Part shown: positions 1 to 43,843 of the stretch, piece after piece
Layout of the letters: each line of letters starts with the position of its first letter
Numbering within the stretch: position 1 is the stretch's first letter
From: a virus
Strand: one strand, 5' to 3'
Virus record (IMG/VR): IMGVR_UViG_3300037325_000381
Span: 1-43,843 of that record
Length of the DNA stretch: 43,843 bases
Notes under the pieces: generated by a model
Database searches by the model: none
The model's input: only the letters and a program-made list of their open reading frames with translations
Told to the model about the DNA's origin: nothing
Program-made: the position numbers and the translations under genes

Positions 1-73
1 TTTCAGAGCCGTCAGTATCAGTATAGATTTACTTTAAAATCCTGGTAGATGGGTTTTTGTGTTTTCATAAGTT

Positions 74-102
74 ATTATACCACACCACAGAATAAAAGTA
101 AA
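74..102 (-). promoter_or_regulatory. Repeated extended -10 promoter, copy 1
   Basis: Read on the minus strand: TTTACT at 102-97, then a 17-bp spacer and TATAAT at 79-74 preceded by TGG. The following bases AACTTAT match the second leader type (copies 13, 19, 20, 22). It fires toward the left edge; the gene it serves lies mostly outside the window. Confidence 0.85.
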
Positions 103-105
103 ATT

Positions 106-417
106 CTACACCTTACCAGGTCCCCACAGCTCGACACGGAATACAGCTTCTTTAGCGTGGGCTGGTATCGGTGCCGAGGTCAACCAGCGGATACGTTTGA
201 TCAGTTGACCAGTAAATGGGTCAGGTAAACCATCAGTAAATCTACCGTATTCCCAGTTTAATTTATTATTCAGATCATTAATTGTCTCTTTCTGATCTGC
301 ATCTAACTCGGTGACTAAAAGAAAATATCCTTTGAAAATTTTCTTTTTTAGAGCTTTATTGATACGACACACAGAAGTATGATACCCATAACCTACTGAA
401 TAAAGAGCATCAGACAT
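106..417 (-). CDS. Hypothetical protein, 103 aa
   Basis: Function not recognised. The ATG at 417 is preferred to a TTG at 435 because AAGGA lies 8 nt upstream. The start overlaps the 3' end of the epimerase gene by 8 nt, so the two are probably translationally coupled and the protein may belong to the sugar-nucleotide group. The protein is basic and rich in aromatic residues, with no signal peptide or membrane segment. Its stop codon lies just upstream of promoter copy 1. Confidence 0.75.
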   Translation of the reverse strand: MSDALYSVGYGYHTSVCRINKALKKKIFKGYFLLVTELDADQKETINDLNNKLNWEYGRFTDGLPDPFTGQLIKRIRWLTSAPIPAHAKEAVFRVELWGPGKV

Positions 418-1276
418 TATCAAAATCCTTTGCAACTAGTCGAGCAATATAATCCTTAATGCTACGTTTAGCACTCCAACCTAACTCCTCGGTCAGGGTA
501 GTCATTAGTTCTGCAGCCATTCTATTACCACGAACCTCGGGCTGATAATCAATATCGAGACCAAACATATCCGCGATTTCAATAATAGAATATGCTTCAG
601 GTGCACCGATACCATATCCATCTCCGTAACCATGGGCCCCAACTAGAATCAACCCATCGACAATATCGTCCACATGGGTGAAGTTTCGTTTTTGAGTTCC
701 TGGTAATGTAACTGGTAAAGATTTACCTTCTGAGTATAGTTTGGCAAATTTTGCAATCACAGTGGCATATTTACCATCTGCAATCTCATTCTTACCTACC
801 ACATTATAGAAGTAGGTAATAGCATATTTTAGATCATACCAAGAACCGTAATTTTTTACCAATTCAGTATTTTTCGCTTTTGTAAATGCGTATGGAGAAG
901 AATTGGCTCCAATATCACCAAACTTAGTTGATGATCCAGCATACACGAGTTTGGCATTATGTTTAAGGGCATATTCTAAGACTTCAAATGTGCCAGTTGA
1001 ATTAGAATCCCATACAGTTCGCATATCACTGAATGATTGCTCAACTCTTGCATATTCCGCTAGGTGAAATATCAAGTCTGGTTTAAACTCAAGATCATGA
1101 ATATCCTTGGTATTCATATCGCAATACCCTGCGCGTGGGACATGATTTAATTTAGTGCCCGTGGAATAGTTATCCACACTTAAAACATTATGGCCTTCAG
1201 ATATTAGACGAGCACAGAGATTAGAGCCAATGAAACCAGCTCCACCTGTGACCATAATTTGTTTTATAAGTTGCAT
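410..1276 (-). CDS. NAD-dependent epimerase/dehydratase (extended SDR, UDP-sugar epimerase type)
   Basis: 288 aa. An N-terminal Rossmann motif TGGAGFIG spans residues 10-17. The catalytic pair is YAFTK (Y129, K133), with SS at 115-116. The segment FHLAEYARVEQS resembles UDP-glucose 4-epimerases more than UDP-glucuronate decarboxylases. Family enzymes interconvert nucleotide sugars in the cytoplasm. The ATG at 1276 has GGGA upstream; an in-frame GTG at 1306 lies inside the promoter -10 and is rejected. A UDP-glucose dehydrogenase homologue lies upstream and a glycosyltransferase 1.7 kb further, so a role in making a pentose or hexose donor is inferred. The exact substrate is unknown. Confidence 0.85.
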   Translation of the reverse strand: MQLIKQIMVTGGAGFIGSNLCARLISEGHNVLSVDNYSTGTKLNHVPRAGYCDMNTKDIHDLEFKPDLIFHLAEYARVEQSFSDMRTVWDSNSTGTFEVLEYALKHNAKLVYAGSSTKFGDIGANSSPYAFTKAKNTELVKNYGSWYDLKYAITYFYNVVGKNEIADGKYATVIAKFAKLYSEGKSLPVTLPGTQKRNFTHVDDIVDGLILVGAHGYGDGYGIGAPEAYSIIEIADMFGLDIDYQPEVRGNRMAAELMTTLTEELGWSAKRSIKDYIARLVAKDFDNV

Positions 1277-1294
1277 ATTTTTTCCCAAAAAATT

Positions 1295-1323
1295 ATTATA
1301 ACACACTACAGAATAAAAGTAAA
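1295..1323 (-). promoter_or_regulatory. Repeated extended -10 promoter, copy 2
   Basis: TTTACT at 1323-1318, 17-bp spacer, TGT plus TATAAT at 1300-1295. It drives the epimerase gene from a leader of about 12-15 nt. The -35 is also the T-rich tail of the hairpin at 1322-1356. Confidence 0.85.
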
Positions 1324-1356
1324 GTCTGTGGCTACGTCTAGGAATACCACAGACTT
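1314..1356 (-). terminator. Hairpin terminator abutting promoter copy 2
   Basis: A perfect 10-bp stem (1322-1331 with 1347-1356) encloses a 15-nt loop. On the minus strand it is followed by TTTACTTTTATTC, so it can end transcripts from the right while its tail serves as the next -35. This resembles the promoter plus stem-loop cassettes described in T4-type phages. Confidence 0.6.
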
Positions 1357-1485
1357 AGCTATATGAACTTACTTACCGAACAACTTGATTTTATAATCTA
1401 TTATAATCGTGAAACCGGGGGCGGGAAATAAACACTGACCTACTCGGTGTAACTCTTTGTACATAGATTAATAGCAAAAGCCAAC

Positions 1486-1506
1486 TAAAAATGCCCCGAA
1501 GGGCAT
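1486..1506 (-). terminator. Terminator after UDP-glucose dehydrogenase homologue
   Basis: Minus strand: ATGCCC, TTCG loop, GGGCAT, then TTTTTAG. A UUCG tetraloop and U tract 22 nt past the stop codon make a classic intrinsic terminator. The 130 nt between it and the hairpin at 1356 hold no convincing gene. Confidence 0.85.
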
Positions 1507-1527
1507 ATTGTTTTTTACCACACCATC

Positions 1528-2370
1528 TTAAATTTTATTGAATGAGACATGTTGTTCTACTTCACGGGGCAGCGGCTCGCCGTAATTGTTACGAATATCT
1601 ACATTATAGTTCCAAGCTTCTCTTAGGATACTCAACTTATTTTTTGAAAAGTGAATGAATGCCGAACTATCCTTAGAAAAACATGGACCGGCGGCGCCGC
1701 GCCGCCCATCGGGCCCGGGAACCATTGTGTGACTCTTACCAATACGCGGATCATTTCCTACTGCTTCAATTATTCTATTATAATCAGCAGAATGTTTTGA
1801 ACACAATTCGTTGATCTGATTAAAGAACAGGACCTTGGCTGCTAGGAATGAATTCATTGTATATTTTACAAACGAAGCCTCAACAGCAGTCATATAGAGA
1901 ATTCGACAGCCTTTTTTACACTCCGAATAGTCATCGTAGATATCCATTAGATCTTTACAATTTTCCCAACTACCACCCATTACATGCATGATAGGATCTA
2001 CAAAATCTTTTAGTGCATTGGCTTCAGTTAGAAACTCTGGGTTGTACACAAAATTGCTGTATTTTTCTGCCAATACCTTGATGATGTCTGGTGTCACTGT
2101 TGACTTTAGAACCAATAAGGTATCTAGATCCTTAAGTTCTTCTAGCACCTTTTCAACAATGCTAGAATCAATTTTACCATCCTCACCCATGGGAGTAGGA
2201 ACTGCGATAAAGATCGCATCAAACTTAATGTTTGTCACGACTAAATCTTTACATGAGGTACCTAAAGCTGGATCGGCAATCACCGGATCACAGCCAATAA
2301 AGCCGTGTGCAATTGCCTTTCCTACAAAGCCATAGCCCACGATTCCGATATTTGCATTGAGTTTTTTCAT
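1528..2370 (-). CDS. ugd: UDP-glucose/GDP-mannose dehydrogenase family protein, short form
   Basis: 280 aa. The N-terminal NAD-binding motif is GIVGYGFVGKA (9-19), followed by VPTPMGEDGKID (58-69) and KSTVTP (89-94), all typical of UDP-glucose 6-dehydrogenase. The catalytic cysteine is C230 in GPCFSKD. Full enzymes have about 390-450 residues; this one stops soon after the catalytic cysteine and lacks most of the C-terminal UDP-binding domain. It may be a compact phage form or have altered specificity. The family oxidises UDP-hexoses to uronates with 2 NAD+. Linkage to the epimerase and glycosyltransferase supports a sugar-donor pathway. Confidence 0.85.
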   Translation of the reverse strand: MKKLNANIGIVGYGFVGKAIAHGFIGCDPVIADPALGTSCKDLVVTNIKFDAIFIAVPTPMGEDGKIDSSIVEKVLEELKDLDTLLVLKSTVTPDIIKVLAEKYSNFVYNPEFLTEANALKDFVDPIMHVMGGSWENCKDLMDIYDDYSECKKGCRILYMTAVEASFVKYTMNSFLAAKVLFFNQINELCSKHSADYNRIIEAVGNDPRIGKSHTMVPGPDGRRGAAGPCFSKDSSAFIHFSKNKLSILREAWNYNVDIRNNYGEPLPREVEQHVSFNKI

Positions 2371-2394
2371 TTGTTTTCTTTTTTGTAAAGGGTT

Positions 2395-2423
2395 ATTATA
2401 ACATATTCATGAATAAAAGTAAA
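2395..2423 (-). promoter_or_regulatory. Repeated extended -10 promoter, copy 3
   Basis: TTTACT at 2423-2418, 17-bp spacer, TGT plus TATAAT at 2400-2395. It drives the dehydrogenase gene starting at 2370. The -35 abuts the stop codon of the preceding gene. Confidence 0.85.
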
Positions 2424-2424
2424 C

Positions 2425-2652
2425 TTACATGAAGTCGCCTAGTGGATTATTTTTCTGAGTATCAGCAGACCATTTAATCTTATGTGAGCCTTTTTTGAGG
2501 GCTTTAATATGTGGAATTTCTAGGATATCAGCGAATTTGTCCAGGTCTGCCTTGTTTCGAAAGCGGACCATAACAAATCGACCATCGCCACGACGCATTC
2601 GGTCGATATGGGGTGAAGGTTTAGTATTATCTTCTGGTTCATCAAATAGCAT
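2425..2652 (-). CDS. Hypothetical protein, 75 aa, paralogue of the next gene
   Basis: Function unknown. A core of the type FVMVRFRNKADLDKFADIL followed by KIKW is shared with the 93-aa protein at 2736-3017. Both look like a small alpha/beta domain built around a (D/E)ADLxKF helix. The start has AAGGA 7-8 nt upstream. It lies between the dehydrogenase and glycosyltransferase genes. Confidence 0.8.
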   Translation of the reverse strand: MLFDEPEDNTKPSPHIDRMRRGDGRFVMVRFRNKADLDKFADILEIPHIKALKKGSHKIKWSADTQKNNPLGDFM

Positions 2653-2735
2653 ATTATTTCCTTATTGGTTATTCTAGGTGAAAATTGGGTAGGTAAATCC
2701 ACATTAGAATTAGGTTTTTATGTGAGCAAGATAGC

Positions 2736-3017
2736 CTAGACTAACACCCAAATATACTGAGCGTTAGAGCCGCGTTCACCTGTAAACAACTTAGGGTACC
2801 AGATACATTTTACTGATCTAGCTCCATCATCAAGAATTGACTCAGAGCCAACAGCCACTAGTTCAACGAATTTCTTGAGATCGGCCTCAGTATCCATTTG
2901 GATTTCTAAAATATACGGCGCGTCATATTTAGGCTGATCATATTCTGGAAAGGCATGATAACTGGTTGGGTCAAGTTTTTCCTCGACACCGATATATTCT
3001 GATAAGGCATTAGTCAT
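2736..3017 (-). CDS. Hypothetical protein, 93 aa, paralogue of the previous gene
   Basis: Function unknown. Residues near 36-60 (YILEIQMDTEADLKKFVELV) and the VKCIWYP segment parallel the 75-aa protein at 2425-2652, so tandem duplication and divergence is likely. It starts 3 nt after the glycosyltransferase stop codon, which places it in that operon. Confidence 0.8.
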   Translation of the reverse strand: MTNALSEYIGVEEKLDPTSYHAFPEYDQPKYDAPYILEIQMDTEADLKKFVELVAVGSESILDDGARSVKCIWYPKLFTGERGSNAQYIWVLV

Positions 3018-3020
3018 AGT

Positions 3021-3986
3021 TTATTCCAAGTCAATACGAACATCCGATATTGTAGCGTCAGTATAGGAGCCCATCATGTTTTTTGGATCATCCAGTTTAA
3101 CCAATTTTAATTTATGCGGGTAAACATCTGGCCAAGTTAGACCTGGTTTCAGGATTAATTTATTATATTTCATAAAATGACTGAAATCCACATGATGATG
3201 GTGACGCCCCCATTTTTGGGCGATGGTTACACAATCTGGATGTGCTTTATGTAGTGATGCTACAAATGAATACCGATTATCAAATTCTTCTTTGTTACCA
3301 ACTTTGTAAACTGCTTCAGTATTACCACCTTTCATTGTATGTGTGCCGGCCTTGCCAACAGTAAAAGAGTTTAGTAGAATAGTACAGTAACCTTTTTTCA
3401 GAATCTGTAAAGATAGATCAGTATCCTCATTGAACGGCGCAGGCTTTCCATCCCACTCAAGTACACGCCAGCGTTCGTCAATGGTATTGTCTAGTAGAAT
3501 ACAGCTGTAAATTCTGGTATTAAAGTAGGCTGGCTCTTTATTTAGAAAATTAGGCACGAAAAAGTGATAGTTCAGTCCACTCATAGCAACATTGGTGAAT
3601 CTGTCACTATAATCTTCTGCTACTTTAAGTGCGATCATAGACTTAACACGCATTCGAGTATTACGATATACCCGATAAAAATATCGCATATTATCGTCCA
3701 GAATCCAATGCCTTTTAGCACCTAAGGAAATTGAGTGTTCCCAGACCCAATTTCTAACTGGAATACTACCAAGCCCTAGGTTACTGAAAGGTAATAGAAG
3801 AAGTTTAGCAGGATCAAAGCCACGCTCAAGCATACCTACTTTATAATCTTCGTATTGATGCGGTTCAATTACCAATCGATAGTTGGTGCAGCCGCATTCT
3901 TCAAGTGTACGAACAGTCCATAAGGTACTGGCTCTGGATTTTGAAATTACATAAATTGGGTATTTTGTCTGAACAGGTTCTGTCAT
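3021..3986 (-). CDS. TET-associated-type glycosyltransferase (GT-A fold)
   Basis: 321 aa. The N terminus YPIYVISKSRAST, the VIEPHQY segment (39-45), LPFSNLGLGSIPVRN (65-79) and WILDDN (94-99, the metal- and sugar-binding acidic motif) match phage glycosyltransferases associated with TET/JBP enzymes, as I know that family. Known or predicted members add sugars to hydroxymethylated bases in phage DNA. No TET/JBP or hydroxymethylase gene lies in this window. The dehydrogenase and epimerase downstream could supply a UDP-sugar donor. Family call is fairly sure; DNA as the acceptor is inference. Confidence 0.75.
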   Translation of the reverse strand: MTEPVQTKYPIYVISKSRASTLWTVRTLEECGCTNYRLVIEPHQYEDYKVGMLERGFDPAKLLLLPFSNLGLGSIPVRNWVWEHSISLGAKRHWILDDNMRYFYRVYRNTRMRVKSMIALKVAEDYSDRFTNVAMSGLNYHFFVPNFLNKEPAYFNTRIYSCILLDNTIDERWRVLEWDGKPAPFNEDTDLSLQILKKGYCTILLNSFTVGKAGTHTMKGGNTEAVYKVGNKEEFDNRYSFVASLHKAHPDCVTIAQKWGRHHHHVDFSHFMKYNKLILKPGLTWPDVYPHKLKLVKLDDPKNMMGSYTDATISDVRIDLE

Positions 3987-4039
3987 TTTCTTTCCTTGTA
4001 TAATACATTTTATCCTAGTACTTAGTAAGCAAAAATAAA

Positions 4040-4213
4040 TTATCGCTCGGTGTAGTAGCCAAGAGGCTCAAAGCGACGCTTCATATCCTCGACAGTGACA
4101 GGAAAGATAAAGTCTGATTCTTGATAATGAGTCAGCACATGGGCTTTATACTTTGCCTTGGAAATCCACTCATTACAAACATGGCAGAGAAATTCTGTTG
4201 CTTCTTCACTCAT
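4040..4213 (-). CDS. C2H2 zinc-finger miniprotein, 57 aa
   Basis: C10-x2-C13-x11-H25-x3-H29 forms a classical C2H2 finger, followed by a short acidic/aromatic tail. The start has a strong GGAGGTG site, and its ATGA overlaps the ligase stop, so it is translated with the ligase. A role in nucleic-acid or protein binding beside the ligase is plausible; function is unknown. Confidence 0.8.
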   Translation of the reverse strand: MSEEATEFLCHVCNEWISKAKYKAHVLTHYQESDFIFPVTVEDMKRRFEPLGYYTER

Positions 4214-6072
4214 AACACCTCCATTAGTTGTGCCAAACTAATAACCTTGATACCCATATCTTTGGCCTTTCCCATTTTACCTGAAGTCGAGCTCGGGTCT
4301 TTAGCGATCAACATTGTTGTTGATTTGTTAAATGTATCTGTTACAGTACCACCGAGGGCTTGAATCTTTTCGATCAACTCGAGAGATAACCGTACTCCTG
4401 TAGCAACCAAAATCTGGTTATTGAATACACCCGAACCTTTAGTCTCAAGTTTATCGGCCGCAAATGTTACTTTGGCTTTAATGGCCGAAAAAGTAGAATG
4501 TGCAGTAAATGCATTTAGCATAATAAGTTTTGCTGATTTAACATCGAAACCATCTAATTCGCAGAGATGGCTTTCGATTATTTTTCCACCGAGAACCTGT
4601 TCAACCGAGAACCTGGCAAATAGAACTTTTAGTTTTCGTTCGCCCATACCTCGACCGAATAATCCCAATGCTGCAAACAATCGCTGTGGGGTTACACTTG
4701 CTAGAACCTTGTTCATAATCAGTTCTGCTTTTCGTCCATTCTCACCAATAATTTTTTGAAGGCATGCCGAGTCTAGAATAATCTTGATAGGTTCAATGTA
4801 GCCGGCATCAATAAGCTTTGAAACTGCACCAGGACCAACGAAGTCGATTTCCAGTTTATGAAAAAAGTATTCAAGTTGTTTGGCTTTCTGAGCCATTAGA
4901 CCTGCTCCAGAAGCATGAATAAGATCAACTTTCGTCTCATTCCACTCTACATTAGTATCGAATTGAGAATAGAACCACTCATTGTATAAGTCAGGCTCAA
5001 TGCCGGAACTGACAAATCCAACAATTTTAGGTATTACTTGCCCACTGCGAACAATTTTAATGACAGAACCAGGGCAAAGTTTGTTATCCATTACAAACTT
5101 TGCATTATATGCTGTCACGCGACAAATTAGCACGCCGTCTAATTGAACTGGATTAATTAGAACAACTGGTTTACAAAGTCCATCTTTTGATGTGGACCAT
5201 TGAATTTCTTGAATAGTTGTCTGGACACCCTCGGAGACAAGCTTGATCTTAACTGAAAATGGTGGATTTAGGTCATCTTCAGTAGGGGTAAAAATACGAT
5301 ATTTTGCAGATTCGACCTCTACCACAAGCCCGTCTAGTTCATATTTACTATCTTGCAGCATTTTGCTAATGAACTTTTCCAGATCGGCATAAGAACAAGT
5401 TTCTGAGATATGGCTGTATCCTGGTGTATCGAAGCCATAGAGATGCATCAATTGTAACTGATGACTCTTTGAAAGCTTTTGGTCATCAATCATCTCGAAT
5501 GCGACAAAAACAAAGTATTTGTAAAGTTCTTTTTGACCTTCTGTCTTGTTAAGAAAACCAGCTACAAAGTTGCGGGCATTGGCATAATCACGGTCTGCTT
5601 CTGAAAGTAGATTTTTCCAATCAGCAGTAGGAACTACAAGTTCACCGCGAATAAACCCAGTGAACCGGCTTTCGATATACTGTGGCATTTGCATTTTGCT
5701 TGTATGTCGAATGTTAGATGCGCCTGATACACCGTCGCCGCGTGACCATGAGTTGACTAGAATTCCATTTTTATATTGCAACAGACAAGAGTTACCATCA
5801 ATTTTTTCGGTAATAACAAAGCCAAGCTCGCCTGGGAATTTAGTTTTCCAGTTTACCCATTCTTTTTGATTGTGGAGTTGATCCAGAGAGCCCATCATAA
5901 CAGGTAGTTTTTCTGCTCCGGTGCGATCATTAAAACCAACTCGCTTTAGAATATCGGGGTTGGTTTTTGCCAACTCAACTTCTAGCGTATCAAACTCGTA
6001 ATCCGAAAGAATAGGCTCACCGGAGTAATAGGCACTTTTGGCATCGAAGTAGAGCTGTAGATCTTTTTTCAT
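4210..6072 (-). CDS. ligA: NAD-dependent DNA ligase (LigA type)
   Basis: 620 aa; bacterial LigA is about 670. Domain Ia (YYSGEPILSDYEFD, 15-28) binds NMN. The adenylation motif is K90-IDG. Then come an OB-fold, helix-hairpin-helix repeats (ALGLFGRGMGERK) and a C-terminal BRCT domain (about 545-620). The four-cysteine zinc finger normally found between the OB fold and the HhH domain is not visible. The enzyme seals nicks with NAD+ during replication. T4 itself uses an ATP-dependent ligase, so this is a different solution. It overlaps both neighbours by ATGA. Confidence 0.95.
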   Translation of the reverse strand: MKKDLQLYFDAKSAYYSGEPILSDYEFDTLEVELAKTNPDILKRVGFNDRTGAEKLPVMMGSLDQLHNQKEWVNWKTKFPGELGFVITEKIDGNSCLLQYKNGILVNSWSRGDGVSGASNIRHTSKMQMPQYIESRFTGFIRGELVVPTADWKNLLSEADRDYANARNFVAGFLNKTEGQKELYKYFVFVAFEMIDDQKLSKSHQLQLMHLYGFDTPGYSHISETCSYADLEKFISKMLQDSKYELDGLVVEVESAKYRIFTPTEDDLNPPFSVKIKLVSEGVQTTIQEIQWSTSKDGLCKPVVLINPVQLDGVLICRVTAYNAKFVMDNKLCPGSVIKIVRSGQVIPKIVGFVSSGIEPDLYNEWFYSQFDTNVEWNETKVDLIHASGAGLMAQKAKQLEYFFHKLEIDFVGPGAVSKLIDAGYIEPIKIILDSACLQKIIGENGRKAELIMNKVLASVTPQRLFAALGLFGRGMGERKLKVLFARFSVEQVLGGKIIESHLCELDGFDVKSAKLIMLNAFTAHSTFSAIKAKVTFAADKLETKGSGVFNNQILVATGVRLSLELIEKIQALGGTVTDTFNKSTTMLIAKDPSSTSGKMGKAKDMGIKVISLAQLMEVL

Positions 6073-6284
6073 GAGTTGCCCTGAATACCGCGAACGCGAA
6101 GAATGTGATCTTGTACTTTACCGAGTTGGTATCGGCAATTTGCCGCATCGTACCATGTATTGCTACCCGGAGGAAACTTATTCTGAACTTCGGACAGTTC
6201 CATTAGCAAGGAATTCACTCGTACATTAAGAGCACAGTAATCCAATCCCGGCACGAAGCCGGGAGTATTTTCTTTGTTTTGCAT
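6069..6284 (-). CDS. Hypothetical protein, 71 aa
   Basis: Function not recognised. Largely helical, with a pattern like LLMELSEVQNKF. The ATG at 6284 is chosen over an in-frame TTG at 6299. Its stop overlaps the ligase start by ATGA, so it sits directly upstream of the ligase in one operon. Confidence 0.7.
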   Translation of the reverse strand: MQNKENTPGFVPGLDYCALNVRVNSLLMELSEVQNKFPPGSNTWYDAANCRYQLGKVQDHILRVRGIQGNS

Positions 6285-6289
6285 TTTAT

Positions 6290-6640
6290 TTAGTTCCAAA
6301 TACGGTGGGCTTCTTCAATTGTTTCCACACCATCATAATCGGTGATAATCCATTCGACATCATCTGGAATTTCCACGACTTTTAAGCATGCTTGCATATC
6401 ATTCGCCTTTACACCCAATTTCTCTACGATTTCGATTAAATCAGGGTGGCCACGGAGTTCGTGGCAATTGCTAAATGATGCCAAAAAATTATTGAATGGA
6501 ATCACTTCGTCTGTGTGATTGTCTCCAACTGCCTGTTTGCGCACATCTTCAACAATCGGACACCCTTTTAAATAGAGTTCATAGAGGGCTTCAATTGAAA
6601 GCCCGAAGCCGCCATAGCAGGTATTGATCACAATTTTCAT
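6290..6640 (-). CDS. Conserved phage hypothetical protein, 116 aa
   Basis: Begins MKIVINTCYGGFGLS and ends in a YDGVETIEEAHRIW segment, a layout I recognise from unannotated proteins of many large phages. No catalytic motif is evident. It is the first gene after promoter copy 4. No clear ribosome-binding site is visible in the roughly 35-nt leader. Confidence 0.85.
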   Translation of the reverse strand: MKIVINTCYGGFGLSIEALYELYLKGCPIVEDVRKQAVGDNHTDEVIPFNNFLASFSNCHELRGHPDLIEIVEKLGVKANDMQACLKVVEIPDDVEWIITDYDGVETIEEAHRIWN

Positions 6641-6684
6641 AATATTTTAAAAGTATTAAAGGGGCGGTTTTTTGTTCGTAATTT

Positions 6685-6713
6685 ATTATACCACAGACCA
6701 GAATAAAAGTAAA
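6685..6713 (-). promoter_or_regulatory. Repeated extended -10 promoter, copy 4
   Basis: TTTACT at 6713-6708, 17-bp spacer, TGG plus TATAAT at 6690-6685. It drives the operon 6640 to 4040, which includes the DNA ligase. Confidence 0.85.
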
Positions 6714-6715
6714 AT

Positions 6716-7144
6716 TTACGGTGCGGCTAAAAATTCATCAGTGACATCTTGAAGCACAATTGTATTTGGTAAGTATTCGACTAGAATAGACTGTGTCACA
6801 CGAGTGAAGTAGTCGCAACTGACCAAACCCAAAGTATCCTTAGCATCATTACACATATCTTTTATTTTTTCATCGTCAAAATCTTTCCAATGAACAGGTA
6901 ATTTAAAAGCTTCTAATTTCTCACGAACCATTTTAACGCAAGCTGCATTAAACTCGCCACGCTCTGGTTCACTTGGTTCATACATATTACCCCATCCTTC
7001 TTCACACAATTGAGCTAATCCTACATAGAAATGGGCCATTTCTGAGCCAAGCCCTGATATAGTTTTATTTGCGTGATTATCGCCATCATTTTCCCACGAC
7101 ATAATTGTCAATCGGTAACCAAAGGGAATAGTAGTAGTTTTCAT
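6716..7144 (-). CDS. Hypothetical protein, 142 aa
   Basis: Function not recognised. Acidic and soluble, with no signal or membrane segment. Its ATG at 7144 overlaps the previous gene's stop by ATGA, indicating coupling. The stop lies 2 nt before the -35 of promoter copy 4. Confidence 0.8.
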   Translation of the reverse strand: MKTTTIPFGYRLTIMSWENDGDNHANKTISGLGSEMAHFYVGLAQLCEEGWGNMYEPSEPERGEFNAACVKMVREKLEAFKLPVHWKDFDDEKIKDMCNDAKDTLGLVSCDYFTRVTQSILVEYLPNTIVLQDVTDEFLAAP

Positions 7145-7347
7145 TTTGTTTCTTTCAATTTAATTCCGAACCTGAGGGCAGAAATAGTCACTTGCATACT
7201 TGCCGGTCGCGGCAGATCCTCAACGAGATCGGCCAGAATATTTTTCACGAATTCTTCTAGCATTTCTTGTCGATCCACCACCGGCGAACCAAAGGCATCA
7301 ATTCGGATTCCTGCATTAAATGCATGGCGTTGTAAGTTTGTGTTCAT
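7141..7347 (-). CDS. Hypothetical protein, 68 aa
   Basis: Function unknown. A helical central part is followed by a short beta-like tail (MQVTISALRFGIKLKETK). It overlaps the 142-aa gene by ATGA. A roughly 50-nt gap without features separates it from the next gene to the right. Confidence 0.7.
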   Translation of the reverse strand: MNTNLQRHAFNAGIRIDAFGSPVVDRQEMLEEFVKNILADLVEDLPRPASMQVTISALRFGIKLKETK

Positions 7348-7399
7348 TGCAAAGTCTCAAGAGGGGTCCAGGTAAAGTAGTCCATTATATTTTAGGTTT

Positions 7400-7615
7400 T
7401 CAAAGTTTAGCAAATTTTAGAACATTTGTCGTGACTGCCATCGATGGGCAGACAACTGCACAAGACTTTTTTCCTTCCAAAGTGGTATTTTCATGTCCCA
7501 GATAAACACTCGGGAGAAGAGCAATTTTATCAAACTCTTTTTGATTCACCCGGAGCACGCACTTTTTGAAGGACCTGTTTAGCCAAGCTTTATAATCCAG
7601 ATTTTCCTGGAGCAT
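7400..7615 (-). CDS. Hypothetical protein, 71 aa
   Basis: Function unknown. The ATG at 7615 is assumed; an in-frame TTG at 7630 is an alternative, and neither has a strong ribosome-binding site. The start overlaps the end of the gene at 7590-7838, consistent with coupling. Confidence 0.6.
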   Translation of the reverse strand: MLQENLDYKAWLNRSFKKCVLRVNQKEFDKIALLPSVYLGHENTTLEGKKSCAVVCPSMAVTTNVLKFAKL

Positions 7616-7838
7616 AATATGAGCCGACAAGACGGCATGGGGCCACCAAGGTTGGCGTCATAAAATCTGGGAACTCATCGAGAACTGCAATATAGAGTTT
7701 TGCAGAATCACTCTGGCTCAGATTGTCAGTGAATACCTTAAGGGCTTCGATGCGGGTAAGGTGTGCGTAGCTCCGAGTGGAGGCTTCATCGCGGGCCAGA
7801 AAGTCGGCAAACGAATCCAAGAGTTGGTCATTGGTCAT
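7590..7838 (-). CDS. Hypothetical protein, 82 aa
   Basis: Function unknown. The ATG at 7838 has GGA 7 nt upstream. The N-terminal half is a predicted helical bundle (LLDSFADFLARDEA). It is second in the short operon transcribed from promoter copy 5. Confidence 0.7.
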   Translation of the reverse strand: MTNDQLLDSFADFLARDEASTRSYAHLTRIEALKVFTDNLSQSDSAKLYIAVLDEFPDFMTPTLVAPCRLVGSYYAPGKSGL

Positions 7839-7840
7839 GT

Positions 7841-8059
7841 TTATTCCGGAAAATAGTTGCAACGGGGATGGCAGTAGATTCTGCCGGGGATAGGGCATCC
7901 ACCGAAACCAATATTCGGCTCTATCAGCATAGTGCTTTTGGGAGAGAACCCGTAATTCTTGAGACAGTATGTATCAAGCTCAGTAGCGGTCGGAGTTTCT
8001 CCGTCAAATACGAGCATGACCTTGCCGGACATGTGATCTTTTGAGCAGTCAGTAATCAT
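7841..8059 (-). CDS. Hypothetical protein, 72 aa
   Basis: Function unknown. Contains five cysteines, with C-x3-C spacing near the C terminus, without a standard zinc motif. Starts with AGGAAA upstream, directly after the leader of promoter copy 5. Confidence 0.75.
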   Translation of the reverse strand: MITDCSKDHMSGKVMLVFDGETPTATELDTYCLKNYGFSPKSTMLIEPNIGFGGCPIPGRIYCHPRCNYFPE

Positions 8060-8093
8060 GATGTTTCCTAATGGAGTTGGTTGGTATACATTT

Positions 8094-8122
8094 ATTATGC
8101 CACAAGCTTAGATAAAAGTAAA
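8094..8122 (-). promoter_or_regulatory. Repeated extended -10 promoter, copy 5
   Basis: TTTACT at 8122-8117, 17-bp spacer, TGG plus CATAAT at 8099-8094. It is the only copy with a -10 mismatch at the first base, so it may be weaker. Its leader is of the ATACCAACC type. Confidence 0.8.
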
Positions 8123-8123
8123 C

Positions 8124-8279
8124 CTACTCTTCAAAAACTTCGAACCAAACATCTCTCCAGGGTGACGAAGCTTCTTCTTGCTCTACAAACGCATCTGCCT
8201 CCTCTTCTGTAGCAAATTCGGCGACGGTGTTTTTGTACACCTCGTCATAATCTTGAACACATCGTTGAACATTAAACAT
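8124..8279 (-). CDS. Small acidic protein, 51 aa, member of a local paralogue family
   Basis: Too short for most gene finders, but it follows promoter copy 6. It shares the layout MFxV...AEFxTExEAxxF...WFExxEE with the 51-aa protein at 10028-10183. Function unknown. Confidence 0.75.
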   Translation of the reverse strand: MFNVQRCVQDYDEVYKNTVAEFATEEEADAFVEQEEASSPWRDVWFEVFEE

Positions 8280-8305
8280 TTTGGTCTTTCGGTTGGTATG
8301 TGTTT

Positions 8306-8334
8306 ATTATAACACACCTAGGAATAAAAGTAAA
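8306..8334 (-). promoter_or_regulatory. Repeated extended -10 promoter, copy 6
   Basis: TTTACT at 8334-8329, 17-bp spacer, TGT plus TATAAT at 8311-8306. The -10 sits inside a perfect inverted repeat TGTGTT-N6-AACACA, and the leader is of the ATACCAACC type. The 8335-8447 stretch to its right holds a small GGGC/GCCC hairpin but no gene. Confidence 0.85.
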
Positions 8335-8447
8335 ATCTTACGGGCCTAACGCCCACATCTTAATTTCAGCGTGATCCTCAAAGCATTATGAACCGGTTGG
8401 CATCTACAAATAAAAACTAAGGTATCATATTTTTTATTATTTTATAC

Positions 8448-8792
8448 TTATCTCACTAATGCACACATAGATAGCGCTTCATTGGTGGAGATATTAAGTT
8501 CATTACACCTGTGAATAATCTTTTTTGCCTTACCTAAGTACTTCCCATGGGCATAACCACCCCAGTTATCTTTGGCATAACTACCCGAGTTATCTTTATT
8601 ATTTTTAATTTCATGGAACCAACCACAACCATCTATGTGATTTGCCGTACATAGCAGAGAATGTAATTCTCTGGCTAAATCCTCCTCTGGGGATTCTTTT
8701 TTTAATGCTTCTAGACGAAGTTTTAACTCCTCCATAATAGAAGATTGCTTTTCAATTTGTTCTTGAATAGAGGAAATAGTATATTTTGACAT
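8448..8792 (-). CDS. Hypothetical protein with N-terminal coiled coil, 114 aa
   Basis: Residues 8-35 form a heptad-rich helix (IQEQIEKQSSIMEELKLRLE). The C-terminal half carries histidines and GWFHEIKNN and GGYAHGKYLGKA segments of unknown role. Good AAGGA upstream. It begins 8 nt after the broken nicotinamide phosphoribosyltransferase fragment, so it may have been brought in by the deletion that truncated that gene. Confidence 0.75.
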   Translation of the reverse strand: MSKYTISSIQEQIEKQSSIMEELKLRLEALKKESPEEDLARELHSLLCTANHIDGCGWFHEIKNNKDNSGSYAKDNWGGYAHGKYLGKAKKIIHRCNELNISTNEALSMCALVR

Positions 8793-8800
8793 ATTGATCC

Positions 8801-8968
8801 TTACAGGTAAGATTGCAAACCGAAGAATACCGTTTTATCATACATTCCGCCACGGGATTCGATATATGAGCAAACATATTCAGTACCAGGTGGGTACTGC
8901 AAATACATGCTGACTTTATAAGAGTCAGTATTGATGAGAATACTATTTTCCATCTTGGGAGTTTTCAT
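8801..8968 (-). pseudogene. nadV: N-terminal remnant of nicotinamide phosphoribosyltransferase (NadV/NAMPT)
   Basis: 55 codons with the family signature: NTDSYKVSMYLQYPPGTEY, then SYIESRGG and TVFFGLQSYL. Full-length phage NadV is around 480-500 aa, so about 90% is missing and a new gene starts 8 nt later. The AAGGA site and start codon remain intact, so the peptide may still be made. It indicates that an ancestor carried NAD+ salvage. Confidence 0.85.
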
Positions 8969-9001
8969 TTTAAAATCCTTAACATGCAAGTGCGGTGAAG
9001 T

Positions 9002-9097
9002 CTATCTTCTTTGCACGAAATATCTAGCAGATTCTCGGTCTGTTAGATAAACTTGTTTATACCCGAAAGCTCTTACCGTTGGCTTTCCAGATAACAT
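9002..9097 (-). CDS. Possible very small protein, 31 aa
   Basis: A short open frame fills the gap after the membrane-protein gene. Its segment VYLTDRESARYFVQ resembles the FYLTRSEAQQA segment of the 54-aa protein at 9858-10022. No clear ribosome-binding site. It may be a truncated paralogue. Confidence 0.35.
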   Translation of the reverse strand: MLSGKPTVRAFGYKQVYLTDRESARYFVQRR

Positions 9098-9100
9098 TTT

Positions 9101-9283
9101 TTATTGAAATAAACCCACATACCCGAAGATGCTTCCAACCGGACCGAGAAAAATTGAAATTCCCTTGACGATCCAGAATGGTGTAATCAAGTCCATAGTT
9201 GCTGGGATACTCATTGCAACTTGTACAACGTTGATGATCCATCCGACTATAAAGAAAGCCCAGATACCGATAATAGTTTTCAT
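9101..9283 (-). CDS. Small membrane protein, 60 aa, two transmembrane helices
   Basis: Hydrophobic segments at about residues 2-24 and 32-58 with little soluble sequence. GGAG lies about 7 nt before the ATG at 9283. Similar small inner-membrane proteins of unknown role are common in large phages. The overlapping 83-residue frame in the same stretch is rejected. Confidence 0.8.
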   Translation of the reverse strand: MKTIIGIWAFFIVGWIINVVQVAMSIPATMDLITPFWIVKGISIFLGPVGSIFGYVGLFQ

Positions 9284-9492
9284 TTTTTGCTCCAAAGAGT
9301 TTTTTCAAGATTTGCGTTTGATGCCATCAGATTCTTTACCTGATCTTTCAGTTTGTCCTCACGCATTTTAGCAAAGCCAGCCTGCGCTTTATTGAAACGG
9401 TCGAGATCGATCAGCTCTTGGACTAGGGCCCAAAGTACAATATGATCCTGTGTGGTACAAGCGGCGGATTGGATTTGGTCTGATGTTCGCAT
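9280..9492 (-). CDS. Helical hypothetical protein, 70 aa, probably leaderless
   Basis: Function unknown; mostly helical, with a basic C terminus. The ATG at 9492 begins only 5 nt after the -10 of promoter copy 7, so transcription would start at or next to the initiation codon and no ribosome-binding site is possible. It overlaps the membrane-protein gene by ATGA. Confidence 0.7.
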   Translation of the reverse strand: MRTSDQIQSAACTTQDHIVLWALVQELIDLDRFNKAQAGFAKMREDKLKDQVKNLMASNANLEKTLWSKK

Positions 9493-9497
9493 AAATT

Positions 9498-9526
9498 ATT
9501 ATAACACAAGGTTGGATAAAAGTAAA
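9498..9526 (-). promoter_or_regulatory. Repeated extended -10 promoter, copy 7, embedded in a gene end
   Basis: TTTACT at 9526-9521, 17-bp spacer, TGT plus TATAAT at 9503-9498. The whole element is also coding sequence for the last residues of the SWIM protein, whose TAA stop is part of the -10 hexamer. Confidence 0.85.
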
Positions 9527-9861
9527 CCACCTTCTTCTGTGTGCTTGCACTTGGCCCGAAAAATAAAGCCTGGGCAGCTGCACCGGAGAACACCATTTTT
9601 CTTGGTAACATGATATACAGCTCCTTTGCTACCCATGATCTTGGCAGTCGGTTCAGAATCTGGAAGTTTGTAGCCGAAGGTATTCGGCACTTGAACAAAA
9701 GTTCTACCACGAACATAGAATGGAATTGGCTTCTTAAAAGTTTTTACTTCTGTTTGGCCAGATGAAACAAAAGCGATCATCTTGGATTTATCCTGGGTAA
9801 GCAAATAGATATGATTTTTACCACCACCAGCCCAAACTGTAGTTTCTTGAAGGAAATTCAT
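9499..9861 (-). CDS. SWIM-type zinc-finger protein, 120 aa
   Basis: The C-terminal part carries CSCPGFIFRAKCKH, fitting the CxCx(n)CxH SWIM pattern, preceded by a VYHVTKKNGVLR beta segment. SWIM domains bind DNA or protein. The last nine residues are encoded by promoter copy 7, so the tail is probably a by-product of a promoter insertion. The start overlaps the 54-aa gene by ATGA. Confidence 0.85.
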   Translation of the reverse strand: MNFLQETTVWAGGGKNHIYLLTQDKSKMIAFVSSGQTEVKTFKKPIPFYVRGRTFVQVPNTFGYKLPDSEPTAKIMGSKGAVYHVTKKNGVLRCSCPGFIFRAKCKHTEEGGLLLSNLVL

Positions 9862-10022
9862 TCTACTTCTACCACATAATAAAAGTGATTATCTACACAA
9901 GTTACGCCATTATTCAAACGATCAGCAGCTTGTTGGGCTTCAGACCGGGTTAGATAAAACATAACAAATTCATTGCGGTAATTTTTATCATCGCTATAGA
10001 TTTCTTTTAATAATTTATACAT
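9858..10022 (-). CDS. Small protein, 54 aa, paralogue-like
   Basis: MYKLL start, then an EFVMFYLTRSEAQQAADRLN helix and a YYVVEVE end, a layout like the 51-aa proteins at 8124-8279 and 10028-10183. Function unknown. It lies 5 nt after the previous gene and overlaps the SWIM gene, so all are in one transcript. Confidence 0.75.
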   Translation of the reverse strand: MYKLLKEIYSDDKNYRNEFVMFYLTRSEAQQAADRLNNGVTCVDNHFYYVVEVE

Positions 10023-10027
10023 AAAAT

Positions 10028-10183
10028 TTACTCTTCGGTGAACTCAAACCAAGTGAAAATATCCATACTGGCTTGTTCCATGTCGCTAGCGAACTGTCGA
10101 GCTTCTTTTTCCGTTTCAAATTCTGCGATCAGCTTCTTTGGTTCCAAGAAAAGATCGTTGCGGCATTTGAAGACTAAAAACAT
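10028..10183 (-). CDS. Small acidic protein, 51 aa, local paralogue family
   Basis: Contains AEFETEKEARQFASDMEQ and ends WFEFTEE, matching the 51-aa protein at 8124-8279 along its length. The ATG at 10183 has AAGGAAAT upstream. First gene after promoter copy 8. Confidence 0.8.
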   Translation of the reverse strand: MFLVFKCRNDLFLEPKKLIAEFETEKEARQFASDMEQASMDIFTWFEFTEE

Positions 10184-10219
10184 TTTATTTCCTTGGTGGT
10201 CTTGTCGGGGTATGTGTTT

Positions 10220-10248
10220 ATTATACCACACCACAGAATAAAAGTAAA
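10220..10248 (-). promoter_or_regulatory. Repeated extended -10 promoter, copy 8
   Basis: TTTACT at 10248-10243, 17-bp spacer, TGG plus TATAAT at 10225-10220. A GGTAT/ATACC inverted repeat spans the -10 and the start site. It drives the operon 10183 to 9499. Confidence 0.85.
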
Positions 10249-10251
10249 ATT

Positions 10252-10722
10252 TTACACGCCTAGTTTGGCCACATGGACCCAGTTGATCCGGCACATAATC
10301 TGACGGTTGTAGAAGCGATCCAGGTTCTCAAGCACCCGCAGGTCCATCTGGGTCCTAGCTTCCGTGTACGACAACTCTCCCTTGCTTTTACAGAAGAACA
10401 AAATCTCACGCTTAAAATTATCGATCCCTAATAGCTCAATATCAGCAATTAGGCGTTCAGAACTCCCCCAATATTCACGCCAATCCGAGTGAACTAAGAT
10501 AGTGGTCTTTTTCTTATACTTCTGACCCTTACCGGTCTCACCCTTCTTCAGTTTACGATAGAGAGTTTTAACCGATGTTTTCTTGAAGTATATTAGCTTT
10601 CTCCCGATATAGGCTTTACCATCGGAAATTCGGCTTATTTTATAGATAAAACCAAGTGCAGTTTCGGGTATCAGTGAATCATTGAATGGTAGATCATTAT
10701 AGATCCAACCGGGCTCACTCAT
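10252..10722 (-). CDS. GIY-YIG domain endonuclease
   Basis: 156 aa. The N-terminal GFIYKISRISDGKAYIGRK (about 24-42) is the GIY...YIG motif, followed by a basic linker, YWGSS and a later E in YTEARTQMDLRVLE. Family members cut DNA and many are free-standing homing or nicking endonucleases in phages. It sits at the boundary of the nrd operon, as T4 seg genes sit between conserved genes. Target unknown. Confidence 0.8.
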   Translation of the reverse strand: MSEPGWIYNDLPFNDSLIPETALGFIYKISRISDGKAYIGRKLIYFKKTSVKTLYRKLKKGETGKGQKYKKKTTILVHSDWREYWGSSERLIADIELLGIDNFKREILFFCKSKGELSYTEARTQMDLRVLENLDRFYNRQIMCRINWVHVAKLGV

Positions 10723-10867
10723 CTAAATCATCATCCCCATGATCCATATCTAATGGATCAGCACACACTGGGCACACTGTAACTTTAGCATCATCGAAGT
10801 CGTCTCCGAGTCTAATAGTTCCTCGGGTTTCACAATTGGAGCAATCGAAAGTAATTTTTTGTGACAT
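10715..10867 (-). CDS. Zinc-ribbon miniprotein, 50 aa
   Basis: C9-SN-C12 and C32-PV-C35 form a zinc ribbon with a strongly acidic tail (DMDHGDDDLDE). It overlaps the GIY-YIG gene start by 8 nt, and the terminator at 10907-10930 lies upstream. Function unknown. No copy of the repeated promoter is seen upstream. Confidence 0.75.
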   Translation of the reverse strand: MSQKITFDCSNCETRGTIRLGDDFDDAKVTVCPVCADPLDMDHGDDDLDE

Positions 10868-10906
10868 ATATAGCCTTGTTTGTTAAGTCAACCTATTTAA
10901 CAAACT

Positions 10907-10930
10907 AAAAAAGGATCCGAAGATCCTTTT
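10907..10930 (-). terminator. Terminator after the nrd operon
   Basis: Minus strand: AAAAGGATC, TTCG loop, GATCCTTTT with further Ts. It begins 3 nt past the glutaredoxin stop codon. Near-symmetrical A/T flanks mean it could also work in the other direction. Confidence 0.9.
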
Positions 10931-10932
10931 GT

Positions 10933-11184
10933 TCAGGCGCTTGTTAATAGTTCAACAAGTTCAGTATAACCACCTATATATTTATTGTCTCTTAGGATAA
11001 TAGGGACAGTTCTAGCCGAGGGGGCTAATAACTTGGCGTGACTTAATGCAATATATGATTGAGTAAGATCCTTGTCCTGCCCAACTTCAATGTGAAGTTC
11101 CTTGTAGTCAATATTTTTAAGAAACAAAAGATTTTTAGCCTTAACGCAAAACCCACAATTTGGTTTTGAAATAACAGTGTACAT
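10933..11184 (-). CDS. nrdC: Glutaredoxin (NrdC/NrdH-like)
   Basis: 83 aa with an N-terminal redox site KPNCGFCVKA (C11, C14), a conserved TVPIIL cis-proline strand and a GGY glycine pair near the end (IGGYTELVELL). Such proteins reduce the C-terminal CxxC of the reductase large subunit. The start overlaps the nrdB stop (TAATG), which fits co-expression and the role. Confidence 0.92.
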   Translation of the reverse strand: MYTVISKPNCGFCVKAKNLLFLKNIDYKELHIEVGQDKDLTQSYIALSHAKLLAPSARTVPIILRDNKYIGGYTELVELLTSA

Positions 11185-12281
11185 TAAAAGTCCGTTTCAA
11201 AGGTTGTCTGACTATCATCGCGCACAAGAACATTTACCTTGTATGCATTTGCATTCTGCTCTTGCGGAGCAGGTTGTGTATTACCAATATTAATCCAGTT
11301 TTCCATGAAGGGCATAGGATTGGTTTTTGGAAACTTGTGTTCTGATTTTACATCAAGAAACTGAAATACTTCCTTGGCATTATAAAGTACCCAAGCAGAT
11401 ACTGTATTGGCATTTACACCAACCAGTTCTCTGCCTTCGCTGAATAGATACTCAACCCATTTTAATTCTGAAGCTACCACCTCGTTGGCTAATTCCTCAA
11501 TTCTTGGCTTCAGTCTTTTGTATGCTGCCTTACCACGTTCTGTCGCTAGTTCAACCCTTAACACTTCCTTATCTAATTCTGAATGAACTTCTAATTCGTC
11601 CTGGGCAATTTTTTGAACTGCCTTACCGATAGATTGAAATGGACCTGTACTGCAAATAGCAAATGTAATACTAAAACTAGCCATGAATTGAAGACGTTCT
11701 AATAATAGAAGTGCGACAATTGCCATGAATAGGTCATCATACACATCATCAGTATAATTACGATCTAGTGCATACTGGTGACTGGTTTTATATAACTTAG
11801 AAAATACCTTATTGACTGTATTCATTCTAATGATGGATTCACGAACACTTAGAATATCAGCAAAAACCTTTTCTGGGTCATTGAATGAGGTTCGGATAAT
11901 TTCAGAATATGTTGCTGAATGAATAACCTCATTGTCACTAACCCTCTGATATGCTGCCCATAGTGAACTATCAGTAATAAATGGCGCCAGCAGAGGCGCA
12001 ATTGAACGAGAAGCAACAGAATCTGCTTCCCATTGCCAGGCCAGTGTTCGGATCATCATATCATAAACTGACTTCGAACAGTTATTAAAATCCATATTGC
12101 ATTGGGTAAAGTCGAACTCGGTCTCTTCCCAATCTAAAGATTTCATTAATTTATACAGTCCCCAAATCTTAGGGTATGGTTTATGCGCGGTATTAAAAAG
12201 GCCAGGTGCCGCACCAAAAAATAATGGTGACTTAGATTCCATGTAAGACTCAATGGTCTTATCTTCATTAAAAACTTCCAT
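11184..12281 (-). CDS. nrdB: Ribonucleotide reductase class Ia, beta subunit
   Basis: 365 aa ferritin-like protein. Iron ligands and radical site are visible: D87, E118 and H121 in DNEVIH, Y125 (the tyrosyl-radical position), E195, and a second acidic/histidine pair in QDELEVH. The C-terminal tail (TTFETDF) is the usual docking peptide for the alpha subunit. It generates the radical used by NrdA. AAGGA lies 5-6 nt before the ATG. It is in one operon with the nrdA pieces and glutaredoxin. Confidence 0.95.
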   Translation of the reverse strand: MEVFNEDKTIESYMESKSPLFFGAAPGLFNTAHKPYPKIWGLYKLMKSLDWEETEFDFTQCNMDFNNCSKSVYDMMIRTLAWQWEADSVASRSIAPLLAPFITDSSLWAAYQRVSDNEVIHSATYSEIIRTSFNDPEKVFADILSVRESIIRMNTVNKVFSKLYKTSHQYALDRNYTDDVYDDLFMAIVALLLLERLQFMASFSITFAICSTGPFQSIGKAVQKIAQDELEVHSELDKEVLRVELATERGKAAYKRLKPRIEELANEVVASELKWVEYLFSEGRELVGVNANTVSAWVLYNAKEVFQFLDVKSEHKFPKTNPMPFMENWINIGNTQPAPQEQNANAYKVNVLVRDDSQTTFETDF

Positions 12282-12299
12282 AATTCCTTAAATTTATTT

Positions 12300-13394
12300 T
12301 TACAAACTACACGATTCGCATATCTCTGATTCAGAGCTTAGCGCGTTTTCGCCAGTGTCTAGATTGACTCCATTACTGGTCTTACTATTAATATAATATC
12401 TGCTCTTAAGCCCGTATTTGACAATGTCGAGATAATCCTTAATCATTTCTGAAGATGTAATCTTTTGTTCGCCTAAAATTTTGACAAATAAATCAGCAGA
12501 GATACCCTGATCGGTCCATTTCTGAATGATGGCATAAACCTTAATCATATCAGTGGTAGAAATACCCCAGGCAGACTGATATTTATGCTTTAATTTTGAG
12601 CCTTCTGGAGCACACCAATAGTTAGGAACAGAAGAATCCGTGGTTTTCATAATGTTAAGCTCACGAATAGGATAGAGTCCGTTGGTGGTACCTGACCCGA
12701 GCGATGACGATTCAGCGGGCATGTGCGCGTTCAATACGGAATTTCTAATTCCACCATTTGCTACAATGGCAGAACGTAAGAATTCCCAATCACGCTTATT
12801 TTCAACAGTGACTAATTCATCTACACGCTTTTCATATGTATCAGTTGGTAACCAGCCATCTACCCATTTGGTTTTATGCATCCATGGCGCATTACCTAGT
12901 TCCTTACCTAGTCTTAATGAGGCATTGATTAAATGCCACATATGAGTTTCAGATAGTGTATGAATAAAATCTCGGCCATCCTGATCATCATACTTTTTAT
13001 TTTCTTTAGCGAGTAAATGTGCAAGACCAATCATACCAACACCAGCGGACAGTCTGGCCTTTGCAGTATGAGCTAATGCTTTGAATGCATAATCTGATTT
13101 ATGAATACAAACATCAATCATTTTTAGTGCATAATATGCTGCGTCAGCATATTGCTCATCTGACTCGATATTAGACACCACCACCGCACCCAATGAGCAT
13201 AAACCAATTTCGCCGTCACCCTCTTTATAGTCACTATATAGATCAGCCACAGACTCAAAACCAGCTGTAGGAATTGCAATTTCCGCACAATTATGAACTA
13301 GAATACCATTGGCAAAAAAGTTTTCAACTTTAGCCACTGTGATATCATATACCGGAATATCATTTAACAATTCAATAATTTTAATTTTAATCAT
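12300..13394 (-). CDS. nrdA: Split-intein C fragment fused to C-terminal half of NrdA
   Basis: 364 aa. Residues 1-35 are a C-intein ending in block F/G sequence (YDITVAKVENFFANGILVHN). C36 is the +1 extein residue. The remaining 329 aa are the C-terminal part of class Ia NrdA, beginning CAEIAIPT, with EIGLCSL (second active-site cysteine) and a terminal CESC redox pair served by glutaredoxin. Together with the N half the spliced protein would be about 751 aa, the size of E. coli or T4 NrdA. The start overlaps the endonuclease stop by ATGA. Trans-splicing is inferred from complete intein ends, not shown. Confidence 0.93.
   Translation of the reverse strand: MIKIKIIELLNDIPVYDITVAKVENFFANGILVHNCAEIAIPTAGFESVADLYSDYKEGDGEIGLCSLGAVVVSNIESDEQYADAAYYALKMIDVCIHKSDYAFKALAHTAKARLSAGVGMIGLAHLLAKENKKYDDQDGRDFIHTLSETHMWHLINASLRLGKELGNAPWMHKTKWVDGWLPTDTYEKRVDELVTVENKRDWEFLRSAIVANGGIRNSVLNAHMPAESSSLGSGTTNGLYPIRELNIMKTTDSSVPNYWCAPEGSKLKHKYQSAWGISTTDMIKVYAIIQKWTDQGISADLFVKILGEQKITSSEMIKDYLDIVKYGLKSRYYINSKTSNGVNLDTGENALSSESEICESCSL
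13290..13394 (-). other. C-terminal split intein (IntC, 35 aa)
   Basis: Short C-intein of the size typical of phage split inteins (gp41-1 class). Terminal HN followed by Cys has the asparagine for cyclisation and the +1 nucleophile. Confidence 0.9.
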
Positions 13395-14332
13395 TTTCGA
13401 CCTTTTCTATAATTTGTATTTTTTATTAAAAAATCATCTAACTCAGATATTAGTATAGATTTAGATAATATTCCGTTTGTTACCCATTTCTTACTCGATG
13501 TCATATGAGAAGCTGCCAGTTTTTGCACATCTGAACGATAATAAGGAATATATTTTATATCCTGCTTCCGCAATATATTATACTCTAGTATAAGTCCATT
13601 TATTGACCCAAAATTATTTTGTATCCAGACATAGGAAATCTTTTTAAACTCTACGAATTCGGTCTTTAGGGCAACTGAGAATGCAGTCATAATAAAGCGA
13701 TTTTCCACAATAGACCTAGAAACGCAATCCATCACACGCAATTTTCTTTCCGGTGTCATTTCCTTGTAATTTCTATTTGTAGAACCCACACCAAAACCAG
13801 CCGGTTGTTTTGTACCGGGTCGGCCTTTCGAATGATGGCACCATTCACCACTTAAAACCTTCGGGTGGTCAACTGGGATAGAACCGATAACTTCTCTAGT
13901 CACGCTATCGACCACGGGCATTTTCCCAGTTCTAGCCTTTGACAAGCTTTCAATACCAATCGCTTTTAGGCATTCCATCTCTACTAAAAAGGCTTCATCA
14001 ACTTCAGACATGTTACGCTGTCTTGGATGGGTCGACAAACCCTTTGAAAAGAAGAATTGTAATGAGGACCCCGCAGAATAACCATAATGGCTACCCTTCA
14101 AAATTTCATAAAGATAATAATGAGCTAGTAAATGTTCTCTGAATGTCAATAGAACTTTATTACTTTTGGCATTCGGATTACCCTCTAGATGACCACGGGG
14201 ACCTTTTCGCGCCCGTTCCTTAAACATAAAATCTGGGATAATATGATGACTTTCATAGTACACCCGATTTCTTTTGGTTCTGCATTCAGCTTTCGCATTT
14301 TCAATCATTTCCTTATACTTAATTTTATACAT
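13391..14332 (-). CDS. HNH-family homing endonuclease inside the fractured nrdA
   Basis: 313 aa. The nuclease core is ESHHIIP (H29, H30), then N58, then LTFREHLLAHYYLYE (H67, H71), the phage HNH pattern. The C-terminal end (KKWVTNGILSKSILIS... KGRK) resembles DNA-binding tails of phage HNH proteins. It sits exactly between the intein halves, so it would home into intein-less nrdA. A TATAAATA element at 14360-14367 may give it separate late expression. T4-like phages can carry HNH enzymes in nrdA, but not normally combined with a split intein. Confidence 0.88.
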   Translation of the reverse strand: MYKIKYKEMIENAKAECRTKRNRVYYESHHIIPDFMFKERARKGPRGHLEGNPNAKSNKVLLTFREHLLAHYYLYEILKGSHYGYSAGSSLQFFFSKGLSTHPRQRNMSEVDEAFLVEMECLKAIGIESLSKARTGKMPVVDSVTREVIGSIPVDHPKVLSGEWCHHSKGRPGTKQPAGFGVGSTNRNYKEMTPERKLRVMDCVSRSIVENRFIMTAFSVALKTEFVEFKKISYVWIQNNFGSINGLILEYNILRKQDIKYIPYYRSDVQKLAASHMTSSKKWVTNGILSKSILISELDDFLIKNTNYRKGRK

Positions 14333-14359
14333 GGTACTCCCAGATTAAATGTTATATTA

Positions 14360-14367
14360 TATTTATA
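14360..14367 (-). promoter_or_regulatory. T4-like late promoter motif TATAAATA before the homing endonuclease
   Basis: Minus-strand TATAAATA in the 39-nt gap between the IntN stop and the endonuclease ATG, which begins 27 nt downstream. Phage homing endonucleases are often under late promoters. Chance matches are expected elsewhere in such AT-rich DNA. Confidence 0.5.
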
Positions 14368-14371
14368 ACAT

Positions 14372-15961
14372 TTAAATTTCGGAGCATAGAGTATCAGTTT
14401 CATTCAAGTCTTTAGCTTTAACATACCCTCGATTTTTCGTGAAAATAAGATGATCAGCAGTGCACTTAACGATAGCCCCGGATTCATCTTCAATCTCATA
14501 AAGAACTGAGCTAGTACCGGTTTGAGCAGCAGCAGTCACAACATTCCATTCACTCTCATTGGACTCTATATTGTAACTCTTAACCTTTACACCAATCAAG
14601 CCACCCATCTCATAATGCTCAACAAAACTACGCATGTCAATGTTGGTTTGAACGCCATCAATTTCTATATCAAGTCTAGTGTCGCCAGTCACACAAAGAT
14701 TCGAACTATAAATTTTCTGTTTGAATGGAGTATGCTTATTTGCCGCGTCAGTCATAAACAAATACTGCACCCCGGTTTCATATGATTGAGTCAATACACC
14801 AATAGCAATTTCCCTGGCGTTTAGTTTAAATGGCGCGGTTTTTTCATAGACCGAGTACAATGCTTCGAAGTTGGCTTGATCGCTATCATATTGGGCTTCA
14901 TACAGTTCAGCATTACCGGCATAGGAAAACGGTGCATATTCCTCATTACGAGCAACCTTTCTCGCAAATGTCCGATTGGAACTAAACGAGTAATGACACC
15001 CATCAATTTTCTTTGTAGCTACAGACATTGGGTGGCGCAACTTTTGAATCACCTCTACCTCAGGATCATATGCGCTATAAAACATTGTAGAAGCACCACC
15101 GCGACCATTTTGTAAATTGGCGCCAATAGCACCTACCATTGCCCGAATATATGGCAACTTACCCTGATGTTGAATAACTCCACTACGAACTGCATCACCT
15201 AAAGATCGAGTTTTTAGGTGGGTTCCAATACCTGCACTTGCACAGGTCATCATATATGCGATGTGATCTCCGGCGGCAAGACTTGCAGCTGTATCATTTG
15301 TTGTATATACGCAGCAAGAGGCATAGCCATTTAGCTTGGTACCTAGATTGACATAGTTAGGTGTAGGTGCATTAATTCGACCCTGCGAAAAGTGATCATA
15401 CCATTTTTTGACATGAATCATCTTATCGACTGCCTCATTTTCTGCTAGAGCCATGGCCATTCGCATGTACACAAATTGTGCTGACTCATACTCTTTTTTT
15501 GCTATCTTATTTCTAAGCGCATACTTATAACGAATCTGGTTTAGTTGGTAATGGGGGTATTTTAGATCAAGCTTATGGTTAATGATCTTTTCGGCTTCAG
15601 AGTATTCATCATTGCTATAGTTTAACTCAGCCATAATGTCAGCATCAAATAGGGCCTTATGGACCTGCTTAATGGTTGGCTTACCGGCGGGGTAAAGTTC
15701 CCGGTCGATCAGGGCGGTATATAGGCGCCCGGCCATACGATTGTATTCCCAGGTTTTTTTGTTTAGACATGCTTCGATTAGCTTTTTCTGTAGCTCAAGA
15801 GAGTTGCATTCTACGGGGCAAACATTAACTGCCTCAATTACAACCGAGGTCCAGTCTACATATCCACCCAAGGTTTTTGAAGCCCATTCACCCCACATGT
15901 TAACTTTGGTCGGATTAAAGTCTTCTTTTGTACCGTTGCGCTTAATAATAACTTTGATCAT
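14372..15961 (-). CDS. nrdA: N-terminal half of NrdA fused to split-intein N fragment
   Basis: 529 aa. Residues 1-422 are NrdA: ATP-cone at the N terminus, an NAPTPNYVNLGTKL segment with active-site YASCCVY (C216/C217), and an end at YSSNL. C423 starts the intein (CVTGDTRL, block A), with block B at CTADHLIFT. The reading frame stops 107 residues into the intein. The join SNL/C falls exactly at the E. coli NLC439 position, so splicing restores the N-L-C-A-E active site. Without splicing neither half has a complete active site. Confidence 0.94.
   Translation of the reverse strand: MIKVIIKRNGTKEDFNPTKVNMWGEWASKTLGGYVDWTSVVIEAVNVCPVECNSLELQKKLIEACLNKKTWEYNRMAGRLYTALIDRELYPAGKPTIKQVHKALFDADIMAELNYSNDEYSEAEKIINHKLDLKYPHYQLNQIRYKYALRNKIAKKEYESAQFVYMRMAMALAENEAVDKMIHVKKWYDHFSQGRINAPTPNYVNLGTKLNGYASCCVYTTNDTAASLAAGDHIAYMMTCASAGIGTHLKTRSLGDAVRSGVIQHQGKLPYIRAMVGAIGANLQNGRGGASTMFYSAYDPEVEVIQKLRHPMSVATKKIDGCHYSFSSNRTFARKVARNEEYAPFSYAGNAELYEAQYDSDQANFEALYSVYEKTAPFKLNAREIAIGVLTQSYETGVQYLFMTDAANKHTPFKQKIYSSNLCVTGDTRLDIEIDGVQTNIDMRSFVEHYEMGGLIGVKVKSYNIESNESEWNVVTAAAQTGTSSVLYEIEDESGAIVKCTADHLIFTKNRGYVKAKDLNETDTLCSEI
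14375..14695 (-). other. N-terminal split intein (IntN, 107 aa)
   Basis: Starts with the C1 nucleophile, has TxxH (TADH) in block B, and ends near LNETDTLC where other split N-inteins end. No endonuclease domain is fused to it. Confidence 0.9.
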
Positions 15962-16377
15962 TTTTTCTTTCTTTTAGATTCTAGTTCGGACAGAACAATA
16001 TTTTCAGGTGTAGTTAAATCATCACTGATAATAAGAACAGTTTTTTCTGCTGTGGGGTGTTTTATTACAACCGGTTCTTGCAGGACTAATGGTTTAATAT
16101 CGTAAGACTTAATAAATTCTACTACGACATCACTGATTAAAAGTTTTGATTCGATGGATGTTAGCTTTTCGAAAACCAGATTCTGATTACTCGGTTCACC
16201 CAATAACACAAATACCACATTAGAGCCTAAGTCTCTTGCAATTCTATATACATTAACAAAAAATAGATCATTATTGATCCAATCCTCAAGTGTATCAACA
16301 TTGAGTTCTATTGCGGGTTTATCATTAAGGGTGGATACCCTTATCCAATTATTATTTTTATACTTTTCCATTAACAT
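15958..16377 (-). CDS. Hypothetical protein, 139 aa
   Basis: Function not recognised. A beta-rich N-terminal half (NNWIRVSTLNDKPAIELNV) is followed by a VVFVLLGEPSNQ strand-loop and a lysine-rich end. It overlaps nrdA by ATGA and the primase gene by 7 nt, so it is co-expressed with both. Confidence 0.8.
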   Translation of the reverse strand: MLMEKYKNNNWIRVSTLNDKPAIELNVDTLEDWINNDLFFVNVYRIARDLGSNVVFVLLGEPSNQNLVFEKLTSIESKLLISDVVVEFIKSYDIKPLVLQEPVVIKHPTAEKTVLIISDDLTTPENIVLSELESKRKKK

Positions 16378-17390
16378 CTTTTTTCCAGTGCGAGTTCTAG
16401 TAAAGCAGCTGCTCCACTTTTTTTGTTTTTGAATACGTATTGTTCGATTTCATCTGCGGTTATTCCGCTTATAACAATGTCATTTATATCTTTTTTCCAG
16501 GTATCTGGTAATAGACAGACCGTAAACCCAGAGGTTATTGCTTTTTTCAATTGATTACAAACCTGTAGATTTCTTCTAAAGTCATTATCCGGAATAATGA
16601 CAACTTTAGCCTTATGCGTTTTAAGAAATTCTGACTTGTAATCTGCTCGGCCAATTGCCAGACAATTATCAAGAAATAAACTATCAAGTTGACCCTCAAC
16701 GACCAGTAGGGTTTTATTTATATCGATACGGTTCTGACCGTATATGAATTCCTGATCCTTGTCGATCCTAAGATGAATGTACTTTGGCATTTCCTTACCG
16801 AATGCCCGGCAAGTAAAGCCCAATAACTTTTTGGTTGAATCATAACAGGGTATGATTAATCTAGGAGAATCAACCTTAAATGTTTTAAAGACCGGATCAA
16901 TTTTAGAAGCCCATTTAAAGAATTTCGGCACCAGAAATAAATCCTTATATCTAGCTTCTGGTATTTGCCTGTTAGAAATATATTTAAGGGCAGGATTACC
17001 AATAGGTAAGGATGCATATGAGATTAGGTCTGTAAAATGATTGTATGTTGGTTTATATTCTGATTTAACTGGAGTTAATAACGCCGGCTTGTACTCCTTT
17101 TTTGATTCCCATATACCTTCCTTAAAATTTTCCAGACAGTATTCACGATAAAGTGACGGATCAATATCTTGTAAGAACTTCGACAATGGTAAAGATTCAC
17201 TACAATTAAAGCATTTAAAGAATACGGATCCATTATGATTTAAAAAGTGACCACGGGTCTTTCTGGATTCTGAGCGTTCACAACTATGTGTAAAACTAGC
17301 AAGAACGCTGCCGGTATTTTTGTAAGTTATATTCCTTAGTCTGGAAGAAATAAAGCCTACATATTTTTTGTCAATAATTGATGATGTCAT
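16371..17390 (-). CDS. DNA primase (T4 gp61-like)
   Basis: 339 aa, close to the 342 of T4 gp61. An N-terminal zinc-binding region has C37 and C60-FN-C63 with histidines between (FTHSCERSESRKTRGHF). The TOPRIM core is LLVVEG (E232) followed by IIPDND (D268, D270). Primases synthesise RNA primers on the lagging strand with the replicative helicase. The ATG at 17390 is favoured over an upstream alternative start at 17423, because it directly follows the stop of the deaminase gene. Confidence 0.9.
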   Translation of the reverse strand: MTSSIIDKKYVGFISSRLRNITYKNTGSVLASFTHSCERSESRKTRGHFLNHNGSVFFKCFNCSESLPLSKFLQDIDPSLYREYCLENFKEGIWESKKEYKPALLTPVKSEYKPTYNHFTDLISYASLPIGNPALKYISNRQIPEARYKDLFLVPKFFKWASKIDPVFKTFKVDSPRLIIPCYDSTKKLLGFTCRAFGKEMPKYIHLRIDKDQEFIYGQNRIDINKTLLVVEGQLDSLFLDNCLAIGRADYKSEFLKTHKAKVVIIPDNDFRRNLQVCNQLKKAITSGFTVCLLPDTWKKDINDIVISGITADEIEQYVFKNKKSGAAALLELALEKRC

Positions 17391-17391
17391 T

Positions 17392-17790
17392 TTATTCGGT
17401 GTACACCACTCGTTTAATGCCAAAATGCTTGATAGCCTTCGCGCAGCCGCAACAAGGTGCAGCTAGACCAGAAACTGTAACCCCACCTACTATTTTGGTT
17501 CTTGCAATATAGAGAGTCGACTTACTCAGATTCTTATCTGATAGTCGCTTTCTAGCATTATGAATGGCAGCAATTTCAGCATGAATCTGAACTGCCTCAG
17601 GGTGTTTATTGAAAAAATGCATTAGTGTGCTGGTTTTGGTGGAGTTAGTGCCGAACGAGACAATATCTTTTTTCAGAACAATACATGCAGCTAGTCTGCC
17701 AGAACCTACTCGGGGAATATCCTCACACATAAGCATGAGTTGTTTCAAGATCTTGTTATCAAAAGTAGAAAGTATCATTGGTGAGATCAT
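17392..17790 (-). CDS. Cytidine/deoxycytidylate deaminase-like protein
   Basis: 132 aa. Zinc site H70-A-E72 (HAEIAAIHN) and P112-C113-CG-C116. It resembles the dCMP/tRNA-adenosine deaminase superfamily but lacks the long dCMP-specific N-terminal features of the protein at 33304-33741. The ATG starts 5 nt after an extended -10, so the message may be leaderless; an internal ATG at 17778 is an alternative. Substrate not certain. Confidence 0.82.
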   Translation of the reverse strand: MISPMILSTFDNKILKQLMLMCEDIPRVGSGRLAACIVLKKDIVSFGTNSTKTSTLMHFFNKHPEAVQIHAEIAAIHNARKRLSDKNLSKSTLYIARTKIVGGVTVSGLAAPCCGCAKAIKHFGIKRVVYTE

Positions 17791-17795
17791 AATCT

Positions 17796-17801
17796 ATTAT
17801 A
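17796..17801 (-). promoter_or_regulatory. Extended -10 promoter without the family -35
   Basis: Minus-strand TGGTATAAT with no TTTACT at the usual distance (ATTATA is there instead). It would start the roughly 7-kb deaminase, primase, nrdA, nrdB, glutaredoxin operon. Confidence 0.5.
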
Positions 17802-17933
17802 CCACTTTTTTGTGTGACTATAATAAACAAAAAGTGAAGTTTATTTCGAGGTAAAATTTAGTTGGATATAATGAACTATGTACCCCAGTCGCTGGTTGTT
17901 CGTAATGTAACTTGGTTTGATTAGCTGTAACTT
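17802..17933. other. Non-coding gap
   Basis: About 130 nt without a convincing gene between the deaminase and the terminator at 17934. No tRNA fold is recognised. AT-rich upstream DNA may help the promoter at 17796. Confidence 0.4.
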
Positions 17934-17957
17934 AAAAGGAGACCTAGGTCTCCTTTT
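17934..17957 (-). terminator. Palindromic terminator
   Basis: AAAAGGAGACC and GGTCTCCTTTT are separated by only TA, with extra T/A runs on both sides. It begins 2 nt past the stop codon of the 67-aa gene and could work in both directions. Confidence 0.8.
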
Positions 17958-17958
17958 T

Positions 17959-18162
17959 CTATTCTATACACTTGTGAATTTCCAGATTTTCTACAGTGAC
18001 AGTAGGCACACCGTTATAGCTTTTTTCAATCGATGCGTAGAGTTTGTCCTCGGCGGTTTCAATGCATTCGGCCAAAATAATTCTATACTGAGTACGTCTA
18101 TCGGTATACAGACCCGGACTAAATTCAATGCACGAAGTAAAGTTGGCAATAAAAAGATGCAT
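17959..18162 (-). CDS. Hypothetical protein, 67 aa
   Basis: Function unknown. A beta-alpha-beta-like small domain whose helix is AECIETAEDKLYASIE. AGGAAT upstream of the ATG. A single-gene unit: promoter copy 9 in front, terminator behind. Confidence 0.8.
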   Translation of the reverse strand: MHLFIANFTSCIEFSPGLYTDRRTQYRIILAECIETAEDKLYASIEKSYNGVPTVTVENLEIHKCIE

Positions 18163-18193
18163 TATTATTCCTGATTGGTTGGGGTATGTGTTT

Positions 18194-18222
18194 ATTATAC
18201 CACAACCTGAAATAAAAGTAAA
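18194..18222 (-). promoter_or_regulatory. Repeated extended -10 promoter, copy 9
   Basis: TTTACT at 18222-18217, 17-bp spacer, TGG plus TATAAT at 18199-18194, with the ATACC-type leader. Confidence 0.85.
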
Positions 18223-18225
18223 ATT

Positions 18226-18726
18226 TTACATGTCCACGATTTTTGTGCCTAGAGTCCCTAGCATGAGTTTGGTGTGAGCATGGCCCGCGATCATCCGCAC
18301 ATAGAAATTATTCTTGAGCTCAGGGTGGCGAACAACTTCAGGGTCGGTATCATCTGGTTTGGTTACAGTTTTTCCTTTAATTGCATGATATGCTTTAGCA
18401 TCTTCGAAACTGTGCACATAATTCTTTAGATCAATCTGCTTTTTCAAAAAGGAAAGAGATTTGCCACTAACCTCGGCATGAGCACGTTCCTGTTTTAGAT
18501 CATCGCTTACGATCTTACCTAATGCTTTTTTGCCGTGCTCAGAACCGTCCGATGCAATTGCAATTCGTTTACGGCCTTTACCACCATCAATATATAATGC
18601 CACTGCCGTAATTGTCCCACTATTCTTACTTACTTTCCAGAATGGAATTTCATTAACCATTGAGTCTGGTGTAGATAACTCTGGGCTTTTATTACCGCCC
18701 TGAGACACATATGCATCATGAATCAT
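18226..18726 (-). CDS. Unrecognised protein, 166 aa; main part of an interrupted gene
   Basis: Contains ALYIDGGKGRKRIAIASDG, ERAHAEVSGKSLSFLKK and FYVRMIAGHAHTKLMLGT segments; I do not recognise the family. The ATG at 18726 has no ribosome-binding site at a suitable distance. The frame continues upstream through KEKDAVVIHK to a TAA stop, and before that to a 20-codon start with a capsid-targeting-like sequence. The intact ancestor was probably one protein of about 197 aa packed in the head. The body may now be made by readthrough, re-initiation or not at all. Confidence 0.65.
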   Translation of the reverse strand: MIHDAYVSQGGNKSPELSTPDSMVNEIPFWKVSKNSGTITAVALYIDGGKGRKRIAIASDGSEHGKKALGKIVSDDLKQERAHAEVSGKSLSFLKKQIDLKNYVHSFEDAKAYHAIKGKTVTKPDDTDPEVVRHPELKNNFYVRMIAGHAHTKLMLGTLGTKIVDM

Positions 18727-18756
18727 TTTATGAATTACAACAGCATCCTTTTCTTT

Positions 18757-18819
18757 TTAATCCTTGTTGTTAGGCAGATAGTTATAATAAGATTCTGAAA
18801 GAAAGTCTCTGAAGCTCAT
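18757..18819 (-). pseudogene. 20-codon start of the interrupted gene, capsid-targeting-like
   Basis: Encodes MSFRDFLSESYYNYLPNNKD, then TAA, in the same frame as the protein at 18226-18726. The ATG overlaps the stop of the esterase gene (ATGA), a typical coupled start, which argues this is the true gene start. The N terminus resembles the T4 capsid-targeting sequence (MKTYQEFIAE). Confidence 0.6.
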
Positions 18820-19328
18820 AGTTGTGCCTGCTCGTAATGGTATGCTGTAATAAGTTTATTTATATTGGTATCAGTCATACGATGGCCGCCAGAACTGATA
18901 ATAAGATTATAATCCTTATAAAGATTTAAAGCCAAACCAGGGTGCACCGTGGTATCATCGGTACAAACACAAACAGTTCGATTAGTCGGAGCTAGTTCTT
19001 TGAGTTTGTCATATTGAATGGTAACGGTTGGATCGATTCCGTATTTGAGTAACGAGTTAGCAGGATCGGTACTTGGGTTATAAAGAAATAAAGAACAAGG
19101 GATCATTCCAGCAAGTTTTTCGGCGTACCATCCACCGAGACTTGAAGCGAAAATGTTAATGTGATCACTGCTTGGGCATGTATCCATAAGATAGTATGCC
19201 ATTGAAGCAAGTGATCCAATAGGGTCACTTGACTTATATGTTAATGCAGAAATTTCAATATGATCCTGATATTGCTTCAATGTAGATGAGTCAGAACCAG
19301 AACCGAATCCTGGGATATAGAAGTTCAT
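18816..19328 (-). CDS. Alpha/beta hydrolase (YqiA-like esterase)
   Basis: 170 aa. Starts MNFYIPGFGSG; nucleophile S63 in FASSLGGWYAEKLA; likely acid D in CTDDTTVHPG; histidine in SSGGHRMT. Small esterases of the YqiA/UPF0227 group have this size and order. Substrate unknown. One of two hydrolases in this operon. Linked by ATGA to the 72-aa gene. Confidence 0.85.
   Translation of the reverse strand: MNFYIPGFGSGSDSSTLKQYQDHIEISALTYKSSDPIGSLASMAYYLMDTCPSSDHINIFASSLGGWYAEKLAGMIPCSLFLYNPSTDPANSLLKYGIDPTVTIQYDKLKELAPTNRTVCVCTDDTTVHPGLALNLYKDYNLIISSGGHRMTDTNINKLITAYHYEQAQL
18857..18864 (-). promoter_or_regulatory. T4-like late promoter motif TATAAATA before the interrupted head-protein gene
   Basis: Minus-strand TATAAATA inside the end of the esterase gene, about 38 nt before the ATG at 18819. 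It is coding, so it could be coincidental. Its position matches that at 36124. Confidence 0.35.
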
Positions 19329-19543
19329 TCACCGGTGCCGTAGTAAGCAATAAGAACCTTCATGGCGTTTAGATATTTTTTGTTGTTAGCATAATCCTCG
19401 GGGTGCATATAGGAAGCTTCCTTCTCATGGCCCTTCATATCTTTTTTAAGAAGTGCACGACTAGCTTTGAGAGTTTCAAGAGTAATTAAATCAGCAACTT
19501 TATATGGAATTTGAAGGCCCGGGATTTTAAATTCAGATGTCAT
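19325..19543 (-). CDS. Hypothetical protein, 72 aa
   Basis: Function unknown. Helical, with a conserved-looking IPGLQIPYKVADL start. First gene after promoter copy 10 and overlaps the esterase by ATGA. Confidence 0.75.
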   Translation of the reverse strand: MTSEFKIPGLQIPYKVADLITLETLKASRALLKKDMKGHEKEASYMHPEDYANNKKYLNAMKVLIAYYGTGE

Positions 19544-19568
19544 GTTTAGCTTTCGTTATTAAGAATTT

Positions 19569-19597
19569 ATTATAACACAGTATAGAATAAAAGTAAA
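19569..19597 (-). promoter_or_regulatory. Repeated extended -10 promoter, copy 10
   Basis: TTTACT at 19597-19592, 17-bp spacer, TGT plus TATAAT at 19574-19569. It lies between two alpha/beta hydrolase genes and drives 19543 leftward. Confidence 0.85.
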
Positions 19598-19598
19598 G

Positions 19599-20171
19599 TT
19601 ATTCTGCCACGAAGTCTTTTAGAAACTTGATCGTGTCTGGGTGCATGAGAACCTCAAAGTGGTTTGCTTTCACCTCTACTTGGCGCGCGTGTAGCATCGC
19701 TCTCTGGCTAGCCACGGTTACCACACTGTCGTTTGGCTCAAACGCAGTAGGCAGCGATCCTGACGTGCTATAGATCGACAAAACTGGGCACGGAGCAGGC
19801 AGGTTAGAGAGCGGCTTGATATAGACTGAGGAAGGGACCAGATCCCGCAAGACCTCTAAAGAACGTAGAGCCCACTGAGCATAAATTGCGCACTTCGATC
19901 CCCCGAGTGGGGAGGAGATTGTAACTACTTTTTCGATATTACGAAGTCTAAGATGGGCAATATTCATTGCAATGACCCCACCAAGAGAATGGCCCACAAG
20001 AATAACCGGTTCCTTTTTCGGAATTTGTTTAAGAACTTCCTCAATAGAAAGACGTAGAGGCTGCCTAGAGCTATAGTTAGCCGTCGATCCATTTTTACTA
20101 TAATTCTGAATCACATAGTTAAAGGATAGATGGCTTGAATTCAAGCCATGAATAAAGATTATCTTTGCCAT
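19599..20171 (-). CDS. Alpha/beta hydrolase (lipase-like)
   Basis: 190 aa. Oxyanion HG (IFIHGLNSS), nucleophile S62 in VGHSLGG, and a late histidine in ANHFEVLMHP make a full serine-hydrolase set. Could be a lipase or esterase acting on host membranes or small molecules. The start overlaps the clpP stop (TAATG). The coding sequence looks somewhat GC-richer than its neighbours. Confidence 0.88.
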   Translation of the reverse strand: MAKIIFIHGLNSSHLSFNYVIQNYSKNGSTANYSSRQPLRLSIEEVLKQIPKKEPVILVGHSLGGVIAMNIAHLRLRNIEKVVTISSPLGGSKCAIYAQWALRSLEVLRDLVPSSVYIKPLSNLPAPCPVLSIYSTSGSLPTAFEPNDSVVTVASQRAMLHARQVEVKANHFEVLMHPDTIKFLKDFVAE

Positions 20172-20737
20172 TAGAACTCCAGCCTACCAATTCGATCAGC
20201 CAAATTGAATTCTACTACCTGTTCTGGAGATAGATATACATCATGGTCAGTCACTAAAAAACTACGAATGGTATTTTCATCTAGTCCAGTGTGTTGAATA
20301 TAATGATTTAGAATCATTAAATCTAACCGATCGTATTCCTTTTGCAGATTTTTTAATTCTGAGTATGATCCTTCTGAGCCTGTATTAAAATGATGAGTCA
20401 TTGCCATGCACGTGGGGGTGATGGTTCGATGACCTTTGGCTCCGGCCATAAAAATTAATAGTCCAGCACTTTGGATTTGACCAACACCATATGTCTTAAT
20501 GGGAATTTTAGATGCAATGACGGCCTCAATAATTGCCATGCCTGCTGCTAAGTCACCGCCTTCGGAGTTAATCATTAAAGATAAATCTTTAGGTGGATTA
20601 TCTAGCATATTCATTGCCACAATCCATTGGACTACTTCTAGGGCAGAATCTGCTGTAATATCTGAAAACAAAAGAGCCGGACCAAATTTCTCTGTCGGCT
20701 CTAATTCTTCCAGTTCGATTTTTTTTGATTTTGCCAT
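20171..20737 (-). CDS. clpP: ClpP-family serine protease
   Basis: 188 aa. NSEGGDLAAGMAI (57-69), catalytic S90 in GQIQSAGLL, H115 in MTHHFNTG and an acidic residue near 164-166 give the ClpP triad. ClpP normally forms a barrel with an AAA+ unfoldase. In phages such proteins may mature heads or act with host ClpX/A. The 32-residue hydrophilic N terminus differs from the host type. AGGT lies 6-8 nt before the ATG. Confidence 0.92.
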   Translation of the reverse strand: MAKSKKIELEELEPTEKFGPALLFSDITADSALEVVQWIVAMNMLDNPPKDLSLMINSEGGDLAAGMAIIEAVIASKIPIKTYGVGQIQSAGLLIFMAGAKGHRTITPTCMAMTHHFNTGSEGSYSELKNLQKEYDRLDLMILNHYIQHTGLDENTIRSFLVTDHDVYLSPEQVVEFNLADRIGRLEF

Positions 20738-20740
20738 ATA

Positions 20741-21193
20741 TTACCTATAAAAAATATGTTCACCGATCACAACTCTAGGTTTTTTGCCCCATGCAGGGTT
20801 AACGGTATGATTGTGAAAAAATAATGATCCTTTTGTGTTATCCTTATATGTTTTTAGGACTACTAATTTATATGTGATTTCTCTGATACGTTTGGGAACT
20901 TTTGTTTTATTTGCTTTTTTATTGGTGCGTACCCATGAAAATTGGTGCTTCTGATAAACTACGTTACATATGGTATTAGGAAATCTACGATCAGATACTC
21001 TATTTAAAGTAACATGGCCAACGGCCAGAATGCCGGCCTTAGACTCACCCCGAGCCTCGTGGTAAAGATTAAGTTCCATACATCTAAGCTCAGCTGATAG
21101 TTCGGAACTGTGTTCTTTTTTTGGGTTTCCATTCGCTGTCGATATTGTTACAGACACCAACGAACCGATGATGAGAAGAGTTATTCTTTTCAT
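20741..21193 (-). CDS. Secreted SleB/CwlJ-type cell-wall hydrolase
   Basis: 150 aa. Residues 1-22 form a signal peptide (KR, then a hydrophobic run ending STANG). The Hydrolase_2 core has LNLYHEARGES (catalytic E46), AVGHVTLNRV, FPNTICNVVYQKHQFSW and LFFHNHTVNPAWG. Cleaves peptidoglycan in the periplasm after host-Sec export. The ATG at 21193 has TGGAG 6-7 nt upstream. The phage also has a GH19 endolysin on the other strand at 27293. Confidence 0.9.
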   Translation of the reverse strand: MKRITLLIIGSLVSVTISTANGNPKKEHSSELSAELRCMELNLYHEARGESKAGILAVGHVTLNRVSDRRFPNTICNVVYQKHQFSWVRTNKKANKTKVPKRIREITYKLVVLKTYKDNTKGSLFFHNHTVNPAWGKKPRVVIGEHIFYR

Positions 21194-21224
21194 ATGTGCT
21201 CCAAAATAGGTTAAGCATACATAC

Positions 21225-21566
21225 TTATGAATTTTTAGATCGTATACTGGCAAGCAAATGGTTCATCGTCAATTTTTCAAAAGTTTCATCTGCTTTGGTA
21301 TATGAAATTTTCATATAAAGATCGTTTTTTTCGGTATAATTGCGGCGCATATCGGGTGCATAAATCCCCTTCCCGATATGACATCTATAGTTAAGTTTGT
21401 CGGACTCAAAAATCATATCCTCGTAGGTCCAAACATGTTGAAAAAATACCCAACGGCCGTCAGCTAATTTATCAAAAAGTACAAATCTACGGAAACCGTG
21501 AGCTCGGTTTTTTAAGTCTCGCTGAATTGCTTCATTCTTTTCTGAAATAGTTTTTCCAAAAATCAT
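21225..21566 (-). CDS. Hypothetical protein, 113 aa
   Basis: Function unknown. Beta-rich and aromatic (GRWVFFQHVWTYEDMIF), soluble. Good GGGAT site. The start overlaps the small membrane protein by ATGA. Confidence 0.8.
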   Translation of the reverse strand: MIFGKTISEKNEAIQRDLKNRAHGFRRFVLFDKLADGRWVFFQHVWTYEDMIFESDKLNYRCHIGKGIYAPDMRRNYTEKNDLYMKISYTKADETFEKLTMNHLLASIRSKNS

Positions 21567-21697
21567 ATATTATCCCATATTCCATCCATCATGAAATAAA
21601 GAAATCCATCCATCATGAAACAAAGAAAACCGATAACAAATGCCCACCAGGGGGCTCCTAATGCTATACAAATAAAGAAAGCGAAAAAAACTACCAT
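21563..21697 (-). CDS. Small membrane protein, 44 aa, holin-like in size
   Basis: Two hydrophobic runs, about 2-14 and 18-38, containing a repeated FMMDG. The repeat comes from a 24-nt tandem duplication in the DNA. GGAAT before the ATG. Its position two genes upstream of the wall hydrolase makes a holin or lysis-accessory role possible, not proven. Confidence 0.7.
   Translation of the reverse strand: MVVFFAFFICIALGAPWWAFVIGFLCFMMDGFLYFMMDGIWDNI
21582..21629. repeat. Tandem 24-nt duplication in the small membrane protein gene
   Basis: Two adjacent 24-nt units (21582-21605, 21606-21629) differing at two positions. They keep the frame and double eight residues. Confidence 0.9.
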
Positions 21698-21713
21698 ATA
21701 ATATTCCAAAAAT

Positions 21714-22289
21714 TTAGGGGGCGGAAACAAGCTTAGGACGGTTGATTACAGTCTGCTTGGCATTATTGTAGATTTTGTGGGCCTTAATCGTGCAAAGAAT
21801 ATCCGCGGTTTCGCCTTCCTTGGGCATTTCAGAATTGCCGATGTAGGTAATCTTGTTGCCGGCAGCATCTTCACAGATATACAGGTTAGAAACACCTGAA
21901 TCGTAGTAAGAGAAAGAAGCGCCCTGAATCTGGACGATCTTTTTGACCGTGAGTTTAATAGCTACTTTTTTATCACCAACAGAGGCAATATAGCTAAGGC
22001 CCTCATTCTTTTTCAGAATTGCAGCATCCCGGGCAATTTTGTATTCAGCCTGCCGCACCATAGAGTTGCGGATAGCCTGACATTGTTTTTCGGTCAATTT
22101 ACCGTAGTTGGCGTAGGCGGCTGCCAGGGATGCCATGAACTGATCACCACGATACTCAGAGTCAAACATAAATGCCACCAAAGCCTGGGCATCGACTACA
22201 GTTTTAAAAAATGTAATGGAAGCATTTTGAATGATACGACGCTTGGTAGCTGCTTCATATGCGGCCGGGTGGTGAATGACATTTTGCAC
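21714..22289 (-). CDS. Conserved phage protein, 191 aa, GTG start
   Basis: Starts with GTG; AAGGA lies 7 nt upstream. The C-terminal part (CTIKAHKIYNNAKQTVINRPK) matches a recurring phage motif that looks like an OB-fold strand region, so nucleic-acid binding is possible. The N-terminal half is helical. First gene after promoter copy 11, heading the hydrolase/ClpP operon. Confidence 0.8.
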   Translation of the reverse strand: MQNVIHHPAAYEAATKRRIIQNASITFFKTVVDAQALVAFMFDSEYRGDQFMASLAAAYANYGKLTEKQCQAIRNSMVRQAEYKIARDAAILKKNEGLSYIASVGDKKVAIKLTVKKIVQIQGASFSYYDSGVSNLYICEDAAGNKITYIGNSEMPKEGETADILCTIKAHKIYNNAKQTVINRPKLVSAP

Positions 22290-22314
22290 GATGATCCTTG
22301 GTTGGTATATATTT

Positions 22315-22343
22315 ATTATACCACACCGCAGAATAAAAGTAAA
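22315..22343 (-). promoter_or_regulatory. Repeated extended -10 promoter, copy 11
   Basis: TTTACT at 22343-22338, 17-bp spacer, TGG plus TATAAT at 22320-22315. It drives 22289 down through clpP to the lipase-like gene, with the ATACCAACC leader. Confidence 0.85.
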
Positions 22344-22385
22344 ATTTTACTTACCGGTGCGCCACTCACTCAATTACGGCAGATT

Positions 22386-22835
22386 TCAACCCACCATTTC
22401 GCTCAGTGACTGTTTGGCTGATGCTGGGTGGGTGTAGAGCGGCACGACCCACGCCGCATACTTTTCGCCATTGCGTTTGATGTAGTCTTCTCGGTACGTT
22501 TCGTTCCCGGCAAATTGCCGGAAATCATATCCACCTTCCCCGTCGAAGGTTTGCCAAGCAGTAGGCTCCTGCCCGCTGGCAAGTGGCTGCTGTGATGGTG
22601 GCGGGGCATCCGCAAAGTACCTCCCAGCAATGCCGCTGTAGATTTTCATATCTGCTTTAGTTGCGGGCATAGGCTCCCACCCGCTGGCAAGGCTTGGGCC
22701 GCCCCATGCGGCATTTGCGCTTCCTGCGGCGGCCCATGCAGCATTTGTGCCCCATGCGGCATTTGTGCTGCCCCTTGCGGCATTTGCGCCCCATGGCGAA
22801 CACAGCGGTTCGGTTTCTTTATGAAGGTCTGTCAA
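22386..22835 (-). CDS. Ea22-like accessory protein with Ala/Trp repeats
   Basis: About 149 aa if it starts at the TTG at 22835 (uncertain). N-terminal NAAWG-type low-complexity repeats are followed by EPTAWQTFDGEGGYDFRQ and PLYTHPA, seen in Ea22-like proteins of temperate phages. GC-rich compared with the rest. Its C-terminal 162 nt are duplicated at 24205-24366. Confidence 0.6.
   Translation of the reverse strand: MTDLHKETEPLCSPWGANAARGSTNAAWGTNAAWAAAGSANAAWGGPSLASGWEPMPATKADMKIYSGIAGRYFADAPPPSQQPLASGQEPTAWQTFDGEGGYDFRQFAGNETYREDYIKRNGEKYAAWVVPLYTHPASAKQSLSEMVG
22422..22583 (-). repeat. Duplicated Ea22 module, copy A
   Basis: 162 nt matching 24205-24366 at roughly 85% by eye, with no length change. 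It encodes the WQTFDGEGGY...PLYTHPA block. Confidence 0.85.
22701..22795. repeat. GC-rich tandem repeat encoding NAAWG-like units
   Basis: Imperfect units of about 15-24 nt around CCCCATGCGGCATTTG. A likely slippage-prone tract. Confidence 0.75.
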
Positions 22836-23142
22836 AATCGTGATTTGTCCTGATGTTGTGGGTGGCTTTAAGCTCAGGCAACAAGGCATTGACCGCTTTG
22901 TCTGGAAGCACACTACAAAAGCCATTGGCTTTGCAAAGCTCGGTCAGCTCATACCGCCATTCAATGCCTGGTTTACTCGTCATTTTGCACAGCCCTTTGG
23001 TTCGCAGTGCCTTGATAAGTAAGTCAATCGAATTCTGGCTCTTGCCGTATTTCGCAAGACCGGCAGCTATTTCTGCACCGGTACTTTTTGGATTTTCGCG
23101 GAGGAAATCCACCACTTGTTGTTGATAGCTTTGCACGCCCAT
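22819..23142 (-). CDS. Winged-helix-like DNA-binding protein, 107 aa
   Basis: Starts MGVQSYQQQVVDFLRENP, then GAEIAAGLAKYGKSQNSID and a KALRTKGLCKM recognition-like helix and wing: a small winged-helix layout. Ends with a NALLPELKATHN tail. AAGGA upstream of 23142. The frame upstream is open into a lipoprotein remnant. A truncated copy of the N-terminal part lies at 23562-23699. Possibly a repressor-like moron. Confidence 0.7.
   Translation of the reverse strand: MGVQSYQQQVVDFLRENPKSTGAEIAAGLAKYGKSQNSIDLLIKALRTKGLCKMTSKPGIEWRYELTELCKANGFCSVLPDKAVNALLPELKATHNIRTNHDFDRPS
22861..22893 (-). repeat. NALLPELKAT tail module, copy A
   Basis: 33 nt, near-identical to 23720-23752, encoding the same C-terminal tail in an unrelated protein. 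Confidence 0.8.
23023..23135 (-). repeat. Winged-helix module, copy A
   Basis: 113 nt matching 23580-23692 at about 90% by eye. Confidence 0.85.
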
Positions 23143-23370
23143 GATTATTCCTTTGGTGGTGGTGGTAGGGGCATCCAGATTACCCAATGAGCATAGACCT
23201 TCGACTGTAAGAATGTAATCACCGGTTATGCCATTGTAGAATACTACACGTCGATTTACTTCAAACATATCGGCCGCAAGTGAAAGATTTCGTGATGCAA
23301 CATCTGCGTCCCGAGCACAACCAAAAAGTAAGACAGTGATAATAGAGGCTCAAATAAATTTGTTAATCAT
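23143..23370 (-). pseudogene. Phage lipoprotein remnant
   Basis: Frame from the ATG at 23370: MINKFI, then TGA, then ASIITVLLFGC (lipobox) ARDADVASRNLSLAAD, RRVVFYNGITGDY and VEGLCSLGN. This matches the N-terminal half of a small phage lipoprotein family I recognise. The signal peptide is broken by a TGA and the C-terminal half is replaced by the winged-helix gene. An internal ATG at 23268 could give a leader-less fusion, but that is unlikely. Confidence 0.75.
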
Positions 23371-23386
23371 GATATTTTGTATTAAA

Positions 23387-23557
23387 TTATTTTTGAGTTA
23401 GATATTCTTTAATGCTAATATAGATAGCTGTTAAAATTAAGCAACATACTACAGCAGAGACAGAAAGAACAATCCAGAATAGAGGGACATATACCATAAT
23501 TAACACAATAGAGGTTAAAAACAATACAGTTACAGTGATAAGAAAAACACTTTGCAT
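23387..23557 (-). CDS. Small membrane protein, 56 aa
   Basis: Two transmembrane segments (about 4-22 and 25-48) and a short charged tail (IKEYLTQK). Starts shortly after the truncated winged-helix stop. Function unknown. Confidence 0.65.
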   Translation of the reverse strand: MQSVFLITVTVLFLTSIVLIMVYVPLFWIVLSVSAVVCCLILTAIYISIKEYLTQK

Positions 23558-23561
23558 AAAA

Positions 23562-23699
23562 TTACGCTTTTATGATTAGGTCAATCGAGTTTCGGCTCTT
23601 GCCGTATTTAGCAAGACCGGCAGCTATTTCTGCGCCGGTACTTTTTGGATTTTCACGGAGGAAATCCACCACCTGTTGTTGGTAACTTTGCATACTCAT
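23562..23699 (-). CDS. Truncated winged-helix protein, 45 aa
   Basis: Copy of the first 45 residues of the 107-aa protein (SYQQQVVDFLRENPKSTGAE) ending early at KA-stop. It has its own good site (GGAGAAATT before ATG), so it may be expressed. Probably a decayed duplicate. Confidence 0.7.
   Translation of the reverse strand: MSMQSYQQQVVDFLRENPKSTGAEIAAGLAKYGKSRNSIDLIIKA
23580..23692 (-). repeat. Winged-helix module, copy B
   Basis: Pairs with 23023-23135. Confidence 0.85.
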
Positions 23700-24004
23700 A
23701 ATTTCTCCTTAATGTTGCGGGTGGCTTTAAGCTCAGGCAACAAGGCATTGACCTTGGCTGCAAACTTGTTTTCGACGTTTTTAATTTCTAACTGATACTC
23801 TTTTTTGATTGAGTCAATGGCGTTTTTTATCTTCTTTCCGTCCTCTAGGGTTCTAACGGCAAGAATGTTTTTTCGCCCCATAATGAATTCATAGTCATTA
23901 GCGTAGAAGTTACCAAAGTCGTTGAAGCTGCCTGCGCCGCAACAAATGTGTGGGAACAGATCGTAGCCCCAAAAACCGTAAACCCTAGGTTCAGGCTTGC
24001 TCAT
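23696..24004 (-). CDS. Hypothetical protein with swapped C-terminal tail, 102 aa
   Basis: Body (YGFWGYDLFPHICCGAGSF... KKIKNAIDSIKKEYQLEIK) is of unknown function, with a coiled-coil second half. The tail KVNALLPELKATRN is shared with the 107-aa protein. AAGGA before the ATG at 24004; ATGA overlap with the Ea22-like gene. Confidence 0.7.
   Translation of the reverse strand: MSKPEPRVYGFWGYDLFPHICCGAGSFNDFGNFYANDYEFIMGRKNILAVRTLEDGKKIKNAIDSIKKEYQLEIKNVENKFAAKVNALLPELKATRNIKEKL
23720..23752 (-). repeat. NALLPELKAT tail module, copy B
   Basis: Pairs with 22861-22893. Confidence 0.8.
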
Positions 24005-24675
24005 GGCTTTTCCTTGCTGACGAGCATTGCGGCGTCGATGGCGGCAGTTGGTGACGGGTATTGAGACCCATCCTCGTACCCCCAATGCAGGGCTTCAACG
24101 GTTGGGTGAATTTGTCTCCGGCATTCGGGCCAACCGTGTTGAAGGCAGTAGCGATACCGCGCAGCATCTACTGCGTCGGATTTACTCAGCGGATGCTGTG
24201 CTGGTGCTGGGTGGGTGTATAGTGGCGTGACCAACGCTGAATACTTTTCACCGTTCCGTTTGATGTAGTCATCGTGGTACGTTTTGTTTTCTGCAAATTG
24301 CCGGAACTCATAGCCCCCTTCACCGTCGAAGGTTTGCCAAGCCACAGGCTCCTGCCCGCTGGCAAGCTTTGCCCATCCTTCGCGCTGCTGCTGCTTGAGC
24401 ACGATGCACGCCGCGCTGACTGTTTCAAGCGATGCGGTGAGATGGGCAAGCTGCACCTCAAGCTCTGCGATGCGTGCTTGCAACGGCTCAATGCACACCC
24501 TGGCGTAGGCGAAGGCTTGCTTGTCCATCGTCATGACGATGGACAGATAAGTCCCGCCAGTCGGGTCTTTGAACACGGTTGGTGAACGCGTCGGCGGTGG
24601 TGACAGTTCGTGGTTCATGGCTTCTCTCCTTCGTTCAATGTCTTGATTCCATTCGGGCCAGGGTTTGTTGCTCAT
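24001..24675 (-). CDS. Ea22-like accessory protein, 224 aa
   Basis: Start MSNKPWPEWNQD with GGAGA upstream; an in-frame ATG at 24744 is possible. A coiled coil lies near 66-100 (LQARIAELEVQLAHLTASLE), then EPVAWQTFDGEGGYEFRQ and PLYTHPAPAQ, then a C-terminal YRYCLQHGW domain. Typical of Ea22-type proteins from lambdoid and other temperate phages. Clearly GC-richer than its surroundings, suggesting transfer. Confidence 0.7.
   Translation of the reverse strand: MSNKPWPEWNQDIERRREAMNHELSPPPTRSPTVFKDPTGGTYLSIVMTMDKQAFAYARVCIEPLQARIAELEVQLAHLTASLETVSAACIVLKQQQREGWAKLASGQEPVAWQTFDGEGGYEFRQFAENKTYHDDYIKRNGEKYSALVTPLYTHPAPAQHPLSKSDAVDAARYRYCLQHGWPECRRQIHPTVEALHWGYEDGSQYPSPTAAIDAAMLVSKEKP
24205..24366 (-). 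repeat. Duplicated Ea22 module, copy B
   Basis: Pairs with 22422-22583. Confidence 0.85.
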
Positions 24676-24766
24676 TTCAATTCTCCGATTCAGTTCTGAG
24701 GTGCAGTTGAGAATATGGCTAACAGCTTCATCTGTTAGTATCATTGCTATTCTTTACGTTTTATGT

Positions 24767-24991
24767 TTACCCAATTCTGTGTATGCCTTCGACTGCTCTT
24801 ACTATTTCCATTATCAGGTCCATGGATATTCCGGCTCCTGCCATAGCGTTACACGCCATAATTTTATCGCTTTCCCGTACTTGATCGACTGTTAATGGTT
24901 TTTGCCCGGGGTCGGCCTCGGCTTTGGGGTTCGGCATTACTGGACAATAGTGACTGCGTACGCAGTCACCGTATTCATTGCAACAATTCAT
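24767..24991 (-). CDS. Cysteine-rich hypothetical protein, 74 aa
   Basis: Five cysteines in MNCCNEYGDCVRSHYCPV and later MACNA, then a helical end. Function unknown. The ATGA overlap with the 119-aa gene supports translation. Confidence 0.65.
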   Translation of the reverse strand: MNCCNEYGDCVRSHYCPVMPNPKAEADPGQKPLTVDQVRESDKIMACNAMAGAGISMDLIMEIVRAVEGIHRIG

Positions 24992-25347
24992 TCTGGAGCA
25001 CCTTGACTAATAATTTTCAAGTCATAATCACTTAATCCAAGATCGGAGGCCCTTTTTCGGGCGAAATGATAAGCTAGTTGCTTAACTTCCTTATCTGGGA
25101 CCTTACTGTCCTCTAGCGAAGGTTTGGTAACTTCGAAAAGATCTTTTGGAAGTAAATACAGATCATTTTTGAAGTGATAAACCTTTACTTCTCTAATTTC
25201 CGCATTACTCCCTTGTGGCCCTCGGTTTTTAGCGAGTCGAACTGCGGTGGCCAGATTCTGGTATGTACCAACTCTTATTTCCATACCCCGACCTTCGTTT
25301 AGGTCACTGTTAGAGTACACTCCGTACACAATTTTTATCTCTGTCAT
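24988..25347 (-). CDS. Conserved phage hypothetical protein, 119 aa
   Basis: VYGVYSNSDLNEGRGMEI start and an EIREVKVYHF strand are a pattern I have seen in unannotated proteins of large phages. Function unknown. Confidence 0.75.
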   Translation of the reverse strand: MTEIKIVYGVYSNSDLNEGRGMEIRVGTYQNLATAVRLAKNRGPQGSNAEIREVKVYHFKNDLYLLPKDLFEVTKPSLEDSKVPDKEVKQLAYHFARKRASDLGLSDYDLKIISQGAPE

Positions 25348-25359
25348 AATTATTTCAAG

Positions 25360-25560
25360 TTAGCGTTTGTAATGAACGGCGCGTTCATATTTTCCATTTT
25401 CGTTTCTGTAGATACTGACAAAATGTCCGTTCTTTGAACCGTCATCCCATGTCCACATTCTGGTCTCGTTATAAGCAATGGGTGAGTAATGCATTTCCCA
25501 TGCGTCTAGCAAGTTTTCTGACTCGAGGGCAGCATTTAGGGTTTCAAAGAAGTTTTTCAT
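25360..25560 (-). CDS. Hypothetical protein, 66 aa
   Basis: Function unknown. Tryptophan-rich middle (MWTWDDGSKNGHF). AGGAATG upstream; starts right after the stop of the 25-aa membrane peptide. Confidence 0.75.
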   Translation of the reverse strand: MKNFFETLNAALESENLLDAWEMHYSPIAYNETRMWTWDDGSKNGHFVSIYRNENGKYERAVHYKR

Positions 25561-25638
25561 TTACATTCCTAGAGCCAACATCACACCGATGCAAGCAAAG
25601 ATAAGAACTGTGGCTACCGCGTACATAAAATCATTCAC
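25561..25638 (-). CDS. Transmembrane micropeptide, 25 aa, GTG start
   Basis: One hydrophobic helix (FMYAVATVLIFACIGVMLAL). GGAG lies 7 nt before the GTG. It is between two other short genes in the same transcript. Confidence 0.55.
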   Translation of the reverse strand: MNDFMYAVATVLIFACIGVMLALGM

Positions 25639-25642
25639 AAGA

Positions 25643-25738
25643 TCACTCCATGAAGATAAGGAGGGTGACACCAAGAATCGCCAGAGTAGCAAGATAGCTG
25701 ATGATAGCGGATTTAATAAAGATTCGAAGATTGTTCAT
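25643..25738 (-). CDS. Transmembrane micropeptide, 31 aa
   Basis: A short basic start (MNNLRIFIK) and one hydrophobic helix. First gene after promoter copy 12. Function unknown. Confidence 0.55.
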   Translation of the reverse strand: MNNLRIFIKSAIISYLATLAILGVTLLIFME

Positions 25739-25771
25739 TTTATTTAAATGGGTTTGTTGTGGTGTGAGTTT

Positions 25772-25800
25772 ATTATAACACGACTCAGGATAAAAGTAAA
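25772..25800 (-). promoter_or_regulatory. Repeated extended -10 promoter, copy 12
   Basis: TTTACT at 25800-25795, 17-bp spacer, TGT plus TATAAT at 25777-25772. Confidence 0.85.
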
Positions 25801-25823
25801 ACTTAAACCACAGGAAGTTGTTG

Positions 25824-26111
25824 TTAAGTTACTTCCACACCATTCAAGTACCACAACTTGTGGCCACTGTTATACTCAATAGCTGGTCCATCGTGCCGAT
25901 GTAGTTTGCCATTCAAGTACCACTCCTTGTCGCCGTTGACATACTCAGCGGCTGGTCCATCGGTCCGATGGAGTACGCCATGCAAGTACCACATCTTGGA
26001 GCCAGCAGCATACTCAATAGCTGGTCCTTCGGTACGGTGGCGCTTACCATTCAGGAACCACTGGGTTTTGTGTGCATCGACTTGTACTGTGTATTCGGTG
26101 GTGTTGTTCAT
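25824..26111 (-). CDS. Repeat protein, 95 aa, three HRxDGPA units
   Basis: Three 23-residue units of the form W-(F/Y)-L-N-G-x-x-HR-x-x-GPA-x-EY and a closing WYLNGVEVT, a MORN-like pattern. Paralogues with four and one units lie at 39047 and 39475. Here a GAA-to-TAA change cuts off the QQLPVV tail that the others keep. Function unknown. Confidence 0.8.
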   Translation of the reverse strand: MNNTTEYTVQVDAHKTQWFLNGKRHRTEGPAIEYAAGSKMWYLHGVLHRTDGPAAEYVNGDKEWYLNGKLHRHDGPAIEYNSGHKLWYLNGVEVT

Positions 26112-26115
26112 GATG

Positions 26116-26346
26116 TTACCTTGCTTCCGCCAGTTCTAGGGCCCGTTTCACATACATGTCTTTGGTTTTTCCAACTGAATCGATAAGATTCTGCTTTTGC
26201 TTTTTTGAAAGCATCTCGAACATCTGCACAACCTGAGACCCAAAATAACCCGAGGAGTAGGAATGACTGCCATAAACTGCATGAGTGGAGTCAGTCAGCG
26301 CGTTGACGGTTTCTTGGAATTCTTGAGTAAGGTTGCTAGTAAACAT
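26116..26346 (-). CDS. Hypothetical protein, 76 aa
   Basis: Function unknown. A Ser/Tyr/Gly-rich stretch (GSHSYSSGYFGS) sits between helical ends. Starts next to the stop of the 68-aa gene. Confidence 0.7.
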   Translation of the reverse strand: MFTSNLTQEFQETVNALTDSTHAVYGSHSYSSGYFGSQVVQMFEMLSKKQKQNLIDSVGKTKDMYVKRALELAEAR

Positions 26347-26351
26347 TTTGA

Positions 26352-26558
26352 TTATGCCATGTTGTTGAGTCGGAGGATGATCTTTTGGTATTCTTCACGA
26401 ATTTCCAGAGATCTTCCGTGAAGATTGGTGTATGCATCCGCGTCACCACGATCCATAGCGTTACCCAGGTCATCCTGGTTTATGATGAGCTCTTTCTCGA
26501 GGGCCGTAAGCTTGTTGTGAAGACGGTTTACAAGGGCGCTGTTGTGTTGTGATTTCAT
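26352..26558 (-). CDS. Coiled-coil hypothetical protein, 68 aa
   Basis: Almost wholly helical with heptads (LHNKLTALEKELIINQDDL). GGAAAT site; first gene after promoter copy 13. Confidence 0.75.
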   Translation of the reverse strand: MKSQHNSALVNRLHNKLTALEKELIINQDDLGNAMDRGDADAYTNLHGRSLEIREEYQKIILRLNNMA

Positions 26559-26580
26559 GGTATTTCCGTGTTGATAAGTT

Positions 26581-26609
26581 ATTATACCACACCAAGGAAT
26601 AAAAGTAAA
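26581..26609 (-). promoter_or_regulatory. Repeated extended -10 promoter, copy 13
   Basis: TTTACT at 26609-26604, 17-bp spacer, TGG plus TATAAT at 26586-26581, followed by the AACTTATCAAC leader. Confidence 0.85.
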
Positions 26610-26614
26610 ATGTA

Positions 26615-27280
26615 CTAAAAGCCCTTGAGCGCTCGGAATCTTTCCCGCGTGGCCAAGAAGGCGGGCAGCCAGGTTTTTACTTTCTCCTTGAACACGACTA
26701 GCCCAATATCCTGAACAGTCATTGCAATCAAAATATTTGGAATTTTTACTCCAGTGCGTTCAAAAAAAGCATATGAGTAATAGGCGGTCTGTTTGAAATA
26801 ACCAGAGATTTGATCTCTTGATTTATATCTCGCAGCCGACTTCCAATCGCAAACAAATAATTCGCCGTCTATACGCGCAATAAGATCGACTGTACCAGCA
26901 GTTTCTAACCTATCAGAGTATAACTTAGTTTCCATTGCATGTACTTCCTCAATAGATTCAATGACGGGTATTAGACACTCAAACATTTCACGATTACCCG
27001 CATCAAACATTCCCCATTCATATTGTTCGCCGACTATCATTTTTTCACATGCTTTATGAATTATAGTTCCTCTACTCGCGGCCTTTCTGCTAATCTCATT
27101 GGCTACTTCATGACCAACTCGATTTCGCCACTCGGTTATATATTGAATAGATTCGATTCCAAGAATTGTAGTTATACTTGGATATTTTGCACCAGATGGG
27201 GTTTCGTATAAGCGTCCTTCGGGGCCATTAATCTGCTTTATCTTAGCGATATCGTAAGGTATAAATAGTTTAGGTTTCAT
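26615..27280 (-). CDS. PD-(D/E)XK exonuclease (RecB/MGME1-like)
   Basis: 221 aa. GTIIHKACE (H75), AMETKLYS, then ETAGTVDLI (D132) and FVCDWKSA (D145, K147) form the RecB-family metal-binding core. Such phage enzymes process DNA ends or flaps. The ATG at 27280 is preferred over a TTG at 27313, which would overlap the divergent endolysin. Its start is 12 nt from the endolysin start. Confidence 0.85.
   Translation of the reverse strand: MKPKLFIPYDIAKIKQINGPEGRLYETPSGAKYPSITTILGIESIQYITEWRNRVGHEVANEISRKAASRGTIIHKACEKMIVGEQYEWGMFDAGNREMFECLIPVIESIEEVHAMETKLYSDRLETAGTVDLIARIDGELFVCDWKSAARYKSRDQISGYFKQTAYYSYAFFERTGVKIPNILIAMTVQDIGLVVFKEKVKTWLPAFLATRERFRALKGF
27260..27267 (+). promoter_or_regulatory. 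T4-like late promoter motif TATAAATA before the endolysin
   Basis: Plus-strand TATAAATA with its -10 centre about 30 nt before the endolysin ATG, inside the start of the divergent nuclease gene. Lysis genes are late in T4-like phages, so position and strand fit. Confidence 0.5.
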
Positions 27281-27292
27281 AATAAGGCTTCT

Positions 27293-27901
27293 ATGGAAAT
27301 TAAATTTAAACAACTACAAAGTATCTTACCCACATGTAATGATATTATAGGATGGACAGTTCTTCTTAATAAGTATTTGCCAGCGGCTGGAATAGATAGT
27401 CCCGAAGAAATATCTAGATTTCTAGCCCAGCTTGGCCACGAATCTGCGGATCTTAATATATTAACTGAGAATCTTAACTACTCAGCTACTGGTTTATTAA
27501 AAACCTTCGGTAAATATTTTAATAAAAACACCGCCGTTGAGTACGCTCGTCAGCCCCCAAAAATTGCCAATCGAGTATACGCTAATCGAATGAGCAATGG
27601 TAGTGAGGCATCCGGCGATGGTTGGAAATTCAGGGGAGCTGGACCCCTTCAGTTAACCGGTAAAAGTAATTTTCTCCAATGTAGTGAGGATCTATTTAAG
27701 GATCAACGGCTAATTGCCAATCCAGAATTTGTACGTTTACCAGATATGGGTTTACAGGCTGCCATATGGTTCTGGAATAAAAATAAGTTAAATAGCATAA
27801 CCGACATGCATTTGTTAACCAAGAGGGTAAACGGTGGATTCAATGGTTTGAATGACAGACTGGCTAGGTATGACATTGCAATAAAAATTTTAAAGGATTA
27901 G
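27293..27901 (+). CDS. GH19 endolysin (chitinase-like muramidase)
   Basis: 202 aa. H49-E50-S and E59 (LGHESADLNILTEN), RGAGPLQLTG and VNGGFNGLNDRLARY are the glycoside hydrolase 19 signature. Cuts the glycan chain of peptidoglycan. No signal peptide, so it would need a holin. One of only two plus-strand genes; a late-type TATAAATA lies upstream. Confidence 0.92.
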   Translation: MEIKFKQLQSILPTCNDIIGWTVLLNKYLPAAGIDSPEEISRFLAQLGHESADLNILTENLNYSATGLLKTFGKYFNKNTAVEYARQPPKIANRVYANRMSNGSEASGDGWKFRGAGPLQLTGKSNFLQCSEDLFKDQRLIANPEFVRLPDMGLQAAIWFWNKNKLNSITDMHLLTKRVNGGFNGLNDRLARYDIAIKILKD

Positions 27902-27939
27902 GTCGGTAGATAGTTTGGTTTAATAACAGAAGGAAACTT

Positions 27940-28749
27940 ATGGCAAGAAAATCTCAGACATTTAGTAAACGCACTCGATATGACCGATTCGAGGAAACAG
28001 TCCGAACAAAAACAGAGGCTATAGTTTCATACGAAACACCCAGAAAAAAGTTTACTACCCATGATCTGAAGAATATTCATCCTAAAACATACGCACAGGA
28101 AAGAGTATTTGAAGCCTACCAACAAGGTGGTAACTCACTGGTTCTAACTGGATCGGCTGGAACAGGTAAAACATTCCTAGCAGTCTATCTTGCACTTCAG
28201 GAGATTCTATCCGGCGAAACACCTTTTAAGAAACTAATTATTATTAGATCAACTGCACCGTTGCGAGAAATTGGTCACCTACCAGGTACTGTGGAAGAAA
28301 AAATCGCCATTTATGAACTTCCATATAAACAGTTATGTGATGATATCTTTACCAGGTCTGGTCAATATGAAAAGTTAAAGGAATCTGGTATTATCGAATT
28401 TGTTTCTACTTCATTCGTTCGCGGACTTACCTTCAAGGATTGTATTGTTGTAATGGATGAGATCCAAAACTTTAATTTTCAAGAATTGTCAAGCTGTATT
28501 ACACGCGCTGGCAATAACTGCAAATATTTTGCATGTGGTGATACCAAACAAAGTGATCTATTGTACAGAAAGACTGATATATCGGGCTTACCAGAATTTT
28601 TGGAAATTCTAAAAATGATTCCATCATTTAGAGGAGTCACATTCGGTATTGAAGATATTGTTAGATCAGGGTTGGTTCGCGAGTTTCTAGTAGCCGAGGA
28701 ACGATTTGCTGAAATTCAGGCCAGAAGAGAATCATTAAAAATGGTGTAA
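27940..28749 (+). CDS. phoH: PhoH-like ATPase
   Basis: 269 aa. Walker A GSAGTGKT (71-78), Walker B IVVMDEIQNF, and a GDTKQSD sensor. PhoH proteins are NTPases, some with RNA helicase activity, common in phages. AGAAGGAAA before the ATG. Cotranscribed with the endolysin and ended by the terminator at 28753. Confidence 0.93.
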   Translation: MARKSQTFSKRTRYDRFEETVRTKTEAIVSYETPRKKFTTHDLKNIHPKTYAQERVFEAYQQGGNSLVLTGSAGTGKTFLAVYLALQEILSGETPFKKLIIIRSTAPLREIGHLPGTVEEKIAIYELPYKQLCDDIFTRSGQYEKLKESGIIEFVSTSFVRGLTFKDCIVVMDEIQNFNFQELSSCITRAGNNCKYFACGDTKQSDLLYRKTDISGLPEFLEILKMIPSFRGVTFGIEDIVRSGLVREFLVAEERFAEIQARRESLKMV

Positions 28750-28752
28750 ACT

Positions 28753-28781
28753 AAAGGGGCCAGATCGATCTGGCCTTTTTT
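28753..28781. terminator. Bidirectional terminator between convergent genes
   Basis: Perfect palindrome GGCCAGATC-GATCTGGCC at 28758-28775 with AAA on the left and six Ts on the right. It ends phoH and faces the stop codon of the minus-strand gene at 28780. Confidence 0.85.
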
Positions 28782-29058
28782 AATCCATTGCGAGTTCTCC
28801 ACTATTACGCCCAGTCGCCAAATTGGTCCTAGCATGGCGTTCGCTTATACGGGAGAGTACTTGGCCAAACCCGCCAGTATCAGCCTTATGAGTCATTAGT
28901 CTTTCTGAATGACGTGATAAAGTTGGAGCAGATAACATATATGTTGAATCTGTTCCGCCGCAATATGGGCATTCCTTTAGTTCATCTTTTTCTGCAATAC
29001 GACAGCGAACTTCAAAAAGTTCATCACAGTCATTGCATTTTTTGTCCCATGTTGGCAT
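28780..29058 (-). CDS. FmdB-like zinc-ribbon protein, 92 aa
   Basis: C8-ND-C11 and C30-PY-C33 (ECPYCGG) with the MPTWDKKC start of the FmdB family, followed by a disordered tail. Role unknown; often called a putative regulator. AAGGA site. Confidence 0.8.
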   Translation of the reverse strand: MPTWDKKCNDCDELFEVRCRIAEKDELKECPYCGGTDSTYMLSAPTLSRHSERLMTHKADTGGFGQVLSRISERHARTNLATGRNSGELAMD

Positions 29059-29154
29059 AGTAATTCCTTAATACAACTAGATGGCAGCCGCGAACCGCCA
29101 AGTTCCGCTACCTTTACTCAACCCACGAAAGGCCCATATAAGCAATAAAATTAT
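29059..29154. other. Short gap without a clear gene
   Basis: About 96 nt. A 22-codon open frame exists on the minus strand, but nothing supports it. Confidence 0.4.
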
Positions 29155-29493
29155 TTAGTGTAGCAGTTTTGAATGCTCAAAACTGACATTACCCTGATAC
29201 AGAAGGTCAGTAATTGTTTTTTCATATGTAAAAGTTCCATCACTATCGCCAGAAATAGTAATCGAATTGCTAAAGCCATCTGCTAAAAGTACGGCAATTG
29301 TAAGTGCTGATTTAATCGCCTCATCAATATCCTCGTTAATAATATTTGTGACAACTAAAACATTATCCGGTGTGTCATTCGCAATTAATCCTACTGCAGG
29401 ATTATATGTGGTAATTCCCTCATTATCATTCTTATAAACAGTAATGAAAAAGTAGTCGGCAATAACAACGGCTAAATCAGTTTTATCGCTCAT
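29155..29493 (-). CDS. Hypothetical protein, 112 aa
   Basis: Function unknown. Acidic alternating beta/helix protein. AAGGA upstream; ATGA overlap with the 47-aa gene. Confidence 0.75.
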   Translation of the reverse strand: MSDKTDLAVVIADYFFITVYKNDNEGITTYNPAVGLIANDTPDNVLVVTNIINEDIDEAIKSALTIAVLLADGFSNSITISGDSDGTFTYEKTITDLLYQGNVSFEHSKLLH

Positions 29494-29633
29494 TTGATAT
29501 CCTTAAATGGTAGAACTTTTGAAAGTTCTTTGAAGCAATATTGCTTTTCTTTATCAGAATCCGCACTATTCGCAAATACCACATTGTCGGTGATTGTATT
29601 TTTATAGGTATTAAAGTTCATGATTTTGTCCAT
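29490..29633 (-). CDS. Hypothetical protein, 47 aa
   Basis: Function unknown. An internal ATG at 29621 is an alternative start. Overlaps the 112-aa gene by ATGA. Confidence 0.65.
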   Translation of the reverse strand: MDKIMNFNTYKNTITDNVVFANSADSDKEKQYCFKELSKVLPFKDIK

Positions 29634-29636
29634 TTC

Positions 29637-29882
29637 TTATGGAATTTGCAGACCATGGCTGCCTGGGTGAAAAATAATCTCATCATCAGTTAACACATGA
29701 CCGAATGTTCCAAGTCCAGTTTGTTTAGAATAATTTCCATCTGGCATTTTGCAGAAAATATCATCTGTGTATAAATTAAACAATCTATTCGTGTCTGCTT
29801 TACATGGCCATGGATATTTTCCATCTTTTTTAACTGTGTAGTACCCTGTCACTTGAAAACTATAGCCCATTTTATAGCCCAT
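29637..29882 (-). CDS. Hypothetical protein, 81 aa
   Basis: Function unknown. Glycine- and tyrosine-rich beta protein (MGYSFQVTGYYTVKKDGKYP). AAGGA lies 8 nt before the ATG. Confidence 0.7.
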   Translation of the reverse strand: MGYKMGYSFQVTGYYTVKKDGKYPWPCKADTNRLFNLYTDDIFCKMPDGNYSKQTGLGTFGHVLTDDEIIFHPGSHGLQIP

Positions 29883-30486
29883 TTGTCCATTCCTTGTTTT
29901 GGCGGATGCAGCGGTTAATTGATCGGCTGTATAGTAGCTCTGGAGTTGTAGGATCTTCGATCTCGGAGATAGAAGGTTTTACTGGGTAAAAAACATCTGG
30001 CAATGATCCAAATGAATATGCACTATAGTCCATATAGCCGGCATGATAACTCATAATGTAGTAATCAATGTCCACATTATGTAGACCAGAAACTACTCGG
30101 GAACCCTTTTTCATAACGGTATTAAGATCTTTCGAGCCATTTTCGATTTTTCGCATAACGGCTACTTTTCGCATTGCACTCTTAATGTGGCCGATAATTA
30201 CATTTCGAAGTAAGTTATCGACAAACATCAATTCATCTGGACCGACAGCACCAACAGTTAGTTCAAGTTTGGTAGCTTCCTCACGCAAGAGTCGTAACAG
30301 ATTTGCTGCTACTTTTGCATCCATACTCTCAGAACCAACAGCCGACACGATACCAGCCACATTTGTATTAAAGGCATTAATGCGAACTGTACATGATCGT
30401 GTTAATTTTTTGTTATCGAGCTCAACTAAACGCCGCGCCAAATAATGTGCGGCAGGAGTTCGACCAAAGGTATTAATATCAAACAT
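29872..30486 (-). CDS. Hypothetical protein, 204 aa
   Basis: The ATG at 30486 overlaps the 84-aa gene by 8 nt. A helical core (AAHYLARRLVELDNKKLTR) is followed by a tail with DIDYYIMSYHAGYMDYSAYS. Not recognised. It lies in the RNA ligase operon. Confidence 0.7.
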   Translation of the reverse strand: MFDINTFGRTPAAHYLARRLVELDNKKLTRSCTVRINAFNTNVAGIVSAVGSESMDAKVAANLLRLLREEATKLELTVGAVGPDELMFVDNLLRNVIIGHIKSAMRKVAVMRKIENGSKDLNTVMKKGSRVVSGLHNVDIDYYIMSYHAGYMDYSAYSFGSLPDVFYPVKPSISEIEDPTTPELLYSRSINRCIRQNKEWTNGL

Positions 30487-30733
30487 TTTCTTCTTTCGTG
30501 ATCGGAACCAAGAGCCCATATTCGTTGGGCTCAAGAATTTTCGGGCCGATATTAGCAATATCCGAGACCATCGGTTTTCCCGCATTAATTATATCCTTAA
30601 CAAAAATTCTACGGATATTGGCTTCCGGTAAACCGCTGGCCACACAAAATGCTACAGCCTCAGTTTTTCTGGCAGAGTAGTTAACTACCCTCACCATATT
30701 GTCATACACAAGGTAGCCTGCAAATTTAAACAT
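30479..30733 (-). CDS. Hypothetical protein, 84 aa
   Basis: Function unknown. Pattern FKFAGYLVYDNM... YSARKTEAVAFCVASGLPE. The start overlaps the RNA ligase stop (TAATG), so it is coupled to it. Confidence 0.75.
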   Translation of the reverse strand: MFKFAGYLVYDNMVRVVNYSARKTEAVAFCVASGLPEANIRRIFVKDIINAGKPMVSDIANIGPKILEPNEYGLLVPITKEENV

Positions 30734-31875
30734 TAGAATTCCCTAAAGCTAGGTCCGATAAAGTGTCGAATGTATTCTACAGTCGTGCCTGTAGAACAAT
30801 TCTTGATTAGATATTCTAGAAAACCACTAGCTCCTTTTTTATGTCGAAGAAGCAAGAACCTGGTGTAAAGTGAATTTTGCTTAGCCCACATCGCAAACTC
30901 TTTATCAGTCTGAAAACTCTGAGATTTGTATAAACCCTCAATCTCTAGGATATGCTTGCTAATACTATTACGGACTGACTTTTCATAATTTACAAGCCGC
31001 ATCTTTCGATCTTCAGATACAAGGGGTAGCAGATCATCAAGCTTATTGGTCAGAATAAGCTCAAGAACATTCTTTTCATGCTGAATTACATCAATGCTTC
31101 GGTGGAGCAGAACGTATTGGTCCGCTTTGATTTTAACTCGGAAGCCACTATCAAAGGTAATTACCACACCCTCAGAATCATCCCACAGTTTTACTGCCGC
31201 TGCAATCTCCTGAATGGTAGATGTGTTGTCCAGAACTTCTTTTACAATGGGAATAAGACCGCTCGTATATAACTCAAGTTCATTATAATTACAATAGGAC
31301 CGTTCATTATAGTTACAATAAGACCCAGAGATGTTATTACGAACCGCAAGTAGAGTTAGAGCAGCAACAGGGTAATCAATGACAACCTGATTTTCTCGTG
31401 AGGTATACTCAAAGATTGGCGTGGTATTGTCCTTTAGGCACTTCAGAAAAAATGCTTCGTATGAATCTTTTAGGGATGAGTTTTTTACGAACCGTTCGGC
31501 CATATCTGAATATTCAGTAATACCAGCACGAGTTCCAAGACGATAACCTTCGCCGATAGGGATCATGCGAATCATGCTTCCATCTTTTTTCTCTAAGACA
31601 GAAAATTTCTGGGTAAAGTCAATATCCTCTACACGCCAACCATCACATTCTCCTAAATTGTGGAATTTGTCGAGGGCAAGACTACAGATCAAGCCATCTT
31701 GATCGAAGCAAGTTCCGCGAAGATTTTTTAGAATAAGAGTTTCGCGGTCATTCTTACCCAAGAAGGTGCCAGGTAGAGTCAGAAAATAATCAATAACACT
31801 ATAGCCATTCCGAATATTATGCTTGAACTCGGATTTGTTCTTGATTGCGTCTAGCGCTTCTGATAGATTAAACAT
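30733..31875 (-). CDS. rnlA: RNA ligase 1 (T4 RnlA family)
   Basis: 380 aa (T4: 374). LRGTCFD and LDKFHNLGE precede the adenylation motif K96-KDG. Motif IV SEGVVI and V VKIKADQY follow. In T4, Rnl1 repairs tRNA cut by host anticodon nucleases. An eight-residue tandem duplication, SYCNYNER/SYCNYNEL, lies between motifs. No polynucleotide kinase gene is seen in this window. Confidence 0.93.
   Translation of the reverse strand: MFNLSEALDAIKNKSEFKHNIRNGYSVIDYFLTLPGTFLGKNDRETLILKNLRGTCFDQDGLICSLALDKFHNLGECDGWRVEDIDFTQKFSVLEKKDGSMIRMIPIGEGYRLGTRAGITEYSDMAERFVKNSSLKDSYEAFFLKCLKDNTTPIFEYTSRENQVVIDYPVAALTLLAVRNNISGSYCNYNERSYCNYNELELYTSGLIPIVKEVLDNTSTIQEIAAAVKLWDDSEGVVITFDSGFRVKIKADQYVLLHRSIDVIQHEKNVLELILTNKLDDLLPLVSEDRKMRLVNYEKSVRNSISKHILEIEGLYKSQSFQTDKEFAMWAKQNSLYTRFLLLRHKKGASGFLEYLIKNCSTGTTVEYIRHFIGPSFREF
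31278..31325. repeat. Tandem 24-nt duplication in the RNA ligase gene
   Basis: Units at 31278-31301 and 31302-31325 differ at two positions and keep the reading frame. Confidence 0.9.
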
Positions 31876-31876
31876 T

Positions 31877-32053
31877 TTATCCCTTAAATTCTTCAGTCCA
31901 ACGAATAAATGCTTCCCGAGATTCCTTCAGGGTAATACCAAACTTGTCTACCATAACTGAAGGCGCTGCGAACATGTTAATTTGCCCGCTTTTTCTGACT
32001 TGATAGAGAAAGTCAAAGAAGCCCTGGTCTGCTGGATTTTTAGCTTTAATCAT
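31877..32053 (-). CDS. Conserved phage hypothetical protein, 58 aa
   Basis: GFFDFLYQVRKSGQINMF and FGITLKESREAFIRW resemble a short helical protein recurrent in T4-like phages. Function unknown. Confidence 0.75.
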   Translation of the reverse strand: MIKAKNPADQGFFDFLYQVRKSGQINMFAAPSVMVDKFGITLKESREAFIRWTEEFKG

Positions 32054-32086
32054 AATAATTAGTTGGATTCAATAAAGAGGAGACAC

Positions 32087-32179
32087 TCAGACAATTTCGC
32101 CCTGCAACAGAACATCGCCGGATTCATTGATGACCTGATAGGTCTCGTCACTCACATAGATTAGTTCAAGATCTTTCAC
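32087..32179 (-). CDS. Possible small protein, 30 aa, GTG start
   Basis: First frame after promoter copy 14: MKDLELIYVSDETYQVINES. Starts with GTG and lacks a clear ribosome-binding site. Uncertain. Confidence 0.4.
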   Translation of the reverse strand: MKDLELIYVSDETYQVINESGDVLLQGEIV

Positions 32180-32198
32180 TTTTGGATGGTATGTGTTT

Positions 32199-32227
32199 AT
32201 TATAACACACACCAGAATAAAAGTAAA
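32199..32227 (-). promoter_or_regulatory. Repeated extended -10 promoter, copy 14
   Basis: TTTACT at 32227-32222, 17-bp spacer, TGT plus TATAAT at 32204-32199. Within a TGTGTT-N6-AACACA palindrome. It drives the RNA ligase operon. Confidence 0.85.
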
Positions 32228-32233
32228 ATGCTG

Positions 32234-33307
32234 TCAGTAGAAGCCAGCCTTACGCTTTCCCGTGTCTCGGTTTTTCTCTGAGTGGTTGTAGATTTCTGCT
32301 AAGGTTTTTGGTACCTGATCAGTCGGGCACCAGGCAATATTTTTATGTACGGCCAGAAATTTTAGGATCTCTACGTGGTCAAGGGCGCGAAAGCGAATTA
32401 CACCCGCGCATCGACCAGGTCTAGTAAGAGCAGGATCCACATCATCCAAGTTTTCTAGGTTAGTACTAAAAATCATTTTCTTATTGGCGGCAGAAACCAA
32501 TCCATCTGAGGAATTAAGAAACTTTACCATTATTTCATTTCCAGATGCTCGAGTACCTAATAGATTATCAGCATCCTCAAATACTAATGTCCCGGCATCA
32601 GATTCAGCAAAGGTCGCAAAGATACTATCCTTACTCATGATTAATGGATCATAAGTTACCATAGCTCCGCGCTTAGATTCTGAAATGATATGTTTAATAA
32701 GATTCGTCTTTCCAGTTCCAGGTGGGCCAATTAACAGTAGGATGTTTTCTGGCCCATTCAAATAATTATGAACTAGATTATCAAGCCCACCCTCAATAAA
32801 CGGGTATGACTCTTCTGTAATACCGATTGGCCGAACCAGTGGAATAAGAACCGAGTTCATATCTATGGTGGTTATCCATTCAATTGAACATGGGATGGTT
32901 TCATAATTTTCACAAATGGCTAGTTCTAACTTATTAACCAATTCATTATCACCAGACAGAAAAATATCAATTGACGTAGAGGATGATTTGACACTTACCA
33001 TTAGGCTATTGTCCTCATTAACTACCTGGGTTATTCTCGTGCTGACTGCGGTAGCTATAATTTTATCTTTTATAAGACTAGAGATAAAATTTACGATGTT
33101 TTCTGCTTGAAGCGTTCCACGGGAAAGATTTACAAATCTACCCACCACAGATCGTTTGGCATTAATGTTTGCCATTAGAAACTGAGATTTGATATATTCT
33201 GTAATTTCGGTCTCACAATAGCTGATATTATCTTTACTCATATTATCCTTTAATATTTCATTGATCGAACCTTTAGCTCCAGGACCTAACCATCTTTTTA
33301 TTTTCAT
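32234..33307 (-). CDS. AAA+ ATPase
   Basis: 357 aa. Walker A GPPGTGKT (about 194-201), Walker B LVFEDADN, sensor and arginine finger in STNLENLDDVDPALTRPGR. The N-terminal half is unrelated and may select substrates. Similar to BCS1/proteasome-type remodelling ATPases. It could unfold proteins or act in DNA metabolism; the clpP in this genome lies far away. Starts directly after the dCMP deaminase gene. Confidence 0.85.
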   Translation of the reverse strand: MKIKRWLGPGAKGSINEILKDNMSKDNISYCETEITEYIKSQFLMANINAKRSVVGRFVNLSRGTLQAENIVNFISSLIKDKIIATAVSTRITQVVNEDNSLMVSVKSSSTSIDIFLSGDNELVNKLELAICENYETIPCSIEWITTIDMNSVLIPLVRPIGITEESYPFIEGGLDNLVHNYLNGPENILLLIGPPGTGKTNLIKHIISESKRGAMVTYDPLIMSKDSIFATFAESDAGTLVFEDADNLLGTRASGNEIMVKFLNSSDGLVSAANKKMIFSTNLENLDDVDPALTRPGRCAGVIRFRALDHVEILKFLAVHKNIAWCPTDQVPKTLAEIYNHSEKNRDTGKRKAGFY

Positions 33308-33741
33308 GTTAGTTTTTCAATTTTAATATCTAGAGACTCCAAAAACCGGGCCCCAGAACTATCTCTATATGAATCTCGGTAGTAAACATTTTTAATACCA
33401 GCTCCATATATTAGTTTAGAACACTGATGGCAGGGGAGTAAGGTTACATATAGAGTGGAATCCTTAGAAGATATTCCAGATTGAAGCAACTTCATCAGCA
33501 GATTTTCTTCCGCGTGTTGAACATTGGATGCGGTTACAGTAGTTAGAACACCATTTTCGATAATATCTAGCTCACATCTATTTGTGGTTCCTTTTGGAGT
33601 ACCATTCCACCCAAATGAAATTACATTACCATCTCTAATTAATACAGCTCCAACTTTTGCACGAACAGCATGACTCATTTGTGCAAATCGTTCAGCTATA
33701 TCCATATAGAGTTGATTATAGCGATCTTCTTTTTCTGTCAC
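33304..33741 (-). CDS. dCMP deaminase
   Basis: 145 aa. Zinc ligands H76-A-E78 (VQHAEEN) and C104-HQ-C107 (LLPCHQC). Substrate-loop SFGWNGTPKGTTN is the classic dCMP deaminase signature. Makes dUMP for thymidylate synthesis, raising dTTP. Coupled by ATGA to both neighbours. Confidence 0.92.
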   Translation of the reverse strand: MTEKEDRYNQLYMDIAERFAQMSHAVRAKVGAVLIRDGNVISFGWNGTPKGTTNRCELDIIENGVLTTVTASNVQHAEENLLMKLLQSGISSKDSTLYVTLLPCHQCSKLIYGAGIKNVYYRDSYRDSSGARFLESLDIKIEKLT

Positions 33742-34130
33742 TTTAGAAAGCCAATACCCCTAAGTTTTTCTAGAGTAATATTAGGAAACAAAGAATCTAG
33801 TTTCTGCTCTTTAATAGCAATTAGAATTTTTGCTTCCTCATTTGATAGGGATTCTAAGCATGAAATAAACATGGTTTCACGCTTGAGTGGTTTTAGATCA
33901 CTTCTACAATAGACATAAAAGCGCCTTGTTTCCATATAGAATGAGCCGGTCAGTTGTTCTGAAGACCCCAATTGGGCTTTATATGGAGGGATACCATCGG
34001 GAAGAATGAACTTTTTTTCTGTCAAGAATGCGTGTTCAAACACAGGCCTTACTACACTATTGCTAGAATATTTTTTAAGAGAGGTGATATCCTTATTTGC
34101 ATCACTTAAAATATCTTTAATTAGTTCCAT
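33738..34130 (-). CDS. Conserved T4-like hypothetical protein, 130 aa
   Basis: YCRSDLKPLKRETMFISCLESLSNEEAKILIAIKEQK fits a helical family common in T4-like phages (DUF6433-like). Function unknown. Overlaps the deaminase by ATGA. Confidence 0.75.
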   Translation of the reverse strand: MELIKDILSDANKDITSLKKYSSNSVVRPVFEHAFLTEKKFILPDGIPPYKAQLGSSEQLTGSFYMETRRFYVYCRSDLKPLKRETMFISCLESLSNEEAKILIAIKEQKLDSLFPNITLEKLRGIGFLK

Positions 34131-34139
34131 AATAATCCT

Positions 34140-35033
34140 TTAAAAGTCCATGATACGGGGTAGAATCTGCTTCAGCTTATATTTAATACACAAATCCATA
34201 ATACCCTGTCGATCAGCTTTATCTGGAGCCATTTTGTACTGAGAAATAACTCGATCCCTAAGATCGGTTGGTACACATTCTGAACTGATTAATCGTTCAT
34301 TGCGTTTGTATCTGGCGAGTTCGAACGGAGTTAAGGATGCAAGATTTGAATATTTTTTAATAATTGCCTTAGTTACTGGTTTAGCTCGACCATATTTTTC
34401 CTTGTCCATAAAGAAATCATCTTCCATGAGAACAGAAGGTACACCATCACCCGAGTCGCCATTGATGATTTTTTTGACCAGAAATGTTTTTTCTGGTTTA
34501 GGGACGATTTTTTTGACCCGTGGACTCCATTGTGCATAATTTTTATGCTTATACTGTTGAAGAAAATCATGGTCCGATGAAATGTTCATAACACGCTGGG
34601 GAGATTCTTCTAGACCCTCCTGAACAAATTCATTCTCAGCAAAATAGTCAGACAAGATAAAGATGATATCATCGCCTTCTGCAGCATCATCCTGTAAGAC
34701 CTTGTAAGGAAATAGACTAGCTAATTCAAATTTAAGGTCGTGCATGATACTGAAAATTGATGACCAATCCGTATCAGACTCTTCTCGGTTGGTTTTTCGC
34801 TGACCTTTATAAGGAGGGAATACCTCTCGGCGCCAGTTCTTTCGGCCATCACATGCAATAATAAGATTACCACACTTTTCTGCCCATTGTCGTTTATAGC
34901 CTAGGGTTGTAGTCAGAAAAACATGTCGGGCAATTTGCTCCATTTTTTCCATGGGCTCACCTTTTTTGAAATCCTGAGGGAAGGCAGTCACGGATGCGAT
35001 ATACACATTGGACATATCTACGGTGATGGGCAT
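34140..35033 (-). CDS. rnh: RNase H / flap exonuclease (T4 Rnh-like)
   Basis: 297 aa. ACDGRKNWRREVFPPYKGQRK and acidic clusters DDAAEGDD, SSDHDF and GDSGDGVP form the FEN/T4 RNase H active site. Removes Okazaki primers. AAGGAGAA before the ATG, about 20 nt behind promoter copy 15. Confidence 0.93.
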   Translation of the reverse strand: MPITVDMSNVYIASVTAFPQDFKKGEPMEKMEQIARHVFLTTTLGYKRQWAEKCGNLIIACDGRKNWRREVFPPYKGQRKTNREESDTDWSSIFSIMHDLKFELASLFPYKVLQDDAAEGDDIIFILSDYFAENEFVQEGLEESPQRVMNISSDHDFLQQYKHKNYAQWSPRVKKIVPKPEKTFLVKKIINGDSGDGVPSVLMEDDFFMDKEKYGRAKPVTKAIIKKYSNLASLTPFELARYKRNERLISSECVPTDLRDRVISQYKMAPDKADRQGIMDLCIKYKLKQILPRIMDF

Positions 35034-35053
35034 AGTATTCTCCTTAAAATGTT

Positions 35054-35082
35054 ATTATAACACAACAACGGATAAAAGTAAA
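35054..35082 (-). promoter_or_regulatory. Repeated extended -10 promoter, copy 15
   Basis: TTTACT at 35082-35077, 17-bp spacer, TGT plus TATAAT at 35059-35054. GTTATTATAAC is itself a perfect palindrome. It drives rnh and the operon behind it. Confidence 0.85.
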
Positions 35083-35087
35083 ATAGG

Positions 35088-35186
35088 TCAATGGGAAATA
35101 AAAAGCCACCCAGGCAGAATACTGAGATAGATTGAATGCAATAAAAAAAGTGGTCCGGTGTATAATACCAGAACCAGATAAATCAC
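35088..35186 (-). CDS. Possible membrane micropeptide, 32 aa
   Basis: GTG-started hydrophobic frame (MIYLVLVLYTGPLFLLHS). No good ribosome-binding site. Fills the gap before promoter copy 15. Confidence 0.35.
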   Translation of the reverse strand: MIYLVLVLYTGPLFLLHSIYLSILPGWLFISH

Positions 35187-35203
35187 GACCCGCTAGAAAA
35201 GAC

Positions 35204-35380
35204 TCATTTTAGTACAAGCCTATTTGGATACACAATCGCCTGTTTGGAATTATCTAGATATAGCTTGCCATCCTCAATCCGAGTAACTTCTGCAATATAG
35301 ATATATGCTATAGGGCCACCCGCCGCCCGGTAAACCTTATCGCCTACCGCCAGGGGTTTAAAATACTGATCTAGAATCAT
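35204..35380 (-). CDS. Hypothetical protein, 58 aa
   Basis: Small beta-barrel-like sequence (VGDKVYRAAGG... IAEVTRIEDGKLYLDN) resembling an SH3-like fold. ATGA overlap with the DsbA-like gene. Confidence 0.75.
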   Translation of the reverse strand: MILDQYFKPLAVGDKVYRAAGGPIAYIYIAEVTRIEDGKLYLDNSKQAIVYPNRLVLK

Positions 35381-35667
35381 AGAGCCTGCTCACCGAACAC
35401 CGCCTGATAAGTTGCCTCGAGTTCAGCATTATCTGCTTTCACAGTGCTAAATTTAGAGGAGTGAAAAATCCGTGCCATCTTTTTAAGCATAGGCTTTGGT
35501 ATTTCGTGTAGTTTACTCATGTCGGAAATTGCTTCTTTTTGGAAATCGCGCTCGCCCTCAACGCGAGTCATTGAGCCACTTAATTCACTGCAAAGCCCTT
35601 TAATTGCCTTGATCTGAAGTTCTGAGTAGGTAACTAGGTCGGATTGTAGATCTTGATTGTCGTTCAT
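35377..35667 (-). CDS. dsbA: DsbA-like late-transcription DNA-binding protein
   Basis: 96 aa. The helical pattern (KAIKGLCSEL... KPMLKKMARIFHSSKF... LEATYQAVF) fits T4 DsbA, a dsDNA-binding protein linked to late promoters. Consistent with TATAAATA elements in this window. Similarity judged by eye. Confidence 0.7.
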   Translation of the reverse strand: MNDNQDLQSDLVTYSELQIKAIKGLCSELSGSMTRVEGERDFQKEAISDMSKLHEIPKPMLKKMARIFHSSKFSTVKADNAELEATYQAVFGEQAL

Positions 35668-35683
35668 AATAAAGCTTTCTTGT

Positions 35684-36100
35684 TTAACAGTTCCATTTAT
35701 CCAGGGCTAATTTTTTCCTGGTAGGTTCACCGTCGGGGGTTTTCATTGGACCTTCTACACCAGACATTCTAGCGCAGAAACTTTTTCTTCGGTTTGCAGC
35801 CTTACTACCGGGCTCTAGTTCTGAAGGTGGTGTAGTTACGGGTGCCTTTAGATTACTTCCAGTTTTACTATTATAATGGTCTCGACCTTTTTGGGTTAGA
35901 CCACCAGTTGGGCTTTTGAAGCCGTTTGCATCCTCATTGGTCTGAGAATTTTTTAGATCGGCTGCAGTTGGCGCGCCCTCCGAACCAGGCTTTCGCATTT
36001 TTTCACCAGAGCCCCTTTTAATTCGCTCACGTTTTTTGTGAATGTTATCCCAAAGGCCATTTTTCTCGTTTAGTTCGAGAAAATCTCTAAATGATTGCAT
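35684..36100 (-). CDS. Virion-type protein with capsid-targeting-like N terminus, 138 aa
   Basis: The N terminus MQSFRDFLELNE resembles the T4 capsid-targeting sequence cut by the prohead protease. The rest is basic and disordered (IKRGSGEKMRKPG) and ends with the RRKSFCARMSGVEGPM... KKLALDKWNC block, widespread in T4-like phages (DUF6321-like). TATAAATA lies upstream. Confidence 0.8.
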   Translation of the reverse strand: MQSFRDFLELNEKNGLWDNIHKKRERIKRGSGEKMRKPGSEGAPTAADLKNSQTNEDANGFKSPTGGLTQKGRDHYNSKTGSNLKAPVTTPPSELEPGSKAANRRKSFCARMSGVEGPMKTPDGEPTRKKLALDKWNC

Positions 36101-36123
36101 AAAAGCTCCAGGTTGTTGTCTAC

Positions 36124-36131
36124 TATTTATA
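36124..36131 (-). promoter_or_regulatory. T4-like late promoter motif TATAAATA
   Basis: Minus-strand TATAAATA in the 58-nt intergenic gap, 23 nt before the ATG at 36100. Confidence 0.6.
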
Positions 36132-36158
36132 CAATTTAGAATGTTTGAAATTAAGAGC

Positions 36159-36464
36159 CTACGCAGTAATCATGATCTCTTGTGAACAATCAACGGTGAC
36201 CAAACCTTCACTGCTCAAATAGTCATAACTGAGGATTTGATGCTCATTGAAACTACGAAAGGCATCAGCATCAAGATCAACCACCCGAAACAGCCCAGGT
36301 TTAGCAGGAACTACCTGATCGTTCGCGGGTTGGGCTACAAAAAGATGGCCGACTAGAGCCACGTTAGTGGTACATCTCATAATGCGAGTGGTGCCATCTT
36401 TTTTGGTAAAAGTAACAATTACTTGTCCGTCGTTAAAAGCGGTCTGGAGATTTTTTGTAATCAT
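36159..36464 (-). CDS. Phage protein, 101 aa (DUF2693-like)
   Basis: VIVTFTKKDGTTRIMRCTTN and a VVDLDADAFRSF segment fit a small beta protein found in many phages. The ATG at 36464 is used over a TTG at 36491. Function unknown. Confidence 0.75.
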   Translation of the reverse strand: MITKNLQTAFNDGQVIVTFTKKDGTTRIMRCTTNVALVGHLFVAQPANDQVVPAKPGLFRVVDLDADAFRSFNEHQILSYDYLSSEGLVTVDCSQEIMITA

Positions 36465-36474
36465 TGTTTTTCTA

Positions 36475-36651
36475 TTAAAAATTACTGGCAAGAACAGGTT
36501 TAGTTACATTTGTATTTGGTGCCACCTTGTTCTGGGGGTGCAGTAGCCAGGAAGTGCCCATTTTTTTCTTAGCTTCTTCCATTCGTACTTGATTTCGTTC
36601 CATCAAGTCAATGTGTTCTTGTGAATAGCGCATTTTGTCAAACTGTTGCAT
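36475..36651 (-). CDS. Hypothetical protein, 58 aa
   Basis: Helical, methionine-rich N-terminal half (MQQFDKMRYSQEHIDLMERN). AAGGA lies 8 nt upstream. Function unknown. Confidence 0.7.
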   Translation of the reverse strand: MQQFDKMRYSQEHIDLMERNQVRMEEAKKKMGTSWLLHPQNKVAPNTNVTKPVLASNF

Positions 36652-36801
36652 TTAGGCTTCCTTGGAGTAGATTGTAATACACTTGCCAGATTTTTTAGAG
36701 TCACGAACCGATTTCAATGTTCGGTTTGCTACCCGTGTCAGCTTTTTAGCTTCCTTGGATTTTGGTGTCAAATTGATGGAGAAGAATACAGATGCAGCCA
36801 T
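36652..36801 (-). CDS. Basic hypothetical protein, 49 aa
   Basis: Lysine/arginine-rich (SKEAKKLTRVANRTLKSVRD). GGGA site. Function unknown. Confidence 0.7.
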   Translation of the reverse strand: MAASVFFSINLTPKSKEAKKLTRVANRTLKSVRDSKKSGKCITIYSKEA

Positions 36802-36825
36802 GAGTTTTCCCAGAAGTTAAGAAGA

Positions 36826-37122
36826 TTAAAAAGAAGTATTTAAACCAGTGATGTTGGTAAAATCTTTTTGAAGCATATCAGAAAAGATACCGACACTTTT
36901 CGCGATGTTTTTGACTGTCACTCCTCGGATTTTAAAATAGTCAACTGTATAGGTATCATCTGGAGTCAAAGTCACCTTTACCGAATTGATGCCGCCTCGG
37001 GCGAAATTACTCGGCAATTTGAAGTGAAGTGCATTTGGGCTAGATGCCAGATTTTTTGCCCCGGTCATTGCGACGAAGAGGTTGCCGCCGAGCTGAGAAA
37101 GGATGATCTGTGCAGTGTTCAT
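36826..37122 (-). CDS. Conserved hypothetical protein, 98 aa
   Basis: ILSQLGGNLFVAMTGAKNL, VKVTLTPDDTYTVDYFKI and a TGLNTS end match a small protein common in phages and plasmids, of unknown function. AAGGAT before the ATG. Confidence 0.8.
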   Translation of the reverse strand: MNTAQIILSQLGGNLFVAMTGAKNLASSPNALHFKLPSNFARGGINSVKVTLTPDDTYTVDYFKIRGVTVKNIAKSVGIFSDMLQKDFTNITGLNTSF

Positions 37123-37149
37123 TTTATGATCCTTGGTTGGTATGTGTTT

Positions 37150-37178
37150 ATTATAACACGGGCAGGAATAAAAGTAAA
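37150..37178 (-). promoter_or_regulatory. Repeated extended -10 promoter, copy 16
   Basis: TTTACT at 37178-37173, 17-bp spacer, TGT plus TATAAT at 37155-37150, with the ATACCAACCAAGGA leader. Confidence 0.85.
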
Positions 37179-37180
37179 AC

Positions 37181-37357
37181 TTAAATCACACCAGACATTT
37201 TGAGACAGACGATAGCAGATGCAGACCCAATGAGATAAGGAATCATCTTAAACAAAAGTAGCGCGCCAATACTATTGGTTTTTACCATGGCTGCAAACGT
37301 GGTTAGAACTATTGCAGAGAGACCAGCGGTGATAGTGGCAAAGGTATTGAAGTCCAT
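37181..37357 (-). CDS. Small membrane protein, 58 aa
   Basis: Two hydrophobic helices (about 5-24 and 30-52). AGGAT site. Single-gene unit between promoter copies 16 and 17. Confidence 0.75.
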   Translation of the reverse strand: MDFNTFATITAGLSAIVLTTFAAMVKTNSIGALLLFKMIPYLIGSASAIVCLKMSGVI

Positions 37358-37391
37358 GATAATCCTAGTGAGGTTTGGTTGGTATGTGTTT

Positions 37392-37420
37392 ATTATAACA
37401 CAGGTAGGAATAAAAGTAAA
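37392..37420 (-). promoter_or_regulatory. Repeated extended -10 promoter, copy 17
   Basis: TTTACT at 37420-37415, 17-bp spacer, TGT plus TATAAT at 37397-37392, with the ATACCAACC leader. Confidence 0.85.
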
Positions 37421-37427
37421 ACTTAAA

Positions 37428-37913
37428 TCACACGTACCGCACCATGGTTACCGTACCACCCTGCTTCTCGACATCCAGTGCAAATTCCTGGAGGGTGTTG
37501 ATGATTTTCTGGGGCCGACCACCTTCCAAACCCATTCCGATCATGGGAAACCCGAATCGGCTTTTTCCATACGTGTATGAAAGCTTACGGAGAATAAGAC
37601 GAAAAGACTCATACTCAAACCGATCTAAAACTGGTCTCCCAGCAGAGTTGTAACCAAATTGCGTATAGGCATTCACAATCAAAAAATCAATATCCCCATT
37701 GGCTTTTGCCATACTAAAGTTTCCGAGTTTGTGGATACTATCCATATCGGTTTCTTGGTCGGCTGCATATGCCTCGGGGTATCGTTCCTTGATCTGCTTT
37801 GCGATACCTGAGCCGAATACATTAAAACAATTGCACCCATGTACAATAATATCGAAGTTCCCATGATATGCCAAGGTAAGCAGATCACCGTCGATCTGCT
37901 TTAATTTGCTCAT
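37428..37913 (-). CDS. Macro domain protein
   Basis: 161 aa. QIDGDLLTLA, IIVHGCNCFNVFGSGIAKQI and GFPMIGMGLEGG are ADP-ribose-binding macro-domain motifs. Members hydrolyse ADP-ribose-1''-phosphate or remove ADP-ribose from proteins or nucleic acids, and may counter host ADP-ribosylating defences. The start overlaps the MazG-like stop. Confidence 0.9.
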   Translation of the reverse strand: MSKLKQIDGDLLTLAYHGNFDIIVHGCNCFNVFGSGIAKQIKERYPEAYAADQETDMDSIHKLGNFSMAKANGDIDFLIVNAYTQFGYNSAGRPVLDRFEYESFRLILRKLSYTYGKSRFGFPMIGMGLEGGRPQKIINTLQEFALDVEKQGGTVTMVRYV

Positions 37914-38338
37914 TAAAACATTCCAGTTAGATCAGGCTTGCTGTAGTTGGGACCCTTTGTGATTTTTCCATTCGCATTAAAAATGGGCTTTCCCTCAGAG
38001 TCGAATTTGGAATAATTGGACCGGTTCACTTCAGCGACGGCAGATGTAATATCCAAACCAAACATGTGTGCAACACCAACCGCGGTAACAATTTGATCGC
38101 ACAAGGAATCAAGCAGTTCCTTTCGATCAATGGTTAGACCCTCTAGGTCTAACACCTGAGTTTTGTAGAAGTCGCCTAACCCACTCATAACTTCCGCAGT
38201 TTTTACAAGCGATAATGATTGTAACATTTCGGAGATTTCTTCGAAATGTACTCCAAGCTGAACACAGGCATGTTTTTCATTGGGTGCTGGGACTGCTCTT
38301 GCGAACCACTCTTTGGTTATTTCTAATTGGTTTTTCAT
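37913..38338 (-). CDS. MazG-like nucleotide pyrophosphohydrolase
   Basis: 141 aa. HFEEISEML (metal-binding EExxE-like) and DSLCDQIVTAVGVAHMFG fit all-alpha NTP pyrophosphohydrolases. The NYSKPDL end is typical of phage members. Probably cleans or balances dNTP or alarmone pools. Confidence 0.85.
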   Translation of the reverse strand: MKNQLEITKEWFARAVPAPNEKHACVQLGVHFEEISEMLQSLSLVKTAEVMSGLGDFYKTQVLDLEGLTIDRKELLDSLCDQIVTAVGVAHMFGLDITSAVAEVNRSNYSKFDSEGKPIFNANGKITKGPNYSKPDLTGMF

Positions 38339-38350
38339 AGTTTTAACTTA

Positions 38351-38779
38351 TTATTTAGGGTAATAATCCATATCTTCGTCTGTGTCGTCATGATTAATAC
38401 CGGTATTGACACTTAGATCTCCAAAATACAAAGTTCCTTTATGTGTAAAGCTAAAAAAAGGTTTGTCAAAAACGTGGATCACGCCGCTACTACGGATATC
38501 AGAAATTTGCATATCTCGAATATCACTTACCAGAATACAACCAATGGAGCCAGAATCGACATCAATGTTTCCACCAGTATTCGTTTGATAGGATCCATCT
38601 CCATACATAGTATCATAACTAATAAATCTGCGGACGCCCTTTAGAGTAAATTCGCCTTCATTGCTTTGGTTAGAGCCACCGGCAAAGAACAACTCACAAC
38701 ATTCATCCCACTCAGCAGAAAGAACATAACAAAGATCGCCAATATAGTACTCACCTGCTGGCATCATTACTTGATTCAT
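38351..38779 (-). CDS. Conserved phage hypothetical protein, 142 aa
   Basis: PAGEYYIGDLCYVL, TMYGDGSYQT and VDSGSIGCI segments recur in unannotated phage proteins. Beta-rich. Function unknown. Confidence 0.8.
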   Translation of the reverse strand: MNQVMMPAGEYYIGDLCYVLSAEWDECCELFFAGGSNQSNEGEFTLKGVRRFISYDTMYGDGSYQTNTGGNIDVDSGSIGCILVSDIRDMQISDIRSSGVIHVFDKPFFSFTHKGTLYFGDLSVNTGINHDDTDEDMDYYPK

Positions 38780-38809
38780 AATATTTCCTAAATTGTTGAT
38801 AAGTAAATT

Positions 38810-38983
38810 TTATCGACCTACGCTCTTGATTCGCCAGAAAGTCCGCCACATTCTGGATGCTTGGGTACGATGGAGGCTTTTAGTGCCACAGCTAAGCTTA
38901 ACACCATCAAAATAACAGAATGGCTTAGGTCGCTTCTGACCAAAAATAAGTCGGTTTGCGATTCGCTCATAAGATGAAGTCAT
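38810..38983 (-). CDS. Basic hypothetical protein, 57 aa
   Basis: Arg/Trp-rich C terminus (RTQASRMWRTFWRIKSVGR) and two cysteines. AGGAA site; first gene after promoter copy 18. Confidence 0.7.
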   Translation of the reverse strand: MTSSYERIANRLIFGQKRPKPFCYFDGVKLSCGTKSLHRTQASRMWRTFWRIKSVGR

Positions 38984-39015
38984 CGTGATTTTTCCTAGTG
39001 GGATGGTATGTGTTT

Positions 39016-39044
39016 ATTATACCATACCCTAGAATAAAAGTAAA
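39016..39044 (-). promoter_or_regulatory. Repeated extended -10 promoter, copy 18
   Basis: TTTACT at 39044-39039, 17-bp spacer, TGG plus TATAAT at 39021-39016. Its spacer and -10 match copy 19 almost base for base. Confidence 0.85.
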
Positions 39045-39046
39045 AC

Positions 39047-39421
39047 TTAAACCACAGGAAGTTGCTGTTCGGTTACTTCCACACCGTTCAACCACCATTC
39101 CTTGCCACCATCGGAATACTCTACAGCAGGTCCATCGGTACGGTGGAGTTTATCATTCAAGAACCACTGCTTTGTACCATCGTCCTGCTCAACGGCTGGG
39201 CCACCCTCTCGGTGGAGTTTACCATTCAAGTACCATGACGGGTAACCATTGTAACACTCAACGGCTGGTCCATCGATCCGATGGAGTACACCATGCAAGT
39301 ACCACTCATTGCCACCAATGGAATACTCTACAGCAGGTCCATCGATCCGATGGAGTACTCCATTCAGAAACCACTGGGTTTTGCCTCCGGAGATTTTTAC
39401 GGTGTATTCGGTAGTGTTCAT
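39047..39421 (-). CDS. Repeat protein, 124 aa, four HRxDGPA units
   Basis: Four 23-residue units (W-F-L-N-G-V-L-HR-I-D-GPA-V-EY type), then WWLNGVEVTEQQLPVV. Shares the MNTTEYT start and the tail with the 54-aa protein upstream. MORN-like repeat; binding role unknown. Confidence 0.82.
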   Translation of the reverse strand: MNTTEYTVKISGGKTQWFLNGVLHRIDGPAVEYSIGGNEWYLHGVLHRIDGPAVECYNGYPSWYLNGKLHREGGPAVEQDDGTKQWFLNDKLHRTDGPAVEYSDGGKEWWLNGVEVTEQQLPVV

Positions 39422-39443
39422 GATGTTTCCTTGTTGATAAGTT

Positions 39444-39472
39444 ATTATACCATACCCTAGAATAAAAGTAAA
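39444..39472 (-). promoter_or_regulatory. Repeated extended -10 promoter, copy 19
   Basis: TTTACT at 39472-39467, 17-bp spacer, TGG plus TATAAT at 39449-39444, with the AACTTATCAACAAGGAAA leader. Confidence 0.85.
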
Positions 39473-39474
39473 AC

Positions 39475-39639
39475 TTAAACCACAGGAAGTTGCTGTTCGG
39501 TTACTTCCACACCATGGTACCACATCTTGGTGCCATCAGCACACTCAACAGCTGGTCCATCGGCACGCTGCAGTACTCCATTCAGAAACCACTGGGTTTT
39601 TTCTTCTTCGACTTGGGTGGTGTATTCGGTAGTGTTCAT
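39475..39639 (-). CDS. Repeat protein, 54 aa, one HRxDGPA-like unit
   Basis: One unit (WFLNGVLQRADGPAVE), then the common tail HGVEVTEQQLPVV. Contracted paralogue of the 124-aa protein; one residue is lost at the junction (WY-HG). Confidence 0.8.
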   Translation of the reverse strand: MNTTEYTTQVEEEKTQWFLNGVLQRADGPAVECADGTKMWYHGVEVTEQQLPVV

Positions 39640-39661
39640 GATGTTTCCTTGTTGATAAGTT

Positions 39662-39690
39662 ATTATAACACGCCCGGAAATAAAAGTAAA
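39662..39690 (-). promoter_or_regulatory. Repeated extended -10 promoter, copy 20
   Basis: TTTACT at 39690-39685, 17-bp spacer, TGT plus TATAAT at 39667-39662. Leader identical to copy 19. Confidence 0.85.
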
Positions 39691-39691
39691 A

Positions 39692-39946
39692 TCAAAGATC
39701 CATGAGTTCCACAAAATCACATGCAACTTCATAGAGACGTTCCAGGCCTTCGCCGGAGGCAGTATCGCGAGCCAGTTCATAGAGCTTTTCGCGCTTTGGG
39801 TGATTTTTTACACCAAGATCTTCGAAGAGATCGTTCTTGAATTTTTCTGTCAGGCGGCGATCCTCGGCCCGATATGCCAGATTAGCCTCACGATCACCCT
39901 TGCTATTAGAATATGGGAGATTGTTGGTGTAAGAGTTGAAGTCCAT
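39692..39946 (-). CDS. Hypothetical protein, 84 aa
   Basis: MDFNSYTNNLPY start, then a charged helical protein (KREKLYELARDTASGEGLE). Function unknown. Promoter copy 21 precedes it. Confidence 0.8.
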   Translation of the reverse strand: MDFNSYTNNLPYSNSKGDREANLAYRAEDRRLTEKFKNDLFEDLGVKNHPKREKLYELARDTASGEGLERLYEVACDFVELMDL

Positions 39947-39981
39947 GATGTTTCCTAGTGATGTTTGGTTGGTATGTGTTT

Positions 39982-40010
39982 ATTATATCACACCCAGGAA
40001 TAAAAGTAAA
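39982..40010 (-). promoter_or_regulatory. Repeated extended -10 promoter, copy 21
   Basis: TTTACT at 40010-40005, 17-bp spacer, TGA plus TATAAT at 39987-39982, with the ATACCAACC leader. Confidence 0.85.
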
Positions 40011-40012
40011 AC

Positions 40013-40378
40013 TTACAAACCGAGGGCCTTGCGTTCTTCTACTGTAAGCCTGGCCAAGGCGTTTTTGCGAAATTTTTCGGCAATAGCCTCTCGTGAACGA
40101 GACTCCTTGGCCAAGGCTAGGGCGTACTCTAAATCTTGTAGATATTCAAAATTTTCATAGCTATAAACGGGGGCAAGAACTGTCACTTCATTCTTATTAC
40201 GTTCACGCAGGGTGAAATTGCCGGCGATAACACGAAGTTCATAGTTGTTGAATGGCTGAGTCGCTTCTTGCAGAACGGACATCAGTTGTACAGGGTATTC
40301 CGCTTTACGCTCTTCGATCATAGATGCCCATGCTACAGCTGCAGCACGGGCAATTTCTTCTTTGGTTAGACGGGGCAT
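40013..40378 (-). CDS. Hypothetical protein, 121 aa
   Basis: Mostly helical (LTKEEIARAAAVAWASMIEE; LALAKESRSREAIAEKFRK) with a central beta part. Function unknown. Single-gene unit behind promoter copy 22. Confidence 0.8.
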   Translation of the reverse strand: MPRLTKEEIARAAAVAWASMIEERKAEYPVQLMSVLQEATQPFNNYELRVIAGNFTLRERNKNEVTVLAPVYSYENFEYLQDLEYALALAKESRSREAIAEKFRKNALARLTVEERKALGL

Positions 40379-40410
40379 GATATTTTATCCTTGTTTGGGG
40401 TTGATAAGTT

Positions 40411-40439
40411 ATTATAACACGTCCGGAAATAAAAGTAAA
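40411..40439 (-). promoter_or_regulatory. Repeated extended -10 promoter, copy 22
   Basis: TTTACT at 40439-40434, 17-bp spacer, TGT plus TATAAT at 40416-40411, with the AACTTATCAAC leader. Confidence 0.85.
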
Positions 40440-40441
40440 AC

Positions 40442-40720
40442 TTACTTCTCTACGAGCTCTAGCTCTTTCTCAAGGATTTTCTCAGGGGTACCAGGTGGCA
40501 GAATTTTTTTCAACCACGCCTGGGGAACATGGGCTCGATTTCCGACTGCGCCATACTCAGTCACCAGCTCGTCTCTTGCTGATACAAGCCACATAGTACC
40601 ATGCTTACTGTGTACCCCATCAACTCGAACACATTGAACTATTTTACCGACAGAGATACCATCGACACTCTTGATAATTTCAGCTAGGTCACCTGGAGAA
40701 AGTTGATTGTCTTTATTCAT
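40442..40720 (-). CDS. Hypothetical protein with KOW/SH3-like region, 92 aa
   Basis: LSPGDLAEIIKSVDGISVGKIV resembles a beta-barrel nucleic-acid-binding start; acidic helical tail. ATGA overlap with the 55-aa gene. Confidence 0.7.
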   Translation of the reverse strand: MNKDNQLSPGDLAEIIKSVDGISVGKIVQCVRVDGVHSKHGTMWLVSARDELVTEYGAVGNRAHVPQAWLKKILPPGTPEKILEKELELVEK

Positions 40721-40884
40721 TGAATAGTCCTATGTTCGGAAAAAGTATGGACGCCGGGTCGCCCTAGAATAATTTTCGACACAATTGATGACACTCGGTT
40801 GGATAACCAGTCTACTTCTGATTCAGTTAGATCACTATCAAAAACCTCACCGTCAAACCAGGCTTGTAGTTTTTCTTGATTCAT
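40717..40884 (-). CDS. Hypothetical protein, 55 aa
   Basis: Helical acidic protein. The start overlaps the phosphoesterase stop (TAATG). Function unknown. Confidence 0.7.
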   Translation of the reverse strand: MNQEKLQAWFDGEVFDSDLTESEVDWLSNRVSSIVSKIILGRPGVHTFSEHRTIQ

Positions 40885-41726
40885 TAAAGTTGCATAATAA
40901 AGTTAGGGTCAAAATTTCCGCAAGTTTGCTCACCAACATACCCACGGGGATTACAAACTACTCGGGTATCACCGATCATGTAATCAAAGCAATTATGTAC
41001 GTGACCGTGAGTCCAGCCTTTAATCTGTGGGCGGTCTAGAATAAACTCACTCAAATCTGAAGCATAAGCGCCATTCATTAGATATTGATCTTTATAATGC
41101 TCGTGGATACTCATTCTACTTGGTGCATGATGACCAACTACTACAAACTTTTCATTGTGCTTACCCTCTACAATTAGGGAGATATATTCCAATGTTTTTT
41201 TATGTCGTAGGACAGTAGTAGCCGGCTTAAGCTTAGTAAAACCAAGCTCATCATTTCTAATGAGCTTATAATCCTGCATCAGATCTTTAGTAGCATGCAA
41301 AGTTAGTGGGTCGAAATTATTCATATCGGTCCATAGTGTGCCACCGATAAATGTTACATCATCAAGTTTGAAAATGTCATTCTCAAGAAAGTGAATATTA
41401 GGAAACTTTGCCGCCGTTTCACGAAGAATTTTTAGACTTTTTACCCATTTTCCATGGTAAAACTCATGGTTACCAGCAATATAGATCACATGAGGAAATG
41501 CTTCTGATACCTGCTTGAAGAACTCAAGATATCGAATTGCTGCTTTCTGCCTGGCTCCAAACTTAGAAATGATCTCGGTATCCAATGGATCATAGCCGGG
41601 AATATTTCTATCCAGATCATCTGCCACACAGACATCGCCTGAAAGAATCAGAACATCAGCGCCGGCGTTTTCGATAACGATAGCCCCGAATTCGAGGTGG
41701 AGGTCAGAAACTACTTGGATTTTCAT
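40884..41726 (-). CDS. Calcineurin-like metallophosphoesterase
   Basis: 280 aa. SDLHLEF (D8, H10), LSGDV, AGNHEFY, VGHHAPS and GHVHNC are the five metal-binding motifs. Hydrolyses phosphoesters; substrate not predictable (nucleotides, cyclic nucleotides or DNA ends). Next to a deoxyribonucleotidase. Confidence 0.92.
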   Translation of the reverse strand: MKIQVVSDLHLEFGAIVIENAGADVLILSGDVCVADDLDRNIPGYDPLDTEIISKFGARQKAAIRYLEFFKQVSEAFPHVIYIAGNHEFYHGKWVKSLKILRETAAKFPNIHFLENDIFKLDDVTFIGGTLWTDMNNFDPLTLHATKDLMQDYKLIRNDELGFTKLKPATTVLRHKKTLEYISLIVEGKHNEKFVVVGHHAPSRMSIHEHYKDQYLMNGAYASDLSEFILDRPQIKGWTHGHVHNCFDYMIGDTRVVCNPRGYVGEQTCGNFDPNFIMQL

Positions 41727-41729
41727 AAA

Positions 41730-42230
41730 TTACTTAAGGTGTATCCAGGGAATGTTATCCTGAAGAAAGTTTTTACAGGAAATTGGGTCTCGGTAAAGAT
41801 GGCCGATACCACCCGCGGATTCCCATTCGGTTATATTTGTTTGTTTGTCATCAATGAGTATATCTCCTGGTCTTGCATACAAGAGTTTTTGGTGAGCATA
41901 TGGTCCGAAGAAAATATCCACGAACGGAAAGTTTTTATTTACCCAATTCACTTTATCCATACCCGCATATTTCCAGATATATCTAACATCATACGGGAGG
42001 GCAGTTAGGAAGGCTTGTTTACAGCCGTCTTCCTCAAGAGCGACAATAATATTTTGCACTTCGTCCACGACGTCAAGATCGCGAAAAAATCTAGGGGCAC
42101 TTCTGCAAGCTCTTCCCCAATCGGAAAGAGAAATAGCATCACCGATGCTATGTGGCTTACCCGTGAGTCGAGTAATAGCCCCGGCTAAATCAGCGGCAAC
42201 GTTGTCAAGGTCCCAGTAAATCATTGTCAT
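41730..42230 (-). CDS. 5'(3')-deoxyribonucleotidase-like HAD phosphatase
   Basis: 166 aa. WDLDNVAADL (D7, D9), LTALP and GDILIDDKQTNITEW give the HAD DxD, T and DD motifs of NT5C-type nucleotidases. Dephosphorylates (deoxy)nucleoside monophosphates. ATGA overlap with the 64-aa gene. Confidence 0.88.
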   Translation of the reverse strand: MTMIYWDLDNVAADLAGAITRLTGKPHSIGDAISLSDWGRACRSAPRFFRDLDVVDEVQNIIVALEEDGCKQAFLTALPYDVRYIWKYAGMDKVNWVNKNFPFVDIFFGPYAHQKLLYARPGDILIDDKQTNITEWESAGGIGHLYRDPISCKNFLQDNIPWIHLK

Positions 42231-42421
42231 TTGGTAATTTTCTGGCGCATGCCATTTACTGAAGTCATAGAGTAAAAAATTTGTAATTGAAGCGGCATAC
42301 CGCGGTAGATCTCATCGGTAATCTGCATTGGTTTAGGATAGCCAGCCGTAAGTGGTTTATTGTATCCGTATTTGGTGGCCGGGCATAAACCTAGAGCGGC
42401 CATTTCAGAATATGTTAGCAT
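42227..42421 (-). CDS. Hypothetical protein, 64 aa
   Basis: The ATG at 42421 is chosen, just after the stop of the 57-aa gene; a TTG at 42454 is less likely. Contains YNKPLTAGYPKPMQITDEI. Function unknown. Confidence 0.65.
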   Translation of the reverse strand: MLTYSEMAALGLCPATKYGYNKPLTAGYPKPMQITDEIYRGMPLQLQIFYSMTSVNGMRQKITK

Positions 42422-42426
42422 TGTTT

Positions 42427-42600
42427 TTAGTAGTTGATCTGAATCATTGCACAAGATTTCATATCTGAACCAATGTCATTTTTCGTAAGAAAGTCAACAT
42501 CATCAACAGAATATATCTCTGCCGTTTCTTTGTCATAAACATTTACAATCATATCCTGTGGCATATTTTCAAGAATGGCGATGAGTTCACTAACGGTCAT
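42427..42600 (-). CDS. Hypothetical protein, 57 aa
   Basis: MTVSELIAILENMPQDMIVN is a common short-domain start in phage proteins. AGGAAAT site; first gene after promoter copy 23. Confidence 0.8.
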   Translation of the reverse strand: MTVSELIAILENMPQDMIVNVYDKETAEIYSVDDVDFLTKNDIGSDMKSCAMIQINY

Positions 42601-42632
42601 GATATTTCCTTGGGTTTCTGTGTTGAAAAGTT

Positions 42633-42661
42633 ATTATAACACTCCTCAGAATAAAAGTAAA
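42633..42661 (-). promoter_or_regulatory. Repeated extended -10 promoter, copy 23
   Basis: TTTACT at 42661-42656, 17-bp spacer, TGT plus TATAAT at 42638-42633, with an AACTTTTCAAC leader. Confidence 0.85.
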
Positions 42662-42663
42662 AT

Positions 42664-42777
42664 CTACTTTTTGGGCACCACAGGGCTTTTCTTGTCGAAG
42701 ATTTTCTCCCAAGCCTGGTCATAAGCTTTTTTGTCGGTGGGTCGCTGTGCAGATCCCTTACCAGCTTCGCCGCTCAT
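42664..42777 (-). CDS. Small basic phage protein, 37 aa
   Basis: GKGSAQRPTDKKAYDQAWEKIF fits a tiny protein found in very many phages, of unknown function. ATGA overlap with the 134-aa gene. Confidence 0.8.
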   Translation of the reverse strand: MSGEAGKGSAQRPTDKKAYDQAWEKIFDKKSPVVPKK

Positions 42778-43178
42778 ACCCGAACCACCAACTTGTTAAA
42801 GTCGGGGGTAGCATAATACCGTTTAAACTCGTTTGGTGCACCCAGGTTGTAAGTCATTTCTACCACAGGCCGATCATAGTTATTATTACCAGAGTAGGCA
42901 ACAACTCCAAGGTCGGGATATAGAACGCCCATGTTTCGGTTGCCATCCTGCATAATATGCTTCATCAATTCAGATACAGAATAATTTTTGATGTTATCCG
43001 GTAAAAGACCGCGATTTTCTAAGAGCTCCTCAAGGGTAGAAAACCAAGACATATTATTAACATGAGCCCTAACCATGTTAAATGATGATAAGCCCAATGA
43101 GTTTGATGAGCGTGCATTAACATGGGTAAGATAGTTAACAAAGTCACCCTGAGGCTGAGTACCGTAAATTGGATTCAT
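42774..43178 (-). CDS. Hypothetical protein, 134 aa
   Basis: The ATG at 43178 has AGGAA upstream. VNYLTHVNARSSNSLGLSSF and MNPIYGTQPQG; probably mixed alpha/beta. Function unknown. Confidence 0.75.
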   Translation of the reverse strand: MNPIYGTQPQGDFVNYLTHVNARSSNSLGLSSFNMVRAHVNNMSWFSTLEELLENRGLLPDNIKNYSVSELMKHIMQDGNRNMGVLYPDLGVVAYSGNNNYDRPVVEMTYNLGAPNEFKRYYATPDFNKLVVRV

Positions 43179-43185
43179 ATTATTC

Positions 43186-43843
43186 CTAGACAAATATATG
43201 GAGTTTTTTTGATGCTCGGCTACAAGCAACGTATAGCATTTTAGTTCGATCTTCGATATTTCTATTTAGAAAAATGTCACCCACTTCCACGAAGATTTCT
43301 GGAATAGAGGACCCTTGGCTTCGGTGAGTAGTCATTGCATAACTGTGAGAAATAGAATGAAAAGATTCTTTAAGTTTCCAAAAAGGAAACCAGGATTTGG
43401 TGGATGAGTATTTGTCTAACATATCCTGATAAAGTGCCTTGCCTGCTTCATGAATTACATATGATGTAATCGTTGAACCACCATCGAGTTTAATCTGTAA
43501 TTTCCAAGCCTTAAGTGGATATTTATTATGAGTTGTAACATCTACTTTTGTAACAATTCCTTCCTGATCTGTGTGGGCCAAAGGAATCTTATTTTTTCCA
43601 ACTTCCTGATACACCGGCTCCTTGAATACAACTCGATCACCAACCACGAAGTCTGAGTCAATCCCCGGGCAATGGGCTTCTCGAATAAGACGATTCAAGA
43701 AGTCTACAGTTACATTTCTGAAGGCAATCGCTTTTGCCTCACCAGAATGGAATAAGCCTTTGTTAGCCGCTTGCTCGATTCCGTCCATAAATTCGGTGTC
43801 ACTTTCGATCATTACATCTTCACCGGTAGAAACAAACACCGGC
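43186..43843 (-). CDS. Dda-like SF1 DNA helicase, C-terminal part (cut by window edge)
   Basis: About 219 codons of an open frame running off the right edge; the GTG near 43839 is not a start. YAMTTHRSQGSSIPE and YVACSRASKKLHIF are helicase motifs V-VI of the UvrD_C_2/Dda type. The N-terminal Walker motifs are outside. T4 Dda unwinds DNA at origins and removes proteins. Confidence 0.85.
   Translation of the reverse strand, partial: PVFVSTGEDVMIESDTEFMDGIEQAANKGLFHSGEAKAIAFRNVTVDFLNRLIREAHCPGIDSDFVVGDRVVFKEPVYQEVGKNKIPLAHTDQEGIVTKVDVTTHNKYPLKAWKLQIKLDGGSTITSYVIHEAGKALYQDMLDKYSSTKSWFPFWKLKESFHSISHSYAMTTHRSQGSSIPEIFVEVGDIFLNRNIEDRTKMLYVACSRASKKLHIFV

Follow-up and report, generated by a model that had tools for sequence, protein, structure and literature searches.

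A probably recent in-frame stop codon in a putative GNAT-like internal head protein gene of a T4-like phage, and its hydrolase neighbour

Does a stop codon inside an otherwise open phage frame mark a recently broken allele, an error in the sequence, or a site of controlled readthrough? This question is raised by a reverse-strand frame at 18226..18819 of the IMG/VR virus record IMGVR_UViG_3300037325_000381, whose 43,843 nucleotides were analysed as a whole and are called the window here. From ATG 18819, the frame reads 20 sense codons, including the ATG, and then meets a TAA at codon 21 (18757..18759, read as 18759-18757 on the reverse strand). Past this stop, 176 sense codons (18229..18756) lead to a terminal TAA at 18228-18226. 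The interruption described in the original prediction, with its coordinates and codon counts, is therefore correct. The start codon had also been called coupled, and this label is right because ATG 18819 shares the bases ATGA with the TGA of the upstream gene (18816-19328, reverse strand). The next in-frame ATG (18726) had been said to lack a ribosome-binding site; the nearest purine-rich stretch lies ~19 nt upstream of it, beyond the normal spacing, and this statement holds as well.

Close copies of the gene were found in two IMG/VR contigs, L004 (128.6 kb) and L005 (7.1 kb), and both carry an unbroken gene of 197 codons with lysine at codon 21. A degenerate DNA pattern laid across the stop site matched these two contigs only, in a search that may miss the records closest to the window. 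Nineteen loci, among them the L004 and L005 contigs and Tenacibaculum phage pT24, came from an alignment-based scan; pT24, Vibrio phage 1.081.O and Phage C48C1 were added as database phages. In total, 22 loci were inspected for stops, 20 of them distant. No stop was observed inside the match in any of the 20 distant loci, which are not all independent (for example, L003 and L026 are copies of one phage, and L015, L016, and L027 look alike). Megablast of 18100-19400 against phages gave no match, and a scan of genome contigs gave 40 pattern matches, none of them a relative. The TAA of the window differs from the lysine codon of the relatives by two bases; therefore, either a silent change preceded the nonsense change or events were more complex. 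Among the copies found, the stop appears to be private to the window, and recent.

Purifying selection is still visible in the frame past the stop. Between the window and L004, 41 codons differ silently and 7 otherwise, with the stop counted among the latter; the corresponding numbers for L005 are 49 and 11. Over codons 22-197, which comprise 114 synonymous and 414 nonsynonymous sites (528 in total), the pairwise dN/dS values of the window against its two close relatives are 0.043 and 0.060. In the same codons, 30 synonymous and 3 nonsynonymous changes are private to the window, although some of them may have arisen on the other branch, since only three sequences were compared, without a root. 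The predominance of synonymous private changes indicates that the frame was selected until recently, and the frame itself appears to have been functional until recently or to be functional still. With the stop present in one of the three close copies and the remaining frame under selection, the recent decay that the original prediction offered as one explanation is supported. However, a base error at codon 21 would predict the same signature of selection just as well.

We regard a nonsense mutation at codon 21, recent and private to the window, as the likeliest origin of the stop, and a base error, offered as a sequencing error in the original prediction, as the second. In the latter case, the TAA would be a base-calling, assembly, or minority-read artefact, and the gene would be intact in the phage. 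The stop site does lie inside an A-rich run, both close relatives are open at codon 21, and selection acts on the frame past the stop, all of which speak for an artefact. However, the contig is otherwise clean. When ORFs of at least 80 codons in the first 40 kb of the relative's contig were compared with the window, 38 had a match; the alignments of 3 of these 38 hold a stop, and only in the frame at 18226-18819 does the stop lie within a true gene. The stop seen in a second window gene (30645-29875, aligned with an ORF of the close relative G001) is located two codons before an ATG that bears a ribosome-binding site, outside the gene, and the stop in the match of g12260 belongs to a wrong-frame overlap with 44% identity. 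The sole gene split over frames is an intein-split ribonucleotide reductase. Since no other true gene among the 38 matches contains a stop, the contig is not generally error-ridden, and the stop at codon 21 is a single event that reflects neither general decay nor poor sequence. We therefore consider an artefact rather unlikely.

If the nonsense mutation is real, translation could restart within the gene, at ATG 18726 or a near-cognate codon, and yield a leaderless protein. The stop is only 30 nt ahead of ATG 18726, and translational restart across such distances is known in general. However, a ribosome-binding site is absent at the normal distance from this ATG, and a protein starting at Met32 would lose the leader, the strand of residues 11-14, and much of the helix of residues 19-38 of the structural model. 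Restart is thus very unlikely, and we give even less credit to low-level readthrough of the stop as a controlled switch; readthrough that yields a small share of full-length protein had been one of the options in the original prediction. An open and selected frame past the stop would suit such a switch. However, the stop is replaced by a sense codon in both close relatives (2/2), where a programmed stop should be conserved, and the 20 distant loci are free of stops inside the match. A stimulating RNA structure, the other mark of programmed readthrough, was not observed near the stop: the fold has a z value of +0.67, and 153 of 200 shuffles equal or surpass it, as calculated for simple folds with no pseudoknots. 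TAA is moreover the common terminator, ending 21 of the 30 readable window genes, and no tRNA gene was found in the window, which also counts against readthrough. The low ratings of readthrough and restart follow from this TAA usage, the RNA fold, the lack of a tRNA gene and of a ribosome-binding site, and the loss of part of the protein fold. Decoding of TAA as a sense codon by the phage, for which nothing speaks beyond the codon-21 site itself, was rejected as practically negligible on account of the same stop usage and the absence of other in-frame stops in the true genes compared.

The product that a recent nonsense mutation would have abolished can be approached from its N-terminus. According to the available part of PMC9026906, the T4 prohead protease cuts after L/I-x-E, and the N-terminal 10 residues of IPIII are enough for entry into the head; the available part of PMC7411985 gives the length of the capsid-targeting sequence (CTS) as ~10-20 residues. 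The window frame begins with MSFRDFLSE (18793..18819, reverse strand), a T4-capsid-targeting-like leader that agrees with this length and has a predicted L-x-E prohead-protease site at its end (PMC9026906, available part). At the aligned Glu, [LI]xE is observed in 18 of the 19 rows of alignment A2, including L018, where it is internal, and L012 has F-x-E. In L018, the I-x-E occupies residues 176-178 and follows an ART-PolyVal domain (match at residues 32-166). Because the aligned Glu is invariant and is internal in L018, it may be structural and not a cleavage site; or the protease may separate the two domains of L018 at I-x-E.

The pattern SF[RK].[FYW]L.E was composed after the sequences had been seen, and in 60 kb of the relative's contig it opens 3 of 137 mechanical ORFs and is absent from the 28,077 other positions; two of the three leaders had already been caught by an earlier pattern with a different design. 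A loose leader pattern was dropped because it matched 13 of 71 window ORFs and did not discriminate. Two late proteins of the T4-like relative carry the same leader in these 60 kb. At L033:15347-15877, a protein matching phrog_755 (RNA ligase) has the same head-targeting-like leader and is encoded between the major head protein and tail tube genes. A 408-residue protein at L033:18648-19874, which matches phrog_455 (function unknown), begins with a leader of this type.

An S77 prohead protease is encoded in three of the four relatives' records, including that of G001 (80350-80799), and the fourth record is a 7 kb fragment; this evidence comes from the relatives, the window being a 43.8 kb fragment. 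The close relative also encodes a T4-type portal, scaffold, major head protein, and sheath. The label of head protein in the original prediction is therefore plausible: it gains indirect support from the leader and from the protease of the relative, but it was not visible from the sequence alone. As in T4 IPI-III and Alt, a short N-terminal leader ends in L/I-x-E, a folded protein is predicted past the putative cut, and the close relative of the window's phage has an S77 prohead protease. Unlike them, the window protein is GNAT-like, and its gene adjoins a hydrolase gene and is located near the dCMP deaminase, primase, and ribonucleotide reductase genes, not among head genes.

The fold was predicted with AlphaFold2 for the L004 copy, using a 17-row alignment (A3). 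The mean pLDDT of the model is 88, residues 1-8 are below 50, and the modelled GNAT-like fold starts just past the predicted cut. Foldseek found six solved chains at E <= 0.001, all named acetyltransferases, with 1y9k as the best match (E 9e-5, TM 0.33/0.40). VIA-align placed 7kd7 first, with a Z value of 9.9 and 144 aligned residues at 3.3 Å. These matches are middling, with TM (query) of 0.28-0.49 and Z of 8.6-9.9 among the matches listed. The order of helices and strands in the model and its fold matches resemble those of the GNAT acetyltransferases, whose usual acetyl-CoA loop has the motif R/Q-x-x-G-x-G/A. However, this motif is present in none of the 19 rows, and a D-G-S/T-x-x-G-K-like loop is conserved in this family instead. 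We call the protein GNAT-like on the basis of the model and claim no enzyme activity for it. The window's piece had no match in PHROGs at E up to 0.001, and the L004 copy had none in Pfam at E up to 0.1. With the 19 rows as queries, four PHROGs families matched one row each at E 0.03-0.09 and were regarded as stray. A sequence search of solved structures with A2 gave only 2e5h (E 0.12), which was taken as chance.

The gene upstream of the interrupted frame (18816..19328, reverse strand) is intact and encodes a UPF0227-type alpha/beta hydrolase, which scores just above the family cut-off of PF05728 (21.4 bits versus 21). A UPF0227-type hydrolase ORF adjoins the gene in all of the 20 other loci, either upstream or downstream and overlapping or within ~80 nt, in a search at E up to 0.01 whose weakest best match was ~1e-6 (L025). 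Two of the hydrolase queries were drawn from the loci themselves (L001 and L003), and both match PF05728 independently. We read the hydrolase and GNAT-like genes as a probable functional pair. A BFVD match, A0A8S5PWR1 (406 residues, TM 0.76 over the model), is named an esterase and looks like a hydrolase/GNAT-like fusion, as judged by its name and length only. Literature searches on an acetyltransferase as an internal head protein, on UPF0227 in phages, and on readthrough in phages returned nothing on this family among the papers listed, which is not proof of absence in print.

Polyvalent proteins are proposed in the available part of PMC5512222 to be injected along with the DNA, in agreement with the reading of the GNAT-like protein as a head protein. 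A likeness to polyvalent proteins is seen in L018, where an ART-PolyVal domain precedes the GNAT-like one in a single chain (L018:1976-3079, with I-x-E at the junction). However, this two-domain form is found only in L018; the window protein, as represented by the L004 copy, is single-domain, whereas a polyvalent protein combines domains of several activities in one chain. Tentatively, and as a suggestion that may well prove wrong, the hydrolase and the leader-bearing GNAT-like protein may form a head-packaged, injected effector module of T4-like and other large phages, whose GNAT-like half has once been joined to an ADP-ribosyltransferase domain. The window's phage would then have just lost the packaged half and kept the hydrolase.

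For the interrupted gene itself, we favour, with some reserve, an injected GNAT-like head protein of a T4-like phage whose window allele was nulled by a recent private nonsense mutation. The gene would encode a ~22 kDa protein of 197 residues, the translation of which is probably coupled to that of the hydrolase gene. Its leader would probably target the protein to the prohead core, and an S77 prohead protease would cut after MSFRDFLSE. The cut protein would stay inside the head and be ejected with the DNA, in the manner of T4 IPI-III and Alt. In the window's phage, the mutation at codon 21 would stop translation shortly past the leader; the allele would therefore be effectively null, and the protein is probably dispensable. 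For T4, the available part of PMC9026906 reports that an IPIII mutant still has a burst of ~40% of normal and that Alt is non-essential. Taken by itself, the broken allele is nothing unusual, and the conserved gene pair is more interesting than the stop. If real, however, the stop is a natural knock-out, which suggests that a packaged protein can be done without in nature. Of wider use is a testable candidate family, nameless in the libraries searched, that combines a head-targeting-like leader, a predicted GNAT-like fold, and a neighbouring hydrolase gene.

Several other features of the window were observed. The gene for the ribonucleotide reductase large subunit (12300-15961, reverse strand) is split into an N-part with an N-intein (14372-15961) and a C-part with a C-intein (12300-13394), and a free ORF between them (13391-14332) has a weak AHH/HNH match (E 0.011). 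In L004, the enzyme is encoded by one ORF of 751 codons. The arrangement in the window resembles a split intein accompanied by a free-standing nuclease gene, a layout known as a "fractured gene". An element of ~50 bases is present at 18175-18229 and at about ten other places, such as 8291-8341, 32182-32229, 37133-37179, and 38998-39045. The copy after the interrupted gene contains TATAAT, and the element is possibly a shared promoter. The 230 bases located 3' of the gene in L004 have an 88% match at 10027-10256 of the window, ~8 kb away, which appears to be a moved or second copy. Identity to L004 drops from ~98% in both flanks to 79-89% in the region 16103-19329, which is apparently a mosaic segment.
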